Origin: Acholeplasma sp.
GTDB lineage: Bacteria > Bacillota_I > Bacilli_A > Acholeplasmatales > Acholeplasmataceae
DNA: 64,000 bases
NCBI GenBank assembly: GCA_003605085.1
Contig: QZKD01000039.1
Coordinates: 1 to 64,000 of the forward strand
Reading direction: 5' to 3'
This document shows, piece by piece, positions 1 through 64,000 of the stretch; the stretch's first letter is position 1; the number at the start of each line of letters is the position of its first letter. The translations under genes and the position numbers were made by a program. The notes below the pieces were generated by a model. It was not told the DNA's origin and searched no databases. It saw only the letters and a list, made by a program, of their open reading frames with translations.

Positions 1-3
1 CAT
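1..3 (-). other. Possible start codon of a minus-strand gene leaving the window
   Basis: On the minus strand an ATG occupies the first three bases and is preceded by AAAAAAGG four bases upstream, a fair ribosome binding site. It lies 66 bases downstream of the disulfide reductase stop, so it could be the next gene of that operon. Only the start codon is inside the window, so nothing can be said about the product. Confidence 0.3.
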
Positions 4-69
4 TCAACCTTTTTTAATCATGTCCTCTTATCACCTAAACAACCGTTTTCGTGATATTTTTTTTATTCT

Positions 70-1065
70 TTACTGCTTGACATATTTACCGGTTGCTTTA
101 TATGTGTGATTGAGATATTGAGTAATTGCTAAAGCAGCTTTCGCTCCTTCAGCAGCGGAAATAATGATTTGTTTAAACGGTTGGTTCGTGACATCTCCAG
201 CGGCGAATATACCTGGAACATTGGTCATTTGGTTGGAGTCAACAATGATCTCATCTTGATCATTGACTGAGACTAAGTGTTTAATCCACTGACTTTTGGG
301 GACAGTTCCGATTTCGATAAAGAGGCCATCTGCAGGGATATCATAAGTCTGATTCGTCGTTTTATCAAGGACATGAACACCCGTCATTTTTTCATCACCT
401 AAAACTGAGAGTATTTGTGTATTCAAATGAACGGTTAATTTGTCAATCGATTGATGTTTATCAAGTAAAATTTGATCTGCTCGCCACTGACTGCGGTGAA
501 CAACGGTGATTTTGCTTGCCCATGGGACGAGGTCTAATACAGCTTCTGCAGCGCTATTTCCTCCTCCAGCTACTATCACATGTTTATCCTTGAAGAAAGG
601 AGCATCACACGTTGTACAATAGGAAACACCTTTATTCGCAAGTTTATGTTCACCAGGAATATGAAGCATACGAGGTGCACCACCTGTCGCGACTAAAACT
701 GTTTTTGTGAGTAATATCTTTCCATCGGAGAGAATCAGTTGAAAATCTTGTTGGATGCGTTTGATCGATTGGATATGACTGCCTTTAAAGATGGGAATCT
801 CTAAACTGTTGATGTGGTCTAAAAACTTATGAGATAAATCTTTACCTTCTATCCATTGAAAGCCAAGATAGTTATCAACAGTAGATGTGTTGTGTAATTG
901 ACCACCGATTTCTGCGGTGATCACCCCAACATTAAGTCCTTTTCTTTTGGCATAGAGTGCGGCATTTAATCCTGCTGGACCACCACCTGCAATGAGCAAA
1001 TCCCAATGTTTTACAGTGTCAAATAATGTCGTTTCTGATGTTTTTTCAACATGGAATTGGAACAT
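70..1065 (-). CDS. Thioredoxin reductase / AhpF C-terminal-type flavoprotein disulfide reductase
   Basis: A 331-residue FAD/NAD(P)H disulfide reductase. The FAD-binding GGGPAGL motif starts near residue 27, the redox pair is in YCTTCDAPFF near the middle, the nucleotide-binding GGGNSAAEA follows, and the C-terminal GIFAAGDV closes the FAD site. The stretches RADQILLDK and KQIIISAAEGAKAAL resemble the AhpF C-terminal half more than classical TrxB, and about 20 residues precede the FAD domain. The thioredoxin-like N-terminal domains of full AhpF are absent. It starts 9 bp after the CsoR-like regulator gene and is almost certainly co-transcribed and controlled by it. The reductase class is secure; its disulfide partner is unknown. 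Confidence 0.88.
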   Translation of the reverse strand: MFQFHVEKTSETTLFDTVKHWDLLIAGGGPAGLNAALYAKRKGLNVGVITAEIGGQLHNTSTVDNYLGFQWIEGKDLSHKFLDHINSLEIPIFKGSHIQSIKRIQQDFQLILSDGKILLTKTVLVATGGAPRMLHIPGEHKLANKGVSYCTTCDAPFFKDKHVIVAGGGNSAAEAVLDLVPWASKITVVHRSQWRADQILLDKHQSIDKLTVHLNTQILSVLGDEKMTGVHVLDKTTNQTYDIPADGLFIEIGTVPKSQWIKHLVSVNDQDEIIVDSNQMTNVPGIFAAGDVTNQPFKQIIISAAEGAKAALAITQYLNHTYKATGKYVKQ

Positions 1066-1074
1066 GTTAACCTC

Positions 1075-1338
1075 CTATTTGATGCTTTTGACGACAAGCT
1101 CAAGTGCATCATGAATGTTTTCAAGTTTAATGTCGTTGTTTTTCTCAATGGTTTGGATCAAATTATTCGTAGTAAGAAGACCGATGGTCTTGTCAATCGT
1201 TGCGCGTACAGCTTTGAGCTGTGTGACAATATCCATGCAAGCAGTTTCATTTTCCATCATGTTGGCTATACCTTGAAGCTGACCCTGTGCGCGTTTAATA
1301 CGATGAATGAGTGAAGGTTCACATTTCATCATCGTCAC
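1075..1338 (-). CDS. CsoR/FrmR-family (DUF156) transcriptional repressor with atypical ligand set
   Basis: An 87-residue all-helical regulator of the CsoR/RcnR/FrmR/CstR family, recognisable by HRIKRAQGQLQGI near the N-terminus. These proteins repress by binding a GC-rich palindrome and release on metal, formaldehyde or persulfide. The conserved cysteine is present (C34), but the positions of the CsoR copper ligands His and Cys (25 and 29 residues later) are Asn59 and Thr63. A second cysteine, C6, lies in the N-terminal arm. Cu(I) sensing by the classical site is therefore unlikely; thiol or electrophile sensing is an inference. The gene heads an operon with the disulfide reductase and has a family-type operator in its own promoter. 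Confidence 0.9.
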   Translation of the reverse strand: MTMMKCEPSLIHRIKRAQGQLQGIANMMENETACMDIVTQLKAVRATIDKTIGLLTTNNLIQTIEKNNDIKLENIHDALELVVKSIK

Positions 1339-1363
1339 CTCTCTCTCATGATATTTTCCACTT

Positions 1364-1396
1364 ATTATAATACCCCAGGGGGTATATTTTTTGCAA
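1364..1396 (-). promoter_or_regulatory. Promoter and CsoR-type operator of the regulator-reductase operon
   Basis: Positions 1370-1385 read ATACCCCAGGGGGTAT, two perfect 7-bp arms (ATACCCC/GGGGTAT) around AG. This matches the known form of CsoR/FrmR-type operators. On the minus strand a TTGCAA (1396-1391) and TATTAT/TATAAT hexamers (down to 1364) bracket it, so a bound tetramer would sit between -35 and -10 and block transcription of the regulator itself: autoregulation. Confidence 0.8.
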
Positions 1397-1430
1397 GACC
1401 TTTGCTTAAAAAAATATATAAAATAAATAT

Positions 1431-1949
1431 TTAATGGCTATCTTTATGAAGAAGATCAGCAACTTTCTTCAAGTCATCATGTGCAAGACGGAATGTTATC
1501 CAATCCGATAGAGGTTTAGCACTTAAAGATGTATAAAAATCAATCGATGGTTGATTCCAAGATAGACACATCCAATCAAAGCGGGAACAATTATTTTTTA
1601 CTGCAATCTCTGCAAGCACATAAAACAGTTTTTTCCCATAGCCTTGATGACGATATGCTTCATCAATAAAAATATCCTCTAAGAATAGATTGGCTTTACC
1701 CAAGAATGTTGAATAATTAAAAAAGTATAGTGCAAATCCGATCGGGACATGATTCACCTCAGCGAGAATCACATGAGCTTGTTTCTTATCAAAAATAGTT
1801 GTTTCAATATCTTTTATGGTTGCAACCATTTGGTTTTCAAGCTTTTCATAGATGGAGAGTTTCTTGATAAATGTATGAATGAGGGCACTATCGCTTCTTT
1901 CAGTGGTTCTAATCGTCAAATCATTTGCTTTTGATTGATAAAGTATCAT
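1431..1949 (-). CDS. GNAT N-acetyltransferase, SSAT-like (diamine/polyamine type)
   Basis: A 172-residue GNAT protein. The acetyl-CoA-binding motif A is visible as RHQGYGKKLF around residues 97-106, preceded by LFLEDIFIDE. The C-terminal WNQPSIDFYTSLSA matches the equivalent block of eukaryotic-type spermidine/spermine and thialysine acetyltransferases, so an amine such as a polyamine is the likely acceptor; the exact substrate is inferred. The ATG is preceded by AAGGAG at good spacing. The gene is monocistronic on the minus strand and shares its upstream region divergently with the guanylate-kinase-like gene. Confidence 0.82.
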   Translation of the reverse strand: MILYQSKANDLTIRTTERSDSALIHTFIKKLSIYEKLENQMVATIKDIETTIFDKKQAHVILAEVNHVPIGFALYFFNYSTFLGKANLFLEDIFIDEAYRHQGYGKKLFYVLAEIAVKNNCSRFDWMCLSWNQPSIDFYTSLSAKPLSDWITFRLAHDDLKKVADLLHKDSH

Positions 1950-1979
1950 ATGATTTCTCCTTGTTTTAAGTCTATTTCT

Positions 1980-2007
1980 ATTGTACCAAAGATGTCTTCA
2001 TTCGCAA
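1980..2007 (-). promoter_or_regulatory. Promoter of the SSAT-like acetyltransferase gene
   Basis: Minus-strand TTGCGA (2007-2002) and TACAAT (1985-1980) are separated by 16 bp and lie about 30 bp upstream of the start codon. A plus-strand TATAAT at 2018-2023 serves the divergent gene. Confidence 0.6.
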
Positions 2008-2046
2008 GTATTCATGTTATAATTGCCTAGAGAAGGACGTGACATT

Positions 2047-2586
2047 ATGATTGTACTCGTTGGTGCAAGCGCAAGCGGTAAGACCGAAATCGCCAAAAAA
2101 CTTTATCAAAACTATCACTATCATAAATGCATCACCACCACGACTAGACCTCCAAGATCCCATGAAATCGCTGATCTAGACTATCATTTTTTGAGTGAAG
2201 AAGCTTTTGATCAAAAAGTGAAAGAGGATGCTTTTTATGAAGTGTCTTTCTATCATCAATATCGCTATGGAATTCAAAAGAAGGATGTGCTCAAAGGTGG
2301 AGTGGTCATCGTGGAACCCCATGGGGCAAATACACTGATCAAAAAAGCCCCAAAAGAAGTTTTTATCGTCTATGTGGATACGAGTGAAGCGATGCGAGAA
2401 AAACGCATGATCGAACGCGGTGATCAACCATTAATCGTGAAAAGCCGTCTCGAAAATGATCGTCTGGTCTTTAATAAAGCGCTGATATCAAGAATCGATC
2501 TTATCTTAGAAAATGAAGATCACACCCTAGATGAACTTGCAAATATGGTCCATCACGCTTATCAAAACTTGCATCAAGGATCATAG
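2047..2586 (+). CDS. Guanylate-kinase-like nucleoside monophosphate kinase
   Basis: A 179-residue P-loop protein with GASASGKTEIA as Walker A at the N-terminus and the guanylate-kinase nucleotide-binding block TTTTRPPRSHE followed by LDYHFLS. It is divergent from housekeeping Gmk (the usual GPSG(V/A)GK loop is altered), so it may be a second, specialised paralogue. The start was set at the ATG with AGAAGGA nine bases upstream; an in-frame TTG at 2023 lies inside the -10 hexamer and cannot be used. It is followed by a separate lipoprotein gene after 95 bp. Confidence 0.75.
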   Translation: MIVLVGASASGKTEIAKKLYQNYHYHKCITTTTRPPRSHEIADLDYHFLSEEAFDQKVKEDAFYEVSFYHQYRYGIQKKDVLKGGVVIVEPHGANTLIKKAPKEVFIVYVDTSEAMREKRMIERGDQPLIVKSRLENDRLVFNKALISRIDLILENEDHTLDELANMVHHAYQNLHQGS

Positions 2587-2681
2587 GTTTACTTGTCACA
2601 ACTTTGTCACAGGATAGACACAACTCTGACATACCTTTTCATTAAACTAAAGGTGAAAAGAATAAAAGAGAGGTTAATCCG

Positions 2682-3479
2682 ATGAAAAAAGTTGTCTTAA
2701 GTCTATTTGTATGTGTACTCTTGATTTTACAGGGATGTAGCAGTGATGAATATCAAGTCACTTACGAGGATGAAGAAAGTCAAACCATCGTCCTTGCTGA
2801 TGAACTATCACCTGTAAGAAAGATTATTTATGAAGTCAACATTTATGCCAATGTCAATGATCTCAATGATGCGATGAACTACATTAAAACATCGATGAAT
2901 GATGATGAATGGTTTGATCAAGAAACGATTAATGATCATTCGACAAGTCTCGTAATTCGAATTAAGAGTGATCATCTAGAAAGTTTTATTGAAGCGATCA
3001 GGTCAGAGTTCACTGTCGAAAGCTATCAGATGAAAGCTACAGATATTTCTTTAAATTACCAAGATAAAACCAGTCAAATCCAAGCCATTGATTCACAAAT
3101 AGACCGTTTGATCGAACTCTATGATGAGGCATCTCTTTCCGATATGTTGATCATTAATCAACAACTATCCAATCTCGAAATGGAAAGAAATCAACTTCAA
3201 GGTGAACTCAATCTCTTTGACAGTCTAGCAGATTACAGTGAAGTGAATTTAACCCTTTATGCTTCGGTTATACCAACAGAATCTCCCTTTATACAGCGTT
3301 TAGGTCGTGCGTTTTCAAAGGGATGGGATGGATTGATTCAATTTGGTCAAGGTTTAGTTCTTTTGATTGCGACCATGCTACCCTTCCTCATCTTCATGGG
3401 TACTATTGCGATTTTAGTCATTATATACATAAAAAAGAGAAACAAAAAAATGGATTTGATGAAACAAAAAAACATCTAG
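2682..3479 (+). CDS. DUF4349-type lipoprotein with C-terminal membrane anchor
   Basis: A 265-residue exported protein. The first 19 residues form a lipoprotein signal with the lipobox ILQGC (lipidated C19). The middle contains a ferredoxin-fold-like segment and a long heptad-rich helix (roughly residues 125-185), the pattern of DUF4349 proteins. A single hydrophobic helix near residues 225-250 is followed by a Lys/Arg-rich tail, so the protein is tethered at both ends with the middle outside. No enzymatic motif is visible and the cellular role of the family is not established. It has AGAGAGG upstream and ends in a terminator. Confidence 0.78.
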   Translation: MKKVVLSLFVCVLLILQGCSSDEYQVTYEDEESQTIVLADELSPVRKIIYEVNIYANVNDLNDAMNYIKTSMNDDEWFDQETINDHSTSLVIRIKSDHLESFIEAIRSEFTVESYQMKATDISLNYQDKTSQIQAIDSQIDRLIELYDEASLSDMLIINQQLSNLEMERNQLQGELNLFDSLADYSEVNLTLYASVIPTESPFIQRLGRAFSKGWDGLIQFGQGLVLLIATMLPFLIFMGTIAILVIIYIKKRNKKMDLMKQKNI

Positions 3480-3505
3480 ACATGAGCCAACACTCATGTC
3501 TTTTT
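3478..3505 (+). terminator. Rho-independent terminator after the DUF4349 lipoprotein gene
   Basis: Perfect 9-bp stem AGACATGAG / CTCATGTCT with a 6-base loop and a T run; it overlaps the stop codon. Confidence 0.85.
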
Positions 3506-3514
3506 CACTGTTTT

Positions 3515-3545
3515 ACTTTGAATATCCAAATACTTGTGGTATCAT
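3515..3545 (+). promoter_or_regulatory. fabV promoter with FabT-like operator
   Basis: TTGAAT (3518-3523) and TATCAT (3540-3545) with 16-bp spacing form a plausible promoter. Overlapping the -35 is ACTTTGAATATCCAAAT (3515-3531), which keeps 14 of 17 positions of the streptococcal/lactococcal FabT box AGTTTGAnTATCAAATT. A closer copy of the same box lies in front of accB, which supports shared control of the two fatty-acid loci. The regulator itself is not in the window. Confidence 0.55.
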
Positions 3546-3583
3546 AATAGACGTATGTCAAATCACACATGTCGAGGTCTATT

Positions 3584-4777
3584 ATGATTATTGAACCATC
3601 CATTCGCTCAAACATATTCTTAAATGCGCATCCACTGGGATGTAAACAATTTGTTTTAGAACAAATAAAAGAAGCTAAACAATTTCCCGCATTTGATGGG
3701 CCAAAAAAGGTTCTCATCATCGGGGGTTCTTCAGGATACGGACTTGCTTCAAGAATCGCTCTTGCTTACGCAGGTAGTGCAGATACGATCAATATTTCCT
3801 TTGAAACCGCACCCAAAGCGAAACGTACTGGGACGGCAGGTTGGTGGAATAACATCTATTTTCAACAGTTTGCCAAAGAAACCCAACATATACATAAAGA
3901 TTTTGTCGGTGATGCTTTTGGTTCTCAGATGAAAAGAGATGTGATTGAGTACATTGAAAATACATTTGGAAAATTGGATTTAGTGATCTATTCTCTTGCA
4001 GCTGGAGCAAGATTCAATGAAACCTCAGGCAATCTCATCAAGTCATCGATTAAAGCACTTGGCAGCGATGCAGTAGGAAAAACAATTGATCTTGCCGATT
4101 TAACCGTGAAAGAACTTGTGATTGGAACCGCGAAAGAAGAAGAAATTAACGATACAATCTATGTCATGGGTGGTAGTGCTTGGGAAGAATGGATTCATGC
4201 ATTAGCCGATAAAGATTTACTTAATCCAGGATTCAAAACCATTTCTTATACCTATATAGGCGGTCCAACGACCGACAAAATTTATCGTGGTGGTACATTA
4301 GGAAAAGCTAAGGAAGACTTAGAACATGCTGCACTACGAATGAATAACTTGTTACGTACGCGTTATCATGGGGAAGCATTAATCTCGTCATCAAAAGCAG
4401 TCGTTACCAAAGCGAGTGTCTTTATTCCACAAATGCCTGTCTATGTTAGCTGTCTATTTGATGTGATGACAAGAAATCACACCCATGAAAGCATCGTTGG
4501 CCACAAGTATCGTTTGTTTAAAGATATGGTCTATGGAGATAAACGCATCATCGATCATGAAGGCCGTATTCGCTTAGACCATCTTGAAATGGAAGAACAC
4601 ACACAAAGAGAAACAATTCATATGATGACCACACTATCTGATGAAGAGATCTTAAAATTACCTGGAACACATATGTTTATCAAAGAATTTCATCAAATTC
4701 ACGGATTCCATTTTCCAAATATCGATTATGACCAGGAAACTGATTTAGAAACACTTGGACAACTTCAACCCGAATAA
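3584..4777 (+). CDS. fabV: Enoyl-[ACP]/trans-2-enoyl-CoA reductase FabV (Ter family)
   Basis: A 397-residue reductase of the FabV/Ter family, which uses NAD(P)H to saturate the trans-2-enoyl intermediate in fatty-acid elongation. Signature blocks are the N-terminal MIIEPSIRSNIF, the cofactor-binding GGSSGYGLASR, GTAGWWNN, and the catalytic Tyr-x8-Lys in IYRGGTLGKAKEDL. Length matches the family. The ATG with GAGGT five bases upstream was chosen; an ATG 15 bases earlier adds residues not seen in the family. The acc-fab operon elsewhere in the window has no FabI, FabK or FabL, so this is probably the reductase of that pathway. A Ter-like role on crotonyl-CoA remains possible. Confidence 0.93.
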   Translation: MIIEPSIRSNIFLNAHPLGCKQFVLEQIKEAKQFPAFDGPKKVLIIGGSSGYGLASRIALAYAGSADTINISFETAPKAKRTGTAGWWNNIYFQQFAKETQHIHKDFVGDAFGSQMKRDVIEYIENTFGKLDLVIYSLAAGARFNETSGNLIKSSIKALGSDAVGKTIDLADLTVKELVIGTAKEEEINDTIYVMGGSAWEEWIHALADKDLLNPGFKTISYTYIGGPTTDKIYRGGTLGKAKEDLEHAALRMNNLLRTRYHGEALISSSKAVVTKASVFIPQMPVYVSCLFDVMTRNHTHESIVGHKYRLFKDMVYGDKRIIDHEGRIRLDHLEMEEHTQRETIHMMTTLSDEEILKLPGTHMFIKEFHQIHGFHFPNIDYDQETDLETLGQLQPE

Positions 4778-4797
4778 AAAAAGGCATATGCCTTTTT
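4778..4797. terminator. Bidirectional terminator between fabV and thpR
   Basis: A perfect 20-bp palindrome (AAAAAGGCAT/ATGCCTTTTT) between two convergent genes gives an A-rich upstream and T-rich downstream arm on either strand. The stem is short, so efficiency is uncertain. Confidence 0.65.
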
Positions 4798-5332
4798 ATT
4801 TTAAGTGTGTGGTATGAAGTGGTTCATAAGTGAGAATTCCATTAACTTGGTGGCTTAAATAAAGATGAATCTTCTCCACTTTCCATCTTTGAAGAAAGCT
4901 AACTACAGGAAATACATAATCTTGGACGAGTTTTGCTTGTCTCACAAGGGTTAAATGAGGTTTTAGAGGTTTGATATCGTATGTGTAATGTCTACTGGAG
5001 AGCTCTTTTTTTAGTAATTGAGAAAGATGGAATAGATGTTCTTTTCCTTTATTGATTCCCAACCATACAATGGATTGTTCACCTTTACTAAAGGTTCCCA
5101 ATTCATCGATACTCATTTCAAAGCATTTTTGTGTTGCGAGGACTTGATCAAGCATATGACCTAAAGGTTCGACTTGATCGACCGTGATTTCACCAATAAA
5201 CACCAAAGTGAGATGAAGATTCTCTATTCTTGAAAAACGACCTTTGATCAGTTGAGATTCTATCTCTGATTTAAGTGATTCTACTGAACCTTTGAATTGT
5301 TCTGGGAATTCGATTCCGATAAAAACGCGCAT
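4796..5332 (-). CDS. thpR: RNA 2',3'-cyclic phosphodiesterase (ThpR/LigT, 2H family)
   Basis: A 178-residue 2H phosphoesterase. The two catalytic HxTx motifs are visible as HLTLVFIGEI near residue 43 and HLTLVRQAKL near residue 124, with the starting block MRVFIGIEFPE typical of the family. It opens 2',3'-cyclic phosphate ends of RNA, probably in RNA repair or turnover; the physiological substrate in bacteria is unclear. It is transcribed convergently with fabV, and its 3' end overlaps the shared terminator. Confidence 0.9.
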   Translation of the reverse strand: MRVFIGIEFPEQFKGSVESLKSEIESQLIKGRFSRIENLHLTLVFIGEITVDQVEPLGHMLDQVLATQKCFEMSIDELGTFSKGEQSIVWLGINKGKEHLFHLSQLLKKELSSRHYTYDIKPLKPHLTLVRQAKLVQDYVFPVVSFLQRWKVEKIHLYLSHQVNGILTYEPLHTTHLK

Positions 5333-5360
5333 GTTATCACTTCCAGTCCTATTTTACATG

Positions 5361-5396
5361 AAAAAAGATGCCCATAGTACGCTATAGACATCTTTT
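5361..5396 (-). terminator. Terminator of the copper-chaperone-like gene
   Basis: On the minus strand AAAAGATG and CATCTTTT pair around an internal ATAG/CTAT hairpin and are followed by a T run, directly after the stop of the gene that ends at 5402. Confidence 0.75.
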
Positions 5397-5401
5397 ATTA
5401 C

Positions 5402-5623
5402 TTATTCGGTTTTACTTTCTACAGCTTTATAGCCTAAGCGTGCGACTTGTTCAACGATTTTTTTATTGTCAACCAATGATTCATCATAGATGATATCGAT
5501 TTTACTATCGGAAAGTCTGACTTCGACATCGCTCACACCTTTAGTTTTCGATAATAGTTTGGAAATAGCTGTTGAACAGCTTACGCAATGCATGCCGATG
5601 ACGTTATATTCTGCTTTTTTCAT
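5402..5623 (-). CDS. copZ: Copper chaperone-like heavy-metal-associated (HMA) domain protein
   Basis: A 73-residue single HMA domain with the metal-binding motif GMHCVSCS (C13 and C16) and the expected beta-alpha-beta pattern ending in RLGYKA. Proteins of this size ferry Cu(I) to a P1B ATPase or sensor. The ATG at 5623 is chosen because AAAGGA lies nine bases upstream; a GTG 18 bases further out has no site. No copper-exporting ATPase is present in the window: the only P-type ATPase here is a Ca2+ type. Confidence 0.87.
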   Translation of the reverse strand: MKKAEYNVIGMHCVSCSTAISKLLSKTKGVSDVEVRLSDSKIDIIYDESLVDNKKIVEQVARLGYKAVESKTE

Positions 5624-5699
5624 CTTGACACATCCTTTCACTCTTATTTTCGCTATTTTTTATCTTTAATGCAAATATAATGCAACCTTACGATAAAGA

Positions 5700-5728
5700 T
5701 TGTATCATGGACTGGACTTAAGTATAAT
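5700..5728 (+). promoter_or_regulatory. Promoter of the MFS transporter gene
   Basis: TTGTAT and TATAAT with a 17-bp spacer, ending 24 bp before the chosen start codon. Confidence 0.7.
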
Positions 5729-5752
5729 AGAAGGTGTATGTGGAGGCTTTTC

Positions 5753-7003
5753 ATGAGAAAAAACATGATAATGATTATTCTCTATTTTTTTATTCAAGGT
5801 ATCGTTCATAACTTAGGGCATCCTGTCACGCCTTATTTTGTCGAAGATTTAGGAATATCAGATTACATGTTTGGTCTCTTTTTCTCTGCCATGTCTTTAG
5901 GACTCATGATCGGTGCACCATTGTGGGGGATTCTAAGCGATCGTGGTCACCGTAAGCTATATATCGCGATAGGGCTCATCATTTATAGCTTAGGTCAAAT
6001 CGCCTTTGGTTATGTAGGAAATGCGACATGGATGGTAATTTTTCGATTGATTAGTGGTTTTGGTGTGGTTAGTGGTATCACGATAATGACAGCGATTGTC
6101 ATTGAACAGACCCATCCGAGTGAACGTGCAAAATTACTCGCCTTTTTAGCTGCATCATCAACATTAGGTGCATCTTTAGGGTATTTTTTTGGGGGTCAGT
6201 TAGGTAAGCATATCGATTGGTTTTCCTTTTTGGGAAATGTCTCCTATGCTCATATCTTTTTAGTTCAAGGTCTTCTTAATGGACTCTATGTTTTACTCAT
6301 AATACTGACACTTAAGGATGTCGAAGTAAAATTTGCTCCTCGTGAAAGAACATCGGTGTTTAAGGGGTTAAAATCATTATCTAAGATGGATTCAAGTTTA
6401 CTTTTATTTATGCTTTCATTAACTCTTATGAACATCGGAAGTACCAATTTATCCAAATATATCGATGTCTATTTTAAAGAGCTAGGTTATACTACAGATG
6501 ATTTAGGAACCTATGTGATGGTCACGGGTATCGTCTCTTTACTTGCAAGTATATTTTTAGTCAAGCATGTGGCCAAATTCAAGAAGCAGCTTGGATTTAT
6601 TGGCTTCATTCAATTTTCGAGTGCGATTATCGTCTTCATTGTTTTCCGTGCCAATCAGGTATTGCTTGCCCTTTATACTCTCTATATGGTTTACGTTATC
6701 TTACGTACACTATATACACCACTTGAACAAAACTATATTGCCAAACAAGCCAAAGAAGGCATGTATGGAAGTGTCATGGGAGTACGTCAATCATTTGTTT
6801 CACTAGGAATGGTATTAGGTCCTCTCATCGGTGGATTTCTCTATGAAATATCACCTTTACTGCTATTCGATTTTAATGCGTTCACCTTTCTTTTAGGATT
6901 ATTGCTTTTATATTTTGTTTGGCTGATCGAAATGGGAAGAAAAAAGAGATTAAATCAGGCTAATGAAATCATGAATGCAACAGCTGTTGATGATCTTAAT
7001 TAA
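5753..7003 (+). CDS. Major facilitator superfamily transporter (drug/solute exporter type)
   Basis: A 416-residue integral membrane protein with about twelve hydrophobic segments in two halves. MFS motif A appears in the first cytoplasmic loop as GILSDRGHRK, and GFGVVSGITI lies in the fifth-helix region typical of DHA1 exporters. A basic cytoplasmic linker near residue 195 separates the halves. The start follows TGGAGG by six bases; an ATG 15 bases upstream is less likely. It is a single-gene unit with its own promoter and terminator. The substrate cannot be deduced. Confidence 0.88.
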   Translation: MRKNMIMIILYFFIQGIVHNLGHPVTPYFVEDLGISDYMFGLFFSAMSLGLMIGAPLWGILSDRGHRKLYIAIGLIIYSLGQIAFGYVGNATWMVIFRLISGFGVVSGITIMTAIVIEQTHPSERAKLLAFLAASSTLGASLGYFFGGQLGKHIDWFSFLGNVSYAHIFLVQGLLNGLYVLLIILTLKDVEVKFAPRERTSVFKGLKSLSKMDSSLLLFMLSLTLMNIGSTNLSKYIDVYFKELGYTTDDLGTYVMVTGIVSLLASIFLVKHVAKFKKQLGFIGFIQFSSAIIVFIVFRANQVLLALYTLYMVYVILRTLYTPLEQNYIAKQAKEGMYGSVMGVRQSFVSLGMVLGPLIGGFLYEISPLLLFDFNAFTFLLGLLLLYFVWLIEMGRKKRLNQANEIMNATAVDDLN

Positions 7004-7005
7004 CG

Positions 7006-7029
7006 ACGAAACTTAAGTTTCGTTTTTTT
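7006..7029 (+). terminator. Terminator after the MFS gene
   Basis: ACGAAACTT/AAGTTTCGT perfect stem followed by TTTTTT, three bases after the stop codon. Confidence 0.8.
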
Positions 7030-7095
7030 ATTTTTGTCTTTACTGTTCTAGATTATGTAAGCACAAAAAAAATCATGTGATTTTAAGTTAATTCC

Positions 7096-7124
7096 TTGAA
7101 ATAAAAGCGCTTACATGTTAAACT
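7096..7124 (+). promoter_or_regulatory. Serine-operon promoter overlapped by a cre-like site
   Basis: TTGAAA (7096-7101) and TAAACT (7119-7124) have a 17-bp spacer. Within it TAAAAGCGCTTACA (7102-7115) matches the CcpA cre consensus TGWAANCGNTNWCA at 13 of 14 positions. A site between -35 and -10 would mean catabolite repression. The following leader of about 145 bases up to the first gene holds small inverted repeats (for example ATAGGTGCCTAT) but no riboswitch or T-box that I recognise. Confidence 0.5.
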
Positions 7125-7272
7125 AAAAGTAGTAAGTTACTATTCGTTTAGCCAAGTCTTTTTTTATGCTTTTACATGCGTTATTGTAGGATCGGATAGG
7201 TGCCTATGCCATACAGATTATGTAAATCAAATCCACATCATCGCACACTCTAGAGAGAATAGGAGTTCTTTT

Positions 7273-8499
7273 ATGTCGCCTTTTACATCCCTTATGCCTA
7301 TCATTGCCCCAGAATTATTATTACCTAAAAAAGGAATTGATCTTTCCAAATGGGCTGTTGTTGCCTGTGATCAATTCACCAGTTCTCCTGAGTACTGGAA
7401 TGAACTCAAAAGTTATATTGATAATGATCCATCCACATATAACATGATTCTTCCAGAGGTCTATCTAGAAGTGATGAATGAAGACACAATTAAACAAATT
7501 CATCAGTGCATGGACAACTATTTGAAAGAACAAGTTTTACAATCGATTGGACCTTCCATGATGCTGATCGAACGCATCACACAACTGAGCAATCGTCGTC
7601 TTGGACTCATTATGGCGATCGATCTTGAAGCATACTCCTATGAGGAAGGTGCGAAACCACTGATTAGAACAACTGAAAAAACGATTGTTGAACGTATTCC
7701 ACCTCGCGTAAAAATACGTGAACATGCCCCTCTTGAACTCTCTCATGTCATGTTGCTCATGAATGATGAAAAATATCATATCATCGAACAACTTTTCCAA
7801 AAAAGAAAAGAGTTTCAGAAACGTTATGATTTTTGTTTAAATATGTTAGGTGGTCATTTAAGAGGGTATCAAATCAGTGATGTTGATCCCTTAATAGAGC
7901 AATTTAGAGTTCTCATTGATGATCCAAACGACCCGTTACTCTTTGTTGTAGGCGATGGTAATCATAGTCTTGCTACCGCTAAAGCACATTGGGAAAATGT
8001 TAAAAAAGACCTTCATAGCGATGAACTAAACACTCATCCTGCACGCTTTGCTATGGTTGAAGTGGTCAATATTTATGATTCGGGATTGTCATTTGAGGGA
8101 ATCCATCGAGTTTTATTTCATACCGATGAGGATTTTTTAATCGGTTTATTTCATGCAGTAGATAAGGATCAAGAGACGTTTGTTTATCGAAAAGATCTTG
8201 GCAAGGAACCTTTCTTTATTCCTGAGAATACTGCCGAAGCCTATGAACAAATTCAAAGTTACATCGACCATTATTTAATGACGCACAAGAAGACAACCAT
8301 TGACTACATTCACGGTGAAGATGAACTCATCAGAATTTGCAATACACATCCTCATGCGATTGGTATCAAAATGCCAACCATACAAAAAAAGGATCTATTT
8401 CCATTTATTAAGACCGGTAAAGTGCTCCCTAGAAAATCTTTTTCGATGGGAAGTGCTACAGCAAAACGGTATTATATGGAAGCAAGATCGATTAAATAA
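7273..8499 (+). CDS. DUF1015 family protein linked to serine biosynthesis
   Basis: A 408-residue cytosolic protein of the DUF1015 family (COG4198), recognisable by WAVVACDQFTSSPEYW near the N-terminus and GDGNHSLATAK near residue 235. Biochemical function is not established. It lies 12 bp upstream of serC and in the same operon as serA, an association also known in clostridia, so a role tied to serine or phosphoserine metabolism is a reasonable inference. The ATG is preceded by AATAGGAG. No signal peptide or membrane segment is present. Confidence 0.85.
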   Translation: MSPFTSLMPIIAPELLLPKKGIDLSKWAVVACDQFTSSPEYWNELKSYIDNDPSTYNMILPEVYLEVMNEDTIKQIHQCMDNYLKEQVLQSIGPSMMLIERITQLSNRRLGLIMAIDLEAYSYEEGAKPLIRTTEKTIVERIPPRVKIREHAPLELSHVMLLMNDEKYHIIEQLFQKRKEFQKRYDFCLNMLGGHLRGYQISDVDPLIEQFRVLIDDPNDPLLFVVGDGNHSLATAKAHWENVKKDLHSDELNTHPARFAMVEVVNIYDSGLSFEGIHRVLFHTDEDFLIGLFHAVDKDQETFVYRKDLGKEPFFIPENTAEAYEQIQSYIDHYLMTHKKTTIDYIHGEDELIRICNTHPHAIGIKMPTIQKKDLFPFIKTGKVLPRKSFSMGSATAKRYYMEARSIK

Positions 8500-8511
8500 A
8501 GGAGAAAAAAG

Positions 8512-9594
8512 ATGAACCGAATTTACAATTTTTCTGCAGGACCCGCGATATTACCCGTAGATGTCCTCAAAGAAGCAGCAAACGAAATGCTTGACTACCA
8601 AGGCAGTGGTATGTCTGTAATGGAAATGAGCCATCGCTCTAAGATCTATGAAAACATTATTGATGAAGCTGAAAAAGACTTAAGAGATCTCCTTCACATT
8701 CCAGATAATTACCATGTCCTCTTTTTACAAGGTGGCGCGACACTCCAATTTTCAATGGTACCCATGAATCTTCTCAAAAATGGAAAAGCAGATTATATCA
8801 ACACTGGCGTTTGGACTAAAAAAGCGATTGAAGAAGCGCGTAAATATGGTGATATTCACGTCGTCACCTCATCTGAAGATAAGATGTTTTCTTATATTCC
8901 TGATCTTTCTAACTTACCGATCAGAGAAGATGCAGATTATGTCTATATGTGTGATAACAATACGATTTATGGAACCAAGATCAAAACACTTCCCAATACC
9001 AAGGGAAAAGTCTTGGTCTCTGATGCTTCTTCATGTTTTCTTTCAGAACCTATGGATGTGTCCAAATATGGCGTAATCTTCGCTGGTGCTCAAAAAAATG
9101 TCGGTCCTGCTGGAACGGTGATAGTTATCATTCGAGATGATTTAGTTCGTAAGGATATTGATCCAAAGACACCGATCATGCTACGTTATGATATCCATGT
9201 TGAAAATAAGTCTATGTATAACACGCCACCCACATACGGCATTTATCTTTGTGGTAAAGTATTTAAATGGTTAAAGAAAATTGGCGGTATTGATGCTATC
9301 CATCAGATCAATGTTCAAAAAGCTAACCTTTTATATGACTATATTGACCAATCGAAGATGTTCTTTGGCACAGTGGATAAGAACTCTCGCTCTTTAATGA
9401 ATGTTTGCTTTAAGACAGGGTCTGCTGAACTGGATGACCTCTTTGTCAAGGAAGCAAAAGCCAATGGATATGATAACTTAAAGGGACATCGCAGTACCGG
9501 TGGTATGCGTGCATCCATCTATAACGCAATGCCCATCGATGGTGTGAAAGCACTCGTTGAATTCATGAACGCTTTTGAGAAGAAACATGGGTGA
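8512..9594 (+). CDS. serC: Phosphoserine aminotransferase
   Basis: A 360-residue PLP-dependent class V aminotransferase that converts 3-phosphohydroxypyruvate and glutamate to O-phosphoserine. It begins with the family signature YNFSAGPAILP, and the PLP-binding lysine is in FAGAQKNVGPAG near residue 195. GHRSTGGMRASIYNAMP at the C-terminus is also typical. It is the middle gene of DUF1015-serC-serA, with AAAGGAG just upstream and serA starting at its stop codon. No phosphoserine phosphatase gene is in this cluster. Confidence 0.97.
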   Translation: MNRIYNFSAGPAILPVDVLKEAANEMLDYQGSGMSVMEMSHRSKIYENIIDEAEKDLRDLLHIPDNYHVLFLQGGATLQFSMVPMNLLKNGKADYINTGVWTKKAIEEARKYGDIHVVTSSEDKMFSYIPDLSNLPIREDADYVYMCDNNTIYGTKIKTLPNTKGKVLVSDASSCFLSEPMDVSKYGVIFAGAQKNVGPAGTVIVIIRDDLVRKDIDPKTPIMLRYDIHVENKSMYNTPPTYGIYLCGKVFKWLKKIGGIDAIHQINVQKANLLYDYIDQSKMFFGTVDKNSRSLMNVCFKTGSAELDDLFVKEAKANGYDNLKGHRSTGGMRASIYNAMPIDGVKALVEFMNAFEKKHG

Positions 9595-9598
9595 TTTT

Positions 9599-10747
9599 AT
9601 GAGACATATTCACTGCTTGAATAAAATATCTCCGGTGGGTCTAGAATCCCTTCCTAAAGAGTATGTACTTTCAGATCAAATAGATGGATCTGATGCGATT
9701 TTAGTCCGTAGTGCTGCTATGCATGAAATGATTTTACCCAAAACAGTGCGTGTTGTTGCTCGTGCAGGTGCAGGAGTCAATAATATCCCTTTAGATCTCT
9801 TTGCTAAACAAGGAGTTGTCGTTTTCAATACACCTGGTGCAAATGCCAATGGGGTCAAAGAGATCACAATCGCTGGTATGCTTTTAGCATCACGCGATAT
9901 CATTGGTGGAAATCGTTGGATAGAGGAAAATAAAACGGACACTGACATAGCGAAAACAGTAGAAAAGATTAAATCAAATTATGGTGGAACTGAAATCAAA
10001 GGAAAAACCATAGGAATTGTCGGTTTAGGTGCCATCGGACATGAACTCGCAAAAGCATGCGTTGCTCTTGGGATGAACGTTATTGGTAAGGATAAAGAAG
10101 GTGTTTCCTTAGAATCATATGACTTACCTAAAGAGATGGTCATTGTCCAAGATATTGACAAATTGTATCAGTCGAGCGATTTTATAAGTCTCCATCTTCC
10201 TTTAATTCCTGAAACGAAGGGTATGATCAATCAAAGAGCATTTAAGAAAATGAAAGATGGCGTGATAATCTTAAATTTTGCCAGAGATACCCTAGTCAAT
10301 GATGACGATTTAGAAGAAGCCATCAAGCAAAAGAAAGTCCGTGCGTATGTCACAGACTTCCCCAATCCAAAGACTGTCAATATGCCAGGTGTGATTGCGA
10401 TTCCTCATTTGGGAGCTTCAACAGAAGAAGCAGAAGATTTATGTGCCACGATGGCCATTCATCAAACAGTCCAATTTCTAGAGTATGGTAACTTGATCAA
10501 CAGTGTGAATTTTCCAAATGCAAGTTTAGGCGACAAAAAACATCACCGTTTAACTATCTTAGGTGATGTGAGTATTGATCCTTCAAAGATTCAAAAGATA
10601 CTTGCAACTCAGACAATTTATCAAAGCATCGTACAAACCAATGGGAAATATTCGACGATGATCTTTGATCTATCACAACCTCTTGATGACACTAGAAAGA
10701 ATGAAATTATTCATCTACCAGGAACCATTCGAATACATACATGTTAA
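9599..10747 (+). CDS. serA: D-3-phosphoglycerate dehydrogenase with C-terminal ACT-like domain
   Basis: A roughly 382-residue NAD-dependent D-2-hydroxyacid dehydrogenase, the first step of serine synthesis. RAGAGVNNIPLD, the Rossmann motif GIVGLGAIGHELA, ARDTLVN, and the catalytic His in AIPHLGASTEEAED are all present. The last 60-70 residues look like a small ACT domain, which in this family usually mediates serine feedback. Length and arrangement fit the short clostridial-type SerA. Start choice is uncertain: the ATG at 9599 follows GGGTGAT, while an ATG at 9587 overlaps serC. Confidence 0.93.
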   Translation: MRHIHCLNKISPVGLESLPKEYVLSDQIDGSDAILVRSAAMHEMILPKTVRVVARAGAGVNNIPLDLFAKQGVVVFNTPGANANGVKEITIAGMLLASRDIIGGNRWIEENKTDTDIAKTVEKIKSNYGGTEIKGKTIGIVGLGAIGHELAKACVALGMNVIGKDKEGVSLESYDLPKEMVIVQDIDKLYQSSDFISLHLPLIPETKGMINQRAFKKMKDGVIILNFARDTLVNDDDLEEAIKQKKVRAYVTDFPNPKTVNMPGVIAIPHLGASTEEAEDLCATMAIHQTVQFLEYGNLINSVNFPNASLGDKKHHRLTILGDVSIDPSKIQKILATQTIYQSIVQTNGKYSTMIFDLSQPLDDTRKNEIIHLPGTIRIHTC

Positions 10748-10772
10748 ATAGGTGCTCAGCACCTATTTTTTT
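10747..10772 (+). terminator. Terminator of the serine operon
   Basis: AATAGGTGCT/AGCACCTATT ten-base-pair stem with a single-base centre, followed by a T run. Confidence 0.8.
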
Positions 10773-11896
10773 GCTCGAATGACTTCTGTATATGCCATGA
10801 TTAATGGACCAACACCTTTAGCATCATTTTGGACAATGGGTTCAGATATGTAATACGAATAACTTCCATCGCGTCTAAGGTCATTTTCCGGTCCTAGACC
10901 TGCGACTAAACAAATCGATCCCAACTGTAGTTGTCCATCTTTTTCGTTTAAATTAAGCGTCACAATTCCATCAAAAATATCTAAACCAATCGTTTGATAT
11001 TGCTTTGGAAGCATACCTAGTCTGACACCTTTGAGAAGAGCATAACTGATGAGTGCTGAACCTGAAGTTTCTAAGTAGTTCCCTTCTTTATTTCCCAAGT
11101 TTACCACTTGATAAAACATATGTGAGGATTGATCTTGATAAGTCAGTAATCCTTCAACTAAGTCTTTAAGATAAGCTAGTAAAATTTCTTTTTCTTCAGA
11201 TTTATAATCCATATAAGCATACACATCCACTAAAGAAACGATGTACCAACCGATTGCACGCAACCAGAAATTTTTCGATGTCCCAGTGTGTGGATCTGCC
11301 CAAAAAATGGTTTTTGAAGCATCATAACCATGATAATAAAGTTTTACTTTGGTATTGAACATCCGGTGGTGGACAGTTTTGAATTGATTTAAAATATCGT
11401 CATAAAGCTTAACATTACCAAAATGGGAGATATATCGTGCATAAAATGGTTGTGCCATAAATAATCCGTCTAGCCAAACTTGGTTTGGATAGATTTTTTT
11501 GTGCCAAAAATTACCTTCATATGTTCTCGGTTGATGAAGAATGTGTTGATAAGTAAAATGAATAGCTTTTTGATATTTTTCTTCTTTAAAAAGATCATAA
11601 AGATCAAAAAGAACTCTACTTTCACATATATCATCAAGATTAAAATGGTTTATATCGTAACCTTTAATGTGTCCTTGATCATCAATGAATGTATCGATGT
11701 AGGATTTAACAAAATGGATATATGTACTTTCATTGGTTTCTCTATACAGTTCAATTAATGAAATCATCATGCATCCATCGATGTAATTCCAATGAGGCTT
11801 TTTACCCTGCAATAGGAGTTCAATGTTCCATAAAGGTCTTTCAGGTGTGGATTGATTGACTAAACGTTCGATATATTTTTGGATGATTGGATACAT
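10763..11896 (-). CDS. Unsaturated glucuronyl/rhamnogalacturonyl hydrolase (GH88/GH105)
   Basis: A 377-residue (alpha/alpha)6-barrel glycoside hydrolase of the YteR/YesR type, which hydrates the unsaturated uronic acid left by a polysaccharide lyase. Family blocks are WNYIDGCMM, FWHKKIYPNQVWLDGLFMA (containing the expected catalytic Asp), YHGYDASKTIFWADP and NFWLRAIGWY. No signal peptide, so it acts on imported oligosaccharides. No lyase or sugar transporter is adjacent; its only same-strand neighbour is a gamma-glutamyltransferase 17 bp upstream, with which it may be co-transcribed. Confidence 0.9.
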   Translation of the reverse strand: MYPIIQKYIERLVNQSTPERPLWNIELLLQGKKPHWNYIDGCMMISLIELYRETNESTYIHFVKSYIDTFIDDQGHIKGYDINHFNLDDICESRVLFDLYDLFKEEKYQKAIHFTYQHILHQPRTYEGNFWHKKIYPNQVWLDGLFMAQPFYARYISHFGNVKLYDDILNQFKTVHHRMFNTKVKLYYHGYDASKTIFWADPHTGTSKNFWLRAIGWYIVSLVDVYAYMDYKSEEKEILLAYLKDLVEGLLTYQDQSSHMFYQVVNLGNKEGNYLETSGSALISYALLKGVRLGMLPKQYQTIGLDIFDGIVTLNLNEKDGQLQLGSICLVAGLGPENDLRRDGSYSYYISEPIVQNDAKGVGPLIMAYTEVIRAKK

Positions 11897-11913
11897 AGTA
11901 TACTCCTGTTTAT

Positions 11914-13509
11914 TTAATAAGAAGCAATCGATCCATCACATCGTTTTTCGGTGCCACCGACATAAACTCCAGTGATCGGATCTTTTAAGATAATTTGACC
12001 TCTTCCAAAATGACCAAGATTGGATTCATATGTGATTTCATGGCCTTTACGAAGGAGCCCTTCAACCATTTTTGGACTAAAATCAGGTTCAACGATGATT
12101 TTTTTACCTTCAACCCACATGAAACGTGGTGCATCAAGCGCTTCTTGAGGGTTCATATTGAAATCAATCAAGTTCATTAAAACCTGAACATGTCCTTGAG
12201 GTTGCATATACCCCCCCATGACACCGAAAGGTCCTAAAGGAATCCGATCCTTCATTAAAAATCCTGGAATAATTGTATGATAAGGACGTTTTTCAGGGGA
12301 AACCACATTGGGAGACTTTGGATCTAATGAGAAATTTAACCCTCGATTGTGAAGAGCAATACCTGTTCCAGGAATTACAATTCCTGAACCAAAGCCCATG
12401 TAATTTGATTGGATCATCGATACCATATTTCCCTCTTGATCCGCGACTGCAAAATACACTGTGCCTGAATTGATGGGTCTACCTGGCTTTGGGTCAATCG
12501 CGTTGGTTTTAATTTCTTGAGATCTTTTCCACGCATAGTTTTTTGAAAGAAGGGATTGAATGGATGTCTTCATATGTTTGGGATCAGCAACATATGTCAT
12601 ACCATCAGCAAACGCGAGTTTGATCGCTTCCATTTGACGATGATAGGTCATAATCATTTCTTTATCTTTATAAGTAAAATTTTCTAAAATATTGAGTGCC
12701 ATAAGGGCGATAATTCCCTGTCCGTTGGGTGGGAGTTCATAAATATCGTAACCACGATAATTTGATTTAATGGGTTCGACCCATTCTGGAGAAAAAGATT
12801 CTAAATCCTCTTTTCTGAGAAAGCCATCAAAATGTTTTGAAAATTGATCGATATGATCAGCAATTTTACCACGGTAAAAAGACATGCCTAATGTATCACC
12901 AATCTCTTCAAGTGTATTCGCATGATCCTTAAGATAAAAAACTTCACCTTCTTTTGGTGGGATCATCTTTTTAGTAAATGTTTCAAACCAGGGAGAGAAC
13001 ATCTCGTGCTGTAAATTCTTTTGGTAAATTTGAGTAGCTTTTTGCCATGACTCAGCAATCGTCTTTTGAACGACAAAGCCATGACGTGCATAATCGATTG
13101 CTGGCTTTAAAGAATCTTTAAGGGAGAGTTGGCCAAAACGCTTGGATAGTTCCGCCCATCCTGCAACAGCACCTGGTACCGTGACTGGAGTCAATCCATA
13201 GGTGGGCATCTTTGACATTTTTCGTTTCATCAGTGCTTCCAAAGACAACAATTTAGGTGCTTGACCACTTGAATTTAAGCCATATAACTGGTTTTTATAC
13301 CAAACAATCGCAAAATTATCGCCACCTATACCATTGGATGTCGGTTCGGTAACTGTCAGGGTACTCGCCACTGCAATGGCAGCATCGATGGCATTTCCAC
13401 CACGTCTTAAAATATCAAGACCTGCTTGGGCGGCTTGTGGTTCAGAGGTTGCAACCATGCCATGTTTAGCATAGACCACATGGCGTGTGGCTTGAATTTT
13501 ATGACTCAT
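11914..13509 (-). CDS. ggt: Gamma-glutamyltransferase (cytosolic YwrD-like)
   Basis: A 531-residue Ntn-hydrolase that matures by self-cleavage into two subunits. The N-terminal block GLDILRRGGNAIDAAIA and NGIGGDNFAIVW bind substrate. The nucleophile is the Thr of NSGTVYFAVAD around residue 350, where the small subunit would begin, and GVMGGYMQPQGHVQVL follows. No signal peptide is seen, unlike secreted GGTs, so it resembles cytosolic relatives such as YwrD. Probable role: hydrolysis or transfer of gamma-glutamyl groups of glutathione-like peptides. Confidence 0.92.
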   Translation of the reverse strand: MSHKIQATRHVVYAKHGMVATSEPQAAQAGLDILRRGGNAIDAAIAVASTLTVTEPTSNGIGGDNFAIVWYKNQLYGLNSSGQAPKLLSLEALMKRKMSKMPTYGLTPVTVPGAVAGWAELSKRFGQLSLKDSLKPAIDYARHGFVVQKTIAESWQKATQIYQKNLQHEMFSPWFETFTKKMIPPKEGEVFYLKDHANTLEEIGDTLGMSFYRGKIADHIDQFSKHFDGFLRKEDLESFSPEWVEPIKSNYRGYDIYELPPNGQGIIALMALNILENFTYKDKEMIMTYHRQMEAIKLAFADGMTYVADPKHMKTSIQSLLSKNYAWKRSQEIKTNAIDPKPGRPINSGTVYFAVADQEGNMVSMIQSNYMGFGSGIVIPGTGIALHNRGLNFSLDPKSPNVVSPEKRPYHTIIPGFLMKDRIPLGPFGVMGGYMQPQGHVQVLMNLIDFNMNPQEALDAPRFMWVEGKKIIVEPDFSPKMVEGLLRKGHEITYESNLGHFGRGQIILKDPITGVYVGGTEKRCDGSIASY

Positions 13510-13575
13510 TGGAAATCACCTCATGTTTTTAGTTCTATATCTTTATTATAAACGATACATTTTATAAAACCACAT

Positions 13576-13600
13576 TAAAAAAAGAGCAAGTATGTGCTCT
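13576..13600 (-). terminator. Terminator of the small membrane protein gene
   Basis: On the minus strand AGAGCA and TGCTCT pair across a six-base loop and are followed by seven T residues; the stem touches the stop codon. Confidence 0.75.
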
Positions 13601-13880
13601 AATTTTGTTTGCTAGCTTTTCTTGCTTGAACTGCCCAAGTAATCAGTGCTGAAATCAAGGCGATGATGAGTGAAAACACACCAAAGACAGTATAGATGAC
13701 ATCAGCAAAACTACCACCTGTGGTACTCACGGTTTGTCCTAAGATAATCATAAGTAAACCAAAGACGAAGAAGAATGATGAGATAAACCACGCACGTTTC
13801 TTCTTTATAATCGCTAAGTAAAGCGTACCTAATAATCCTAAACTTGAGAGAATAAGTACAATAATTGTAAATGGATTCAT
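13599..13880 (-). CDS. Small three-helix membrane protein, function unknown
   Basis: A 93-residue protein with hydrophobic helices at about residues 4-23, 30-48 and 61-84 and short basic connecting ends (KKKRAW and the tail QARKASKQ). I do not recognise a family. TGGAGG stands eight bases before the ATG. It has its own promoter and terminator, and is divergent from the DNA glycosylase gene. Confidence 0.72.
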   Translation of the reverse strand: MNPFTIIVLILSSLGLLGTLYLAIIKKKRAWFISSFFFVFGLLMIILGQTVSTTGGSFADVIYTVFGVFSLIIALISALITWAVQARKASKQN

Positions 13881-13898
13881 GTCTAACCTCCATTCTTG

Positions 13899-13928
13899 AT
13901 TATAACTGATTCATTTTGAATTTCAAAA
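13899..13928 (-). promoter_or_regulatory. Promoter of the small membrane protein gene with palindromic -35 region
   Basis: Minus-strand TTGAAA (13926-13921) and TATAAT (13904-13899) have a 16-bp spacer. The -35 lies in the perfect palindrome TTTTGAATTTCAAAA (13914-13928), which differs by one base from a FabT core; this may be chance. Confidence 0.5.
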
Positions 13929-14017
13929 CAAAAAGTGTAGAATAATGACGTGGACATTTCTTATCCTGAACGCTTTTTTTTCTTCATGTTATAATAGGAA
14001 CGTATGAGGTAAACTTT

Positions 14018-14638
14018 ATGAAGACGATTGTGTATTCCAATGATACACCTATCACACATTATCTAATTGAAAAAGATCCGAAATTGTCCAAACTTTTTCA
14101 ACGAAAAAAGCAGATTCTCGTCACACTCAGTGATGACTATTTTTTATCCCTTGTCCATACGATTATTGCCCAACAATTATCGAGTAAGGTTGCATCGGTT
14201 ATTTCAAAGAGACTAACCGATTATTACAATGAACAGATTACTCCAGAGATGATTCTTTCGACTGAAGATGATAAACTTCGCCCACTTGGATTGTCCCACC
14301 AGAAAATCAAATACTTAAAGAGCTTAGCTGAATGCTTGGAGACTGGCAAAGTTCATTTTAATGATATCGATAAGATGGCCGATCAAGAAGTGATCGATAT
14401 GCTCATCCAAATTAAAGGGATTGGTATATGGACTGCACAAATGTTTCTCATGTTTAGTTTAGGTAGAGAAGATGTATTTTCTGTACTTGATTTAGGACTA
14501 AGAAATGTGGTCAAAGATTTATATGAAAATAAAGATTTAACCAACCAACAAATAGAGACCATTTCACTACAATGGGCACCCTATCGAAGCATAGTCTCTC
14601 ACTTTTTGTGGCATGCCTACGATGGGATAGATGAATAA
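14018..14638 (+). CDS. DNA-3-methyladenine glycosylase II (AlkA-like, HhH-GPD)
   Basis: A 206-residue base-excision repair glycosylase of the HhH-GPD superfamily. IIAQQLSSKVASVI marks the N-terminal helical domain, the helix-hairpin-helix is LIQIKGIGIWTAQMFLMF near residues 130-147, and the catalytic Asp lies in FSVLDLGLRN. It lacks the extra N-terminal domain of E. coli AlkA, like many Gram-positive homologues. Likely substrates are alkylated purines. zwf starts 24 bp downstream, so both may share a transcript. Confidence 0.9.
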   Translation: MKTIVYSNDTPITHYLIEKDPKLSKLFQRKKQILVTLSDDYFLSLVHTIIAQQLSSKVASVISKRLTDYYNEQITPEMILSTEDDKLRPLGLSHQKIKYLKSLAECLETGKVHFNDIDKMADQEVIDMLIQIKGIGIWTAQMFLMFSLGREDVFSVLDLGLRNVVKDLYENKDLTNQQIETISLQWAPYRSIVSHFLWHAYDGIDE

Positions 14639-14662
14639 AAAGATGATAGAAAAGAGGAAACG

Positions 14663-16033
14663 ATGATGGTATATGATCTCATTATCACGATATTTGGCGC
14701 AACCGGTGATTTGACATCACGTAAACTACTACCTGCATTTGCCAAATTATATGGTGAAAAACAAATCCCTGAAAAAACGAAAATCATCGCTTTAGGTCGT
14801 CGTCCATATACGGATGAAAGTTATTTAGAAACTATGATGCAAGCAGGAAAAATTACTCAAGGAGAAGAGATTCTAAAAGAACTTGTGACCTATTTTCCTA
14901 TGGAAATTACCGAAGAAGATGGCTACAAACCATTAGTTTCGATGGTTGAATCACTTAAGCATCAAGAAACTAGAGAACTGTACTATTTAGCGATTGGTCC
15001 AGAACTTTTTCCGATCGTGACGAAATACATGAATCAATCATCACTTGTCATTCAAGGCAATGCGAATCAATCAATCGTTTTTGAAAAGCCATTTGGGCAT
15101 GATCTTGAAAGTGCACGAGCGATCAATGAAATGCTATGGCGTTATTTTGATGAAAAACAGATCTATCGTATTGATCACTACTTGGGTAAAGAAATGATTC
15201 AAAATATCATGATGGTACGCTTTGCCAATCGGATCTTCGAAGAAATTTGGCATAATCGTTCCATTAAAAATATAAAGATTATCGCCAAAGAAACAGAAGG
15301 CATCTTAGGTCGTGCCGGGTATTATGATCAATCCGGTGCACTCAAGGATATGGTTCAGTCGCATCTTTTACAAATGCTTTCTTTAATCGCGATGGAACCA
15401 CCATTATCCTATTTTTCAGATGATGTCAAAGATGAGAAAGTCAAAGTATTAAAACACGTGACCTTCGATAAGGATAGTCTTATTTTTGGTCAATACAAGG
15501 GATATCATGATGAAAGCAATATCCCTAAAGATTCTCAGACTGAGACATTTGTCTTTTTGAAAGCATTTGTTAATACCCCTCGTTTTAAAGGTGTCCCTTT
15601 CTATTTAATGACCGGGAAAAAACTCGATAAAAAGGAATCGTTAATCATTATCGAATTTGAAGAAACAAGTGAACAAAGAAAGTGGAATCTCCCCTTATCT
15701 ACGAATAAACTTTATATTAAAATTGCCCCCCTCGATGGCGTGGGATTAGTCTTGAACAGTAAAGTACCAGGACTTAGAGATGATGTAGAAGAAGTTGAAC
15801 TCGAGTATTGTATCGCCTGTCATGCAGTGGGTAATCTTTCTGAAGCCTACGAAAAGCTGATTAAAGATATTACTGGACATCATAAAACTCTCTTTACTCG
15901 CTGGGATGAGATTGAGTTCTCGTGGTCTTTGATCGATCATATTAAAAAATATCAAAAAGAACCGATATCCTATCAAGATTATGAGGACTTAAAGCCATTA
16001 ATCCAAGATTTAACAGGAGAACTGATGCCATGA
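14663..16033 (+). CDS. zwf: Glucose-6-phosphate 1-dehydrogenase
   Basis: A 456-residue enzyme that oxidises glucose-6-phosphate to 6-phosphogluconolactone with NADP+. The nucleotide-binding IFGATGDLTSRKLLPA is at the N-terminus, the active-site block YRIDHYLGKEMIQNI with the catalytic His is near residue 170, and FEKPFGHDLESA precedes it. Length is slightly short of the usual 480-500. It overlaps the following cyclase-family gene by four bases, and AGAGGAAA precedes the start. No 6-phosphogluconate dehydrogenase is nearby. Confidence 0.96.
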   Translation: MMVYDLIITIFGATGDLTSRKLLPAFAKLYGEKQIPEKTKIIALGRRPYTDESYLETMMQAGKITQGEEILKELVTYFPMEITEEDGYKPLVSMVESLKHQETRELYYLAIGPELFPIVTKYMNQSSLVIQGNANQSIVFEKPFGHDLESARAINEMLWRYFDEKQIYRIDHYLGKEMIQNIMMVRFANRIFEEIWHNRSIKNIKIIAKETEGILGRAGYYDQSGALKDMVQSHLLQMLSLIAMEPPLSYFSDDVKDEKVKVLKHVTFDKDSLIFGQYKGYHDESNIPKDSQTETFVFLKAFVNTPRFKGVPFYLMTGKKLDKKESLIIIEFEETSEQRKWNLPLSTNKLYIKIAPLDGVGLVLNSKVPGLRDDVEEVELEYCIACHAVGNLSEAYEKLIKDITGHHKTLFTRWDEIEFSWSLIDHIKKYQKEPISYQDYEDLKPLIQDLTGELMP

Positions 16034-16683
16034 AAATCTATGATGTATCTATGCTCGTTAAAGAAGGGATGCAAGTCTATAAAAATAGTCCCAACAAACA
16101 ACCTGTTTTTTCCAATCATTCCAACTTTGAGACATCCAGTGCTTACGAAACCAATGTCAAAATAAACCTCCACACCGGAACGCACATGGATTTTCCACTG
16201 CATATGCTTAAAACAGGCAAAACCTCTGATTCACTAGATTTACACCGCTTGATTACTAAAGTCAAGGTCTTTGATCTTACCCATCTAGAAGATGGCATTA
16301 CCGATCAAGACTTGAAAAATTTAGAAATAGCAAAAGATGATTTTGTGCTCTTTAAGACAAGAAATTCCTTTGAAGATACGTTTAATTTTTCCTTTATTTA
16401 CCTTAAAGAATCAGCTGCAAAATATCTTGCATCATGTGGTATTTCAGGTGTAGGTGTGGATGGTTTAGGTGTGGAACGTGATCAAGCAGGACACCCAACA
16501 CATAAAATTCTTATGAATCAAGAGATCACCATCATTGAAGGATTGCGTTTGAGCCAAGTTCCTGAGGGATCCTACATGATGTTTGCATTACCGATAAAAA
16601 TGCCCCACGTCGATGCATTGTTGCTATCCGTGGTGCTAGTTGAGGGGCTCTATGATTCGATTAGCGACATTATCAGATCTTGA
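16030..16683 (+). CDS. Cyclase family protein (kynurenine-formamidase-like metal hydrolase)
   Basis: A 217-residue protein of the putative cyclase family (COG1878). The metal-binding signature HTGTHMDFPLHML lies near residues 48-60 and the later GVDGLGVERD is also typical. Members include arylformamidases, but many have unknown substrates, and no tryptophan-degradation gene is nearby. It is translationally coupled to zwf (ATGA overlap) and overlaps the following acetyltransferase gene. Confidence 0.85.
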   Translation: MKIYDVSMLVKEGMQVYKNSPNKQPVFSNHSNFETSSAYETNVKINLHTGTHMDFPLHMLKTGKTSDSLDLHRLITKVKVFDLTHLEDGITDQDLKNLEIAKDDFVLFKTRNSFEDTFNFSFIYLKESAAKYLASCGISGVGVDGLGVERDQAGHPTHKILMNQEITIIEGLRLSQVPEGSYMMFALPIKMPHVDALLLSVVLVEGLYDSISDIIRS

Positions 16684-17167
16684 TCAGATATGGGCACTTC
16701 GCCTAGAAACCAGTGCACTTTTAAAGTTAAGACATATTGATCAATGGCAACATCAAAATCCCAGTAAAGAAACGTTCATCAACGATATCAAGTTAGGTGA
16801 GTTTTTTGTGTATGAAAAAGAGGGCATTATCATAGGAATGATTGCCATCAAATCCGGAATTGAAAAAACGTATTTAACGATTTATGATGGTGCTTGGGGA
16901 TATGAGTTACCCTATTTGACTATTCACCGGTTAGCCGTGAAAAAAGCTCATTTAGGGACAAATATTGCCCATGAACTTCTCGTATATGCTGAAATGGTTG
17001 CTAAAGACAAAAGAATTAACTATATAAGAATCGATACCTATTTCACTAATATGAATGCGATTAAACTCTTTAAGCATCATGGATATCTTTTACGTGGGTG
17101 GATTATTCTTGAGCCTGGTGAGGGTGATTTACGAAGACTAGCCTTTGATAAGAAATGGAAGGACTAA
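16652..17167 (+). CDS. GNAT family N-acetyltransferase
   Basis: A 171-residue acetyltransferase with the starting block MIRLATLSDLDQIWALR, the core strand YLTIHRLAVKKAHLGTNIA and IDTYFTNMNAIKLFKHHGY near the C-terminus, which correspond to GNAT motifs A and B. The pyrophosphate-binding loop (expected R/QxxGxG) reads KKAHLGTN and is weak. The ATG follows GAGGGG; a TTG 12 bases earlier was rejected. The gene overlaps the cyclase gene and abuts the next one. Substrate unknown. Confidence 0.8.
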   Translation: MIRLATLSDLDQIWALRLETSALLKLRHIDQWQHQNPSKETFINDIKLGEFFVYEKEGIIIGMIAIKSGIEKTYLTIYDGAWGYELPYLTIHRLAVKKAHLGTNIAHELLVYAEMVAKDKRINYIRIDTYFTNMNAIKLFKHHGYLLRGWIILEPGEGDLRRLAFDKKWKD

Positions 17168-18088
17168 ATGAATATTTTTATCGATGAAACATTTTTCAAT
17201 CCTAACCTCATGGAACAGTTTAAAAACGAGTTCCCTAATTTTACGTTACTTTTAGACCCTATGGATTATGCGAAAATAGATATTTTGATTGCATCCCCCA
17301 AAATGATCCAAAAAAACATAATCGACCAGATGCCCAATCTAAAATTTATTAAACTATTGACCGCTGGATATGATACCGTTGATTTAGCGTATGTCAAACA
17401 AAAACACATCCCTATCGCCTACGCCAAAGATGTCTTTAGCATTCAAATCGCAGAAGATGTTTTTGCGAAAATCCTCTATTTTAATCGGAAACTCGGTTCC
17501 TATCATGAACTCTCAAAAAATCATGCATGGACGTTTGTTCCATCTCGTCATGAAATCTATGGTCAGACCGTTTTGATTTTAGGAGCTGGATCGATCGGAA
17601 ATGAAATTGCCGTTCGAATGAAAGCATTTGGAGCTACAGTCATCGGATATAAAAAAAGACCGCTTCAAGATCATCTATACGATGCGATGGTTTATGACAT
17701 GATTCACTTAAAACAGGTACTAAGAATAACAGACTATGTTATCGTTTGTCTTTCACTCAGTAAAGAAACCTATCACTTTGTGAATGAAGATTTTCTTCAA
17801 TCGATGCATAAGGATGCACTTTTGATCAATATCGCTAGAGGAGACATCATTGATCAACAAGCACTCATCGATGCATTAAACAAAGATATCATTCGCGGGG
17901 CTGCACTCGATGTCACATCCCCTGAACCTCTTTTGCCAACAGACCCACTCTGGCAAGCCAAAAACATCTTTATCACACCACATCAAGCATCCTCTTCACC
18001 GATGATGAAAAAGCGTTTGATGAACGAAGTGATGGAAACCATGAAAAACTACATCGAAGGAAATCCCTTATCCAATCTGATCCCTTAG
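17168..18088 (+). CDS. D-2-hydroxyacid dehydrogenase, NAD(P)-binding
   Basis: A 306-residue dehydrogenase with the Rossmann motif LILGAGSIGNEIA near residue 137, INIARGDIIDQQAL containing the substrate-binding Arg, and the catalytic Glu/His region SPEPLLP and ITPHQAS. It resembles phosphoglycerate/glyoxylate-reductase-like members but lacks an ACT domain, so it is not a second SerA. It is the last gene of the zwf group, starting at the base after the preceding stop, and ends in a strong terminator. Substrate unknown. Confidence 0.87.
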   Translation: MNIFIDETFFNPNLMEQFKNEFPNFTLLLDPMDYAKIDILIASPKMIQKNIIDQMPNLKFIKLLTAGYDTVDLAYVKQKHIPIAYAKDVFSIQIAEDVFAKILYFNRKLGSYHELSKNHAWTFVPSRHEIYGQTVLILGAGSIGNEIAVRMKAFGATVIGYKKRPLQDHLYDAMVYDMIHLKQVLRITDYVIVCLSLSKETYHFVNEDFLQSMHKDALLINIARGDIIDQQALIDALNKDIIRGAALDVTSPEPLLPTDPLWQAKNIFITPHQASSSPMMKKRLMNEVMETMKNYIEGNPLSNLIP

Positions 18089-18112
18089 CCTATGATAAAT
18101 CATAGGTTTTTT
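18089..18112 (+). terminator. Terminator at the end of the zwf gene group
   Basis: CCTATGAT/ATCATAGG stem with an AA loop, followed by TTTTTT. Confidence 0.85.
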
Positions 18113-18118
18113 ATTTAA

Positions 18119-18132
18119 CGTGACCGCTTACA
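18119..18132 (-). promoter_or_regulatory. cre-like site upstream of the acc-fab promoter
   Basis: Read on the minus strand, TGTAAGCGGTCACG matches the cre consensus TGWAANCGNTNWCA at 13 of 14 positions. It lies just upstream of the -35 element at 18145, where CcpA sites tend to activate rather than repress. Confidence 0.4.
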
Positions 18133-18144
18133 TTGATTTTTGTA

Positions 18145-18203
18145 TTGACAAGTTTATCTTTTGTGATAGAATAAACACAGGCATATGATTTGAATATCAA
18201 AAC
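18145..18203 (+). promoter_or_regulatory. Promoter and FabT-like operator of the acc-fab operon
   Basis: TTGACA (18145-18150) and TAGAAT (18167-18172) have a 16-bp spacer. Just downstream of the expected start site, GATTTGAATATCAAAAC (18187-18203) contains an exact match to the FabT core TTTGAnTATCAAA. In streptococci and lactococci FabT (MarR family) represses fatty-acid genes through this box. Position and sequence both point to repression of the operon by a FabT-like protein. Confidence 0.7.
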
Positions 18204-18227
18204 ATTTGAAATGCCGACAAGGGAGTG

Positions 18228-18287
18228 ATGCTTAAAACAATGAATCGTTATGACCAGCTTATACAAGAATTTTTTTGCTATATATGA
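18228..18287 (+). other. Short leader ORF or remnant between the operator and accB
   Basis: A 19-codon frame, MLKTMNRYDQLIQEFFCYI, follows AAGGGAG closely. Its sequence looks like a MarR-type first helix. It could be a leader peptide, the start of a decayed fabT-like gene, or chance. Most of the region from 18113 to 18426 has no other coding signal. Confidence 0.25.
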
Positions 18288-18334
18288 TTTACATTTAAGT
18301 TTCCATAACGATCGGTAGTTAACATCTTGAGAAG

Positions 18335-18412
18335 ATGAGATATTTATATAATATCGAAATTAAAACATCTAATCTTGATGCTGGAATGATGATTAAAAAA
18401 TTTGAAAAGTGA
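18335..18412 (+). other. Second short leader ORF upstream of accB
   Basis: A 25-codon frame in another phase, ending SNLDAGMMIKKFEK, which is faintly reminiscent of a MarR recognition-helix segment. No convincing ribosome binding site. Listed because, with the preceding short frame, it may be the remains of a regulator gene; the evidence is weak. Confidence 0.15.
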
Positions 18413-18426
18413 AATGGTACATATAT

Positions 18427-18876
18427 ATGACAATTAAAGAGATTCAATCAATCATCAAGGATTTTGAAACGTCTTCACTCATGACCTTAGAACTTGAGAT
18501 GGATGGGTTTAAACTCAAGTTATCGAAAAACAAAACCCAAGAAGTTGTAATGAATGAACCTAAAGGAGAACCAGTCAAACCCCAAAGTGAAAAACCTACC
18601 TCACCTCAACCTGTTCAACTCAATCATCAAATGATCATAAAATCACCACTCGTTGGTACTTTTTACGCATCTTCAACTCCCACTGGAAAACCATTTGTGG
18701 AAGTTGGACACCATGTGAAAAAGGGCCAAGTCGTCTGCATTATTGAAGCGATGAAAATCATGAATGAGATTACCTCACCTTATGATGGAATCATAAAAGA
18801 AATCTTTGTCAAGAATGGCGAAGTTGTCGGCTTCAATCATGGTTTGATGCGTGTTGGTGACGCCAATGAAAAATAA
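18427..18876 (+). CDS. accB: Acetyl-CoA carboxylase biotin carboxyl carrier protein
   Basis: A 149-residue BCCP. The N-terminal helix (TIKEIQSIIKDFE), a Pro/Lys/Gln-rich linker around residues 40-75, and a C-terminal biotinyl domain with the biotinylated Lys in EAMKIMNEI follow the standard order. The biotinylating enzyme (birA) and biotin importer (bioY) are encoded at the end of the same operon. The start region lacks a strong ribosome binding site; a GTG 18 bases upstream is an alternative. It overlaps accC by 11 bases. Confidence 0.95.
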   Translation: MTIKEIQSIIKDFETSSLMTLELEMDGFKLKLSKNKTQEVVMNEPKGEPVKPQSEKPTSPQPVQLNHQMIIKSPLVGTFYASSTPTGKPFVEVGHHVKKGQVVCIIEAMKIMNEITSPYDGIIKEIFVKNGEVVGFNHGLMRVGDANEK

Positions 18877-20230
18877 AATATTAATCGCTAACCGCGGTGA
18901 GATTGCGGTTCGCATCATACGTGCAGCGAAGGAACTCGGGATTGAGACCGTCGCTGTTTACTCGACCGCTGATGAATCTTCGCTTCATGTCAAACTCGCG
19001 GATGAAGCGATTTGTATCGGTGAAGCACGAAGTAAAGATTCCTATTTGAATATGAACAGTGTTTTATCTGCAGCGATTTCCACAGGATGTAATGCCATTC
19101 ATCCTGGATATGGTTTTCTATCAGAAAATTCTGCCTTTGTTGAGATGGTAGAACGGTGTAACATTACCTTTATTGGACCTAGTTCCAAGTCGATTGCACA
19201 AATCGGTGACAAGTCATCAGCACGTGCAATCGCGAAAGCCAATGGTGTACCCATTGTAGAAGGTAGTGATGGCATATTAGAAGATGTCCATGAAGGACTA
19301 AAAATAGCGAAAAAAATTGGGTATCCCGTCATGATCAAAGCTTCCTCTGGAGGAGGTGGTCGTGGAATTAGCATCGTGCGTTCAGATGAAGAATTCCTGA
19401 ATGCTTTTGAACGTACCTCAATGGAAGCAGAAATCAGTTTTGGTGATAAATCCCTCTATATTGAAAAATTTATTGAATCCCCAAGACATATCGAAATTCA
19501 GATCATTGCAGATACATTTGGAAACATTGTTTCCTTAAATGAACGTGATTGCTCGATGCAACGACGCAACCAAAAAATGGTTGAAGAGACACCATCTCCT
19601 GTCATGAATGACATCTTGAGACGTAAAATGAGTTTGGCTGCAGTTAAACTCGCTAAAGCGATCAACTATGTCAACGCAGGGACGATGGAGTTTTTAGTCG
19701 ATTCTAAAGGAAATTTCTACTTTATCGAAATGAATACCCGTATTCAAGTCGAACATCCCATCACTGAAGCGGTGACTGGCTTTGATCTAGTTAAAGAACA
19801 AATTCGTATTGCCTACGGCAAGGAACTTTCGTTTAAACAGCGAGACGTCAAAATGAATGGCCATGCCATCGAGTGCAGAATCAATGCTGAGCACGCGATG
19901 AAGGGTTTTGTTCCCACACCAGGTAAAATCAATAACATTTTATTCCCAGGCGGTATCGGCGTGCGTATCGACACGCATATTTATCCAGGATACGAGGTCC
20001 CTCCTTTCTACGATTCAATGATTGCTAAATTGATTGTTCACGCACCGACACGAAGAGAAGCGATTAAAAAAATGAGGGTCGCTTTAGAACAATTTGTTGT
20101 CGAAGGAATCCATACCAATATTGACTACCAGTATTTAATCATGCATAATACAGATTTCATCAAAGGTCAATACGATACTGGTTTTATCGCACGCTTCAAT
20201 GTGCTAGTGGAGGCAGAGAATCGTGAATGA
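18866..20230 (+). CDS. accC: Acetyl-CoA carboxylase biotin carboxylase subunit
   Basis: A 454-residue ATP-grasp enzyme that carboxylates the biotin of AccB with bicarbonate. The N-terminus KILIANRGEIAVRIIRAA is canonical, the glycine-rich ATP loop is SSGGGGRG near residue 162, and FIEMNTRIQVEHPITEAVTG holds metal and catalytic residues. The ATG inside the accB 3' end, preceded by GGTGA, gives the canonical N-terminus. Its stop overlaps the accD start. Confidence 0.97.
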   Translation: MKNKILIANRGEIAVRIIRAAKELGIETVAVYSTADESSLHVKLADEAICIGEARSKDSYLNMNSVLSAAISTGCNAIHPGYGFLSENSAFVEMVERCNITFIGPSSKSIAQIGDKSSARAIAKANGVPIVEGSDGILEDVHEGLKIAKKIGYPVMIKASSGGGGRGISIVRSDEEFLNAFERTSMEAEISFGDKSLYIEKFIESPRHIEIQIIADTFGNIVSLNERDCSMQRRNQKMVEETPSPVMNDILRRKMSLAAVKLAKAINYVNAGTMEFLVDSKGNFYFIEMNTRIQVEHPITEAVTGFDLVKEQIRIAYGKELSFKQRDVKMNGHAIECRINAEHAMKGFVPTPGKINNILFPGGIGVRIDTHIYPGYEVPPFYDSMIAKLIVHAPTRREAIKKMRVALEQFVVEGIHTNIDYQYLIMHNTDFIKGQYDTGFIARFNVLVEAENRE

Positions 20231-21101
20231 TTTTATCAATGAACGGAAAGCTAAACTCGAAGATTTTAAGAAAAATATACGTAAGAAAACTACTAACTAT
20301 GCACCGGTGGATATTCCCGATGGTATTTTCATTAAGTGTGATCAATGTGGTGCAGCGATTTATGAGAAAAATTTAGAAACGAATCAACTCATCTGTCCAT
20401 ACTGCGAGTTCCATTTTCGCATGGGAGCTGATAAACGTCTAGATCTAATTGTGGATACTGGATCATTTCATGAAATGGATCGCTTGATGACTTCAAGCAA
20501 TCCTTTAAGCATGCCTGATTATGAAGATAAGCTCTCTATTGGGAAAAGACTCACGAAACGTGAAGAAGCCTTTCTTTCTGGGACAGCCACAATTGTGGGA
20601 ACAGAAGTAGCGATAGGTATTTTAGATAGTCATTTTATGATGGGAAGTATGGGAAGTGTTGTGGGAGAAAAAGTCACACGATTGATTGAACATGCGACCA
20701 AAAATCGACTTCCACTCATCATTTTTTCTGCCTCAGGTGGTGCCCGTATGCAAGAGGGTATCTTATCATTAATGCAGATGGCAAAAACCAGTGCTGCTCT
20801 TTACTATTTTGATCAAGCAGGACTTCTTTATATTAGTGTGATGACTAACCCTACAACGGGTGGTGTGGCCGCATCTTTCGCTTCACTGGGCGATATTAAT
20901 ATCGCAGAAAAGTCATCCTTGATCGGTTTTGCTGGAGCTAGAGTGATCAAGCAAACCATTCGCCAAGACCTTCCAGAAGGTTTCCAAACCGATCAATTTC
21001 AACTCGAACATGGCATGGTTGATCTCGTGATTCACCGTAAAGATTTACGCAAAACACTCTATAAATTACTTCAATTGCATAGCGAAAGGAAGGATGGATG
21101 A
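20223..21101 (+). CDS. accD: Acetyl-CoA carboxylase carboxyltransferase beta subunit
   Basis: A 292-residue subunit with the N-terminal zinc ribbon CDQCGAAIYEKN...CPYC (residues 35-60) and the crotonase-fold block SASGGARMQEGILSLMQMAK that binds acetyl-CoA/carboxybiotin with AccA. It starts with GTG within the accC end, eight bases downstream of GGAGG, and overlaps accA by four bases. This tight spacing suggests coupled translation of the two carboxyltransferase subunits. Confidence 0.96.
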   Translation: MNDFINERKAKLEDFKKNIRKKTTNYAPVDIPDGIFIKCDQCGAAIYEKNLETNQLICPYCEFHFRMGADKRLDLIVDTGSFHEMDRLMTSSNPLSMPDYEDKLSIGKRLTKREEAFLSGTATIVGTEVAIGILDSHFMMGSMGSVVGEKVTRLIEHATKNRLPLIIFSASGGARMQEGILSLMQMAKTSAALYYFDQAGLLYISVMTNPTTGGVAASFASLGDINIAEKSSLIGFAGARVIKQTIRQDLPEGFQTDQFQLEHGMVDLVIHRKDLRKTLYKLLQLHSERKDG

Positions 21102-21922
21102 TGATGCATTCCGCATGGGACATAGTAAAACTTGCGCGGCATCCGAAACGTCCGACCGCGCAAACTTTAATTAAAGAACTTTTTCCGGATTTTATTGAAC
21201 TGCATGGGGATAGGCAATTTGCTGATGATCTCTCCATTATTGGGGGTATCGGAACCTTTAATGGGATTGCGATGACCATCATTGCTGAAGAAAAAGGGAT
21301 GGGAACGGATGGCAAAATTCGCCATAACTTTGGGATGCCTCATCCTGAAGGATACCGAAAAGCCCTTCGTCTTATGAAGCAAGCTGAGAAATTTAAGCGT
21401 CCTATTCTCTGTATTATCGATACACCAGGTGCCTATCCTGGAATCGGTGCTGAAGAGCGTGGACAAGCGCAAGCGATTGCGAATAATCTAAAAGAAATGA
21501 TGGGATTAAAAACTCCCATTCTCGTTGTTATTCTTTCTGAAGGTGGATCTGGTGGTGCACTTGCCATCGGTGTTGGTGATGTTGTTTTAATGTTTGAAAA
21601 TAGTATTTACGCCATATTATCCCCTGAAGGCTATGCTTCGATTATCTACAAGGATAGTCAAAAAGCTGATTTAGCAGCTTCACTTATGAAACTTACCGCA
21701 CAAGATCTTTTAGATTTTGGCGTCATTGATGAAATTATTCCTGAGCATGAAGGATTACATGTCGATCAAGATTTTGGCATGAAAGAACTCAAGAAGAGTT
21801 TGACCAAGCATCTAAAAAATTTAATGAAAGAACCTCAAGCATTACGTCTTGAACTACGTTACCAGAAGTATCGCAAGATAGGGGTTGTCATTGAACAACA
21901 AGGAGAAAATGATGAATTATAA
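21098..21922 (+). CDS. accA: Acetyl-CoA carboxylase carboxyltransferase alpha subunit
   Basis: A 274-residue subunit with RPTAQTLIKELFPDFIELHGDR near the N-terminus, PILCIIDTPGAYPGIGAEERGQ and LSEGGSGGALAIGVGD in the active-site fold. Slightly shorter at the N-terminus than E. coli AccA, like Gram-positive versions. Several in-frame ATG codons lie at the start (21098, 21101, 21104), so the exact first residue is uncertain. The end overlaps fabH by 11 bases. Confidence 0.95.
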   Translation: MMMHSAWDIVKLARHPKRPTAQTLIKELFPDFIELHGDRQFADDLSIIGGIGTFNGIAMTIIAEEKGMGTDGKIRHNFGMPHPEGYRKALRLMKQAEKFKRPILCIIDTPGAYPGIGAEERGQAQAIANNLKEMMGLKTPILVVILSEGGSGGALAIGVGDVVLMFENSIYAILSPEGYASIIYKDSQKADLAASLMKLTAQDLLDFGVIDEIIPEHEGLHVDQDFGMKELKKSLTKHLKNLMKEPQALRLELRYQKYRKIGVVIEQQGENDEL

Positions 21923-22850
21923 CCCAAGCAAAATAAAAGTCATCTCTGCAGGTAAATATGTACCTGAGACGATAATCACCAATGAAGATTTAGAAAAATT
22001 AGTTGAAACCAATGATGAATGGATTGTCTCACGTACTGGCATTAAGCGGCGTCATCGTGCTGTTGATGAACTCACAAGTGAAATGGCCACCAAAGCAGCA
22101 AAAAACGCCATTGAACGTGTCAATTATGATGTCAGTAAAATTGATTTGATCATTATGGCCACCATCACAGGTGATCAAATGACACCCTCAACGGCAAACT
22201 TTATCCAAGCACAGCTTGGTTTAACTCATCATGTCATGAGTTTCGATATCAATGCGGCATGTACTGGATTTGTCTATGGCTTAGAAGTGGCTGCTTCCTT
22301 ACTTCAAACAGGACGTTTTAGAGCAGCGCTTGTGATCGGTGGTGAAACACTCACAAAGATCGTTGATTATACCGATCGTAATACATGTGTACTCTTTGGT
22401 GATGCTGCGGGAGCAATGATTCTTGAACCTGCGTTTCATGAACATCATAACGCTTATTTCTTTAATGCGGCACGTGGCGATACCAACAGTACCTTAACCG
22501 TTGTCAACAAGATTAAAATGGATGGCAAAAAGGTCTATCAGTTTGCAGTAGATGCTATGGAGCAAGCCATTCATAAAGTCCTTGATGATGCGAAATTGGA
22601 TATTTCAGAAATTGATATGATCATCCCACATCAAGCCAATGAACGCATTATTCAATCTGTATCAAAATCCACAGGTATTCCCATGGAAAAATTCATGTTA
22701 AACCTTGCTGAATATGGCAATACCTCAGCAGCTAGCATACCTTTGACGATTGCTGAGTATTTTGATCAAAACGAAATCAAAGGACAAAAGATTTTACTCG
22801 TAGGATTTGGTGGTGGCTTTACTTGGGGTAGCGCCATTCTTCAACTTTGA
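21912..22850 (+). CDS. fabH: 3-oxoacyl-[ACP] synthase III (initiating condensing enzyme)
   Basis: A 312-residue ketosynthase that condenses an acyl-CoA primer with malonyl-ACP. The catalytic triad is visible: Cys in NAACTGFVYGLE near residue 112, His in IPHQANERI, and Asn in YGNTSAASIP. The ATG six bases after AAGGAG is preferred over one three bases earlier. Preferred primer (acetyl or branched) cannot be read from sequence. It precedes fabD by 13 bp. Confidence 0.97.
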   Translation: MNYNPSKIKVISAGKYVPETIITNEDLEKLVETNDEWIVSRTGIKRRHRAVDELTSEMATKAAKNAIERVNYDVSKIDLIIMATITGDQMTPSTANFIQAQLGLTHHVMSFDINAACTGFVYGLEVAASLLQTGRFRAALVIGGETLTKIVDYTDRNTCVLFGDAAGAMILEPAFHEHHNAYFFNAARGDTNSTLTVVNKIKMDGKKVYQFAVDAMEQAIHKVLDDAKLDISEIDMIIPHQANERIIQSVSKSTGIPMEKFMLNLAEYGNTSAASIPLTIAEYFDQNEIKGQKILLVGFGGGFTWGSAILQL

Positions 22851-22863
22851 TGGGTGAAACTCA

Positions 22864-23799
22864 ATGGCGAAATTAGCATTGGTCTTTTCTGGACAAGGGA
22901 GTCAATATATTGGGATGAGTGTTGATTATCTAGATCACTTTCTGGATCATGAAAAAATTGGAGAAGATGTTTTAGGTTATTCTCTCAGAGATATTTTGCT
23001 TGATCCCGAAGGACGGATCCATCAAACGGAATTTACACAACCCTTAGTGTTCTTAACCTCTGCACTAGGATATGAAGCTTTTAAATCTTTACATATCAAA
23101 CCAGAAGCAGTGTTAGGTTTTAGTTTAGGAGAATATAGCGCACTTTATGCTTCTGGAATTCTAAACTTTCGTGATGCATTATCACTGATTCAATTTCGTG
23201 CTAAGGCTATGATGCAATGTGCCAATGAAGAAGAAGGTGCAATGGCAGCGATTCTTGGCTTAAAAAGAGATGAGGTCGAAGGTATATGTCATGAAGCGAG
23301 CCAAACATATCCCGTCTGGGCTGCCAATTTCAACTCACCCATCCAAACGGTGATCAGTGGTACCAAAGAAGGGGTTGGACTTGCCATTGAACTGGCCAAG
23401 CAAAAAGGAGCAAAAAGAGCGATTCCTCTACAGGTTTCAGGTGCTTTTCATTCCCCACTCATGGCAAAAGCAGGTGTAGCATTGGAGAAATTCTTGACTC
23501 AAGTCAAATTTCAACCATCCACACTTCCGATCTACATGAATGTCACTTCATATCCACTTAAAGATGACCAGTTAGACGATTTACTCGTCAAACAAATCCA
23601 ATCTCCCGTTGAATTTGAAGCATCGATTCTGCATATGAAGGAAGATGGATTCACCCACTTTTTAGAAATCGGTCCTGGTAGTGTCTTGACAGGACTTATC
23701 AAAAAAATAGATAATAGTCTCGAAGTCTTTCATTTAGATCAGTTAAGTGAACTTAAAGACGTGAAAGGATGGCTAAATACCCATGGATTTAACCAATAA
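22864..23799 (+). CDS. fabD: Malonyl-CoA:[ACP] S-malonyltransferase
   Basis: A 311-residue acyltransferase with GQGSQYIGM at the N-terminus and the nucleophile Ser in GFSLGEYSAL (GxSxG) near residue 91, plus QVSGAFHSPLM carrying the catalytic His. It loads malonyl onto acyl carrier protein. The acyl carrier protein gene itself is not in the operon or the window. Its 3' end overlaps fabG by 17 bases. Confidence 0.96.
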   Translation: MAKLALVFSGQGSQYIGMSVDYLDHFLDHEKIGEDVLGYSLRDILLDPEGRIHQTEFTQPLVFLTSALGYEAFKSLHIKPEAVLGFSLGEYSALYASGILNFRDALSLIQFRAKAMMQCANEEEGAMAAILGLKRDEVEGICHEASQTYPVWAANFNSPIQTVISGTKEGVGLAIELAKQKGAKRAIPLQVSGAFHSPLMAKAGVALEKFLTQVKFQPSTLPIYMNVTSYPLKDDQLDDLLVKQIQSPVEFEASILHMKEDGFTHFLEIGPGSVLTGLIKKIDNSLEVFHLDQLSELKDVKGWLNTHGFNQ

Positions 23800-24526
23800 A
23801 GTCGCTCTCATCACCGGAGGAGCACAAGGTATTGGACGCACCATTTCATTAGTACTCGCTAAGGCAGGTGCGAAAGTGGTCGTCAATTATAACCGCAGCG
23901 TGGATCAAGCAAAATCACTCGTGGAAGAAATCGAAGCCTTCGGTGGACAAGCATTAGCTGTCCAAGCCGATATTTCTAAATATCAAGATGCAGAGCGCTT
24001 AGTTCAGACGACCGTTCAAACCTTTGGTACGCTCAACATTTTAGTTAATAATGCTGGAATCACCGATGATGCACTACTGCTTCGTATGACGGAAGAGCAA
24101 TTTGATCGCGTGATCAATACCAATTTAAAAGGAGTATGGAACATGACCAAACATGCCGCTAAAATCCTTTTAAAAGCTGGATATGGTCGCATCATTAATA
24201 TTTCATCCATCTCTGGAGTTTTAGGTAATGCAGGTCAGTCCAATTATTCATCTGCTAAAGCAGGTGTCATTGGAATGACAAAAGCTGTGGCACGTGAATT
24301 TGCTTCCCGTGGCGTTACCGTCAATGTGATTGCTCCTGGATTTATTGAAACCGACATGACAAAAAAATTATCAGAAGAACAAGTCACTTTGTGGGCAAAC
24401 CAAATTCCTTTAAAACGTTTTGGTCAACCGAATGATGTGGCGCAAGCTGTCTTATTTTTAGCAAGTGAACATGCAAGTTATATTACCGGCCATACCCTAG
24501 AGGTTGATGGCGGTTTAGTGATGTAG
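23783..24526 (+). CDS. fabG: 3-oxoacyl-[ACP] reductase
   Basis: A 247-residue short-chain dehydrogenase. The cofactor motif TGGAQGIGR is at residues 10-18, NNAG follows near residue 88, and the catalytic Ser-Tyr-Lys lies in ISSISGVLGNAGQSNYSSAK. The C-terminal ending YITGHTLEVDGGLVM is typical of FabG. It reduces beta-ketoacyl-ACP with NADPH. It sits between fabD and fabF in the operon. Confidence 0.97.
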   Translation: MDLTNKVALITGGAQGIGRTISLVLAKAGAKVVVNYNRSVDQAKSLVEEIEAFGGQALAVQADISKYQDAERLVQTTVQTFGTLNILVNNAGITDDALLLRMTEEQFDRVINTNLKGVWNMTKHAAKILLKAGYGRIINISSISGVLGNAGQSNYSSAKAGVIGMTKAVAREFASRGVTVNVIAPGFIETDMTKKLSEEQVTLWANQIPLKRFGQPNDVAQAVLFLASEHASYITGHTLEVDGGLVM

Positions 24527-24534
24527 GGGGAATT

Positions 24535-25767
24535 ATGAAAAGACGTGTTGTTGTCACAGGTATGGGACTGGTATGTCCAGTGGGAAATACCGTTGATGAA
24601 TCCTTCAAGAACCTTATTGAAGGAAAAAATGGAATTGATTTTATCACACTATTTGATGCATCTAATGACAAAGTCAAAATTGCAGGTGAAGTCAAAAATA
24701 TAAATTTCGAAGAATTTATTGATAAAAAAGAGATCAGACGTGCCGATCGTGTCACCAATCTTGCACTCGTTGCAGCTCATGAAGCGATTACTCAAGCGAA
24801 TTTCTTAAATCATACGTATAATCCATTTCGGATTGGAACCTATGTAGGAAGTGGTATTGGGGGATTGACGACGATTTATGAAGAAGTAAAAACAGCAGTT
24901 TTACGTGGTCAAGACAGAATGTCACCCTTCTTTATTCCCAATTCCATTATCAATTTAATCGGTGCAAAAATCGGGATTAAATATCAAGCTAAAGGACCCA
25001 ATTTACCTCAAGTTACGGCATGTTCTGCCGCAACCAATTCGATTGGTGAAGCATTTCGTGCGATTCGTGATGGGTATCTAGATGCGGTCATCACCGGTGG
25101 TGCTGAAGCACCCATCAATGAGATTGGTGTCGGTGGTTTTGCGAGTTTACGTGCCTTAAATTTCTCGAACGACCCCAATCAAGCTTCTGTACCCTTCGAT
25201 GTCAGACGAAGTGGCTTTGTGGTTGCTGAAGGCGCGGGAATTCTTATTTTAGAAGATTATGAACATGCGATGAAGCGTGGAGCTCCAATCATCGCAGAAA
25301 TGGTTGGCTATGGAACCACAGCAGATGCTTTCCATATGACTGCTCCCGATGATGAAGCAAGTGGGATCACAGAATGTTTAATCCAAGCGTTAGCCGATGC
25401 TAACCTTAAAAAAGAAGATATTGATTATATCAATGCCCATGGTACATCCACTATCCTTAATGACAAACTTGAAACATTAGGCATTAAAAAGGCTTTTGGC
25501 AAACATGCGTATGCACTAAACATTAGTTCAACCAAATCGATGACAGGTCATGCATTAGGGGCTGCTGGAGCGATTGAGACGATTGCTGCCATCAAGGCAC
25601 TCATCACGGGGGATATTCCTCCCACAATCCATTTAGAACAGCCAGATCCAGAATGTGATTTGAACTACACACCAAATGTTAGTGTGCATCGCGATCTCAA
25701 TTATGTGATCAATATTAATATCGGCTTTGGCGGACAAAACGCAGCGATTATCTTTAAGAAGGTATAA
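24535..25767 (+). CDS. fabF: 3-oxoacyl-[ACP] synthase II
   Basis: A 410-residue elongating ketosynthase. The nucleophile Cys is in TACSAATNSIGEA near residue 163, the two catalytic His residues are in NAHGTSTILND and KSMTGHALGAAG. Starts RRVVVTGMGLVCPVG as in other FabF proteins, with GGGGG upstream. It is the only elongating condensing enzyme in the window; no FabB is seen. Confidence 0.97.
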   Translation: MKRRVVVTGMGLVCPVGNTVDESFKNLIEGKNGIDFITLFDASNDKVKIAGEVKNINFEEFIDKKEIRRADRVTNLALVAAHEAITQANFLNHTYNPFRIGTYVGSGIGGLTTIYEEVKTAVLRGQDRMSPFFIPNSIINLIGAKIGIKYQAKGPNLPQVTACSAATNSIGEAFRAIRDGYLDAVITGGAEAPINEIGVGGFASLRALNFSNDPNQASVPFDVRRSGFVVAEGAGILILEDYEHAMKRGAPIIAEMVGYGTTADAFHMTAPDDEASGITECLIQALADANLKKEDIDYINAHGTSTILNDKLETLGIKKAFGKHAYALNISSTKSMTGHALGAAGAIETIAAIKALITGDIPPTIHLEQPDPECDLNYTPNVSVHRDLNYVININIGFGGQNAAIIFKKV

Positions 25768-25770
25768 TCT

Positions 25771-26199
25771 ATGAAATTAACAAAAGAAGATATCAAAAAA
25801 ATCATTCCTCACCGCGATCCTTTTCTATTTTTAGATGAGATTATTGAACTCGAAAGTTTGAAATCCGGCATAGGGATTAAACATGTTAAAGAAGATGACT
25901 TTTTCTTTGAAGGGCATTTTCCAGAAAAGCCTGTGATGCCAGGAGTCTTAATCATTGAATCTTTAGCACAAGTAGGTGCTGTCATTTTATTATCTTCTCC
26001 TGAGTATCAAGGAAAGATTGTCTATTTTACGGGGATTTCCAATGCAAAATTCCGTAAAAGTGTTCTTCCTGGAGATACTCTAGAACTGCGTTGTGAACTG
26101 CATAAGATCAGACGTGGGTTTGGTTTTGGGCATGCAGAAGCCTATATTAAAGGTGAACTCGCTTGCGAAGCAGATATTTCATTTGCAGTGGGACAATAA
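25771..26199 (+). CDS. fabZ: 3-hydroxyacyl-[ACP] dehydratase
   Basis: A 142-residue hot-dog-fold dehydratase with IPHRDPFLFLDEI, the catalytic His in EGHFPEKPVMPG and the catalytic Glu in LIIESLAQVGA. It forms the trans-2-enoyl substrate that FabV would reduce. Three bases after fabF, and birA begins immediately at its stop. No isomerase (FabA or FabM type) for unsaturated fatty acids is visible in the window. Confidence 0.96.
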   Translation: MKLTKEDIKKIIPHRDPFLFLDEIIELESLKSGIGIKHVKEDDFFFEGHFPEKPVMPGVLIIESLAQVGAVILLSSPEYQGKIVYFTGISNAKFRKSVLPGDTLELRCELHKIRRGFGFGHAEAYIKGELACEADISFAVGQ

Positions 26200-26724
26200 A
26201 TGATTCCATATACATTGCTTGAATTTGAAGAACTGACATCCACTAACGATTTTCTAAAAGAAAATCAGACGTATTTTCCTCACTTTACATGGATCCGCGC
26301 GGATGTTCAAACCCAAGGTCGTGGTCAATATGATCGAACTTGGCAGTCGAATAAAGGAGAAAATCTCCTTTTTTCAGTCTTATTAAAACAAGTTCATGCC
26401 AATGATTCAGATGCGATGAAACGATGGATCATGGATACCATGATCGATGTATTGCAATCTTTTGGAGTTTCACCGCATTTCAAAGAACCCAATGATCTTT
26501 ATGTCAATGATCAAAAAATATGCGGGATATTAATCGAATCTATGTCAATGGAACACGTTTTTGACGTTGTCATCATAGGGATAGGACTCAACGTTAATCA
26601 GATGTTATTTCACGGTATAAATGCGACATCAATCAAGCAGCAAACAGGTTTATCATTGCATTTACGCGATTTATTCATTTTAATAGTTGAAGCGATGGCT
26701 AAAGCCTATCCAAGATATCTATGA
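26200..26724 (+). CDS. birA: Biotin-[acetyl-CoA carboxylase] ligase, catalytic domain only
   Basis: A 174-residue monofunctional biotin ligase that attaches biotin to AccB. TSTNDFLKE, the biotinyl-AMP loop TQGRGQYDRTW (canonical GRGRxGRxW, with Gln and Asp substitutions), KEPNDLYVNDQKICGI and GIGLNVNQ are present. The N-terminal DNA-binding domain of bifunctional BirA is absent, and so is the usual C-terminal small domain, making it shorter than typical class I ligases (about 230 residues). It starts at the base after the fabZ stop and overlaps bioY by four bases. Confidence 0.88.
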   Translation: MIPYTLLEFEELTSTNDFLKENQTYFPHFTWIRADVQTQGRGQYDRTWQSNKGENLLFSVLLKQVHANDSDAMKRWIMDTMIDVLQSFGVSPHFKEPNDLYVNDQKICGILIESMSMEHVFDVVIIGIGLNVNQMLFHGINATSIKQQTGLSLHLRDLFILIVEAMAKAYPRYL

Positions 26725-27251
26725 CAACCGTCAAGCATCTCATTCGTATCGGTATGTTTGCAGCCATTTTAGCGGTGTCTGTCTACCTTATCCCACCGAT
26801 ATTCATGCCTTTTATCCATGTAAGTGTGACCATTCAAACACTCATTATTTTTTTGATTGGCTATGTGCTAACACCTAAAGAAGCTTTTTTGTCTGTGATG
26901 ATTTATATCATCATAGGTGCCATTGGTTTACCTGTTTTTAGTGGTGCTCAAGGTGGAATCACCCATCTTATTGGCCCAACAGGTGGATTTATTCTATATT
27001 TCCCCGTGATGGCTTATTTTGTTTCTGTCACGAAAAAAGCTTCAAAAGGCTGGTTTTATCATTTTGTAAGTGGGTTCATCATTGGCATTTTAATGCTTTA
27101 TCTTTTTTCCAATCTGTGGCTTAGCTACTCGCTTGGTATCTCCTATTTTCAAGGCTTAATAGGGTTGGCAATTTTTATTCCATTTGATATAATGAAATGG
27201 GCATTAGCGTATTTAGTGTATCGCCGTTTTCCGGTTCACATATTCGAATAA
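26721..27251 (+). CDS. bioY: Biotin transporter S component BioY
   Basis: A 176-residue membrane protein with about six hydrophobic segments and the BioY signature GGITHLIGPTGGFILYF near residues 76-92. It captures biotin either alone or with a shared ECF energy-coupling module, which is not encoded here. Its place at the end of the acc-fab-birA operon couples biotin uptake to acetyl-CoA carboxylase production. No biotin synthesis gene is present in the window. Confidence 0.93.
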   Translation: MTTVKHLIRIGMFAAILAVSVYLIPPIFMPFIHVSVTIQTLIIFLIGYVLTPKEAFLSVMIYIIIGAIGLPVFSGAQGGITHLIGPTGGFILYFPVMAYFVSVTKKASKGWFYHFVSGFIIGILMLYLFSNLWLSYSLGISYFQGLIGLAIFIPFDIMKWALAYLVYRRFPVHIFE

Positions 27252-27270
27252 CATATAAAGGAAGATGATT

Positions 27271-28164
27271 ATGCATTCACGGACAGTAAGTTTTCTTTTG
27301 ATCATGCTTATCTATGTATTGGCACTTATCGTGGGAATTTTTGGGTTCTATTTAGTGCCAGATTGGATGTTTATCTACCGCTTTTTACTTTTAGATATCC
27401 TAGCCACGTTAGTGATTTATTTTTTCTCACTACTTTTGAAAAACGCTTCTTTGTATGATCCATATTGGAGTGTTATCCCTCCTTTATTGTTAGTTTTTGC
27501 AGCATGGTTTTATGGATCATGGTCGATTCATGTCATGTTGATGATTTTTGCTATATCTATTTGGGGTATCCGGCTTACCTATAATTGGGCAAGTCTTTGG
27601 ACAGGATTTGGTGAGATGGATTGGCGCTATATTCAAATGAAAGAAAAAGCACCTCACCTTTTTCCACTGACCAATCTTTTTGGTATTCAGTTATTTCCAA
27701 CACTTATTGTCTTTGTGCAATTAAGCCATGCACTCATGGTGATAAGCGATAATCAAGGAGCACTTATCTTTACACTAGTAGGTGCTTTTATCATTATCAT
27801 ATCTGCCATGATTCAGTTGGTTTCTGATCAACAGATGAAATCGTTTAAGAAAAATCATCAAGGCGAAAAAGTATGCATCGATGAAGGTCTATGGCGATAC
27901 TCAAGACACCCCAATTACTTTGGTGAAGTCATGGTCTGGTGGGGACTTTATCTCATTTATTTTGGATATGCAAAAGGGTTTGATATCATGATCATCGCTC
28001 CATTGATGATGACATCGCTCTTCGTATTTATCAGTATTCCTTGGATGGAAAGAAAAATATTAGCAACACGACCCGAATATAAAGCCTATCAGGCAAAAGT
28101 ATCGATGCTCATTCCATTCTTTAGAAAAAAAGAAATCGATGAATCAACCACCGAATTGGCTTGA
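27271..28164 (+). CDS. DUF1295 membrane protein (steroid 5-alpha-reductase/ICMT-like fold)
   Basis: A 297-residue membrane protein with about seven hydrophobic helices. The C-terminal block LWRYSRHPNYFGEVMVWWGL and MERKILATRPEYKAYQ are the DUF1295 hallmarks, shared with steroid 5-alpha-reductase and isoprenylcysteine methyltransferase folds, which bind a nucleotide or S-adenosylmethionine cofactor. Substrate unknown; position just behind the lipid operon suggests a lipid-related task, by inference only. The start at 27271 follows AAAGGAAG by six bases; an ATG six bases earlier is too close to the site. Confidence 0.85.
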   Translation: MHSRTVSFLLIMLIYVLALIVGIFGFYLVPDWMFIYRFLLLDILATLVIYFFSLLLKNASLYDPYWSVIPPLLLVFAAWFYGSWSIHVMLMIFAISIWGIRLTYNWASLWTGFGEMDWRYIQMKEKAPHLFPLTNLFGIQLFPTLIVFVQLSHALMVISDNQGALIFTLVGAFIIIISAMIQLVSDQQMKSFKKNHQGEKVCIDEGLWRYSRHPNYFGEVMVWWGLYLIYFGYAKGFDIMIIAPLMMTSLFVFISIPWMERKILATRPEYKAYQAKVSMLIPFFRKKEIDESTTELA

Positions 28165-28188
28165 CAAATGGATGATTCGTGCTATCAT
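28161..28188 (+). promoter_or_regulatory. Promoter of the fluoride-riboswitch transcript
   Basis: TTGACA and TATCAT with a 16-bp spacer; the -35 overlaps the stop codon of the preceding gene. Transcription would start a few bases before the aptamer. Confidence 0.75.
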
Positions 28189-28191
28189 ACT

Positions 28192-28280
28192 TACAGGGAA
28201 TGAATGTCTCCCATCGTTAATTTACGAAAACCGCGAAAGCTAATGACTTCTACAACACCTTGTTGTGGAGTCTTTTTTTT
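28192..28280 (+). promoter_or_regulatory. Fluoride riboswitch (crcB motif) with terminator expression platform
   Basis: The aptamer signatures are the first hairpin GGGAATGAATGTCTCCC (28196-28212), the internal ACCGC (28230-28234), and the 3' pseudoknot strand GCTAATGACTTCTAC (28239-28253). The 3' part of the aptamer (GACTTCTACAACA) also forms the left arm of a terminator whose right arm is TGTTGTGGAGTC (28261-28272), followed by eight T residues. Fluoride binding would sequester the left arm and allow read-through into the antiporter gene. The competing overlap is the classic ON-switch design. Confidence 0.85.
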
Positions 28281-28292
28281 AGGAGAAAAAAC

Positions 28293-29474
28293 ATGCTATT
28301 ATCTGTTGCACTTATTGTTTTAATGGCTTTACTTTTAGGAAAAATACTAAAAACAATACATATTCCTCCCATTTTAGGCATGCTCTTGACGGGTATTCTT
28401 TTAGGTCCTTTTGTTTTTGATCTTATCGATGATCGCATTTTATCGCTATCGAGTGAACTTAGACAAATGGCACTGATCGTCATTCTTTTAAGAGCTGGTT
28501 TAGCCCTAAAACTTGAAGATTTAAAAAAGATTGGTCGACCTGCTTTACTCATGAGCTTTATCCCTGCGACATTTGAACTTATTGGAGTTCTCATCTTAGG
28601 ACCTCTTTTACTCGGTCTTAGTTTTCTTGAAGCTGCCATCTTAGGAAGTATATTAGCTGCAGTATCACCCGCAGTGGTCGTACCTCGAATGCTTCATCTC
28701 ATGCAAAGTGGATATGGAAAGAAGAAACATATCCCAGAGCTCATTCTTTCAGGAGCTTCACTGGATGACATTTACGTCATTATCTTATTTTCAAGCTTTC
28801 TTCAATCCTACCTAACAGGTTCTATCTCCTTTAACCTCTTTTATCAACTCCCTTTATCGATTCTTTTCGGTGTAGGTCTTGGATTGTTGATCGGATTACT
28901 TTCAGTTGTCTTTTTTAAACGATTTCACATGCGTGATACGATGAAAGTATTGATTCTATTTTCATTAAGTTTCCTACTTATCACACTTGAAGTTACCCTT
29001 AAACCATGGCTTTCTATCAGTGGTTTACTCTCCGTTATGGTTTTAGGTGGGATGATTCATCATATGTATCCAGAATTAGCAAAAAGACTTGTGGGGAAGT
29101 TTGAGAAAATATGGGTGATTGCTGAAATTATGCTCTTTGTTTTAGTCGGTGCTGCAGTCAATATCACGGTGGTTTCTGATCTTGGTATTCAAGCGATTTT
29201 TCTTGTTTTTGGTGCTTTAGTTTTTCGAACGATAGGAGTTTTTGTAGCACTATTAAAAACAGATCTTATCATGAAAGAGCGTCTTTTCGTTATGATAGCC
29301 TACCTACCTAAAGCAACCGTTCAAGCTGCAATTGGGGCGATTCCACTTGCGAGTGGTATTCCATCAGGAGATCTCATGCTTTCAGTAGCGGTTCTAGCAA
29401 TCATCATCACAGCACCTTTAGGTGCTATAGGGATTGATCTCACCTATTCAAGGTTGCTTCCTCAGGAAAATTGA
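28293..29474 (+). CDS. Cation/proton antiporter family protein, fluoride-responsive
   Basis: A 393-residue membrane protein with about twelve hydrophobic helices of the CPA-type Na+/H+ exchanger superfamily. IPPILGMLLTGILLGPF near residue 22 and ILAAVSPAVVVPRML near residue 125 match conserved exchanger segments, and LPKATVQAAIGAIPLA near the C-terminus is also typical. The fluoride riboswitch directly upstream predicts a role in fluoride tolerance, possibly linked ion export; such antiporters are known members of fluoride regulons. No CrcB/Fluc or CLC-F gene lies beside it. The start follows AGGAG by seven bases; the upstream in-frame codons are inside the terminator. Confidence 0.9.
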   Translation: MLLSVALIVLMALLLGKILKTIHIPPILGMLLTGILLGPFVFDLIDDRILSLSSELRQMALIVILLRAGLALKLEDLKKIGRPALLMSFIPATFELIGVLILGPLLLGLSFLEAAILGSILAAVSPAVVVPRMLHLMQSGYGKKKHIPELILSGASLDDIYVIILFSSFLQSYLTGSISFNLFYQLPLSILFGVGLGLLIGLLSVVFFKRFHMRDTMKVLILFSLSFLLITLEVTLKPWLSISGLLSVMVLGGMIHHMYPELAKRLVGKFEKIWVIAEIMLFVLVGAAVNITVVSDLGIQAIFLVFGALVFRTIGVFVALLKTDLIMKERLFVMIAYLPKATVQAAIGAIPLASGIPSGDLMLSVAVLAIIITAPLGAIGIDLTYSRLLPQEN

Positions 29475-29512
29475 GTCATTTTTAAGTAAAAAAGAGTACA
29501 ATAGTAAGAGAG

Positions 29513-29550
29513 TATCACTTTTCTGTACCGATTTAGTACAATTAGTGATA
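29513..29550. promoter_or_regulatory. 38-bp imperfect palindrome upstream of the K+ uptake operon
   Basis: Outer arms TATCACT/AGTGATA and inner arms TGTAC/GTACA share one dyad centre in the untranslated region before the RCK genes. It could be an operator or an mRNA hairpin. The whole intergenic region is only 117 bp, too short for a complete c-di-AMP (ydaO) riboswitch. Confidence 0.5.
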
Positions 29551-29591
29551 AAATATTAAGGGTTTATAAAGAAATAAGAGGAGATCAAACT

Positions 29592-30008
29592 ATGAAGCGA
29601 AACAAATTCATCGTCATCGGTTGTGGCAGATTAGGGGCAAATATTGCGACCAAAATGTCAGAAATGGGCGAAGATGTCATCATCATCGATTCCACCGAAG
29701 ATTCCTTTAGAAAACTCCAGGATTCTTTTACGGGTTACGAAACCGTAGGTGATGCGACGGACTTAGCAGTCTTGGAAAATGCCTACATCAAATATGCGAA
29801 CACCGTAGTTCTTACCACAGATAGCGATAATACCAATATTTATCTAGCACATATTTGCTATTATGTTTATAATGTTCCAAAGATCTTTGTTCGTCTTTCG
29901 GATACGGATAAAGGACGTCTACTTGAAGGAACATATATTAAAGCTATTTATCCATTTAAACTCTCCTTAGGAGAATTTATGGATCAATATGAAGAGGGGG
30001 ATGTCTAA
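29592..30008 (+). CDS. RCK-N (TrkA-N) regulatory subunit of K+ transporter, N-domain only
   Basis: A 138-residue protein consisting of one RCK N-terminal Rossmann domain: GCGRLGANIATKM as the nucleotide loop, followed by the acidic strand end IIIDSTED and GDATDLAVLENA. It lacks the RCK-C domain that closes KtrA/TrkA proteins. AGAGGAG precedes the start. Its stop overlaps the start of the next gene by one base, and that gene encodes a second RCK protein. The two probably form a mixed ring on the membrane subunit encoded downstream. Confidence 0.88.
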   Translation: MKRNKFIVIGCGRLGANIATKMSEMGEDVIIIDSTEDSFRKLQDSFTGYETVGDATDLAVLENAYIKYANTVVLTTDSDNTNIYLAHICYYVYNVPKIFVRLSDTDKGRLLEGTYIKAIYPFKLSLGEFMDQYEEGDV

Positions 30009-30670
30009 TGAGAGTCGTCATTACAGGCGGAAAACATGAAGCCGATTACATCGTCCAACGATTAAAAGAAGAACATCATCAGCTTATTGTGATCAATAAT
30101 GATCGTCAATTTGCTGAATATATTAGTACCAACAATGATATCCAAGTATTCCCTGGCGATCCTACAAAGTCTTATACTCTGTCGGATGCTGAATGTGAAT
30201 ATGCCGATGTCCTTTTAGCGTTATCGGATAGTGACACGGATAACTATATTACGTGTGTCACTGCGAAAAAATTATTTAACATCCGCAAAACTGTTGCAAA
30301 GGTAAGAAACCCCAAAAATGTGGATTTATTCAAAAAACTTGGTGTAGATTCTGTCATTTCTTCAACCTATCTTATGGCACAAAGCATTCTTAATGAATCT
30401 TCCGTAGAAAATATCATTAAAACACTTTCTATTGAGGATGAAAAGATTGTCATGATCGAAATCGGTGTTGAAGATGATTACGCGATTGAAAATCAACGTA
30501 TCATGGATGTTACTTTCCCAAGAAATATCAATATTAGCTGTATTTTTAGAGATCCTCATGTCATTATTCCTAAAGGGGATACACGAATAAAAGCAAACGA
30601 TAAGCTCATCATTATCACAACACCTTCTGAAAAAGAAGAAATCATTGACTTCATTCAAAAGAAACGATAA
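30008..30670 (+). CDS. RCK (TrkA-N plus TrkA-C) regulatory subunit with degenerate nucleotide loop
   Basis: A 220-residue RCK protein: N-terminal Rossmann-like domain up to about residue 135 and an RCK-C domain from about 140 to the end (IPKGDTRIKANDKLIIIT). The glycine-rich loop is degraded to ITGGKHEADYI and lacks the usual GxGxxG spacing, while the upstream partner keeps an intact loop. RCK-C domains commonly bind c-di-AMP in low-GC bacteria. Division of labour between the partners, one binding NAD(H)/ATP and one carrying the C-domain, is an inference. It is followed after three bases by the channel subunit gene. Confidence 0.87.
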   Translation: MRVVITGGKHEADYIVQRLKEEHHQLIVINNDRQFAEYISTNNDIQVFPGDPTKSYTLSDAECEYADVLLALSDSDTDNYITCVTAKKLFNIRKTVAKVRNPKNVDLFKKLGVDSVISSTYLMAQSILNESSVENIIKTLSIEDEKIVMIEIGVEDDYAIENQRIMDVTFPRNINISCIFRDPHVIIPKGDTRIKANDKLIIITTPSEKEEIIDFIQKKR

Positions 30671-30673
30671 ATT

Positions 30674-32161
30674 ATGGACAAAAAATCACTCCGTGGCTAT
30701 CCGTTAATCGTTAGCTACCTAGGCTTATTTTCCATCTTAATCGGGATGATAATCATTTTTCCACTGATCATGGTGGCTTTTTATCATAATGAAGTGAACC
30801 AGATCAGATATTTTCTACCTCCAGGACTTATATTGATTCTTTTTGGGTATATCTCTAAATTTCTTTTTAGAGGGTATGAAAAAGAACGGCTTGAACGACA
30901 CCAAGATGCCATTTTAGTGGTTTTACTTTGGATTTTCGCCATTTTTGCTTCGGCAGTTCCATTTATTTTAACTGGAGATTATAATTTAGCACAAGCAGTT
31001 TTTGAAACCTCGTCGGGGTATTCAACCACAGGACTTACTGTCGTCGATGTGACACAAACATCACACGTATTTCTCTTTTATCGCAGTGTCTTACAGTTTG
31101 TCGGTGGTGCTGGATTAGTGTTAGTATTGACAGCAACCATCTCTGATAAATTCGGAATGCGTATGTATAATGCAGAAGGACATCCCGATAAACTCATGCC
31201 TAATCTGATTCGTTCTGGACGATATATTTTAGCTATATATCTTGGGTATGTTTTCCTTGGAACGATACTTTATATCATTTTCGGAATGACACCATTTGAT
31301 GCGATTAATCATTCTATATGTGCGGTAGCTACCGGAGGATTTTCCACCAAAGCAGCAAGCATAGGCTATTATCAGAGTGTGCCAATCGAACTTGTGACTA
31401 TATTCTTAATGATTGCAGGTGGAACCAACTTCTTTGTTCATCTACTGATCATCACCGGGAAATGGAAGAGTGCACTCAAGCATATAGAAACAAAATCCTT
31501 CTTTATTATCGCGTTTATTGGTGTTGTCATTTCGACATTATCGATTATTGGGTATTCCAATGAAACTTTTGGTCAATCCCTTCGTATCGGAGCATTCCAT
31601 TTTATTTCCGCACTCACGGGAACTGGTTACCAAATTATCCCCTCGTTTACGGCACTTCCTGCAGTCTTCTTTGGTCTCATTATCATCGGTATGATTATGG
31701 GAGCAGGTATCGGTTCGACTTGTGGTGGTTTGAAACAATATCGTGTGGGTCTTGGAATCAAGTCGATTTACTGGAGTTTTGCTGATAAGATTACTCACAA
31801 AAATGTCATAAAAAAGCATTTCATTAACCGACTAGGTAATAAAATGATTGTTACGGTAAGTGATATCGCTGAAAACTTCTCATTTATTCTCGTTTACCTC
31901 GTCTTTTTAATGGCTGGAACTGTGATCTTCAGTGTATATACAGGACAGTCAATGCAATTTGCTTTATTTGAGTTTGCATCTGCTTTAGGAACCGTCGGTT
32001 TAAGTGTGGGGATTACAGGATATAATGCACACCCCGTGATTCTTTGGACATCATCCATTGGTATGTTCTTAGGTCGTCTTGAATTTTATGTCTTCTTCAT
32101 AGCAATCGCTAAAATTATCATCGATACAAAGCGTCATATCAAACATTCAAAAGAACATTAA
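30674..32161 (+). CDS. TrkH/KtrB family K+ transporter membrane subunit
   Basis: A 495-residue membrane protein with the four pore-loop repeats of the SKT superfamily: TSSGYSTTGLT, AVATGGFSTKAA, ALTGTGYQIIP and ASALGTVGLSVG, each following a first helix. The third contains an extended loop with Gly-rich helix IGMIMGAGIGSTCGGLKQ as in TrkH/KtrB gating regions. Together with the two upstream RCK proteins it forms a K+ (or Na+/K+) uptake system. A terminator follows immediately. Confidence 0.94.
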   Translation: MDKKSLRGYPLIVSYLGLFSILIGMIIIFPLIMVAFYHNEVNQIRYFLPPGLILILFGYISKFLFRGYEKERLERHQDAILVVLLWIFAIFASAVPFILTGDYNLAQAVFETSSGYSTTGLTVVDVTQTSHVFLFYRSVLQFVGGAGLVLVLTATISDKFGMRMYNAEGHPDKLMPNLIRSGRYILAIYLGYVFLGTILYIIFGMTPFDAINHSICAVATGGFSTKAASIGYYQSVPIELVTIFLMIAGGTNFFVHLLIITGKWKSALKHIETKSFFIIAFIGVVISTLSIIGYSNETFGQSLRIGAFHFISALTGTGYQIIPSFTALPAVFFGLIIIGMIMGAGIGSTCGGLKQYRVGLGIKSIYWSFADKITHKNVIKKHFINRLGNKMIVTVSDIAENFSFILVYLVFLMAGTVIFSVYTGQSMQFALFEFASALGTVGLSVGITGYNAHPVILWTSSIGMFLGRLEFYVFFIAIAKIIIDTKRHIKHSKEH

Positions 32162-32186
32162 GCACCGAGGAATCGGTGTTTTTTTT
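32161..32186 (+). terminator. Terminator of the K+ uptake operon
   Basis: CACCGA/TCGGTG stem with GGAA tetraloop and eight T residues. Confidence 0.85.
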
Positions 32187-32268
32187 CACATTCAATTCGC
32201 TTAAAACATGCTAAAATAAGGGTAATCATGCAACTTATCGGACTTGCTTGCATGTCATCTTAAATCCC

Positions 32269-32297
32269 TTGTGGACTGAATTTGGTTGTACTATACT
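32269..32297 (+). promoter_or_regulatory. Promoter of the LytTR gene
   Basis: TTGTGG and TATACT with 17-bp spacing, 19 bp before the start codon. Confidence 0.6.
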
Positions 32298-32316
32298 GAT
32301 GATAGGAGGAACTCAG

Positions 32317-32841
32317 ATGTTAAAAATCATTTGGAATCGTGAGGACTTTGAGAAAATTAGCGACAAGATCCTAAGCGAATTCAACATCCAGGTTACTGAT
32401 GATCCAAATGAAGTGCCCGAACATAAAGTCGGTTTGCTGTTGGATAGTGATAATGTTGCTATCATTGAAAAACTCATCAAAAAATTGATGATGGAAAAGC
32501 AAACGATGATTTTCCCCACACAAAGTGGTTATCTGCAGATCAACGTTCAAGAGATTAATTATCTTGAAGCATTCGGTGATGATATCTTTATGCATGTTGA
32601 ACATGATCAAAGTCAGCAGATTAAGCAACCTCTTTATCAACTTGAAGGGATGCTTAAACCCTATCACTTCATCCGTATTGGGAAATCATTTATCGTCAAT
32701 GCAAGTAAAATCAGATACATTCGCACAGCATTTAATGCGAAGCTTGATCTCGAATTACTTGATGGCACACATCTAGAGGTTTCGCGTTCCTTCGTAAAAG
32801 ACTTTAAGAATGCGATTGGCATTCAAAAAAAGGAGGATTAG
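32317..32841 (+). CDS. LytTR-family DNA-binding regulator without receiver domain
   Basis: A 174-residue protein. The C-terminal 100 residues form a LytTR DNA-binding domain: INYLEAFGDDIFMHV, then FIRIGKSFIVNASKIRYIR and LLDGTHLEVSRSFVKDFK. The N-terminal 70 residues are not a receiver domain and match nothing I recognise. It starts six bases after AGGAGGA. Three bases after its stop begins the membrane beta-propeller gene. Such receiver-less LytTR regulators are often paired with a membrane protein that restrains them, so the neighbour is the obvious candidate partner. Confidence 0.88.
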   Translation: MLKIIWNREDFEKISDKILSEFNIQVTDDPNEVPEHKVGLLLDSDNVAIIEKLIKKLMMEKQTMIFPTQSGYLQINVQEINYLEAFGDDIFMHVEHDQSQQIKQPLYQLEGMLKPYHFIRIGKSFIVNASKIRYIRTAFNAKLDLELLDGTHLEVSRSFVKDFKNAIGIQKKED

Positions 32842-32844
32842 TCT

Positions 32845-34887
32845 ATGACAACCATGGGATGGATTTTCGTTGGCATCTTAAGTTTCACAGGAATTTATTT
32901 TATTACTCAACTCGTTCGCGATATTTTATGGAATCGCAAGCTTAATGTTTTTCACAAATCAGTAGGATCAGCCATCACAAAAGCACCTGTGCTCTTTTGG
33001 GTTAAGCGCTCATATGGAGCGGTGATCGCCGGTCTTTTTGTTTTGACAACGGTATTTTCAGGGGTATTCCAAGAACCGTATACCCTAAATGATCGCACAT
33101 TACTCAATGCGAAACCTGTAGGCAATCTTGCGACGATGCAAAGTTTAATCGAAGATTCCCAACAAGGGTATTGGAATGACGGATTCTTTAGAGGAGATAT
33201 TTTAGCTCCTGAAGCCATGGAAGATGCTACTGCGAATGCAGGTGACGATTCCAACTCCGTCGAACGTGATTACATCGATACCAATGTCCAAGTTGAGGGT
33301 GTTCAAGAAGGTGACATTGTCAAAACCGATGGGTATCATATCTATTACGCATCTCGTTATTATAATTCCTTAAGAGTCCTTTCAGTCGATGATTTTGGTA
33401 TGGTTACGGTCGAAGCTGAAATCGATATGGGTAACCTTTATACCGATCAGATTTATATTACCGATACACAACTTATCGTGATCGGTTACGTCTATGAAAT
33501 GATTCCTTATGTCTATGAAGATGGTAAGGACTATTATGGCTGGGCGTATACGTCATTTTCAGGTGCGGTCTACATATATAACCGCGAAACCTTAGAGCTT
33601 GAATATTCACTTGAAACCGATGGCAATTTCTATGAACATCGTTTGATAAATAACGCACTATTCTTAATTGCCAATAAATCGATCTATGGCGATGACTTAA
33701 GACCTGTCTTCGAAGAAAGAGAAGGTGATGTCACTGAAACAACCACTCTTGATTATCGTGACATCTATTATTTCGAAGATATTCCCGTCTATGGAATGAC
33801 CGTGTTTACCGGAATTAACTTAACGGATTACACGATGAGTTCAGAAGCTTTCTTAGGGTATGTTTCTGAAATTTATGCGAACACAGAAGCGCTTTACACC
33901 GCATTTAACTATACAGACTATACACCTGAAGATGATGAAGTCACCGATAGTTTCTGGTATCAATCCAAAGTTCAAATTATGAAGTTTAACTTAGATACTG
34001 AGCATGCAACGATTCATTATGCCGGTCAACAAGTACTTCCTGGTTATGTTGGTGATCAATATTGGATGGATGAACATGAAGGATTCTTCCGCGTCGTGAC
34101 GTCCTCTTGGAATCCTATTGTTAATCAACTTTTCATCCTTGAAGAAGATAATGATACCGATACACTCAATCTTGTAGGTTCGATTACTGAAGATTTAGGT
34201 AAAGTCAACGAAACGGTTAAAACTGTACGTTTCAATGGCGATTTAGGATATGTGGTCACCTTTGAACAACAAGATCCGCTCTATACCATCGATCTATCCG
34301 ATCCTACAGAGCCTACTATTCTATCCGCGATTGAAGAACCAGGATATAGCACCTATCTTCATGTTTGGAATGATGCTGGAGATCAATTGATTGGTTTTGG
34401 ATTTAGTGCCGATGAACAGGGATTTGTGACTGGATTAAAGATCAGTGCTTATGATACTGCACTCACAGAACCGCTTGCGACCTATCAATTAAATAGTGAA
34501 GATTCCTTAGGTATCTGGTCTTACAGTTATTCTGAAGCAGCCTATAATCCTAAAGCGATGATGATTTCCCCTGATCATGGCATTATTGCATTCCCCGTCA
34601 TGACATGGCGCAGTATGCAAATCAGTCCGTTGGAATGGGATTATTCCTATATCAGCCAATATTTAGTCTTCTATATTGACTTTACAGCAGAAAATCCTGA
34701 AGATATCATTTCTGATCCAGTGGTGATCAATCACGCTGAAAATAGTTGGTATGCAGGTATTGATCGCGGTGTCTATATCAATCATGTGGTTTACACGTTA
34801 TCCTACACAGGAATGGTCAGTTACGATTTAGAAAACAAAGTAGTCTTGCAGACGATTGATTTCTCAATACCTGAGTTTAATGAATGA
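32845..34887 (+). CDS. Membrane-anchored secreted beta-propeller protein (COG4880-like)
   Basis: A 680-residue protein. Two hydrophobic helices at about residues 4-25 and 55-75 anchor it, with a basic segment between; the large remainder is extracytoplasmic. The domain begins with the family signature TNVQVEGVQEGDIVKTDG near residue 145, followed by repeats with SLRVLSVDDFG-like blade strands. Typical COG4880 homologues have one signal or anchor; here the two-helix anchor matches the membrane partners of LytTR regulators. Ligand and function unknown. AAAGGAGG precedes the start and a terminator follows. Confidence 0.82.
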   Translation: MTTMGWIFVGILSFTGIYFITQLVRDILWNRKLNVFHKSVGSAITKAPVLFWVKRSYGAVIAGLFVLTTVFSGVFQEPYTLNDRTLLNAKPVGNLATMQSLIEDSQQGYWNDGFFRGDILAPEAMEDATANAGDDSNSVERDYIDTNVQVEGVQEGDIVKTDGYHIYYASRYYNSLRVLSVDDFGMVTVEAEIDMGNLYTDQIYITDTQLIVIGYVYEMIPYVYEDGKDYYGWAYTSFSGAVYIYNRETLELEYSLETDGNFYEHRLINNALFLIANKSIYGDDLRPVFEEREGDVTETTTLDYRDIYYFEDIPVYGMTVFTGINLTDYTMSSEAFLGYVSEIYANTEALYTAFNYTDYTPEDDEVTDSFWYQSKVQIMKFNLDTEHATIHYAGQQVLPGYVGDQYWMDEHEGFFRVVTSSWNPIVNQLFILEEDNDTDTLNLVGSITEDLGKVNETVKTVRFNGDLGYVVTFEQQDPLYTIDLSDPTEPTILSAIEEPGYSTYLHVWNDAGDQLIGFGFSADEQGFVTGLKISAYDTALTEPLATYQLNSEDSLGIWSYSYSEAAYNPKAMMISPDHGIIAFPVMTWRSMQISPLEWDYSYISQYLVFYIDFTAENPEDIISDPVVINHAENSWYAGIDRGVYINHVVYTLSYTGMVSYDLENKVVLQTIDFSIPEFNE

Positions 34888-34894
34888 TTTGAAG

Positions 34895-34916
34895 AAAGCC
34901 GGCAACGGCTTTTTTT
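34895..34916 (+). terminator. Terminator after the beta-propeller gene
   Basis: AAAGCCG/CGGCTTT with GCAA loop and a T run. Confidence 0.85.
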
Positions 34917-34942
34917 ATGCTATAATATTTTTGGTGATTAAA

Positions 34943-35371
34943 ATGAAATACCAAGTGGACTTATTCGTGAGCGCACCAAGAGAAAAAGTATTTAGTGCCT
35001 ATCTCGATCATGATGCCATGAAAGAGTGGGAAACTGGATTAACCAAAATAGAATCCATTCAAGGTTCTCTTTTTGACGAAGGCTCAATAGGCTATCTTCA
35101 TTTTATCTTTGGTGAACATCAGATGAAGATGAAAGTCACCAATGAAAAGATCGAATGTCCTGATCATATCATTCAAATATATGAGGTTCCTGGTGCTTGG
35201 AATCGTTGTGACAATCATTTTATTGATCTTAAAGATAAAACCCATTGGATAATGGATGTTGAGTTTCGCTTTGATGAAGATCCCAATCTACCGATTGAAC
35301 GCTTTATGGATAAAACAAAAGCGGGTATGGCGATTTTTAAAGCATATATTGAGGGTAAAACTCATGTATAA
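34943..35371 (+). CDS. SRPBCC (START-like) domain protein
   Basis: A 142-residue single-domain protein starting MKYQVDLFVSAPREKVFSAY, the usual first strand and helix of the helix-grip fold, with a hydrophobic ligand cavity implied. TATAAT at 34921-34926 and GGTGA five bases before the ATG support this start rather than one 87 bases upstream inside the previous gene and its terminator. It overlaps the CotH lipoprotein gene by eight bases. Ligand unknown. Confidence 0.8.
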   Translation: MKYQVDLFVSAPREKVFSAYLDHDAMKEWETGLTKIESIQGSLFDEGSIGYLHFIFGEHQMKMKVTNEKIECPDHIIQIYEVPGAWNRCDNHFIDLKDKTHWIMDVEFRFDEDPNLPIERFMDKTKAGMAIFKAYIEGKTHV

Positions 35372-36797
35372 GAAAATTCTTATGACTTTTCAAATGGTGA
35401 TTATGATGTTTATCCTTGCTGGATGCGATATCGAACTCGCACCAGTTGTTCCAACACCACCTCCCATTGATGACTCAAAAACTGAGTCTTTTGACCGTTT
35501 GTTTAATGATGAAGAATATAAGACACTCACCATCATTATCACGAAAGATGAGTGGGATGATCTTGATGAAGTGATGAGACATTATTATCAACAGTTTGGC
35601 AATTATCGTACCGATGCTTACGCCCGTGCGGATCTTAGCTTCGAAGATAGTCAAGGAGAAGTACTGGTTGAAGATATTGGGTTTCGTACAAGAGGGAATC
35701 TATCTCGAACAAGAATTGTCAATGATAATGGAGATCCTCAGTTATCCCACTTTAAAATCTCATTTCATGAGACATTTGAGATCGATTATTCAAAACGACA
35801 AGTATTTGATGTTGAAGAACTCGATTTAAAATATAACCGCAATTGGGATGAAGCGTATATCACTGAAAAATTTTCATTGAGTTTATTTCAATCTTTTGGC
35901 GTCTACGCAGCTGAAACCACCATGGCTAAACTTTATATCAAGATTGGCGATTCGACGTATTTTTATGGTCTTTATACGATCTTTGAACCTATTGATAAAC
36001 TCTTTTTAGAAAAACGGATTGGAGAACAAGCCGCAGAAGGTGATCTTTATAAGTCACTTTGGCAGAATTATGGACCTGCAAACTTATCCAACGATTATCA
36101 TTTTGAAGCCATTGGCATTAAAAATGAAGCAACAGGGTATCGCCCTGCTTATGACTTAAAAACAAATAAAAAAACCTCAAATCACGCTTCTTTAAAAGCA
36201 TTTATCAATGATATCAATCTAAAAAATGGATCAGTTTTTGAAACGTATATCGAAGAAAATTTTGAAGTTGATATGTTTCTAAGACTACTCGCAGTAGGTG
36301 TTTTACTCGGTAATCCTGATGACTACCGAGCGATGGGAAACAACTATTATTTTTATCAAAATGATGTGACACACAAATGGGGCATGATACCTTATGATTA
36401 TGATCATGGTATGGGACAAGGATGGGATGGGGCACCGGTATTCACGAATTGGTCAGTCGGTATGGATATCTACACATGGGGAAATCTCAATGAAGCATTT
36501 CTAGGTGTTGAGAACTATCCCCATGTCTTAGTCGATAAGATCCTTGCGATTCCTGAATACCAACTTCAGTATGAAATGTATCTTGCAGAACTCATTGATC
36601 CAAGTAAAGACCTCTTTGATCCTAATGTATTCATTATGATGTATGAAACGCAGCGTACTCTTTATAGTGATGGACTCGAAAGTGCCATGCAAAGTCAATC
36701 CTTTGGATTGCGTAATGTGATTACCTATATGAATGATAAGATTGATGACATCACTGATCAACTTGAATATTATCAAGCCAATCCCGACCAACGGTAA
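35364..36797 (+). CDS. CotH-family lipoprotein
   Basis: A 477-residue secreted lipoprotein with lipobox ILAGC (C21) and a Pro/Thr-rich linker. The CotH domain follows: GFRTRGNLSRT near residue 110, ELDLKYNRNWDEAYITEKF, and the Mg/ATP-site block MIPYDYDHGMGQGW around residue 345. CotH proteins are atypical secreted protein kinases, first known from spore-coat protein phosphorylation, but many homologues occur in non-sporulation settings. The ATG is seven bases after GAGGGT. A second, differently built CotH protein is encoded at 54977-57103. Confidence 0.88.
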   Translation: MYKKILMTFQMVIMMFILAGCDIELAPVVPTPPPIDDSKTESFDRLFNDEEYKTLTIIITKDEWDDLDEVMRHYYQQFGNYRTDAYARADLSFEDSQGEVLVEDIGFRTRGNLSRTRIVNDNGDPQLSHFKISFHETFEIDYSKRQVFDVEELDLKYNRNWDEAYITEKFSLSLFQSFGVYAAETTMAKLYIKIGDSTYFYGLYTIFEPIDKLFLEKRIGEQAAEGDLYKSLWQNYGPANLSNDYHFEAIGIKNEATGYRPAYDLKTNKKTSNHASLKAFINDINLKNGSVFETYIEENFEVDMFLRLLAVGVLLGNPDDYRAMGNNYYFYQNDVTHKWGMIPYDYDHGMGQGWDGAPVFTNWSVGMDIYTWGNLNEAFLGVENYPHVLVDKILAIPEYQLQYEMYLAELIDPSKDLFDPNVFIMMYETQRTLYSDGLESAMQSQSFGLRNVITYMNDKIDDITDQLEYYQANPDQR

Positions 36798-36875
36798 AAA
36801 TTGAGTAAAGTCAAGACATTATGGTTTTTACATTGCACCTCATTTGGTATGATAAAATAAGATAGGAGTGATTTT

Positions 36876-37295
36876 ATGCGTCAATATATCGTCGCTTATG
36901 TATGTGTCCATAACAGTTGTCGTTCCCAGATGGCTGAAGCATTAACAAAAACGTATTTTTCTGATTTCTTTGCAGCCTACAGTGGTGGAACGGAAACCAA
37001 ACCACAAATTAACCAAGATGCTGTACGCATCATTAAAAAACTGCATGGTATTGATATGAATGAAACACAATATTCCAAATTGATCGATGAGCTCCCCCAA
37101 GAAGTCGATCTCCTCATTACCATGGGATGCAATGTTGAATGTCCCTTCATCCCTACTCAACATCGGGAAGACTGGGGATTAGATGATCCATCCGGATTAC
37201 CCGATGAAGCATTTATTGAAACACAACGCATAATTTTAGAAAAAATACAATCTCTCAAAGATCGGATATTGACAGGTGAAATTAAACTAGTATAA
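36876..37295 (+). CDS. Arsenate reductase / low-molecular-weight phosphatase-like protein
   Basis: A 139-residue protein of the LMW protein tyrosine phosphatase fold. The P-loop C10-V-H-N-S-C-R16 (CX5R) is at the N-terminus, and MGCNVECPFIP near residue 88 resembles the second and third redox cysteines of thioredoxin-coupled ArsC. DWGLDDPSGLP supplies the general-acid Asp. No arsR, arsB or acr3 gene is adjacent, so arsenate reduction is likely from sequence but not supported by context. It has AGATAGGAG upstream and a terminator after it. Confidence 0.82.
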   Translation: MRQYIVAYVCVHNSCRSQMAEALTKTYFSDFFAAYSGGTETKPQINQDAVRIIKKLHGIDMNETQYSKLIDELPQEVDLLITMGCNVECPFIPTQHREDWGLDDPSGLPDEAFIETQRIILEKIQSLKDRILTGEIKLV

Positions 37296-37299
37296 AACA

Positions 37300-37329
37300 A
37301 GAAGGTGTGAAAACACTTTCTTTTTTTTT
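37300..37329 (+). terminator. Terminator after the ArsC-like gene
   Basis: GAAGGTGT/ACACTTTC stem (one G-T pair), GAAA loop and a long T run. Confidence 0.8.
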
Positions 37330-37411
37330 GAAGTTCAAACTATCGTGACTTATTCCCACTTTTATGCTATACTCACAACTAGTTTGATAGAACACAAAGG
37401 AGTATAACACG

Positions 37412-38359
37412 ATGTATGAACTTGTTATTGTAGGTGCTGGACCAGCTGGATTATATGCAGCGACGTGTGCAGCGATGAATGAACTTAACGCAGTAGTGAT
37501 TGAGAGTTCCCAAGAACTTGGTGGGCAGCTCACACTCTATAAAGATAAAGCCGTATATGATATGCCTGGATTTGCAAAAATTAGTGGTGGTGAACTTGTA
37601 TTAAGTTTTTATGAACAATATAAGACCTATGAAAAAGAAGTTCCCATTATGCTTAATACCCAAGCACTTGATGTGATTCATTATGACGATCACTTTGATT
37701 TAATTACCAATCAAGGTACGATTCAGACAAAAACGATATTACTTGCCAATGGTGGTGGGATGTTCCAACCGAAAAAGTTAGATGTTCCTTTTGCTGATCA
37801 ATACCCCATGATTCATTATGCTGTCAAAAATATTATGGATTATAAAAATCTTAATGTCGTGGTTCTTGGCGGTGGAGATTCCGCTGTGGATTGGGCATTA
37901 TCCTTGAATACGATTGCAAAATCGGTCACACTTGTCCATAGAAGACATGATTTTCGTGCGCACCAACGGAATGTAGATATGTTTAAAGAGCAAGGCACGA
38001 TCCTCACGCCATACATTGCCAAAACATTACATGGAGATGAAAAACTTCAAGGTCTCACTTTAGAAAATACAGAAACCAAAGAAGAAGTTCTCCTTAAAGC
38101 AGATGCAATTTTAGTCTTTTATGGCGCCACTCCTGTAAGGAGTAAAGCTGATATTTGGAAAGTCCATTTTAAGGATAATTCCATCCTAGTCAAGCAAAAT
38201 ATGCAAACGTCTTGTCACCGTATTTATGCTGTAGGTAATAGCATTACCTATGAGGGAAAGCTCAAAATGATCGTGACTGCGCTCGGTGAAGCAGCGACAG
38301 CGATTGGTGCAATTACTAAGTACTTATATCCTGCAAAAACACACAGTTATAAGCATTAA
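37412..38359 (+). CDS. Ferredoxin/flavodoxin--NADP+ reductase, TrxR-like type
   Basis: A 315-residue flavoprotein with GAGPAGLYAA at residues 8-17, GGQLTLY, the NADPH-binding GGGDSAVDWAL near residue 153 followed by HRRHDFRAH, and a C-terminal AVGNSITY/TALGEAATA block. The redox CxxC of thioredoxin reductases is missing, which identifies the YumC-like ferredoxin-NADP reductase group. It could feed electrons to ferredoxins or to the flavodoxin-like protein in this window. CAAAGGAG stands upstream. Confidence 0.9.
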   Translation: MYELVIVGAGPAGLYAATCAAMNELNAVVIESSQELGGQLTLYKDKAVYDMPGFAKISGGELVLSFYEQYKTYEKEVPIMLNTQALDVIHYDDHFDLITNQGTIQTKTILLANGGGMFQPKKLDVPFADQYPMIHYAVKNIMDYKNLNVVVLGGGDSAVDWALSLNTIAKSVTLVHRRHDFRAHQRNVDMFKEQGTILTPYIAKTLHGDEKLQGLTLENTETKEEVLLKADAILVFYGATPVRSKADIWKVHFKDNSILVKQNMQTSCHRIYAVGNSITYEGKLKMIVTALGEAATAIGAITKYLYPAKTHSYKH

Positions 38360-38379
38360 ATATTTAGGATGAATCTCGC

Positions 38380-38407
38380 TTGAAATGTGGTAAATTAGTG
38401 CTATAAT
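38380..38407 (+). promoter_or_regulatory. Promoter of the DUF5698/DUF2179 gene
   Basis: TTGAAA and TATAAT with a 16-bp spacer, 20 bp before the start codon. Confidence 0.7.
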
Positions 38408-38427
38408 GATACAGGTGATAATAAATT

Positions 38428-38991
38428 ATGTGGGATCAATTCGTTTCCTTTCTAACCTCAGTGCCCTTATGGGAACTCGCACTGATTTTCTTTGCAAAAA
38501 TCATTGAAGTAACCATCGCAACCATGCGAGTTATTTTAATTACCAAAGGCTTCCGTAGACCGGGAACCATTCTTTCATTCTTTGAAATTTTACTTTGGGT
38601 CTTTATCGCATCTCGCGTCATTATGGGGATTGCTGAATTTCCGATGAAGGGCATTGTGTATAGCTTAGGATTTACTGCAGGAATCTTTTTTGGATCCTTA
38701 TTAGAAAATCGTGTGGCTGTAGGAAAAATCTTGATTTATGTCATTACCGATCAACCTACCGCAACTTTAATTTGTGATGTTCTTCGTAGACAAGGTCATG
38801 GAGTTACTTCCATGGATGCTCATGGTAAGGATAGCGATCGCGTCGTTCTCATGGTATTTGCTAATCGAAAGAACAAGCAAATCATCATTAATCTCATCGA
38901 AAAAACCAATGACAAGGCACTTATCGTTTCTAATGAAGTATCCATTTTACAAGGTGGATATGTGAGCCCTTGGCGGAGAATTGCGAAATAA
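38428..38991 (+). CDS. DUF5698/DUF2179 membrane protein (UPF0316)
   Basis: A 187-residue protein with three hydrophobic helices in the first 110 residues, including the conserved KIIEVTIATMRVILITKG, and a C-terminal cytoplasmic DUF2179 domain (RRQGHGVTSMDAHGKD) of ferredoxin-like fold. The DUF2179 domain is thought to sense a small molecule; no function is proven. It has its own promoter; a weak AGGTGATAA precedes the start. Confidence 0.88.
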   Translation: MWDQFVSFLTSVPLWELALIFFAKIIEVTIATMRVILITKGFRRPGTILSFFEILLWVFIASRVIMGIAEFPMKGIVYSLGFTAGIFFGSLLENRVAVGKILIYVITDQPTATLICDVLRRQGHGVTSMDAHGKDSDRVVLMVFANRKNKQIIINLIEKTNDKALIVSNEVSILQGGYVSPWRRIAK

Positions 38992-38999
38992 CTTTTGTG

Positions 39000-39027
39000 T
39001 TGATTTAATTCTTAAATCCTGTATAAT
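39000..39027 (+). promoter_or_regulatory. tRNA promoter
   Basis: TTGATT and TATAAT with a 16-bp spacer, 11 bp before the tRNA. Confidence 0.7.
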
Positions 39028-39038
39028 AGAAATTGGTC

Positions 39039-39113
39039 GGAGTTATAGCTCAGTGGGAGAGCACCTGCTTGACGTGCAGGGGGTCGTAGGTTCAAATCCT
39101 ACTAACTTCACCA
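39039..39113 (+). tRNA. tRNA-Val (anticodon GAC)
   Basis: A 75-base cloverleaf with encoded CCA. Acceptor arms GGAGTTA/TAACTTC (one G-T pair), D stem GCTC/GAGC, anticodon stem CCTGC/GCAGG with GAC at 39071-39073, and T arm GTAGG-TTCAAAT-CCTAC. A T run follows directly. It stands alone, not in a tRNA cluster. Confidence 0.95.
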
Positions 39114-39165
39114 TTTTTTTATTTTTAGGGTAGAATAATATAACAACTCAAAGAGATACAATGAT

Positions 39166-39194
39166 AAGAAGGAATAGTTAACCTTCTTTTTTTT
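39166..39194 (+). terminator. Terminator-like hairpin between the tRNA and the nfn operon
   Basis: AAGAAGG/CCTTCTT stem with a nine-base loop and T run. The rest of 39114-39282 holds no gene and only a short ATATCT/AGATAT repeat. Confidence 0.65.
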
Positions 39195-39282
39195 AGATGA
39201 AATCTATATCTGACAAAAGGGGGAAAAAGCATATATTCTTAAATAAGAGAGAGAGTAAAAAAAATCATATCTAAAAGATATG

Positions 39283-39311
39283 TTGTGAAATGCTTTGGGC
39301 TGGGTTATAAT
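39283..39311 (+). promoter_or_regulatory. Promoter of the nfnAB-like operon
   Basis: TTGTGA and TATAAT with a 17-bp spacer, 27 bp before the start codon. Confidence 0.7.
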
Positions 39312-39338
39312 TGAAATAGAGAAACGAGGGACAATTCC

Positions 39339-40181
39339 ATGTTTTTTATTCGTGAAAAAAGACGTTTAGCCCCCACGGTGTTTGCGATGGAAATTGAAGC
39401 TCCTTTAGTCATCAAGCATGCTGAGCCTGGTCATTTTGTCATGATCCGTGTGGATGAAGATGGAGAACGAATTCCATTAACGATTGCAGACATCAATCAT
39501 GCCCATCAAACACTGACCATTATTGTTCAAGTGGTAGGTGCAACGACATATCAATTAAGCAAGAAAAACATGGGTGATACCATTGCTGATTGTCTTGGAC
39601 CCTGTGGTAAAAAAACTGAATTAGAAGGAATTAAAAGAGCAATCCTCATCGGTGGTGGCGTGGGATGCGCGATTCTACATCCCATTGCGAAAAAACTATC
39701 GTCAATGCATGCAGAAATACTCACAATCATAGGATTTCGCAATCAGTCCCTTGTCATATTAGAAGATGAATTTTATTCGTTGTCGAATCGTCTTTTGACG
39801 ATGACCGATGATGGATCTTATGGAGAAAAAGGATTTGTCACTGAAGCGTTAAAAAATGTACTCAAAAATGATCGAAATTTTGATTGCATTATCGCGATAG
39901 GACCGATTCCGATGATGAAAGCAGTGAGTGAAGAAACTCGCCCCTATGGTATCAAGACAATTGTTTCAATGAATCCGATTATGGTCGATGGAACAGGGAT
40001 GTGTGGTGGCTGTCGTATTCAAGTCGATGGAGAAATGAAATTTGCATGTGTCGATGGGCCAGACTTTGATGGTCATAAAGTTGATTTTGATGGATTAATG
40101 AAGCGTAATAAGGCATATACATCATTTGAGAAGAATAGATATGAAGCTATTCTTTCCAAGGAGGATGAACTTCATGACTAA
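39339..40181 (+). CDS. nfnA: NfnA-like FAD/NAD(P)- and [2Fe-2S]-binding subunit (sulfide dehydrogenase beta type)
   Basis: A 280-residue ferredoxin-reductase-like subunit. FAD domain up to about residue 95 (GHFVMIRVDEDGERIPLTI), NAD(P)-binding ILIGGGVGCAILHPIAK, and a C-terminal cluster-binding region DGTGMCGGCRI plus FACVDGPDFDG, as in NfnA/SudB. With NfnB it forms an electron-bifurcating or NAD(P)H:ferredoxin transhydrogenase; sulfide dehydrogenase and glutamate-synthase-associated roles are alternatives. AACGAGGGA lies upstream. Its end overlaps the partner gene by eight bases. Confidence 0.88.
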   Translation: MFFIREKRRLAPTVFAMEIEAPLVIKHAEPGHFVMIRVDEDGERIPLTIADINHAHQTLTIIVQVVGATTYQLSKKNMGDTIADCLGPCGKKTELEGIKRAILIGGGVGCAILHPIAKKLSSMHAEILTIIGFRNQSLVILEDEFYSLSNRLLTMTDDGSYGEKGFVTEALKNVLKNDRNFDCIIAIGPIPMMKAVSEETRPYGIKTIVSMNPIMVDGTGMCGGCRIQVDGEMKFACVDGPDFDGHKVDFDGLMKRNKAYTSFEKNRYEAILSKEDELHD

Positions 40182-41571
40182 TCGGATTAACATGCACGCA
40201 CTATCTCCAGAAGATCGAATCAAATCATTTGATGAAGTGAACTTAGGATATCGATTACAAGATGCACTTCTTGAAGCAGATCGTTGTCTTGATTGTAAAC
40301 ATAAACCATGTGTCGATGCGTGTCCAGTGGGGATTGATATTCCTGGATTCATCAAAAAAGTTGCTGAAAACAAAATAGATGAGGCGTATCACATCATTTT
40401 TGGTGCTTCAAGTCTTCCTGCGGTGTGTGGACGCGTTTGCCCTCAAGAAACTCAGTGTGAACAAGTATGCGTTAGGGGGATCAAAGGAGAATCTGTCGCC
40501 ATTGGTCATCTCGAACGCTTTGTAGCAGATACATATTATGAAAAAGAACATGTCCTGCATGAATTTATACCCACCAATGAAAAGAAAATTGCGATTGTTG
40601 GTTCTGGGCCAGCAGGTCTTTCCTGTGCCCATGATTTACTCGATAAGGGCTATGATGTCGATATATACGAAGCACTTCATGAAGCGGGTGGGGTCCTCAC
40701 GTATGGTATACCGGCATTTCGGTTACCAAAAACGATTGTGAGAAGAGAAGTTCAATCTTTAATTGATCAGGGATGTCATATTCATTATGATGTCATGATT
40801 GGAAAAACGTTAACTTTAAAAGATTTATCTGAGATGGGCTACCATGCTGTTTTTGTCGGAACAGGTGCTGGATTACCTAAGTTTATGGGAATACCAGGAG
40901 AAATGCTCAGTGGTGTGTATTCGGCAAATGAATTTTTAACACGGGTGAATCTGATGCATGCCTATCAAAAAGGTGCTACAACTCCGGTTAAGCATGGAAA
41001 AAGAGTGGCTGTGATTGGTGGCGGTAATGTGGCACTCGATGCTGCACGAACAGCTCTACGTTTAGGAGCCAGTATCGTCTATATTATTTATCGACGTTCT
41101 AAATCTGAACTACCGGCACGTTTGGAAGAAGTTATCCACGCAGAAGAAGAGGGAATTATTTTTAAATTTCTAACGCAAATCAAGGAAATCAATGGTGATG
41201 CTGACGGCAACGTCAAATCCATTCGTTGTGTTGAGATGACTCTAGGTGAAAAAGATGCCTCTGGAAGACCAAGACCTATTGAAAATCCTAAAAAACAGAA
41301 AGTAATACCGATCGATGAAGTTATTATGGCGATTGGTACGACGCCAAATCCAATGCTTATTCAAGCAAGCAAAGATTTGAAAGCGACTTCTCATGGGTGT
41401 TTAGTCGTTGATGAAAACACGATGGAAACATCGATTCCCATGGTGTTTGCTGGTGGTGATGTGGTCACTGGATCTGCAACAGTCATCCTAGCGATGGAAG
41501 CTGGAAAAAAAGCAGCGAAAGCGATTGATGAGAGGGTCTCTCTTCATCATCATTTCGCACAGAAAAGCTAA
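40174..41571 (+). CDS. nfnB: NfnB-like subunit (glutamate synthase small subunit family)
   Basis: A 465-residue GltD-type flavoprotein. An N-terminal [4Fe-4S] domain has CLDCKHKPCVDACPVGID and CGRVCPQETQCEQVC; FAD binding is at GSGPAGLSCAHDL and NAD(P) binding at GGGNVALDAARTA. The C-terminal GGDVVTGSATVILAMEAGKKAA closes the FAD fold. No large glutamate synthase subunit is nearby, which favours an Nfn-type transhydrogenase with the preceding gene. The ATG nine bases after AAGGAGG is used. Confidence 0.9.
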   Translation: MTNRINMHALSPEDRIKSFDEVNLGYRLQDALLEADRCLDCKHKPCVDACPVGIDIPGFIKKVAENKIDEAYHIIFGASSLPAVCGRVCPQETQCEQVCVRGIKGESVAIGHLERFVADTYYEKEHVLHEFIPTNEKKIAIVGSGPAGLSCAHDLLDKGYDVDIYEALHEAGGVLTYGIPAFRLPKTIVRREVQSLIDQGCHIHYDVMIGKTLTLKDLSEMGYHAVFVGTGAGLPKFMGIPGEMLSGVYSANEFLTRVNLMHAYQKGATTPVKHGKRVAVIGGGNVALDAARTALRLGASIVYIIYRRSKSELPARLEEVIHAEEEGIIFKFLTQIKEINGDADGNVKSIRCVEMTLGEKDASGRPRPIENPKKQKVIPIDEVIMAIGTTPNPMLIQASKDLKATSHGCLVVDENTMETSIPMVFAGGDVVTGSATVILAMEAGKKAAKAIDERVSLHHHFAQKS

Positions 41572-41595
41572 AAAATTAACATAAAGAGGACGATT

Positions 41596-44268
41596 ATGCA
41601 AAAAAACTATCAGATCAAAAAAAATGAACTTAACACATATTTACAAACAGACTTAGTGAATGGTTTAACCCAAGAAGAAGTCAAAAGAAAGCTTTTAGAA
41701 GAAGGATACAATCAGCTCGATGAACCCAAAAAACGATCCATTATCTTGAAATTTTTCGATCAAATCACTGATTTCATGATTTTAGTACTGATTGGTGCCT
41801 CGATTTTATCGTTTATTACAGGAGATCTTGCTGAAGGGTTTTTAATCATTGGAATCGTGATCATTAATGCTATTTTAGGTTTAGCTCAAGAAGCTAAAGC
41901 AGAAAAAGCTTTAGAATCCATCAAAGAATTATCATCCCCACAGGCAAAAGTACGTCGTGATGGCAAGGATCAACTGATTAACGTCAAAGAATGTGTTAAA
42001 GGGGATTTAGTTCTTCTTGATGCTGGCGATTATGTTCCTGCGGATGTAAGAATCATCGAATCGATCAATTTAAAGTGTGATGAATCAGCCTTGACAGGCG
42101 AAGCCGTACCTGTGGATAAGACGGATGAAGATATAGATGAAGATGATCTACCCTTAGGTGATCGGTTTAACATGGGTTACATGGGGACAGTTGTCACCTA
42201 TGGTCGTGGGAAAGCCGTCATCATGGACACAGGGATGCATACTGAACTCGGACATATCGCCTCCATGTTAACAGAAACTAAAGATGAACAAACGCCTTTG
42301 CAGAAGAGTATGGCTAGTCTGGGTAAAATCCTTGCCCTTATCGCGCTTGGTATTACGGTATTTATCTTTATTATCACCATAGTTGAAGCGTATCTCATTG
42401 ATGGTGGTGCTTCACTTGACGTATGGAAAGAAGCCTTTTTAACTGCTATTGCGCTTGCGGTTGCCGCGATACCTGAAGGACTTCCTGCGATCATCACGAT
42501 CGTTTTAGCCCTTGGTATGCAAAATCTAGTGAAGAAAAATGCGATTATTCGTACACTTCCTGCAGTAGAAACTTTAGGGTCAACTGCGATTATCTGTTCG
42601 GATAAAACAGGAACATTAACTCAAAACTTAATGACGGTTAAAAACGTCTTTCTTCATGGTAAGATGATTGATATCAATGATAAAACTGAAAGTTCTAAAG
42701 CTTTGGAAAATCTAGCAACGTATGGTGTATTATGTAACGATACAAAACTAAACAAAGAAAATGATCAACTGATCAAAATCGGTGATCCAACTGAAATTGC
42801 GTTGATCGATTTAGCCATTACCCTAAATCATACACCATTAGATATCCATCAAGCATATCCTAGACATCATGAACTTCCCTTTGATTCAGAAAGAAAAATG
42901 ATGACAACCGTGCATAAGGTTGATGGGAAGACGGTTGCGATTATCAAAGGAGCTCCCGATGTCATCTTTGGTCGGACTGCTGCTATCGACCAAGGATCCA
43001 TAGATGATCTATCATTATATGTCGATGCGAATAAAGCGATGGCTGAAAAAGCACTTCGCATTTTAGCTGTTGCGTATAAAGTCATTGAACCCACAGAAAA
43101 ACTTCGCTCGTTAAGCTTTCAAGAGTTGGAACATGATGTGACGCTTTTGGGGCTTGTTGGTATGATGGATCCCGCACGACCAGAAGTCAAAGATAGCATC
43201 GCTTTATGCAATAAAGCAGGTATAAAAACCATCATGATTACAGGTGATCATAAGGCAACTGCAGTCGCGATTGCTTTAGAGTTAGGCATTTTGCATGAAG
43301 ATGAACTCGCAATCACAGGTTATGATCTCGATCAAATGGATGATGAAGCTTTCTTTCAAGCATTGGATAAGATTCGCGTCTACGCACGTGTTTCACCTGA
43401 AAATAAAGTGCGTATCGTCGATGCATGGAAAAAGAAAGGTGAAGTTGTCGCGATGACAGGTGACGGTGTCAATGATGCACCATCACTCAAAAAAGCAGAT
43501 ATAGGCATTGCGATGGGAATCACGGGAACTGAAGTCGCGAAAGGTGCTTCAGATATGATTCTAACCGATGATAATTTTGCAACGATCGTCAATGCAGTGT
43601 CTGAAGGTAGAGCGATCTTTGCGAATATCAAGAAAGCTATTCTCTATTTGCTATCATGTAATATCGGTGAGATCTTAACGATTTTCCTCGGTACGACCAT
43701 TGGTATTCTTATTTTTAGTACACGTGTCACGACACTCACTGCTGTACAAATTTTATGGATCAACTTAGTGACCGATTCTATTATGGCCATCGCTCTAGGA
43801 CTTGAACCTAAAGAGAAAAACATCATGGATGAAAAACCAAGAGATACGAAAAAATCGATTTTTTCCGATGGATTTGGTTCAAGAATCATTAAACGTGGGA
43901 TTATGCTAGGTTTACTCGCCTTTTCAAGCTACATTTTAGGATGGTTTTTATCCTCTGGAGCTTCCAGAGAAATTCATGCTCAAACCATCACCTTTATGGT
44001 TCTTGCTATGGCACAGCTCGTGCATTCTTTTAACGTAAGAAGTGAAACTCAGTCGATGTTTAAGATGCAAGTTAACCCATTCATGATCGGAGCATTCGTA
44101 CTATCCATGAGCTTACAGTTACTTGTGATCTTCTTACCCTTTACCAGAAATCTTTTCGGACTCATATTCCCCACTATGATTGAATGGATCATTATTATTG
44201 TCATTGTTTTTGTTCCCGTTGGAATTGTTGAAGTTCAAAAATGGATAAAGCGTCACAGACGACTTTAA
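41596..44268 (+). CDS. P-type Ca2+-transporting ATPase (type II)
   Basis: An 890-residue P2-type ATPase. The actuator TGEAVPVDK, the calcium-site helix AAIPEGLPAIITIVLALG, phosphorylation site CSDKTGTLTQN, ATP-binding KGAPDVIF and hinge TGDGVNDAPSLKKADIGIAMG are all present, with ten hydrophobic helices in total. The PEGLP helix and length match PMR1/SERCA-like bacterial Ca2+ exporters rather than heavy-metal P1B pumps; no N-terminal HMA domain is present. Mn2+ transport is also possible. AGAGGA precedes the start. Confidence 0.95.
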   Translation: MQKNYQIKKNELNTYLQTDLVNGLTQEEVKRKLLEEGYNQLDEPKKRSIILKFFDQITDFMILVLIGASILSFITGDLAEGFLIIGIVIINAILGLAQEAKAEKALESIKELSSPQAKVRRDGKDQLINVKECVKGDLVLLDAGDYVPADVRIIESINLKCDESALTGEAVPVDKTDEDIDEDDLPLGDRFNMGYMGTVVTYGRGKAVIMDTGMHTELGHIASMLTETKDEQTPLQKSMASLGKILALIALGITVFIFIITIVEAYLIDGGASLDVWKEAFLTAIALAVAAIPEGLPAIITIVLALGMQNLVKKNAIIRTLPAVETLGSTAIICSDKTGTLTQNLMTVKNVFLHGKMIDINDKTESSKALENLATYGVLCNDTKLNKENDQLIKIGDPTEIALIDLAITLNHTPLDIHQAYPRHHELPFDSERKMMTTVHKVDGKTVAIIKGAPDVIFGRTAAIDQGSIDDLSLYVDANKAMAEKALRILAVAYKVIEPTEKLRSLSFQELEHDVTLLGLVGMMDPARPEVKDSIALCNKAGIKTIMITGDHKATAVAIALELGILHEDELAITGYDLDQMDDEAFFQALDKIRVYARVSPENKVRIVDAWKKKGEVVAMTGDGVNDAPSLKKADIGIAMGITGTEVAKGASDMILTDDNFATIVNAVSEGRAIFANIKKAILYLLSCNIGEILTIFLGTTIGILIFSTRVTTLTAVQILWINLVTDSIMAIALGLEPKEKNIMDEKPRDTKKSIFSDGFGSRIIKRGIMLGLLAFSSYILGWFLSSGASREIHAQTITFMVLAMAQLVHSFNVRSETQSMFKMQVNPFMIGAFVLSMSLQLLVIFLPFTRNLFGLIFPTMIEWIIIIVIVFVPVGIVEVQKWIKRHRRL

Positions 44269-44287
44269 CCTGTATGAGGTGAATCAT

Positions 44288-44722
44288 ATGATTGGTATTA
44301 TTCTTTATTCAAAAACGGGTGAAACCCGGAAAATCGCGATGCGACTTAAGGAAAAACTCGATTGCCCACTCCATGAAATTATCCCTGAGTCTTACGATCC
44401 TAAGATCATCAAACCTGTTCTCATTGAATCCCCAGAAATCGGTGCTTTTGATACAGTTATTTTAGGTTCACCCGTCCATGGATTTCAAGTAGCAAAAGTG
44501 ATGCGAGAATATCTTTTGCAAAAGGATTTTACAGGCAAAACAGTAGATCTTATGATTACTCACTATTTTCCATTCAAGTGGCTTGGTGGTAGTCAAGCAC
44601 TGAAAGAAATGAAGCGTCTTGTCGAACAAAAGGGTGGTACGATTCGTCATCAAACATCCATTAACTGGTCATCCAAGAAAAGAGAAACAAGTGTTTTAGA
44701 AATGCTTGATCTTTATTCATGA
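44288..44722 (+). CDS. Flavodoxin-like protein
   Basis: A 144-residue protein starting MIGIILYSKTGETRKIA, the FMN phosphate-binding strand-loop-helix of flavodoxins, with LGSPVHGFQ as the second FMN loop. It is closer to flavodoxin-domain oxidoreductases than to electron-transfer flavodoxin by its loops. GAGGTGA lies five bases upstream; a GTG nine bases earlier was rejected. It overlaps the next gene by four bases. Confidence 0.83.
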   Translation: MIGIILYSKTGETRKIAMRLKEKLDCPLHEIIPESYDPKIIKPVLIESPEIGAFDTVILGSPVHGFQVAKVMREYLLQKDFTGKTVDLMITHYFPFKWLGGSQALKEMKRLVEQKGGTIRHQTSINWSSKKRETSVLEMLDLYS

Positions 44723-45375
44723 TGAAGGAAACCGATCTTTTTAAGCCTGTAAGACAACTCTTTTTATCTTTAGGATACGATATTCAAGGTGAAGTAGGTG
44801 CTGCAGATGTGTTTGGATTAAAGGGTGAAGAGTCCCTTGTTGTTGAGCTCAAGCTTGCCGTCTCATTGAAACTGATCTATCAAGCGATTGAAAGACAAAA
44901 AGTTGCTGATTTTGTCTATATTGCCGTTCCTAAACGTATTTACCGCTCCCATCTTAAACTCAATGGAAGTTTTTTAGATTTGCTCAAACGTTTAGGTATC
45001 GGGCTTGTGACTATCAGTAACGAAGAAGCGATGATTGAACTTGAAACCCAAAATGTTCAACTTGCCAAAACCAGACGTTCTTTACGCATTAAGGGAGACA
45101 TGGTACGTGAACATAAAAAAAGAGAAACGCATCTTGCTGTGGGTGGAACCAAAGAAGAAAGAGTCACTGCCTATAAAGAAAAAGTCATTGAAATCGCCAA
45201 AGCATTGCATGCATTAAGCGAAGCATCCTCATCCCTCATAAAAGAATATACTAGAATTGATAAAGCATCCGATATTCTTGCTAAGAACTATAGTGGATGG
45301 TTTGAAAAGACAGACCATAAAACGTACCGATTAAGTGAAAAAGGGTTATCCTCACTCCATGAATTCCTCTTTTAA
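44719..45375 (+). CDS. DUF2161 protein, predicted PD-(D/E)XK nuclease fold
   Basis: A 218-residue protein with the nuclease-like core in the N-terminal half: D at GAADVFGL, then SLVVELKLAVSLKLIYQAIERQ containing the ExK pair and following Gln helix. The C-terminal half has a winged-helix-like segment ending TYRLSEKGLSSLHEF. DUF2161 proteins are predicted phosphodiesterases of unknown target. Translation is coupled to the flavodoxin-like gene (ATGA overlap), though a functional link is unclear. Confidence 0.8.
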   Translation: MMKETDLFKPVRQLFLSLGYDIQGEVGAADVFGLKGEESLVVELKLAVSLKLIYQAIERQKVADFVYIAVPKRIYRSHLKLNGSFLDLLKRLGIGLVTISNEEAMIELETQNVQLAKTRRSLRIKGDMVREHKKRETHLAVGGTKEERVTAYKEKVIEIAKALHALSEASSSLIKEYTRIDKASDILAKNYSGWFEKTDHKTYRLSEKGLSSLHEFLF

Positions 45376-45399
45376 AAAAGAAAAAGCGCTATTGCGCTT
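45374..45399 (-). terminator. Terminator of the PfkB-family kinase gene
   Basis: On the minus strand AAGCGC/GCGCTT with a four-base loop and a T-rich tail, overlapping the stop codon; it lies between two convergent genes. Confidence 0.7.
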
Positions 45400-46513
45400 A
45401 ATCGAGGATTTGATCATCCCACTGGATGAGGAAATCGATCAGTTCACTGTATTTGGGACTTCTAGCTTGTCTGACATAAAAACCGCTCGTTGCCATACCT
45501 AAAAGAAGTGCTTCATTGGGCTTAAGGCCTAATAATAAACCAAAGACAAATCCAGCATTGAAATTGTCACCCGCACCGGTTGTGAGTTTAGGTTTTTGAG
45601 CTAAAGGACCAAATTCATGTTCGAAACGGTCACCTATGATGCAGCATGATTGATCGACTGGATGAATGACAACGCCATAAATATCTAAGTATTGATATAA
45701 ACGTGTATTGAGATCTTCAAGTGTCACGTCATGATCGATTAAATGAAGCACACGAGCGACATCGTAAGCTTCTTTTTTATTTAAGCCTAGGACGACATTA
45801 AACCAAGGATTAAACGACTTGAGATGATCAAGAGCGCTTTTGATTTCATCATGTTCACGCTTTTCTGGATCCGCAAGATCGACAAAGAAAATGGGCTTTA
45901 TGTCTCGTTTGTTGAGCTTAGGAACGATATTAGTTCTAAGTTTAATCCATAAATCGGTCATATGGGGAATCATTGACCAGTTAACAGCAGCAAATAAATC
46001 CACGTTGTTCAAAAGATCGATGAGTTGTTCTTCACCTACAGCCTGTACTAGATTTTCATAAGTGACATCATTGAGTGAACTCATCTTACCTAACATCAAT
46101 TTGCCATCTAAAAATTCGATCGCATCTGTATGACCAGAATTGGCAACAGAATAGAGTTTCACATTAGCTGGCATCTTGGAAAATACTGGGTGAATCTGAG
46201 GGACACCAAGCGCACCTAAATAGGTGATCTTGGACTCATGTTGGGATAGAGCATTACACATAATCGGTCCATTTCCGCCTATTTTTTCTTGAACGGGGAA
46301 GAGTTCGATATTCGTCGAAAGACCGGATGCTTTTTCAATACGTTTCGCAAATTGAAGCATGGTTTCGATTCTTGTGAAATGTTCACTGTCCAGACGCTTA
46401 TCAACCGCATGAATGATTTCATCGATGAAACCATCAAAACCGATCACGATGGATTTATTTTGGTAAGGAAGTGTTTTTAGTTTTAGAGAGAGTTGACGTT
46501 TTACAGATTGCAT
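45398..46513 (-). CDS. PfkB-family carbohydrate kinase
   Basis: A 371-residue ribokinase-like kinase. IVIGFDGFIDEIIHAV begins the fold, KIGGNGPIMCNAL resembles the N-terminal sugar loop, and the anion-hole/catalytic base motif TTGAGDNFNAGFVFGLL lies near the C-terminus. The long version of the frame adds 37 hydrophobic residues without a ribosome binding site; the ATG at 46513 is preceded by AAGAAGG and fits. Substrate unknown; no sugar transport gene is adjacent. Confidence 0.87.
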   Translation of the reverse strand: MQSVKRQLSLKLKTLPYQNKSIVIGFDGFIDEIIHAVDKRLDSEHFTRIETMLQFAKRIEKASGLSTNIELFPVQEKIGGNGPIMCNALSQHESKITYLGALGVPQIHPVFSKMPANVKLYSVANSGHTDAIEFLDGKLMLGKMSSLNDVTYENLVQAVGEEQLIDLLNNVDLFAAVNWSMIPHMTDLWIKLRTNIVPKLNKRDIKPIFFVDLADPEKREHDEIKSALDHLKSFNPWFNVVLGLNKKEAYDVARVLHLIDHDVTLEDLNTRLYQYLDIYGVVIHPVDQSCCIIGDRFEHEFGPLAQKPKLTTGAGDNFNAGFVFGLLLGLKPNEALLLGMATSGFYVRQARSPKYSELIDFLIQWDDQILD

Positions 46514-46604
46514 AGGGTTACCTTCTTTCACACAATTTACTCCTATTATACCATGAAAAATGTGAAGATAAATGATATAATAAGTACGGAAAAGAGGGAG
46601 ATTT

Positions 46605-47024
46605 ATGAAGTATACCATCACCATTCATCCGCGTTATCAAGAAACCGATCAAATGGGAATCATTCATCATTCTGTCTACCCGATTTGGTATGAAATGGGA
46701 CGCGTGGGTTTTTGTGAAGCACTCGGTCTACCGTTTCATACTATTGAAGAGAAGGGACTAAGACTTGCCATACTTTCAGTCCATAGTGAGTTTATTAAAT
46801 CATCTCGTTTTGGTGAAGTCTATCAACTAGAGACTAAAATTACAGAACTATCTAAAGTGAGAATGATGTTTACTTATGTCATCTATAATTCATTAAACGA
46901 ATTAATCCATCGAGGATACACAGAAATTGCCTGGTTGAATGTATCCCTTAGACCTATCAATCTTCAGAAACAATATCCTGATATTTACGCATTATTCAGT
47001 TCAGTTATAGAGCCACAATTATAG
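46605..47024 (+). CDS. Acyl-CoA thioesterase, YbgC/4HBT family
   Basis: A 139-residue hot-dog-fold protein. The block YQETDQMGIIHHSVYPIWYEMGR near residues 11-33 contains the catalytic Asp (D15) and the YbgC-like tyrosines. It hydrolyses a short or medium acyl thioester. AGAGGGAG precedes the start and TATAAT lies about 28 bp upstream. It is divergent from the kinase gene and eight bases upstream of the tRNA-modification gene. Confidence 0.87.
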   Translation: MKYTITIHPRYQETDQMGIIHHSVYPIWYEMGRVGFCEALGLPFHTIEEKGLRLAILSVHSEFIKSSRFGEVYQLETKITELSKVRMMFTYVIYNSLNELIHRGYTEIAWLNVSLRPINLQKQYPDIYALFSSVIEPQL

Positions 47025-47032
47025 AGGTAATT

Positions 47033-48067
47033 ATGCCCATTATTCATGCATCAGAATTGAATCAAAAAAAGATTCAAGAACTTATCCATACGACGATAAA
47101 AAGTGGTGGTCTTTGTGTGTTTCCTACGGAAACGGTCTATGGTATTGGAGCGGATGCAACACAAGATGAAGCCGTTAAAAAGATATTTATCGCCAAAGGT
47201 AGACCTTCGGATAACCCACTCATTGTCCATCTTTCTTCAAAGAAGGATCTGACACAATGTGTACGAGAAATTCCTGAGATCGCGTATCCTTTGATGGATG
47301 AATTTTGGCCTGGGCCACTCACTTTAGTATTTAAAAAGAGTCCTTCAATTTCTCCTTTGGTCACCGGTGGGCTAGATACTGTGGGTATTCGGATTCCATC
47401 ATCCATTCTTGCCCAACAAGTCATTCAAGCGGCAGGTGTTCCGCTTTGTGCACCCTCAGCGAATATCAGCGGCAAGCCATCCGCCACACTTTTTTCCCAT
47501 GTCTTAGATGACTTTAAAGATCGAGTCGATTTACTTATCGATGGAGGAAAAGTGACGATAGGATTGGAATCCACTGTTTTAGATCTTACAACACCGATAC
47601 CAACTCTTTTAAGACCAGGAGCAATCACACAAAAGATGATTGAAGACGTATTAAAAGTGAGCATATTGGATGCGACAAAAGACTATATCGAGGGAATTCC
47701 TAAATCCCCTGGGATGAAGTATAAGCATTATGCACCGAGTGGTGAATTAAGCCTTGTCAAAGGTGATTTCAATCAAGTTATCCAGTATTTAACAGATGCA
47801 ATAGTTAAAAATGAGAACATAGGCATCATCGCACCAAAGGAATATATTGATAAGTTAAAAGGTAAACACTTACTCTCGATGGGGTCTATTCTTGACCCCA
47901 ATGAAATTGGATCGAATCTCTTTTCAGCTTTAAGAACGATGGATCAACAGCACATACAAACCATTTACATACCTGTGCTTGATGATCAAGATTTAGGTCA
48001 AGCCATCATGAATCGGCTCTTAAAAGCTGCTTCATATCGAATCATCGACCTCTCAGAGGCACGATGA
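47033..48067 (+). CDS. tsaC: L-threonylcarbamoyladenylate synthase (Sua5 type)
   Basis: A 344-residue enzyme of the t6A tRNA modification pathway: it forms threonylcarbamoyl-AMP from Thr, bicarbonate and ATP. FPTETVYGIGADA, KGRPSDNPLIVHL and RIPSSILAQQVIQ mark the YrdC domain (to about residue 205); the linker PKSPGMKYKHYAPSG and a C-terminal Rossmann-like Sua5 domain make it the long form. The partner genes tsaB, tsaD and tsaE are not in the window. Confidence 0.95.
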   Translation: MPIIHASELNQKKIQELIHTTIKSGGLCVFPTETVYGIGADATQDEAVKKIFIAKGRPSDNPLIVHLSSKKDLTQCVREIPEIAYPLMDEFWPGPLTLVFKKSPSISPLVTGGLDTVGIRIPSSILAQQVIQAAGVPLCAPSANISGKPSATLFSHVLDDFKDRVDLLIDGGKVTIGLESTVLDLTTPIPTLLRPGAITQKMIEDVLKVSILDATKDYIEGIPKSPGMKYKHYAPSGELSLVKGDFNQVIQYLTDAIVKNENIGIIAPKEYIDKLKGKHLLSMGSILDPNEIGSNLFSALRTMDQQHIQTIYIPVLDDQDLGQAIMNRLLKAASYRIIDLSEAR

Positions 48068-48073
48068 TTTTTT
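48041..48073 (+). terminator. Terminator overlapping the 3' end of the Sua5 gene
   Basis: ATCATCG/CGATGAT outer stem with an inner CCTCT/AGAGG hairpin and a T run; the stem includes the last codons and stop. Confidence 0.75.
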
Positions 48074-48170
48074 CTTAATAAAGATGTAAGCATTTTCTAG
48101 TATTCCATGCTTCCATCTTTGAAAAATGCATGTATAATAATTCATGTACAACATGGGTTGGAGTGATGAT

Positions 48171-49907
48171 GTGAAACATATATTTTCAAAAATTGGTTGG
48201 TTTGTCAAAGAAAATTGGAAGACGTATGTCGTCTTATTTTTGTTGTTAATCGCGATTTCTTTAATCTCACTTGCTCCAGCTTATGTACTTGGATTATCCA
48301 TTGATACCATTGTTTCTGGTGGACTGACAAAAGAATCACTTCTGATGTTGGTTTTCGGTCTTGGTATGTTACCTTTAGCAAGATATTTCCTTAGTTTTAT
48401 CTATAACCACCTCTCACAGAAAACCGCTCAAACCCTCACCTTTCAGATGCGTAAACGTTACTTATCACATCTATTTGATATGGACTCACAGTTTTATGAA
48501 AAGTATGACAAAGGGGATTTAATCGCTAGAATTACTGCCGATTTAGATGCGATTGCACAAGCGGCTTCCTCAATGCTTGAAGGAATTATTTTTAACGTAG
48601 GTGTCATTATTTTTGCGATTACCGTGATGTCTTTAACCATCAGTTGGGAACTCACACTGATCTCAGTATCGATTATGCCTATTGCACTTACTATTTTAAA
48701 CTCAATTAGAAACAAGAAACGTAAATATATCAAAAAACATCGTGAGATTTATGCAGATATGACAGAAAAGGTTTTAGAGTCTGTCGAAGGTCAAAAAGCG
48801 ATTCGTGCGTATGTACAAGAAGATAACGATTTAGAAAAGCAATACCAAGCGATTAATAATGATATCGAATCATGGCGTTATATCGTCAAGTTTGAAAACT
48901 GGTTTAACCCCTTGTTTGAAGTCGTCTATGGTATCGCCTACATATTAGCTTTCGCATTTGGAATTTACTATATCATGCAACAACAGATGACCCTTGGTGG
49001 ACTGATCACTTTTGTTTCATATATCGGGATGCTTTATGGTCCGATCATTTCGATTTCAAATATTTTCGCACAAATCAATAATGCGACCATATCGGTAGAC
49101 CGTTTGGATGAAATTATGCAACAACAGCCTATCGTCCATGATGAAATGGATTCAAAACCTATCGTGACCTTTGAATCGATTGAATTTAAAGACGTGACCT
49201 TTAAATATCCTTTTGACAAACAACCCGTCATTAAACAAATCACCTTCACTATCCATCATGGACAAACGATTGGCATCGTGGGTCCCACAGGTGCAGGAAA
49301 ATCGACATTGATCCGACAGTTATTAAGGGAATTCAATGTCACTGATGGTCAAGTCTTTGTTGATGGATTACCTATTGGAACCTATAAGATTGAAGATATC
49401 AGAAATCTCGTGGGATATGTGCCACAATCCCATATGCTTTTTAGACGCTCTGTCGAAGACAATATTTTAATTGGGAATCCTAAAGCTAGTAATCAAGCAT
49501 TTGATCGCGCTGTAAAAATTGCCGATTTTGAAAAAGATCTCATCTACTTACAAAATGATCTACAGACAATGGTCGGTGAAGCTGGAGCTACGCTATCAGG
49601 TGGACAAAAACAGCGTTTATCTATTGCACGTGCGCTTGTTAAAGATCCTCAAATCTTAATATTAGATGATTCTTTATCTGCTGTGGATGCCAAAACTGAA
49701 GACACCATCATTGAACATCTTAAAGATTTTAGAAAAGGGAAGACAAATATCATTGTTGCACACCGTTTTTCAGCGGTTCGAGATGCAGATATGATCTATG
49801 TCTTGGAAAATGGACGTATCACTCAAAAAGGTACACATCATGATTTGTTACGTCAAGAAGGCTGGTATAAGATGCAGTATATCCAGCAGATGACGATGAG
49901 TAGGTAG
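48171..49907 (+). CDS. ABC exporter half-transporter, BmrC/YheI-like subunit
   Basis: A 578-residue fused permease-ATPase. Six membrane helices occupy the first 320 residues; the nucleotide domain has Walker A GPTGAGKS, signature LSGGQKQRLS and Walker B ILILDDSLSAVD. The residue after Walker B is Asp instead of the catalytic Glu, the usual state of the degenerate site in heterodimeric exporters. The GTG at 48171, seven bases after GGAG, is chosen because a TATAAT at 48133-48138 places transcription start after the earlier ATG. Pairs with the next gene. Confidence 0.92.
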   Translation: MKHIFSKIGWFVKENWKTYVVLFLLLIAISLISLAPAYVLGLSIDTIVSGGLTKESLLMLVFGLGMLPLARYFLSFIYNHLSQKTAQTLTFQMRKRYLSHLFDMDSQFYEKYDKGDLIARITADLDAIAQAASSMLEGIIFNVGVIIFAITVMSLTISWELTLISVSIMPIALTILNSIRNKKRKYIKKHREIYADMTEKVLESVEGQKAIRAYVQEDNDLEKQYQAINNDIESWRYIVKFENWFNPLFEVVYGIAYILAFAFGIYYIMQQQMTLGGLITFVSYIGMLYGPIISISNIFAQINNATISVDRLDEIMQQQPIVHDEMDSKPIVTFESIEFKDVTFKYPFDKQPVIKQITFTIHHGQTIGIVGPTGAGKSTLIRQLLREFNVTDGQVFVDGLPIGTYKIEDIRNLVGYVPQSHMLFRRSVEDNILIGNPKASNQAFDRAVKIADFEKDLIYLQNDLQTMVGEAGATLSGGQKQRLSIARALVKDPQILILDDSLSAVDAKTEDTIIEHLKDFRKGKTNIIVAHRFSAVRDADMIYVLENGRITQKGTHHDLLRQEGWYKMQYIQQMTMSR

Positions 49908-49910
49908 CCT

Positions 49911-51920
49911 ATGTTTAAGACCATGAAAAAAGTTTGGCGTTATATCGCCAAATACAAAAAATTATTAGTGATCACTTTAACTGCCATGCTGATTGTCCAA
50001 GGCTTGGGTCTTTTAGCACCGCTCATTGTCAAATCCATCTTAGATGACTACTTAGTAGGCATTGAAAGACCATGGTATGAGACAACTGAACAAGAAGGTA
50101 GCGTCTTATATGAAGGTACATTCTACTCGCAAGAAGCCACTTCAGATTCAGTGCTATCTGTTGTGATCTATGAAGGAAAATATTATGTGAGTTTTGATGA
50201 TGTACCTATGGGTAATAAAGAGTTGAATGGGTCAACACTTACCGTGATCACACAAGAAAAAGACGTGTTCACATATCAGGTCACACAACTTACCAGTGAT
50301 GAAGTGTTAGGTTTTTATCAACCTTTTGTTCGTCCTTTAACCATCTTAATCTTATTATTAACACTGAGATTTTTCTTACAAATCGTGTTCACCTACATCC
50401 AACGTATCTCCACCTCGATGATCAACGTCAATATTGTTAGAGATGCACGAAAAGATGCGGTGCGATCCTTGCAGAAAATGCCGATGACTTATTTTGAATC
50501 AGAACCTGCAGGTAAGATTGCTAACCGAGTGATCAGTGATGTTGGAGGAATGATGAATCTCTTCTCTACCATTATGAATTTACTGGTGAACGCTTCACTT
50601 TCCGTCATTTTTGCCTATATTGGAATGTTTTATCTCGATACAAGACTTGCACTTCTCACTTTTTTAATCTTCCCTTTGGTCTACGTATGGTTAAGATATT
50701 TTACCAAAAAGTTGAATAAGATTGCCGTGAAGGTCAATGAAATGGCATCGATGATTACCGCACAACTCAATGAAATCATCAATGGGATTAACATACTGCA
50801 AATCTTTAATTTCAGAAAACAAACCGAAGATCGATTCAATCAACTATCCTCCGATTTCATGAAAGAGAAGATCTCAGAAAATATTTTACACTTATCCATT
50901 GGTTGGAATATGATTAGACTCATTGGATCCTTGGTTACGGCAGTGATTGTTCTTTATTTCGGACAGGGTTATTTAAATGTCGCGGGATTTGTGGTCACAG
51001 CTGGGATCATCTATGCTTATAATGATTACTTATCACGGCTGATTGAACCCGTTGGAACTCTGTTTAGAGAAATCGGTAATCTTCAGCATTCCATGGTTCG
51101 AACAGAACGCATCTTTAAGATCATCGATGGTGATCAAGAAGATGGAACATATATCGAGATCCCTCGTTTCAAAGGGCATATTGTTTTTGATCATCTTTGG
51201 TTTTCCTATAGTGAAGGCACACCTGTATTAAAAGGAATCAATTTAGAAATTAAACCTGGGCAGTTAGTGGGTCTTGTTGGTCACACGGGTTCGGGTAAAA
51301 GTTCACTGATGAGTCTATTGATGAGATTTTATGATTTAAAACCCCATGATATGGGAAACATCACCATAGATGGTTTAGATATTTCGACTTATAGCAAACG
51401 AAGCTATCGACAACACGTTGGGATTGTCTTACAGGATCCAGCGATGTTTAAAGGAACTGTTGCCGATAATGTTCGGTTTGGTCAACATGTGTCTGATGAA
51501 GACATAGATCGTATTTTAAGAAGTATCGGTGGAAGTCGATTGGTTGATAAACTTGAAAATGGAATTCACACCATGATTACCCGGGCAGGTGGGAACTTAT
51601 CGGTGGGTGAAAAGCAACTCATATCCTTTGCGAGAGCCGTTGTGCATGATCCAGCGATCCTAGTCATGGACGAAGCGACTGCCAATATCGATACAGAAAC
51701 TGAAACCATGCTCCAAGAAGCCTTAGAAAAAGTTAGACAAGGTCGGACCATGGTTGTGATTGCACACCGTTTGTCCACCATTAAAAATGCAGACAAAATC
51801 GTCGTTTTAGAAAATGGGATGAAAGTGGAAGAGGGTAAACATAAAGATTTACTTACCAAAAATGGTGTTTATGCCAATATTTATCGTTCACAAATCAAAC
51901 CAGGAGCGGAAATTAGCTGA
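49911..51920 (+). CDS. ABC exporter half-transporter, BmrD/YheH-like subunit
   Basis: A 669-residue permease-ATPase, longer than its partner because of an insertion of roughly 90 residues after the first membrane helix (about residues 40-140), expected outside the membrane. Walker A is GHTGSGKS, Walker B LVMDEATANID with the catalytic Glu, and the signature is the degenerate LSVGEKQ. The lengths and asymmetric sites match B. subtilis BmrCD (YheI/YheH), a multidrug exporter. It starts three bases after its partner. Substrates unknown. Confidence 0.93.
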   Translation: MFKTMKKVWRYIAKYKKLLVITLTAMLIVQGLGLLAPLIVKSILDDYLVGIERPWYETTEQEGSVLYEGTFYSQEATSDSVLSVVIYEGKYYVSFDDVPMGNKELNGSTLTVITQEKDVFTYQVTQLTSDEVLGFYQPFVRPLTILILLLTLRFFLQIVFTYIQRISTSMINVNIVRDARKDAVRSLQKMPMTYFESEPAGKIANRVISDVGGMMNLFSTIMNLLVNASLSVIFAYIGMFYLDTRLALLTFLIFPLVYVWLRYFTKKLNKIAVKVNEMASMITAQLNEIINGINILQIFNFRKQTEDRFNQLSSDFMKEKISENILHLSIGWNMIRLIGSLVTAVIVLYFGQGYLNVAGFVVTAGIIYAYNDYLSRLIEPVGTLFREIGNLQHSMVRTERIFKIIDGDQEDGTYIEIPRFKGHIVFDHLWFSYSEGTPVLKGINLEIKPGQLVGLVGHTGSGKSSLMSLLMRFYDLKPHDMGNITIDGLDISTYSKRSYRQHVGIVLQDPAMFKGTVADNVRFGQHVSDEDIDRILRSIGGSRLVDKLENGIHTMITRAGGNLSVGEKQLISFARAVVHDPAILVMDEATANIDTETETMLQEALEKVRQGRTMVVIAHRLSTIKNADKIVVLENGMKVEEGKHKDLLTKNGVYANIYRSQIKPGAEIS

Positions 51921-51935
51921 TTTTCGCTTTTTTTT
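51905..51935 (+). terminator. Terminator of the ABC exporter operon
   Basis: AGCGGAAAT/ATTTTCGCT stem spanning the stop codon, followed by a long T run. Confidence 0.7.
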
Positions 51936-52006
51936 ATTTTTTTCCAATAAAATCTCGGGTTCATTCGTTTATAGGGTGTAAAAGAAAGCAAAGGAAGGAA
52001 ATTAAA

Positions 52007-53062
52007 ATGAAAAAATTAGTTATTGGATTATTCTCACTTATCTTGGTAGCGACACTCGCTGCATGTACAGGTTTAAATGGTGACATTGGATTTACACTTA
52101 CATCTGATGAAGATGTTATGTCATTTCAAGCATTATCAACAGCAGAGCTTTTATCGAATGTACAGCCTGCTTCGACCCAATCGATGGATGCATCTGGAGT
52201 AGCTGTATTATCCACAGAAACGGATATGACCATTGATCAAATTCAACCTTATTTGGAATTATTTGAACAACTTTTAACTCAAAACAATGGGTTAACTGTC
52301 GTCAATGAAGTTTCTGATTTACCAGAATATGAAACAAAACAGACATTTACTGTCACTGATATTTTAGGCAATCAAGTCACATATATCATGTATTACAATA
52401 CAATTTCAGAAGTTGAAGAAAATGACGATAGTGATGAAGAAGAAAATGATGTGGACGAAAATGAATATCGTATTGAAGGCATCATGATCTATGGCGAAGT
52501 TACCTATCAGATCGTTGGTGAATACGAAGTTGATGGTGAAGAATCAGAACTTAAGTTTAAGTCCTATATCGATGAACTCAATTATGTAGAATCGAAATAT
52601 GAAGTCGAATCTGAAGAAACAAAATTCGAATTCCAAGTAGTAACCAATGGTATTGTCGTCAATGAAAGTAATATCAAAATCGAAAATGAAGAGGATGAAT
52701 TCAAGATTAAGTTGGAATACATTAGCGGTTCAGACTCTGGTGAATATGAATTTAAACTTGAAGAAGAAGATGGTCAATCCATCCTTAAAATCGAATTTAC
52801 TTCGACAATCAATGGTGTCACCACAAGCGGTGAAGCAAAAGTAAACGTCGTCGTTGATGAACTTACGGGTGAAACTTCTTATGTCATCTCTGTAAAATCA
52901 GGTGATGATGATGAAGAATATGAAAAAGAATATGACCGTGATATCGATGATCGCGATGATGAAGATGACGACGAAGACGAAGATGAAAATGAAAGCGAAG
53001 ACGAAGACGAAGTAGAAACAGAAGAAGAATCTGAAGATAATGTTGAAACAGAACAAGACTAA
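52007..53062 (+). CDS. Acidic-tailed lipoprotein, paralogue of the neighbouring membrane protein's outer domain
   Basis: A 351-residue secreted lipoprotein with lipobox LAAC (C20). The folded part covers about residues 70-295 and ends in an extremely Asp/Glu-rich tail of about 50 residues. Blocks such as IQPYLELFEQLL, DILGNQVTYIMYYN, IDELNYVESKYEVES and VVTNGIVV recur in the same order in the membrane protein encoded at 53668-54873 (IKPYLGMIENLL, DLLGHPITYYFYYN, LDDLNYIESIYKVES, VVNGILES), so the two are paralogues. I recognise no named family. The ECF sigma gene lies between the two. AAGGAAGG precedes the start. Confidence 0.85.
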   Translation: MKKLVIGLFSLILVATLAACTGLNGDIGFTLTSDEDVMSFQALSTAELLSNVQPASTQSMDASGVAVLSTETDMTIDQIQPYLELFEQLLTQNNGLTVVNEVSDLPEYETKQTFTVTDILGNQVTYIMYYNTISEVEENDDSDEEENDVDENEYRIEGIMIYGEVTYQIVGEYEVDGEESELKFKSYIDELNYVESKYEVESEETKFEFQVVTNGIVVNESNIKIENEEDEFKIKLEYISGSDSGEYEFKLEEEDGQSILKIEFTSTINGVTTSGEAKVNVVVDELTGETSYVISVKSGDDDEEYEKEYDRDIDDRDDEDDDEDEDENESEDEDEVETEEESEDNVETEQD

Positions 53063-53089
53063 TCTTTAGAATATAAAAAAAGAAAACTG

Positions 53090-53125
53090 TATAATAACAT
53101 CAGGGGCAAGTCAATCTTGCCTCTG
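53090..53125 (+). promoter_or_regulatory. Promoter -10 and start-site hairpin of the ECF sigma gene
   Basis: TATAAT (53090-53095) places the RNA start near 53102. There, CAGGGGCAAG/CTTGCCTCTG (one G-T pair) forms a 10-bp stem with a five-base loop at 53101-53125. There is no T run, so it is not a terminator; an operator or a 5' mRNA-stabilising hairpin is possible. A strong -35 is not evident, as expected if an alternative sigma factor or activator is used. Confidence 0.5.
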
Positions 53126-53150
53126 AATCTACGATTAAGGAATTGGACCA

Positions 53151-53675
53151 ATGACTTTAGATCACCAGGCGATCAAGCGATTAAAAGCCCATGATAATCC
53201 TACATTTGAAAAGATTTATGATGAGACTAAACGAGGTGTCTATGCGATCGTCTTTTCGGTGACAAAAAGTCATGAAGATACAAACGATCTTTTGCAAGAT
53301 GTCTACATGAAGATGCTCATCAAAATCGATCAATACAAGGTGGGATCAAATTTCCTTAATTGGCTATTACAAATCGCAAAAAATCACGCGATTGATTACT
53401 ACCGAAGAGAAAAGAAAGTCACAAGGGTAGATGAAGATCAGATTCATCATATCCAATCAAATTATGATGAAAATCCTGATGAAAGTGATCAGTTTCAACG
53501 CATGATAGAAGCCTTAGATGAGGACGAAAGAATGATCGTTCTACTCAAAATTGTGGATGACTTAACCCATCAAGAGATTGCAAAAATAACCCAAAAACCC
53601 TTGGGCACAGTTTTATGGATATATCAAAAAGCGATAAACAAGCTAAAAAGATTTGGAGGTGACGTTCATGAATAA
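53151..53675 (+). CDS. ECF-family RNA polymerase sigma factor
   Basis: A 174-residue sigma-70 family protein with regions 2 and 4 only. Region 2 contains DTNDLLQDVYMKML and NWLLQIAKNHAIDYYR near residues 45-85; region 4 contains DERMIVLLKIVDDLTHQEIAKI and PLGTVLWIYQKAINKLKR near residues 125-168. A short acidic linker joins them. It overlaps the next gene by eight bases; that gene encodes a single-pass membrane protein, the standard place for an anti-sigma factor. Target promoters are unknown. Confidence 0.93.
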   Translation: MTLDHQAIKRLKAHDNPTFEKIYDETKRGVYAIVFSVTKSHEDTNDLLQDVYMKMLIKIDQYKVGSNFLNWLLQIAKNHAIDYYRREKKVTRVDEDQIHHIQSNYDENPDESDQFQRMIEALDEDERMIVLLKIVDDLTHQEIAKITQKPLGTVLWIYQKAINKLKRFGGDVHE

Positions 53676-54873
53676 AAAAGAAATTAAAAAGTTAATCTCT
53701 TCTAACATGGATGCTCACATTCCCATGGATGCTCCAAAGATCCATTGGGCAACAGTCGATCAGATGCGTCTAGAAGAACCTACGATAAAAACAGTACGTG
53801 CATGGTCATCTCCTTTTAAATTATCGCTTGGATTATCACTGATGGTTCTCTTTGCACTCGGTTTATTTGCTCTACTATACAATCCAATTGAACCAGAAAT
53901 TCCGCTCGGTGAAGCGCTTTTCTATGAACAAAAAGATGTTTTATCCGTCTCCTTCGTGTCCACTGCAGCACTAATTCCTGAGTATGATCAACAACTTTCT
54001 TCCTCAGGTATTCGTCTGATGGCACTGGATACATCACCGATTGAACGCATTAAACCCTATTTGGGTATGATTGAGAATCTTCTTGCTCAAGATCAAGGTT
54101 TTTCTAGTACGGTACTACCTTCTGATTTAGAAGATTATGATACAAAATTAGAAATTATAACCTATGATTTGCTCGGTCATCCCATCACCTATTATTTTTA
54201 CTATAATGTGGATGCCTATGAAATAGATGATGATGATGAAGAAACATTTGAAATCAGTGGACTGATGATCCTACACAACCTTTCATATCAGATGATAGGA
54301 GAAAAATGGATCGAAGATGGTGAATCAAAGCTAAAAGTCAAAGGCTTCCTCGATGATCTTAACTATATTGAGTCAATTTATAAAGTTGAATCAGATGAGT
54401 CTTCATATGAAGTTAATCGTGTTGTCAATGGTATTCTTGAGTCTTCTTCGATGATCAAAATCGAGTTTGATGAAGCCGATGAAATGAAAATTGAGATTGA
54501 GATAGATTCAATCAATGAGATTTCATCTTATGAATTCAAGTATGAGTTAGAAGATGAACAACCAATCATCAAAGCAGAATATGAGGTTTTTGATCGAATC
54601 AATGATCTTATATATCAAGCTGAATTAAGAATTTCTGTGCAGACTGATCTTTTAACAGGAACGACATCATATTCGATGATTATTAAAGATGAAGACAACG
54701 AAGAATACGAGTATGAATCTGAACGTGATGTCAAAACCGATGATGATGAAGAAGACGATGAAGAAGATCCTGAAGATGAAGAAGATTCAAAAGATGAGGA
54801 TGATCATGAGGATGATGAAGCAGATGAACCAGAGGATGACGACTTAGATGAACCAGAGGATGATGAATCTTAA
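53668..54873 (+). CDS. Putative membrane anti-sigma factor with lipoprotein-like outer domain and acidic tail
   Basis: A 401-residue protein. Residues 1-50 are cytoplasmic and lack the zinc-binding HxxxCxxC motif of ZAS anti-sigma factors. A hydrophobic helix spans about residues 52-71. The outer part (about 75-345) is colinear with the lipoprotein encoded at 52007-53062, and an Asp/Glu-rich tail of about 50 residues closes both. The ATG follows GGAGGTGA by five bases and overlaps the sigma stop. Anti-sigma function is inferred from position and topology; the paralogous lipoprotein may compete for the same ligand or partner. Confidence 0.75.
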   Translation: MNKKEIKKLISSNMDAHIPMDAPKIHWATVDQMRLEEPTIKTVRAWSSPFKLSLGLSLMVLFALGLFALLYNPIEPEIPLGEALFYEQKDVLSVSFVSTAALIPEYDQQLSSSGIRLMALDTSPIERIKPYLGMIENLLAQDQGFSSTVLPSDLEDYDTKLEIITYDLLGHPITYYFYYNVDAYEIDDDDEETFEISGLMILHNLSYQMIGEKWIEDGESKLKVKGFLDDLNYIESIYKVESDESSYEVNRVVNGILESSSMIKIEFDEADEMKIEIEIDSINEISSYEFKYELEDEQPIIKAEYEVFDRINDLIYQAELRISVQTDLLTGTTSYSMIIKDEDNEEYEYESERDVKTDDDEEDDEEDPEDEEDSKDEDDHEDDEADEPEDDDLDEPEDDES

Positions 54874-54885
54874 ATTCATTCAATA

Positions 54886-54921
54886 GACCTAGGATAACGT
54901 GATTTCTTAGGTCTTTTTTTT
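54886..54921 (+). terminator. Terminator of the sigma/anti-sigma operon
   Basis: GACCTA/TAGGTC stem with an extended loop and eight T residues. Confidence 0.7.
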
Positions 54922-54976
54922 ATCTTTATGACCCCTTCATCATGTTACAATAAGAATGTAGAAATGATGTGTAACT

Positions 54977-57103
54977 ATGAAGAAAATAATCTTGCTCCTG
55001 CTTAGTGTAATCAATCTATTTTCATATCGAATAATCCAGACCCATGCTGCTCCATCAGAAGCTTCTTTTCAACCTATCTTTTCCCATGAAGCTGGGTTTT
55101 ATCATGAAGGATTTTCATTACTCATTACCGCAGAAGAAGGAACAACGGTTTACTATACCCTTGATTCATCTGATCCTAATGAGTTAAGTACCCCATATAC
55201 GGATCCAATCTGGATTGAGGAATCATGGATTGAAGCAACCGGCGAAGAAATCATCATTGCTCCAGATGATGAAGGCAATATTCCTGATCCTACATATCCC
55301 ATATCCATGATACGAACGACATCGCTTTATTGGATGTCACCCAAAGAAGATATCTTTCAAGCGACTGTCGTAAAAGCCATCGCAATCGATAATTTCACTG
55401 GCGAAAAAAGTGAGATTATCACGCATACTTATTTTGTTCATCCTCTGATGTCTGAGTTGTACTCATTTCCCATCATTAGTCTCTCAACAGATATAAACCA
55501 TCTTTACAGTTATGAGGAAGGCATCAATATACCAGGTATAAATTATGATCAGAATATTGACGAAAAGGGGATTCAGCAAGCCATCCAAGATCGCTATGGT
55601 TCTTTAACTCATCCTGGGCAAAACCGAACGGGTAACTATTTTCAAACGGGTGATGCATGGGAAAAACCTGTCTTTGTTGAGTATTTCACGACAGATGGTA
55701 ACCGTCCAATTGCTCAACATGCAGGCTTGAGATTGCATGGAGGGTTATCAAGAAAATATACCGTGAAAAGTTACCGACTTTACGCCGATGATCGTTATGA
55801 TGAAGAAGATATGTTTAATTATCCTTTTTTTAACGATAAGAATATGAGTGAATACAAACGAATTATTCTGCGTAATGGGGGTCAAACGTATCAATATACG
55901 TTAATGGGAGATGCACTTGCACAAAGCATCTTAAAACCATTAACCTTAGACATTCAATACAGTAGTCCGATTATTCTTTTTATGAATGGCGAATACTTTG
56001 GTATAAGAAATATCCGTGATCGTTTGGACCAATATTATCTAGCCACCCATTATGATATCAATCCAGATGAAGTCACGATTTTAACAGGTCATGCTTTTCT
56101 TGATGAAGGTTCTCTTTTGGATCAAGCACACTACCAACGGATGTATAGCTTTGCAAGTACCAAAGATTTATCGATTCAGAAGAACTATCAAAAAATGATG
56201 ACATGGATGGATATGGATAATTATATCGATTACATGATTGCAGAACTTTATTTTGGTAATGTCGATTGGCCCCAAAATAATATCTCTTACTGGCGAAAGT
56301 CTGGAGGATATCATCCGGATGCACCTTATGGACATGATGGAAGATGGCGCTGGATGATTCAAGATCTCGATGCTTCCTTTGGTGCATCATGGGGAACAAC
56401 ACAAGCCACACAAAATCCTTTTGATAGACTTTTAGGAGATTCATGGAAAACAGGAAGGCTCCTGATTGAACTTTTAGAAAATGATCAATTTAAAGCTCAA
56501 TTTGTTTATCGTTTGACGGATCTATTATCTTCTGTCTATGATGAAGAGCGCGTGGTTTTAATGGTCGAAGACATGATTGAACTTTATCGTGATGAGATGC
56601 CAGATCATATCGCACGATTTGGATATCCAACTTCAATTGAAACATGGGAATCCTATAGTCAGCGTATGGTTGATTTTGGAAGTGAACGCCCCAGCTATCT
56701 TAAGGATTATCTTGAGACATGGCTCAACTTGGATGAAACACATAATCTTTCATTCAGCTATCAACCTGAGCAAGGAACCCTAAAAATCAATCAACAAACG
56801 GATACAGATGGTTCCTTGGTATTTGAAGCTTATCAGGGCATACCACTTACCATGACAGCTATTCCCAATGAAGGTTTTCATTTTACAGGGTGGTATGTAG
56901 GTGATCTTTTGTTATCGGAGCAGGAAACGATTTATTTCCCCCCAACTGAATCTCTAAGCATTAGAGCTCAATTTGCCATAGGGGATAGACCAGATAACGA
57001 AGATTCTCTACCATATTTAGGATTAATCATCAGTACCTCAATCATCACATTAGGATCGATTTCAATACTTACGATTCTAGTCGTTAAACATAAAAAACAC
57101 TAA
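54977..57103 (+). CDS. Multidomain secreted CotH protein with C-terminal membrane anchor
   Basis: A 708-residue exported protein. Signal peptide to about residue 25; a chitobiase-C-terminal-like Ig domain (TVYYTLDSSDPNELS and the later VKAIAIDN) to about 155; CotH domain from about 160 to 550 with LRLHGGLSRKYTVKSYRL, RIILRNGG and the Mg/ATP block WMIQDLDASFG; an InlB-repeat-like segment (GFHFTGWYVGD) near 640; and a final hydrophobic helix with KHKKH. CotH proteins are secreted protein kinases. A TACAAT lies at 54946-54951; the ribosome binding site is weak. It follows the sigma-factor operon, separated by a terminator. Confidence 0.87.
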   Translation: MKKIILLLLSVINLFSYRIIQTHAAPSEASFQPIFSHEAGFYHEGFSLLITAEEGTTVYYTLDSSDPNELSTPYTDPIWIEESWIEATGEEIIIAPDDEGNIPDPTYPISMIRTTSLYWMSPKEDIFQATVVKAIAIDNFTGEKSEIITHTYFVHPLMSELYSFPIISLSTDINHLYSYEEGINIPGINYDQNIDEKGIQQAIQDRYGSLTHPGQNRTGNYFQTGDAWEKPVFVEYFTTDGNRPIAQHAGLRLHGGLSRKYTVKSYRLYADDRYDEEDMFNYPFFNDKNMSEYKRIILRNGGQTYQYTLMGDALAQSILKPLTLDIQYSSPIILFMNGEYFGIRNIRDRLDQYYLATHYDINPDEVTILTGHAFLDEGSLLDQAHYQRMYSFASTKDLSIQKNYQKMMTWMDMDNYIDYMIAELYFGNVDWPQNNISYWRKSGGYHPDAPYGHDGRWRWMIQDLDASFGASWGTTQATQNPFDRLLGDSWKTGRLLIELLENDQFKAQFVYRLTDLLSSVYDEERVVLMVEDMIELYRDEMPDHIARFGYPTSIETWESYSQRMVDFGSERPSYLKDYLETWLNLDETHNLSFSYQPEQGTLKINQQTDTDGSLVFEAYQGIPLTMTAIPNEGFHFTGWYVGDLLLSEQETIYFPPTESLSIRAQFAIGDRPDNEDSLPYLGLIISTSIITLGSISILTILVVKHKKH

Positions 57104-57195
57104 TCTTTCGATTTAAAGCAAATCATTAGTTATATACAAATATATTTGATACAATCTAATTGAATAAAATAATATAGAAATGGCGGTATCAATTT

Positions 57196-57711
57196 ATGAC
57201 GTTTTACGATTTTAAGGTTCAAAATACTAAAGGAATCGATGTGTCCCTTGATCAATACAAAGGGAAAGTTCTTCTTGTCATCAATAGTGCAACGAAATGT
57301 GGCTTAACTCCTCAATATGCAGGTATTGAAAAGCTCTACCAAAATTATAAGGATAAGGGATTAGAAGTTCTTGATTTTCCCTGCAATCAGTTTTTGCATC
57401 AAGCACCTGGAACCAATGAAGAACTGAAGAGCTTTTGTCAGTTATATTACGGAACAACGTTTGAAACGTTTGCAAAGATTGAAGTGAACGGGAAGAATGC
57501 TCACCCTTTATATGTCTACTTAAAGAAACAACAACCCAAGGATTTCAATGATAAGTCAAAACAGAGCTTACTATCAAGACTCTTTCCAAGTACAGCGATT
57601 AAATGGAATTTCACGAAATTCCTGATCAACCGTGAAGGAAAAGTCATTAAGCGTTTTGGTCCTGGATTCTTACCCGAAGACATCGCGTCCTACATCGAAG
57701 AGGTTCTTTAA
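57196..57711 (+). CDS. Glutathione peroxidase-family thiol peroxidase
   Basis: A 171-residue peroxidase of the BsaA type. The peroxidatic Cys is C35 in NSATKCGLTPQY (Cys, not selenocysteine), FPCNQF holds the conserved Gln, and WNFTKFLI the conserved Trp/Asn. In low-GC Gram-positives such enzymes usually use thioredoxin rather than glutathione. ohrR begins two bases after its stop, so both are probably one transcript under peroxide control. Only a weak TGGCGG stands upstream. Confidence 0.94.
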   Translation: MTFYDFKVQNTKGIDVSLDQYKGKVLLVINSATKCGLTPQYAGIEKLYQNYKDKGLEVLDFPCNQFLHQAPGTNEELKSFCQLYYGTTFETFAKIEVNGKNAHPLYVYLKKQQPKDFNDKSKQSLLSRLFPSTAIKWNFTKFLINREGKVIKRFGPGFLPEDIASYIEEVL

Positions 57712-57712
57712 G

Positions 57713-58159
57713 ATGAACTGGCGCTTAGACGATCAACTATGTTTTCTTCTTTATGCCAGCAGCAGACATATCACAAAGCTTTATAAACATCTTTTAGATC
57801 CCATCAATCTTACTTATACTCAATATATCACCATGATTGCTTTGTGGGAAAAAGACCATCAGAGTGTCTCTGAACTTGGGACGAAACTTGCCTTAGATTC
57901 AGGAACCCTCACACCTCTTTTGAAAAAATTAGAAAAAGATGGTAGAATCACACGGCAAAGAGATCACGAAGATGAACGTAAAGTTTGGATTGACTTAACT
58001 GAAAAAGGCAAAAATCTTTCCCATGAAGCCAGTCATATTCCTTTTGATCTATACCGTTGTGTGGATTTACCAGATCGTGATGCAGAAGATCTATATCGCA
58101 TCTTAAAAAAACTTGATTTTAGAGATGCATCGTGTGAGGTTGTAGATGATCATGAATGA
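57713..58159 (+). CDS. ohrR: MarR-family organic peroxide sensor OhrR
   Basis: A 148-residue MarR-type repressor beginning MNWRLDDQLCFLLYASSR. The reactive cysteine is C10 in DQLCFLLY, the OhrR hallmark. The recognition helix is LDSGTLTPLLKKLEKDG and the wing RDHEDERKVWIDLT. It is coupled to the peroxidase gene rather than to an ohr gene, and overlaps ribD by 14 bases. Although FabT is also MarR-type, the conserved Cys and neighbourhood argue that this is not the FabT-like regulator of the fatty-acid loci. Confidence 0.93.
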   Translation: MNWRLDDQLCFLLYASSRHITKLYKHLLDPINLTYTQYITMIALWEKDHQSVSELGTKLALDSGTLTPLLKKLEKDGRITRQRDHEDERKVWIDLTEKGKNLSHEASHIPFDLYRCVDLPDRDAEDLYRILKKLDFRDASCEVVDDHE

Positions 58160-59258
58160 TAATCGATTGACCTATATGAAACGTGCCATTGAGCTTGCTG
58201 AAAAAGGAAAAGGAAGAGTCAATCCAAATCCTTTAGTAGGTGCTATCATCGTTAAAGATGGGAAAATTATTGGAGAAGGCTATCATGAATGCTTTGGTGA
58301 GGCACACGCTGAAGTCAATGCTTTCAAAAACGCCACTGAGGATGTTGAAGGAGCTGAAATGTATGTCACTTTAGAACCTTGTTCTCACTACGGAAAAACC
58401 CCACCTTGCGCTTTAAAAATTATTGAAAAAAAGATAAAAAAAGTCTATATCAGTCAACTTGATCCAAATCCACTTGTCAATGGACGAGGTGTCTCTATCT
58501 TAAAAGATGCTGGTATTGATGTTGAATATGGGATTTTAGAAGAAGAGTCAAAGAAACAAAATGAAATTTTCTTGCATTATATTCAAACTAAGCGTCCGTT
58601 TGTCGCAATGAAATACGCGATGACACTGGATGGCAAAATCGCCACAAAAAACAAAGATTCCAAATGGATTACCAATGAATCTTCAAGAGCATTTGTCCAT
58701 GAGTTAAGACATGAATATATGGCGATCATGGTCGGAGCGAATACTGTCTTCATGGATGATCCTCATCTGGATACCAGACGTATTGGAAAAGTATCACGAT
58801 CACCGATACGAATTGTCATCGATCCAGAACTTGCAACCTCCTTAGATCGCTATATCGTTGAAACAGCAAAAACACAACCCACATGGTTAGTTGTTGATGA
58901 ATTGATTGATGAGAAAAGGTTAGATCCATATAAAGATAAAGGGGTTGAGTTTATACTCATGCCGATGCCTTTAGATCTTTCTCATCTCATGGATGTTCTC
59001 GGTGAAAAAAAGATTGATAGCATACTTGTTGAAGGGGGATCATTTCTACACGCCAAAGTTCTTGAATCTAAGATTGTGAATAAAGCGTATGTCTTTATCG
59101 CACCCAAGATGATTGGTGGAAAAGATGCCTTAACCCCCGTGGGCGGCCAAGGAATCGAATGGATGGCGAATGCCCATGTACTAGAAAACATCGTCCTTCA
59201 TCGTTTTGAAGATGATGTCATGATTGAAGGATATTTTATAAAAGGAGAACAACGATGA
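58146..59258 (+). CDS. ribD: Riboflavin biosynthesis deaminase/reductase RibD
   Basis: A 370-residue bifunctional enzyme. The N-terminal deaminase has HAEVNAF and EPCSHYGKTPPCALK (zinc His, Cys, Cys); the C-terminal reductase begins near residue 150 with RPFVAMKYAMTLDGKIA and contains VEGGSFLHA. It makes 5-amino-6-(5-phosphoribitylamino)uracil from the RibA product. GAGG lies seven bases upstream. It overlaps ohrR and ribBA. No FMN riboswitch precedes the cluster. Confidence 0.95.
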   Translation: MIMNDNRLTYMKRAIELAEKGKGRVNPNPLVGAIIVKDGKIIGEGYHECFGEAHAEVNAFKNATEDVEGAEMYVTLEPCSHYGKTPPCALKIIEKKIKKVYISQLDPNPLVNGRGVSILKDAGIDVEYGILEEESKKQNEIFLHYIQTKRPFVAMKYAMTLDGKIATKNKDSKWITNESSRAFVHELRHEYMAIMVGANTVFMDDPHLDTRRIGKVSRSPIRIVIDPELATSLDRYIVETAKTQPTWLVVDELIDEKRLDPYKDKGVEFILMPMPLDLSHLMDVLGEKKIDSILVEGGSFLHAKVLESKIVNKAYVFIAPKMIGGKDALTPVGGQGIEWMANAHVLENIVLHRFEDDVMIEGYFIKGEQR

Positions 59259-60454
59259 AATTAAATACAGTAGAACAAGCGATTGAAGCATTTCGATTAG
59301 GACAATGTGTCATCGTCATTGATAATGATGATCAAGATAATGTAGGTGAAGTCGTCTTCCCTGTAGAGAAGATGAGTGCATCACTTTTTAGTGCGATTAG
59401 AAAGATGACAAAAGGTGCGATTTCAGTGGTTGCAAGCAAAGCTTTTTTTGCCGAAAAAGGTTTAGTAGCAAGTTATGAAAAATCATTACTTTCAAAAAAC
59501 TTTGTCCGTCCCTCACTTTCTTTAGCTAAGGGTAATTTAAAAGGTGAAACACAGATACTAGAAACATTAAATGCACTTATGAAGCCAAATACAACCGAAG
59601 AAGATTATATTCAACCCGGAGTTGTGAATGCAGTCATTGGTCGCTTAGGTGGCGTTTTAAAGCGTGCCGGTCATCCTGAAGCTACGCTAGATCTTGCTGA
59701 ATTATCTGGTCTTTATCCACTAGGTGTCACTTTTGAAATGATTCATGATGATGGGAAACTCTATTCGATTGATGAACTTCACGAGCTCGCGACAAAACAC
59801 AATCATGTGATCATTAGTATTGCCTCTTTGATTGAATATCGTCGTAAAGATTCATCACTTATCAAACGAGCTGCAGAAGCAAACCTTCCTACCTCTCATG
59901 GGGATTTCAGGATGGTTGGTTTTGAAAATGCCTTAAATGGTGAACATCATGTCGCCTTAGTTAAAGGAGATATAAAGCTAGGGGATGAAGTGTTGGTTAG
60001 AGTCCACTCGGAATGTTTAACAGGCGATGCGTTTGGATCTTTAAAATGTGATTGTGGTGAACAACTCAATGCAGCATTAGATAAGATTGAAAAAGCGGGA
60101 AAAGGTGTCCTTCTCTACATGCGTCAAGAAGGCCGTGGTATTGGTCTTATCAATAAAATTCGAGCATACAATCTTCAAGACCAAGGGATGGATACCGTCG
60201 AAGCGAATCTTGCCTTAGGTTTTGATGAGGATTTACGTGATTATGGAATTGGAGCACAAATCTTATCTGATTTAGGGGTTACCAAGGTGAAACTTATGAC
60301 CAATAATCCTTTAAAATTAAAAGGGTTAACCGGACACGGAATTGAAATTACCTCACGTGAACCTATCCAACTCAATCATAATGAACGAAATGAATATTAT
60401 ATGCGTACGAAAAAAGATAAAATGGGGCATATACTCAAGTTTAAGGACGAATAA
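59255..60454 (+). CDS. ribBA: RibBA fusion: intact GTP cyclohydrolase II with degenerate DHBP synthase half
   Basis: A 399-residue two-domain protein. The C-terminal RibA half is complete: zinc cysteines in HSECLTGDAFGSLKCDCGEQ, RQEGRGIGL, and MTNNPLKLKGL. The N-terminal RibB half has lost key residues. The acidic catalytic loop, normally DDEDRENEGD, reads DNDDQDNVGE (residues 23-32), and the substrate-binding STGISAxDR-type segment is not recognisable, although the later GHPEATLDLAEL is kept. It probably makes only the pyrimidine precursor. Overlaps ribD by four bases. Confidence 0.92.
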   Translation: MKLNTVEQAIEAFRLGQCVIVIDNDDQDNVGEVVFPVEKMSASLFSAIRKMTKGAISVVASKAFFAEKGLVASYEKSLLSKNFVRPSLSLAKGNLKGETQILETLNALMKPNTTEEDYIQPGVVNAVIGRLGGVLKRAGHPEATLDLAELSGLYPLGVTFEMIHDDGKLYSIDELHELATKHNHVIISIASLIEYRRKDSSLIKRAAEANLPTSHGDFRMVGFENALNGEHHVALVKGDIKLGDEVLVRVHSECLTGDAFGSLKCDCGEQLNAALDKIEKAGKGVLLYMRQEGRGIGLINKIRAYNLQDQGMDTVEANLALGFDEDLRDYGIGAQILSDLGVTKVKLMTNNPLKLKGLTGHGIEITSREPIQLNHNERNEYYMRTKKDKMGHILKFKDE

Positions 60455-61110
60455 TGCAAAGAAAGCAGATTAAAACAGTCATCTTTGACTGGGATGGAAC
60501 ACTTCATGATACGATTCACATCTACGAACCTGCGTTTAAAAAAGCCATGGCTTATCTTGTCGATGAAGGCTTAATCCATTCAAAAGAATGGAAAACAGAA
60601 GATATCAAACCTTTTATTGGCATGAGTCCAACAGCGATGTGGGCGACGTTTAAACCTGCCTTATCCAAAGATGTCATAGAAGTTGCAAGTTCCATCATTT
60701 CAAAAACAATGCAGTCTTTAATCGAAGATCATCAAGGAAGACTATATTCCGATGTGATTGAGACACTCACCTATCTTAAACATAAGGGATACTATCTTGT
60801 CTATCTTTCGAATTCAAAGACGTATTATATGGAACTGATGAAAAGCCATTTTGATCTTACCCGTTTCTTTGACCGGTTTGTGTGTTCAGAAACCCACAAT
60901 TATCTACCCAAACAACAAATTCTTACCGAAATCAAGGAAGAACTTCCGCAAGGTATGGCGATGGTTGGTGATCGAATTATCGACATTGAAACAGGAAAAT
61001 TGAATGGATGTTTGACGTTTGCATGTGACTATGGTTATGGTCCTGCAAACGAACTCAAGGATGCAGATATCCATCTTTCCGATTTAACAAAACTTAAAGA
61101 TTATTTATGA
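60454..61110 (+). CDS. HAD-superfamily phosphatase, candidate 5-amino-6-ribitylaminouracil phosphatase
   Basis: A 218-residue HAD hydrolase. Motif I FDWDGTLHDT at residues 11-20, motif II LSNSKTYYM, motif III Lys and motif IV GDRIIDIETGKLN are present, with a helical cap between I and II, as in phosphoglycolate-phosphatase-like enzymes. It starts on the last base of the ribBA stop, in an operon with ribD and ribBA. HAD phosphatases carry out the otherwise missing dephosphorylation in riboflavin synthesis, so this is the likely role by context. Ends in a terminator. Confidence 0.83.
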   Translation: MQRKQIKTVIFDWDGTLHDTIHIYEPAFKKAMAYLVDEGLIHSKEWKTEDIKPFIGMSPTAMWATFKPALSKDVIEVASSIISKTMQSLIEDHQGRLYSDVIETLTYLKHKGYYLVYLSNSKTYYMELMKSHFDLTRFFDRFVCSETHNYLPKQQILTEIKEELPQGMAMVGDRIIDIETGKLNGCLTFACDYGYGPANELKDADIHLSDLTKLKDYL

Positions 61111-61114
61111 GTAT

Positions 61115-61145
61115 GAAGGGAAACGACTCCCTTCTTATTTTTTTT
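61115..61145 (+). terminator. Terminator of the peroxidase-rib gene group
   Basis: GAAGGGA/TCCCTTC stem, six-base loop and T-rich tail. Confidence 0.8.
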
Positions 61146-61153
61146 CTAAGAAA

Positions 61154-61201
61154 TGTAAGCGTTTTAACAAGGGCTCTTTTTTATCACATTAAAATGTGAT
61201 A
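61154..61201 (+). promoter_or_regulatory. cre-like site and palindromic operator of the Fe-S dehydrogenase operon
   Basis: TGTAAGCGTTTTAA (61154-61167) matches the cre consensus at 13 of 14 positions. Downstream, TATCACATT-AA-AATGTGATA (61182-61201) is a perfect 9-bp inverted repeat running into TAGAAT (61200-61205), a candidate -10. The palindrome would place a specific repressor on the promoter, with catabolite control above it. Confidence 0.55.
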
Positions 61202-61243
61202 GAATAGGAGATAGATAAGACAGATGAAAAGACAGGTATTGAT

Positions 61244-61549
61244 ATGCGCGTTAAGACCCATCCGATTTTAGAGTTTCAACCCAAAAAGGAAATTCCTTTT
61301 TTCTTTGAAGGAAAAGAAGTGATCGGTTATGAAGGAGATACGATTGCTTCCGCTTTGCATGATCTTGGAATCATGACATTGAGTTATAGTATCAAGAACC
61401 ACAGACCTCGTGGTTTTTATTGTGCCATTGGCCACTGTGCATCTTGCAATATGATAGTCAATGGAATTCCTAATGTGAGAACATGTTTAACTAAATTAGA
61501 AAAAGGGATGCATGTTGAACGTCAAATGGATAAGGGGGTCTACCGATGA
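61244..61549 (+). CDS. Small [2Fe-2S] subunit of an amino-acid/amine dehydrogenase complex (HcnA/SoxA-N-like)
   Basis: A 101-residue ferredoxin-like protein with the [2Fe-2S] ligands in CAIGHCASC and the later Cys in NVRTC. It corresponds to the N-terminal part of heterotetrameric sarcosine oxidase alpha and to HcnA-type subunits of proline, hydroxyproline or glycine dehydrogenases. First gene of a five-gene operon; it overlaps the next gene by four bases. ACAGGTATTG gives only a moderate ribosome binding site. Confidence 0.88.
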   Translation: MRVKTHPILEFQPKKEIPFFFEGKEVIGYEGDTIASALHDLGIMTLSYSIKNHRPRGFYCAIGHCASCNMIVNGIPNVRTCLTKLEKGMHVERQMDKGVYR

Positions 61550-62640
61550 AACATTATGAACTGATCATCATTGGTGGTGGACCATCGGGTTTATGTGCTG
61601 CGCATATGGCACTTGAAGCAGGTCTTCAGGTACTTTTGATTGATCGCAGTCCTTCTTTAGGAGGACAACTTGTCAAACAGACGCATAAATTTTTCGGTTC
61701 AAAAGCACAATACGCGAAAACACGTGGGTTTGATATCGCTAAGAAATTGATTAAAGATATCGATGCATTTCCTAATTTAACGATCTTGCATGAAGCAACA
61801 GTCGTGGGTCTTTATCCAGATAAAGTTGTCACAGTCCTTCATGAAGAAAAATATTTGCGATTTACTTCCGATGCAGTCATCGTCGCTACGGGAGCATCTG
61901 AAAAGTTTTTAGCCTTTGAAAATAATGATCTTCCTGGTGTCTATGGTGCTGGTGCAGTTCAAACATTAATGAATCTTTATGGCGTACTTCCTGGAAAAGA
62001 AATTATCATGGTGGGAAGCGGGAACATCGGACTCATCGTTAGCTACCAACTTTTACAAGCAAGTGTCAAAGTCAAAGCCATCATCGAAGCAGCAAAGACG
62101 ATTGGTGGATACAAAGTTCACGCATCCAAGATTAGACGTTTAGGTGTCCCTATTTATACAGAAACAACGATTCAAAAAGCGATTGGGAAAGACCAAATTG
62201 AAGCAGTCGAACTCGTCAACCTTGATGAGAAATGGCAACCCATTTTAGGGACAGAACGCATAGAAAAAGTCGATGCACTTTGTATCTCGGTTGGACTTTC
62301 ACCGATGCATCAACTTTTATCCATGGTTGGAGCAAAAACAAAATTTGTGAATGAACTCGGTGGCTTTGTTCCAGTGATTGATGATCATCATGAAACATCC
62401 ATCAAAGGCATTTATTCCTGCGGTGATTCTGTGGGTATTGAAGAAGCAAGTTCTGCGATGATGGAAGGTTATTTGACAGGACTCTATGTTTCCATGCGTC
62501 TTGGTAAACCCCATCCAGAACATGAAAAAATGAAAAATCACTATGAATATGAACTTGATATGCTTAGAAATGGTCCTTTTGGCATCAAGACAAAAGTAGG
62601 ACTTGAAAAACTTAGAAAAGGTGAAAGCCATGCTGAATAA
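61546..62640 (+). CDS. FAD/NAD(P)-binding subunit of the dehydrogenase complex (HcnB-like)
   Basis: A 364-residue pyridine-nucleotide-disulfide-reductase-fold protein. FAD binding at IIGGGPSGLCAAHMA and RSPSLGGQLVKQTHKFFG, NAD(P)-type fold at MVGSGNIGLIVSYQLL, and C-terminal GIYSCGDSVGIEEASSAMM. It matches the HcnB/SoxA large part. It probably passes electrons between the substrate-oxidising flavin subunit and the Fe-S proteins encoded on either side. Overlaps both neighbours. Confidence 0.9.
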   Translation: MKHYELIIIGGGPSGLCAAHMALEAGLQVLLIDRSPSLGGQLVKQTHKFFGSKAQYAKTRGFDIAKKLIKDIDAFPNLTILHEATVVGLYPDKVVTVLHEEKYLRFTSDAVIVATGASEKFLAFENNDLPGVYGAGAVQTLMNLYGVLPGKEIIMVGSGNIGLIVSYQLLQASVKVKAIIEAAKTIGGYKVHASKIRRLGVPIYTETTIQKAIGKDQIEAVELVNLDEKWQPILGTERIEKVDALCISVGLSPMHQLLSMVGAKTKFVNELGGFVPVIDDHHETSIKGIYSCGDSVGIEEASSAMMEGYLTGLYVSMRLGKPHPEHEKMKNHYEYELDMLRNGPFGIKTKVGLEKLRKGESHAE

Positions 62641-63109
62641 AACTGGAATTCCATCATCTGAACAAGTGCTATCACGCTTTCCAGAAAGTCAAGCACTCAT
62701 CAGACCTAAAGCCATTTTGGAATGCTATGAAGATATCCCCTGTAACCCATGCCAAACATCATGTCCTTTTGATGCTATCATCATCGGAGAAAATATTAAT
62801 ACCCAACCTAAACTTATCGTCGATAAGTGCACCGGTTGTGGTCTTTGTGTCACCTCATGTCCTGGACTCGCGATTGTTGTAGCTCAAATCAAAGGAGACC
62901 ATGCACAATTTAAGATTCCTTACGAATTTTTGCCTATGCCTAAAAAGGGAGAAGTTTGGGATGGTGTGAATAGATCAGGTGAAACCATTTGCGATGCCAT
63001 CATTGATGGTGTCCAATTACAACAAAAAAATGACCACACAGCACTCGTGACATGCCGTGTTCCTTTAGAATTTCTTCATGAGTTTGTGACAATTCGGGTG
63101 AGACTATGA
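62630..63109 (+). CDS. 4Fe-4S dicluster ferredoxin-like subunit
   Basis: A 159-residue protein with two cysteine clusters: CNPCQTSCPFDAI and CTGCGLCVTSCPG, consistent with [4Fe-4S] centres. The ATG at 62630 follows AAGGTGA by five bases, inside the end of the preceding gene. It points to electron delivery to a ferredoxin-level or membrane acceptor, and suits an anaerobic amino-acid dehydrogenase. It overlaps the next gene by four bases. Confidence 0.88.
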   Translation: MLNKTGIPSSEQVLSRFPESQALIRPKAILECYEDIPCNPCQTSCPFDAIIIGENINTQPKLIVDKCTGCGLCVTSCPGLAIVVAQIKGDHAQFKIPYEFLPMPKKGEVWDGVNRSGETICDAIIDGVQLQQKNDHTALVTCRVPLEFLHEFVTIRVRL

Positions 63110-63387
63110 ACAAGAAAGATATCATCATCTGTCGTTGTGAAGATGTCAATTTAGAACAAATTCATCAACTTCTCAAACAAGGTTATACGAATTTTGAAGA
63201 TTTGAAAAGACTCCTCAGAGTAGGTATGGGTCCCTGTCAAGCCACGACGTGTGGACATTTAATTCAACGCGAAATCGCAAAATTCCTGCAAAAGCCCATC
63301 GAAGAAATCCCTATTCATAAAGTTCGTCCTCTAGCCATGGGTGTAGAACTTAAAAAAATTGCGGAGGATCCCAAACATGAAGATTAA
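63106..63387 (+). CDS. BFD-like [2Fe-2S] protein
   Basis: A 93-residue protein with the bacterioferritin-associated-ferredoxin motif CRCEDV (residues 9-14) and GMGPCQATTC near residue 45, four cysteines for a [2Fe-2S] cluster. In related complexes this domain is fused to the HcnB-like subunit; here it is a separate gene. The last 30 residues extend beyond the cluster domain. Overlaps both neighbours. Confidence 0.87.
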   Translation: MNKKDIIICRCEDVNLEQIHQLLKQGYTNFEDLKRLLRVGMGPCQATTCGHLIQREIAKFLQKPIEEIPIHKVRPLAMGVELKKIAEDPKHED

Positions 63388-64000
63388 TTGCCTCATCATC
63401 GGTGCGGGGATTAGTGGTGTATCGATTGCCTATCATTTAGCAAAAAAAGGGATGACAGGGATTCATGTCATCGATAAAAGTTATTTTACGAGTGGAGCAA
63501 CAGGCCGTTGTGGCGCTGGAGTAAGACAACAATGGGCAACTGAGATGAACTGCATGCTCGCTAAGCACTCGATTGAATTTTTTGAGACAGCCAAAGAAAC
63601 TTTGGATTATCCAGGAGATCTTGAGTTTAAACAAGAAGGGTATTTGATTTTGGCAACCACTCAAGCAGAGCATGACCAATTTTCTAAAAATGTAGCGTTA
63701 CAAAATCGTTTAGGCATTCCATCGAAACAACTCACAAAAGAAGAAGCACTTCAGATTGTCCCACATCTCAATCCTGATGCGTTTATCAGTGCAACTTTTT
63801 GTAAAACGGATGGGCATTTAAACCCGTTTAAAATGACAGAAGCTTTTATGCTTGCTGCCAAAAAACTAGGTGTCACCTTCTCGTTTTACGAAGAAGCATT
63901 ATCGATAGAGCGCAATAACAACAAAATTGTTCGCGTCGTCACGAATAAAGATGTCTATGAAACATCGATGGTTGTCAATGCTGCAGGTGGCTATGCCAGA
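63377..64000 (+). CDS. FAD-dependent amino-acid oxidase/dehydrogenase (DAO family), 3' end outside window
   Basis: The first 208 codons of a D-amino-acid-oxidase-fold flavoprotein, open to the right edge. The N-terminus reads CLIIGAGISGVSIAYHLA (FAD motif), then FTSGATGRCGAGVRQQ, which resembles the sarcosine oxidase beta/HcnC flavin-binding region. It is presumably the subunit that oxidises the amine. GCGGAGG precedes the ATG, and it overlaps the BFD-like gene by 11 bases. Candidate substrates are proline, hydroxyproline, sarcosine or glycine; the sequence here does not decide. Confidence 0.88.
   Translation, partial: MKINCLIIGAGISGVSIAYHLAKKGMTGIHVIDKSYFTSGATGRCGAGVRQQWATEMNCMLAKHSIEFFETAKETLDYPGDLEFKQEGYLILATTQAEHDQFSKNVALQNRLGIPSKQLTKEEALQIVPHLNPDAFISATFCKTDGHLNPFKMTEAFMLAAKKLGVTFSFYEEALSIERNNNKIVRVVTNKDVYETSMVVNAAGGYAR

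Follow-up and report, generated by a model that had tools for sequence, protein, structure and literature searches.

In a 64,000-nucleotide stretch of DNA from contig 6 of a 1.72-Mb draft genome of Acholeplasma sp. (the window), we found a unit of three genes encoding a lipoprotein, an ECF sigma factor and a single-pass membrane protein, in which the lipoprotein and the outer part of the membrane protein are copies of one domain. With a probability of roughly 0.5, we read the unit as a switch made of a sensor and a sigma factor, with a detached copy of that sensor as its dedicated output. Most likely, the membrane protein is a non-zinc anti-sigma sensor, and the lipoprotein is a sigma-induced copy of this sensor that captures the same ligand. 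Cells in which the switch was turned on would probably produce their sensor in free copies too. The features of the unit are as follows.

51902..51931, + strand: terminator of the upstream ABC-transporter gene (13-pair stem and T run), left boundary
51944..51973, + strand: ECF-type promoter CCAATAAAA-N13-CGTTTATA before the lipoprotein gene (-35 at 51944-51952, -10 at 51966-51973)
52007..53062, + strand: lipoprotein gene, encoding a signal peptide (LAAC lipobox), the outer domain and an acidic tail (from translation and homologues)
53090..53095, + strand: TATAAT with a TG before it, probably the housekeeping -10 of the sigma-membrane protein transcript (from the sequence)
53100..53126, + strand: hairpin of 11 pairs where the sigma mRNA is predicted to start (dG -19.4 kcal/mol, z -4.1)
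53151..53675, + strand: ECF sigma factor gene with sigma regions 2 and 4 (Pfam and NCBIfam)
53668..54873, + strand: single-pass membrane protein, predicted anti-sigma (from AlphaFold2, paralogy to the lipoprotein and adjacency to sigma in 68 of 68 cases)
54885..54922, + strand: terminator-like stem AGACCTA...TAGGTCT and T run, right boundary (read from the sequence)

Since the three genes are flanked by a terminator at 51902-51931 and a terminator-like stem at 54885-54922, we regard them as a unit of their own. The loop of the right-hand stem is too long for the terminator scan, and this stem was identified by direct reading. The original prediction had the unit at 52007-54873; the genes do lie there, and the unit begins earlier, with the promoter at 51944-51973. 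Next to the triad, at 54977-57103, is the gene of a CotH-kinase domain protein, and a protein of equal length adjoins the triad in genome G011.

The sigma factor has 174 amino acids and matches Sigma70_r2 at residues 23-89 (E 4.5e-14) and r4_2 at residues 113-154 (E 1.2e-10) in Pfam, and sigma70-ECF in NCBIfam (E 1.6e-25; 89.7 bits against a cut-off of 42.9). It contains regions 2 and 4 and lacks region 3, as ECF factors (group 4 of sigma-70) do, and it appears to have its own non-housekeeping bipartite promoter, CCAATAA...YGTWT, before lipoprotein or sigma genes. The factor may already have an ECF group number. A fourth sigma match of the same genome, on contig C40, was rejected as a third ECF paralogue; its weak score and the genes around it, apparently rlmB, secE and nusG, suggest a SigH-like factor.

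The membrane protein has 401 amino acids from the ATG at 53668, and its gene shares 8 bp with the end of the sigma gene, an overlap already described in the original prediction. An alternative TTG start listed at 53653 is unneeded because a good Shine-Dalgarno sequence stands before the ATG. An AlphaFold2 model built with 51 homologues (mean pLDDT 86) places helices 3-17 and 27-35 in the cytoplasm and residues 53-70 in the membrane, followed on the outside by helices 81-111 and 124-143, a 14-strand beta meander at 146-341 and the acidic tail. The modelled layout, with the N terminus inside, one membrane pass, a cytoplasmic segment and a C-terminal outer domain, is that expected of an anti-sigma factor. 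The protein is also encoded directly with its sigma factor: all 68 membrane genes that we examined adjoin a sigma gene, and in most loci the start codon overlaps or abuts the sigma stop. The cytoplasmic segment, which is the only part of the protein available for holding the sigma factor, consists of two short helices and is weakly conserved; in many members it starts with M-K-x-K-[DE]-[IL]-K, and P-x-x-x-x-K-I-[DN] then follows in many. The HxxxCxxC motif of the ZAS family is absent from this segment, as had been claimed. The original prediction had also placed the protein where an anti-sigma factor belongs, and the predicted two-helix segment and the constant adjacency to sigma argue for this placement. 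The membrane protein probably keeps the sigma factor inactive. The same genome encodes a site-2 protease (peptidase M50) homologue. It also encodes a second ECF sigma-membrane protein pair with the same outer domain (G000:C9:22749-24352; L073:5749-7352), which lies downstream of a leuS-like gene, has CCAATAAAA...TTTGTATA before its sigma gene and has no adjacent lipoprotein gene.

The lipoprotein has 351 amino acids, and its LAAC lipobox indicates a type II signal peptide, with Cys20 after LAA and this cysteine invariant in 22 of 22 aligned homologues. The lipoprotein and the membrane protein are colinear, with 106 of 266 residues identical (40%; E 5e-52), which confirms the colinear paralogy of the flanking proteins as first reported. 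The reported coordinates of the triad hold as well. A model of the lipoprotein (22 rows; pLDDT 68) has a strand pattern resembling that of the membrane protein model, and its quality was too low for a structure search.

We then compared the outer domain with known families. No Pfam or NCBIfam family covers the membrane protein, and Pfam searches of 51 members gave only isolated weak matches to other families and found no RsiV-type DUF4163/DUF3298 in the outer domain. Sequence comparison with the PDB gave one weak match at chance level. Foldseek comparison of the outer-domain structure with PDB and viral structures gave no match at E<=0.001, and neither RseB nor LolA was among the best 50 matches listed. 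An RsiV-like or other known outer domain was rejected on these comparisons, and a phage origin was rejected since phage records and viral contigs contained no match.

The search of other genomes proposed with the original prediction was carried out and showed the triad in genomes across the host's class, arranged either as lipoprotein-sigma-membrane protein or as sigma-membrane protein-lipoprotein. A first genome scan with the membrane protein as single query gave no match. A membrane-protein search of 101 genomes (the host's own and relatives) found homologues in 47, and a lipoprotein profile matched in 109 of 395 genomes of the host's class. When 392 genomes of the phylum were sampled, all 61 matches at E<=1e-6 fell inside the host's class, and no triad was seen outside it in this sample. 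Eighty fetched loci were read and annotated by profiles. They comprise 37 loci in the first order (window included), 14 in the second, a handful of variants in which the lipoprotein is duplicated or the third gene unclassified, 12 sigma-membrane protein pairs and 10 lipoproteins with no sigma in view, counts that are not unbiased frequencies because the loci were picked by outer-domain or sigma matches. Some genomes have a sigma-membrane protein pair without a neighbouring lipoprotein, which we count against our preferred reading, together with the sigma-less lipoproteins of family f12. Independent occurrence of the flanking genes had been named as evidence that would speak against the system. 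The membrane gene is never independent among the 68 examined, and the lipoprotein is weakly so, with 10 of about 70 loci sigma-less, at least two of these being contig-end cuts. In family f12 (L207-L211; genomes of 2.3-3.4 Mb), lipoproteins with acidic or basic tails have neither an adjacent sigma gene nor a CCAAT promoter.

The link from the sigma factor to the lipoprotein comes from the promoter. The site at 51944-51973 is the sole match in the window to CCAATAAAA-N13-CGTTTATA with three mismatches allowed. Its class-wide form, CCAATAA-N-YGTWT, was found within 150 bases upstream of 58 of 68 lipoprotein genes, compared with 9 among 480 other genes and none among the 68 membrane genes. In the lipoprotein promoter consensus, CCAA and GT reach 100%, both being fixed by the search pattern, and the consensus extends as TA..GTG, a stretch that the pattern does not fix. 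In G055, TTTCGTATATA stands upstream of the lipoprotein ATG at G055:C1:444521. Loci of the sigma-membrane protein-lipoprotein order carry one site before the sigma gene and one before the lipoprotein gene, and in 18 such two-site loci the -10 elements agreed within a locus at 0.80, versus 0.56 when permuted (p 5e-5, in a test that ignores kinship of the loci). The sites of these loci vary among lineages (ACGTATAT, TTGTTAAT, TTGTATTA, TCGTTAAT) yet agree inside each. The conserved ECF-type promoter strongly supports the proposal, made in the original prediction, that the lipoprotein is a feedback product of the sigma factor. On this comparative evidence, it is very probable that the sigma factor has the lipoprotein gene as its dedicated target.

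The sigma gene appears to have a promoter of another kind as well. In most gaps between lipoprotein and sigma genes, a -10-like element stands at the position equivalent to 53090-53095, and in most triads of the host's family a hairpin directly follows the TATAAT, its position kept and its sequence differing. In several loci of the sigma-membrane protein-lipoprotein order, a TATAAT-like element stands before the sigma gene in addition to a CCAAT site.

The regulon was searched by sequence patterns only. In the host genome, CCAAT-N15-20-CGTTTATA gave two matches, the lipoprotein promoter and C4:11482-11514, the latter (CCAATTTTA, 20-nt spacer) being a poor match whose spacing differs from that of the lipoprotein promoter. 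The looser pattern CCAAYAA-N14-17-CGTWTA gave one extra site, C39:1278, 21 bases upstream of the gene for a 170-residue membrane protein. In G016, in which our search showed no sigma but that of the triad, the gene of a 170-residue membrane protein has before it a site that hardly differs from that of the triad. These results point to a very small regulon in which the lipoprotein is the one constant element. The sigma factor may nevertheless have other outputs, because in some genomes the genes of the 170-residue membrane protein and of S8-like proteases lie behind promoters that resemble it. The 170-residue protein of the host (G000:C39:1278-1839; L141) has no Pfam family and is encoded behind CCAATAAAA...CGTATA; proteins resembling it are encoded behind such sites in G010, G011, G012 and G017. 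In several relatives, secreted proteins are encoded directly behind the same promoter type (L106, L123, L126, L138); most are large, and at least two have a subtilisin-like motif. In G007, a lipoprotein with an RsgI_M anti-sigma central domain (L114:990-1991, on C11; E 1.2e-28) is encoded 26 bases downstream of a CCAATAAAA...CGTATA promoter. Here too, in a domain family unrelated to that of the triad, the outer domain of an anti-sigma factor has become a free lipoprotein.

We also analyzed how the two outer domains evolved. A single old split predicts one clade for the lipoprotein domains and one for the membrane domains. In a class-wide tree of 45 rows, one ancient duplication for the whole class was rejected (p-AU 8.8e-5; lnL 60 lower), and the lipoprotein and membrane domains of Acholeplasmataceae clustered together with support 100/98. 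Within Acholeplasmataceae alone, a single split was not rejected (p-AU 0.054), and the lipoprotein and membrane domains of the same genome were more alike than permuted pairs (identity 0.397 versus 0.374, p 2e-4). Because the single class-wide split is rejected and own-genome pairs are more alike, we conclude that the outer domains have been duplicated or homogenised more than once. Such repeated duplication or homogenisation in turn suggests that the two domains have a common partner. The matched evolution could also reflect direct contact between lipoprotein and membrane protein, or unselected gene conversion. The lipoprotein is the slower-evolving copy, with lipoprotein-lipoprotein identity exceeding membrane-membrane identity in 219 of 231 genome pairs. 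Median net charge is -49 for the lipoproteins and -28.5 for the membrane copies; given this strong acidity of both outer domains, a cationic ligand is a natural guess and no more.

Both proteins of the window end in an acidic tail, as first described, of about 54-61 residues with 69-72% Asp/Glu. Among 68 lipoproteins and 68 membrane proteins, 22 and 17, respectively, have a tail with at least 50% Asp/Glu. The tails are lineage-specific and do not belong to the conserved system, so the functional role originally proposed for them is unsupported, and we rejected them as its functional core. A triad remnant in G051 (L070:5413-5886, on C33), beside which no sigma gene was found, has the start of a lipoprotein fused to an acidic end resembling that of the membrane protein, as if repeats encoding acidic stretches had recombined.

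From these results we propose the following mechanism. The short N-terminal helices of the membrane protein would keep the ECF sigma factor inactive. A ligand or stress signal at the outer domain would release it, perhaps through intramembrane proteolysis, for which the site-2 protease homologue is a candidate. The freed sigma factor would then transcribe the lipoprotein gene from CCAATAAAA...CGTTTATA, a step for which comparative support is strong. The lipoprotein would put many copies of the acidic outer domain on the cell surface, where they could capture the same ligand, so that the ligand is removed, signalling is damped and the loop resets. In loci ordered as in the window, the housekeeping -10 and the 5' hairpin may supply sigma and anti-sigma at a basal level, with positive autoregulation perhaps added by transcripts that run on from the lipoprotein promoter. 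More tentatively, and at clearly less than even odds, the triad is a class-wide homeostat in which the sigma factor's dedicated product is a surface-anchored copy of the anti-sigma sensor, and the homogenised copies track the same moving target.

The lipoprotein could act on the sensor itself rather than on a ligand. Like a brake of the RseB kind, it would bind the outer domain of the membrane protein homotypically, block proteolysis and end the response, with no need for an external ligand. The matched evolution of the outer domains suits domains that touch. However, RseB has not been described as a copy of the RseA domain, no RseB-like fold was among the Foldseek matches listed, and lipoprotein domains as negative as the median of -49 should repel each other unless bridged by cations; we consider such a brake rather unlikely. 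A still less probable order of events is that the lipoprotein came first as a protective effector, for example one that binds cationic peptides or enzymes at the surface of wall-less cells, and that the membrane protein borrowed its domain as a sensor, the feedback being incidental. The greater conservation and acidity of the lipoprotein domain are consistent with this order, as are the clustering of Acholeplasmataceae membrane domains with lipoprotein domains, the sensing and inhibition of cationic lysozyme by RsiV, and the retention of the lipoprotein without sigma in the f12 genomes. The higher conservation fits a sponge too, however, and the effector explanation overlaps the sensor-copy explanation, the main difference being which role was selected.

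Two further explanations leave out the anti-sigma function or any regulation. That the membrane protein is a positive partner of the sigma factor, or an unrelated envelope protein co-transcribed with it, would agree with the lack of both a zinc anti-sigma motif and a Pfam match, but we find it very improbable in view of the 68 of 68 adjacent sigma genes, the overlapping or abutting start codons in most loci, the layout of cytoplasmic helices, membrane segment and outer domain, and the second paralogous pair in the same genome. We give hardly any credence to a regulation-free local tandem duplication around the sigma gene; tandem duplicates are common, but a chance neighbourhood is contradicted by the conserved promoter and by the return of the triad across the class in either gene order.

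Wall-less bacteria are often portrayed as having lost most regulation. The triad would be a class-wide envelope-sensing sigma system in wall-less bacteria and their relatives, unnamed in Pfam and NCBIfam and undescribed in the literature searched, and a simple circuit in which sensor and sponge are made from one domain. Acholeplasma laidlawii is a possible test organism. Genome-wide start sites and heat-stress promoters have been mapped in this species (PMC5138195); ECF, RpoE and CCAAT do not occur in the main text of that paper. We found no description of the triad system in the openly accessible literature.

The triad resembles several known systems in part. Like SigV-RsiV of Bacillus, Enterococcus and C. 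difficile, it combines an ECF sigma factor with a single-pass, non-zinc anti-sigma factor, in the triad a predicted one. RsiV, the sensor of lysozyme, binds and inhibits lysozyme (PMC5014341), and an outer domain that binds a ligand and inhibits that same ligand is the nearest precedent for a sensor-inhibitor. Unlike RsiV, the triad outer domain has no recognisable DUF4163/DUF3298, and a separate lipoprotein copy of the sensor is the putative sigma target. In RpoE-RseA-RseB of E. coli, an ECF sigma factor, a membrane anti-sigma factor and a third exported protein are likewise encoded in one operon (PMC8103513), and RseB sets the precedent that a third protein can act on the anti-sigma factor. 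RseB, however, resides in the periplasm and has not been reported to be a copy of the RseA domain, whereas the triad lipoprotein is predicted to be membrane-anchored and is paralogous to the sensor. In SigE-CseA-CseBC of Streptomyces, the operon of an ECF sigma factor also includes a lipoprotein, CseA, which dampens its system (PMC6767563); Streptomyces SigE, in contrast, has no anti-sigma factor and is under two-component control, the sigE promoter is not among the targets of sigma-E, and CseA has not been described as the copy of a sensor. The SigI-RsgI type comes close in another way, in that the free lipoprotein of G007 carries an RsgI_M central domain under the same promoter type as the triad. 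The RsgI_M family is unrelated to the triad outer domain, and the triad proteins have no RsgI_M match. This parallel case suggests that freeing the outer domain of an anti-sigma factor as a lipoprotein under sigma control may be a design of wider occurrence.
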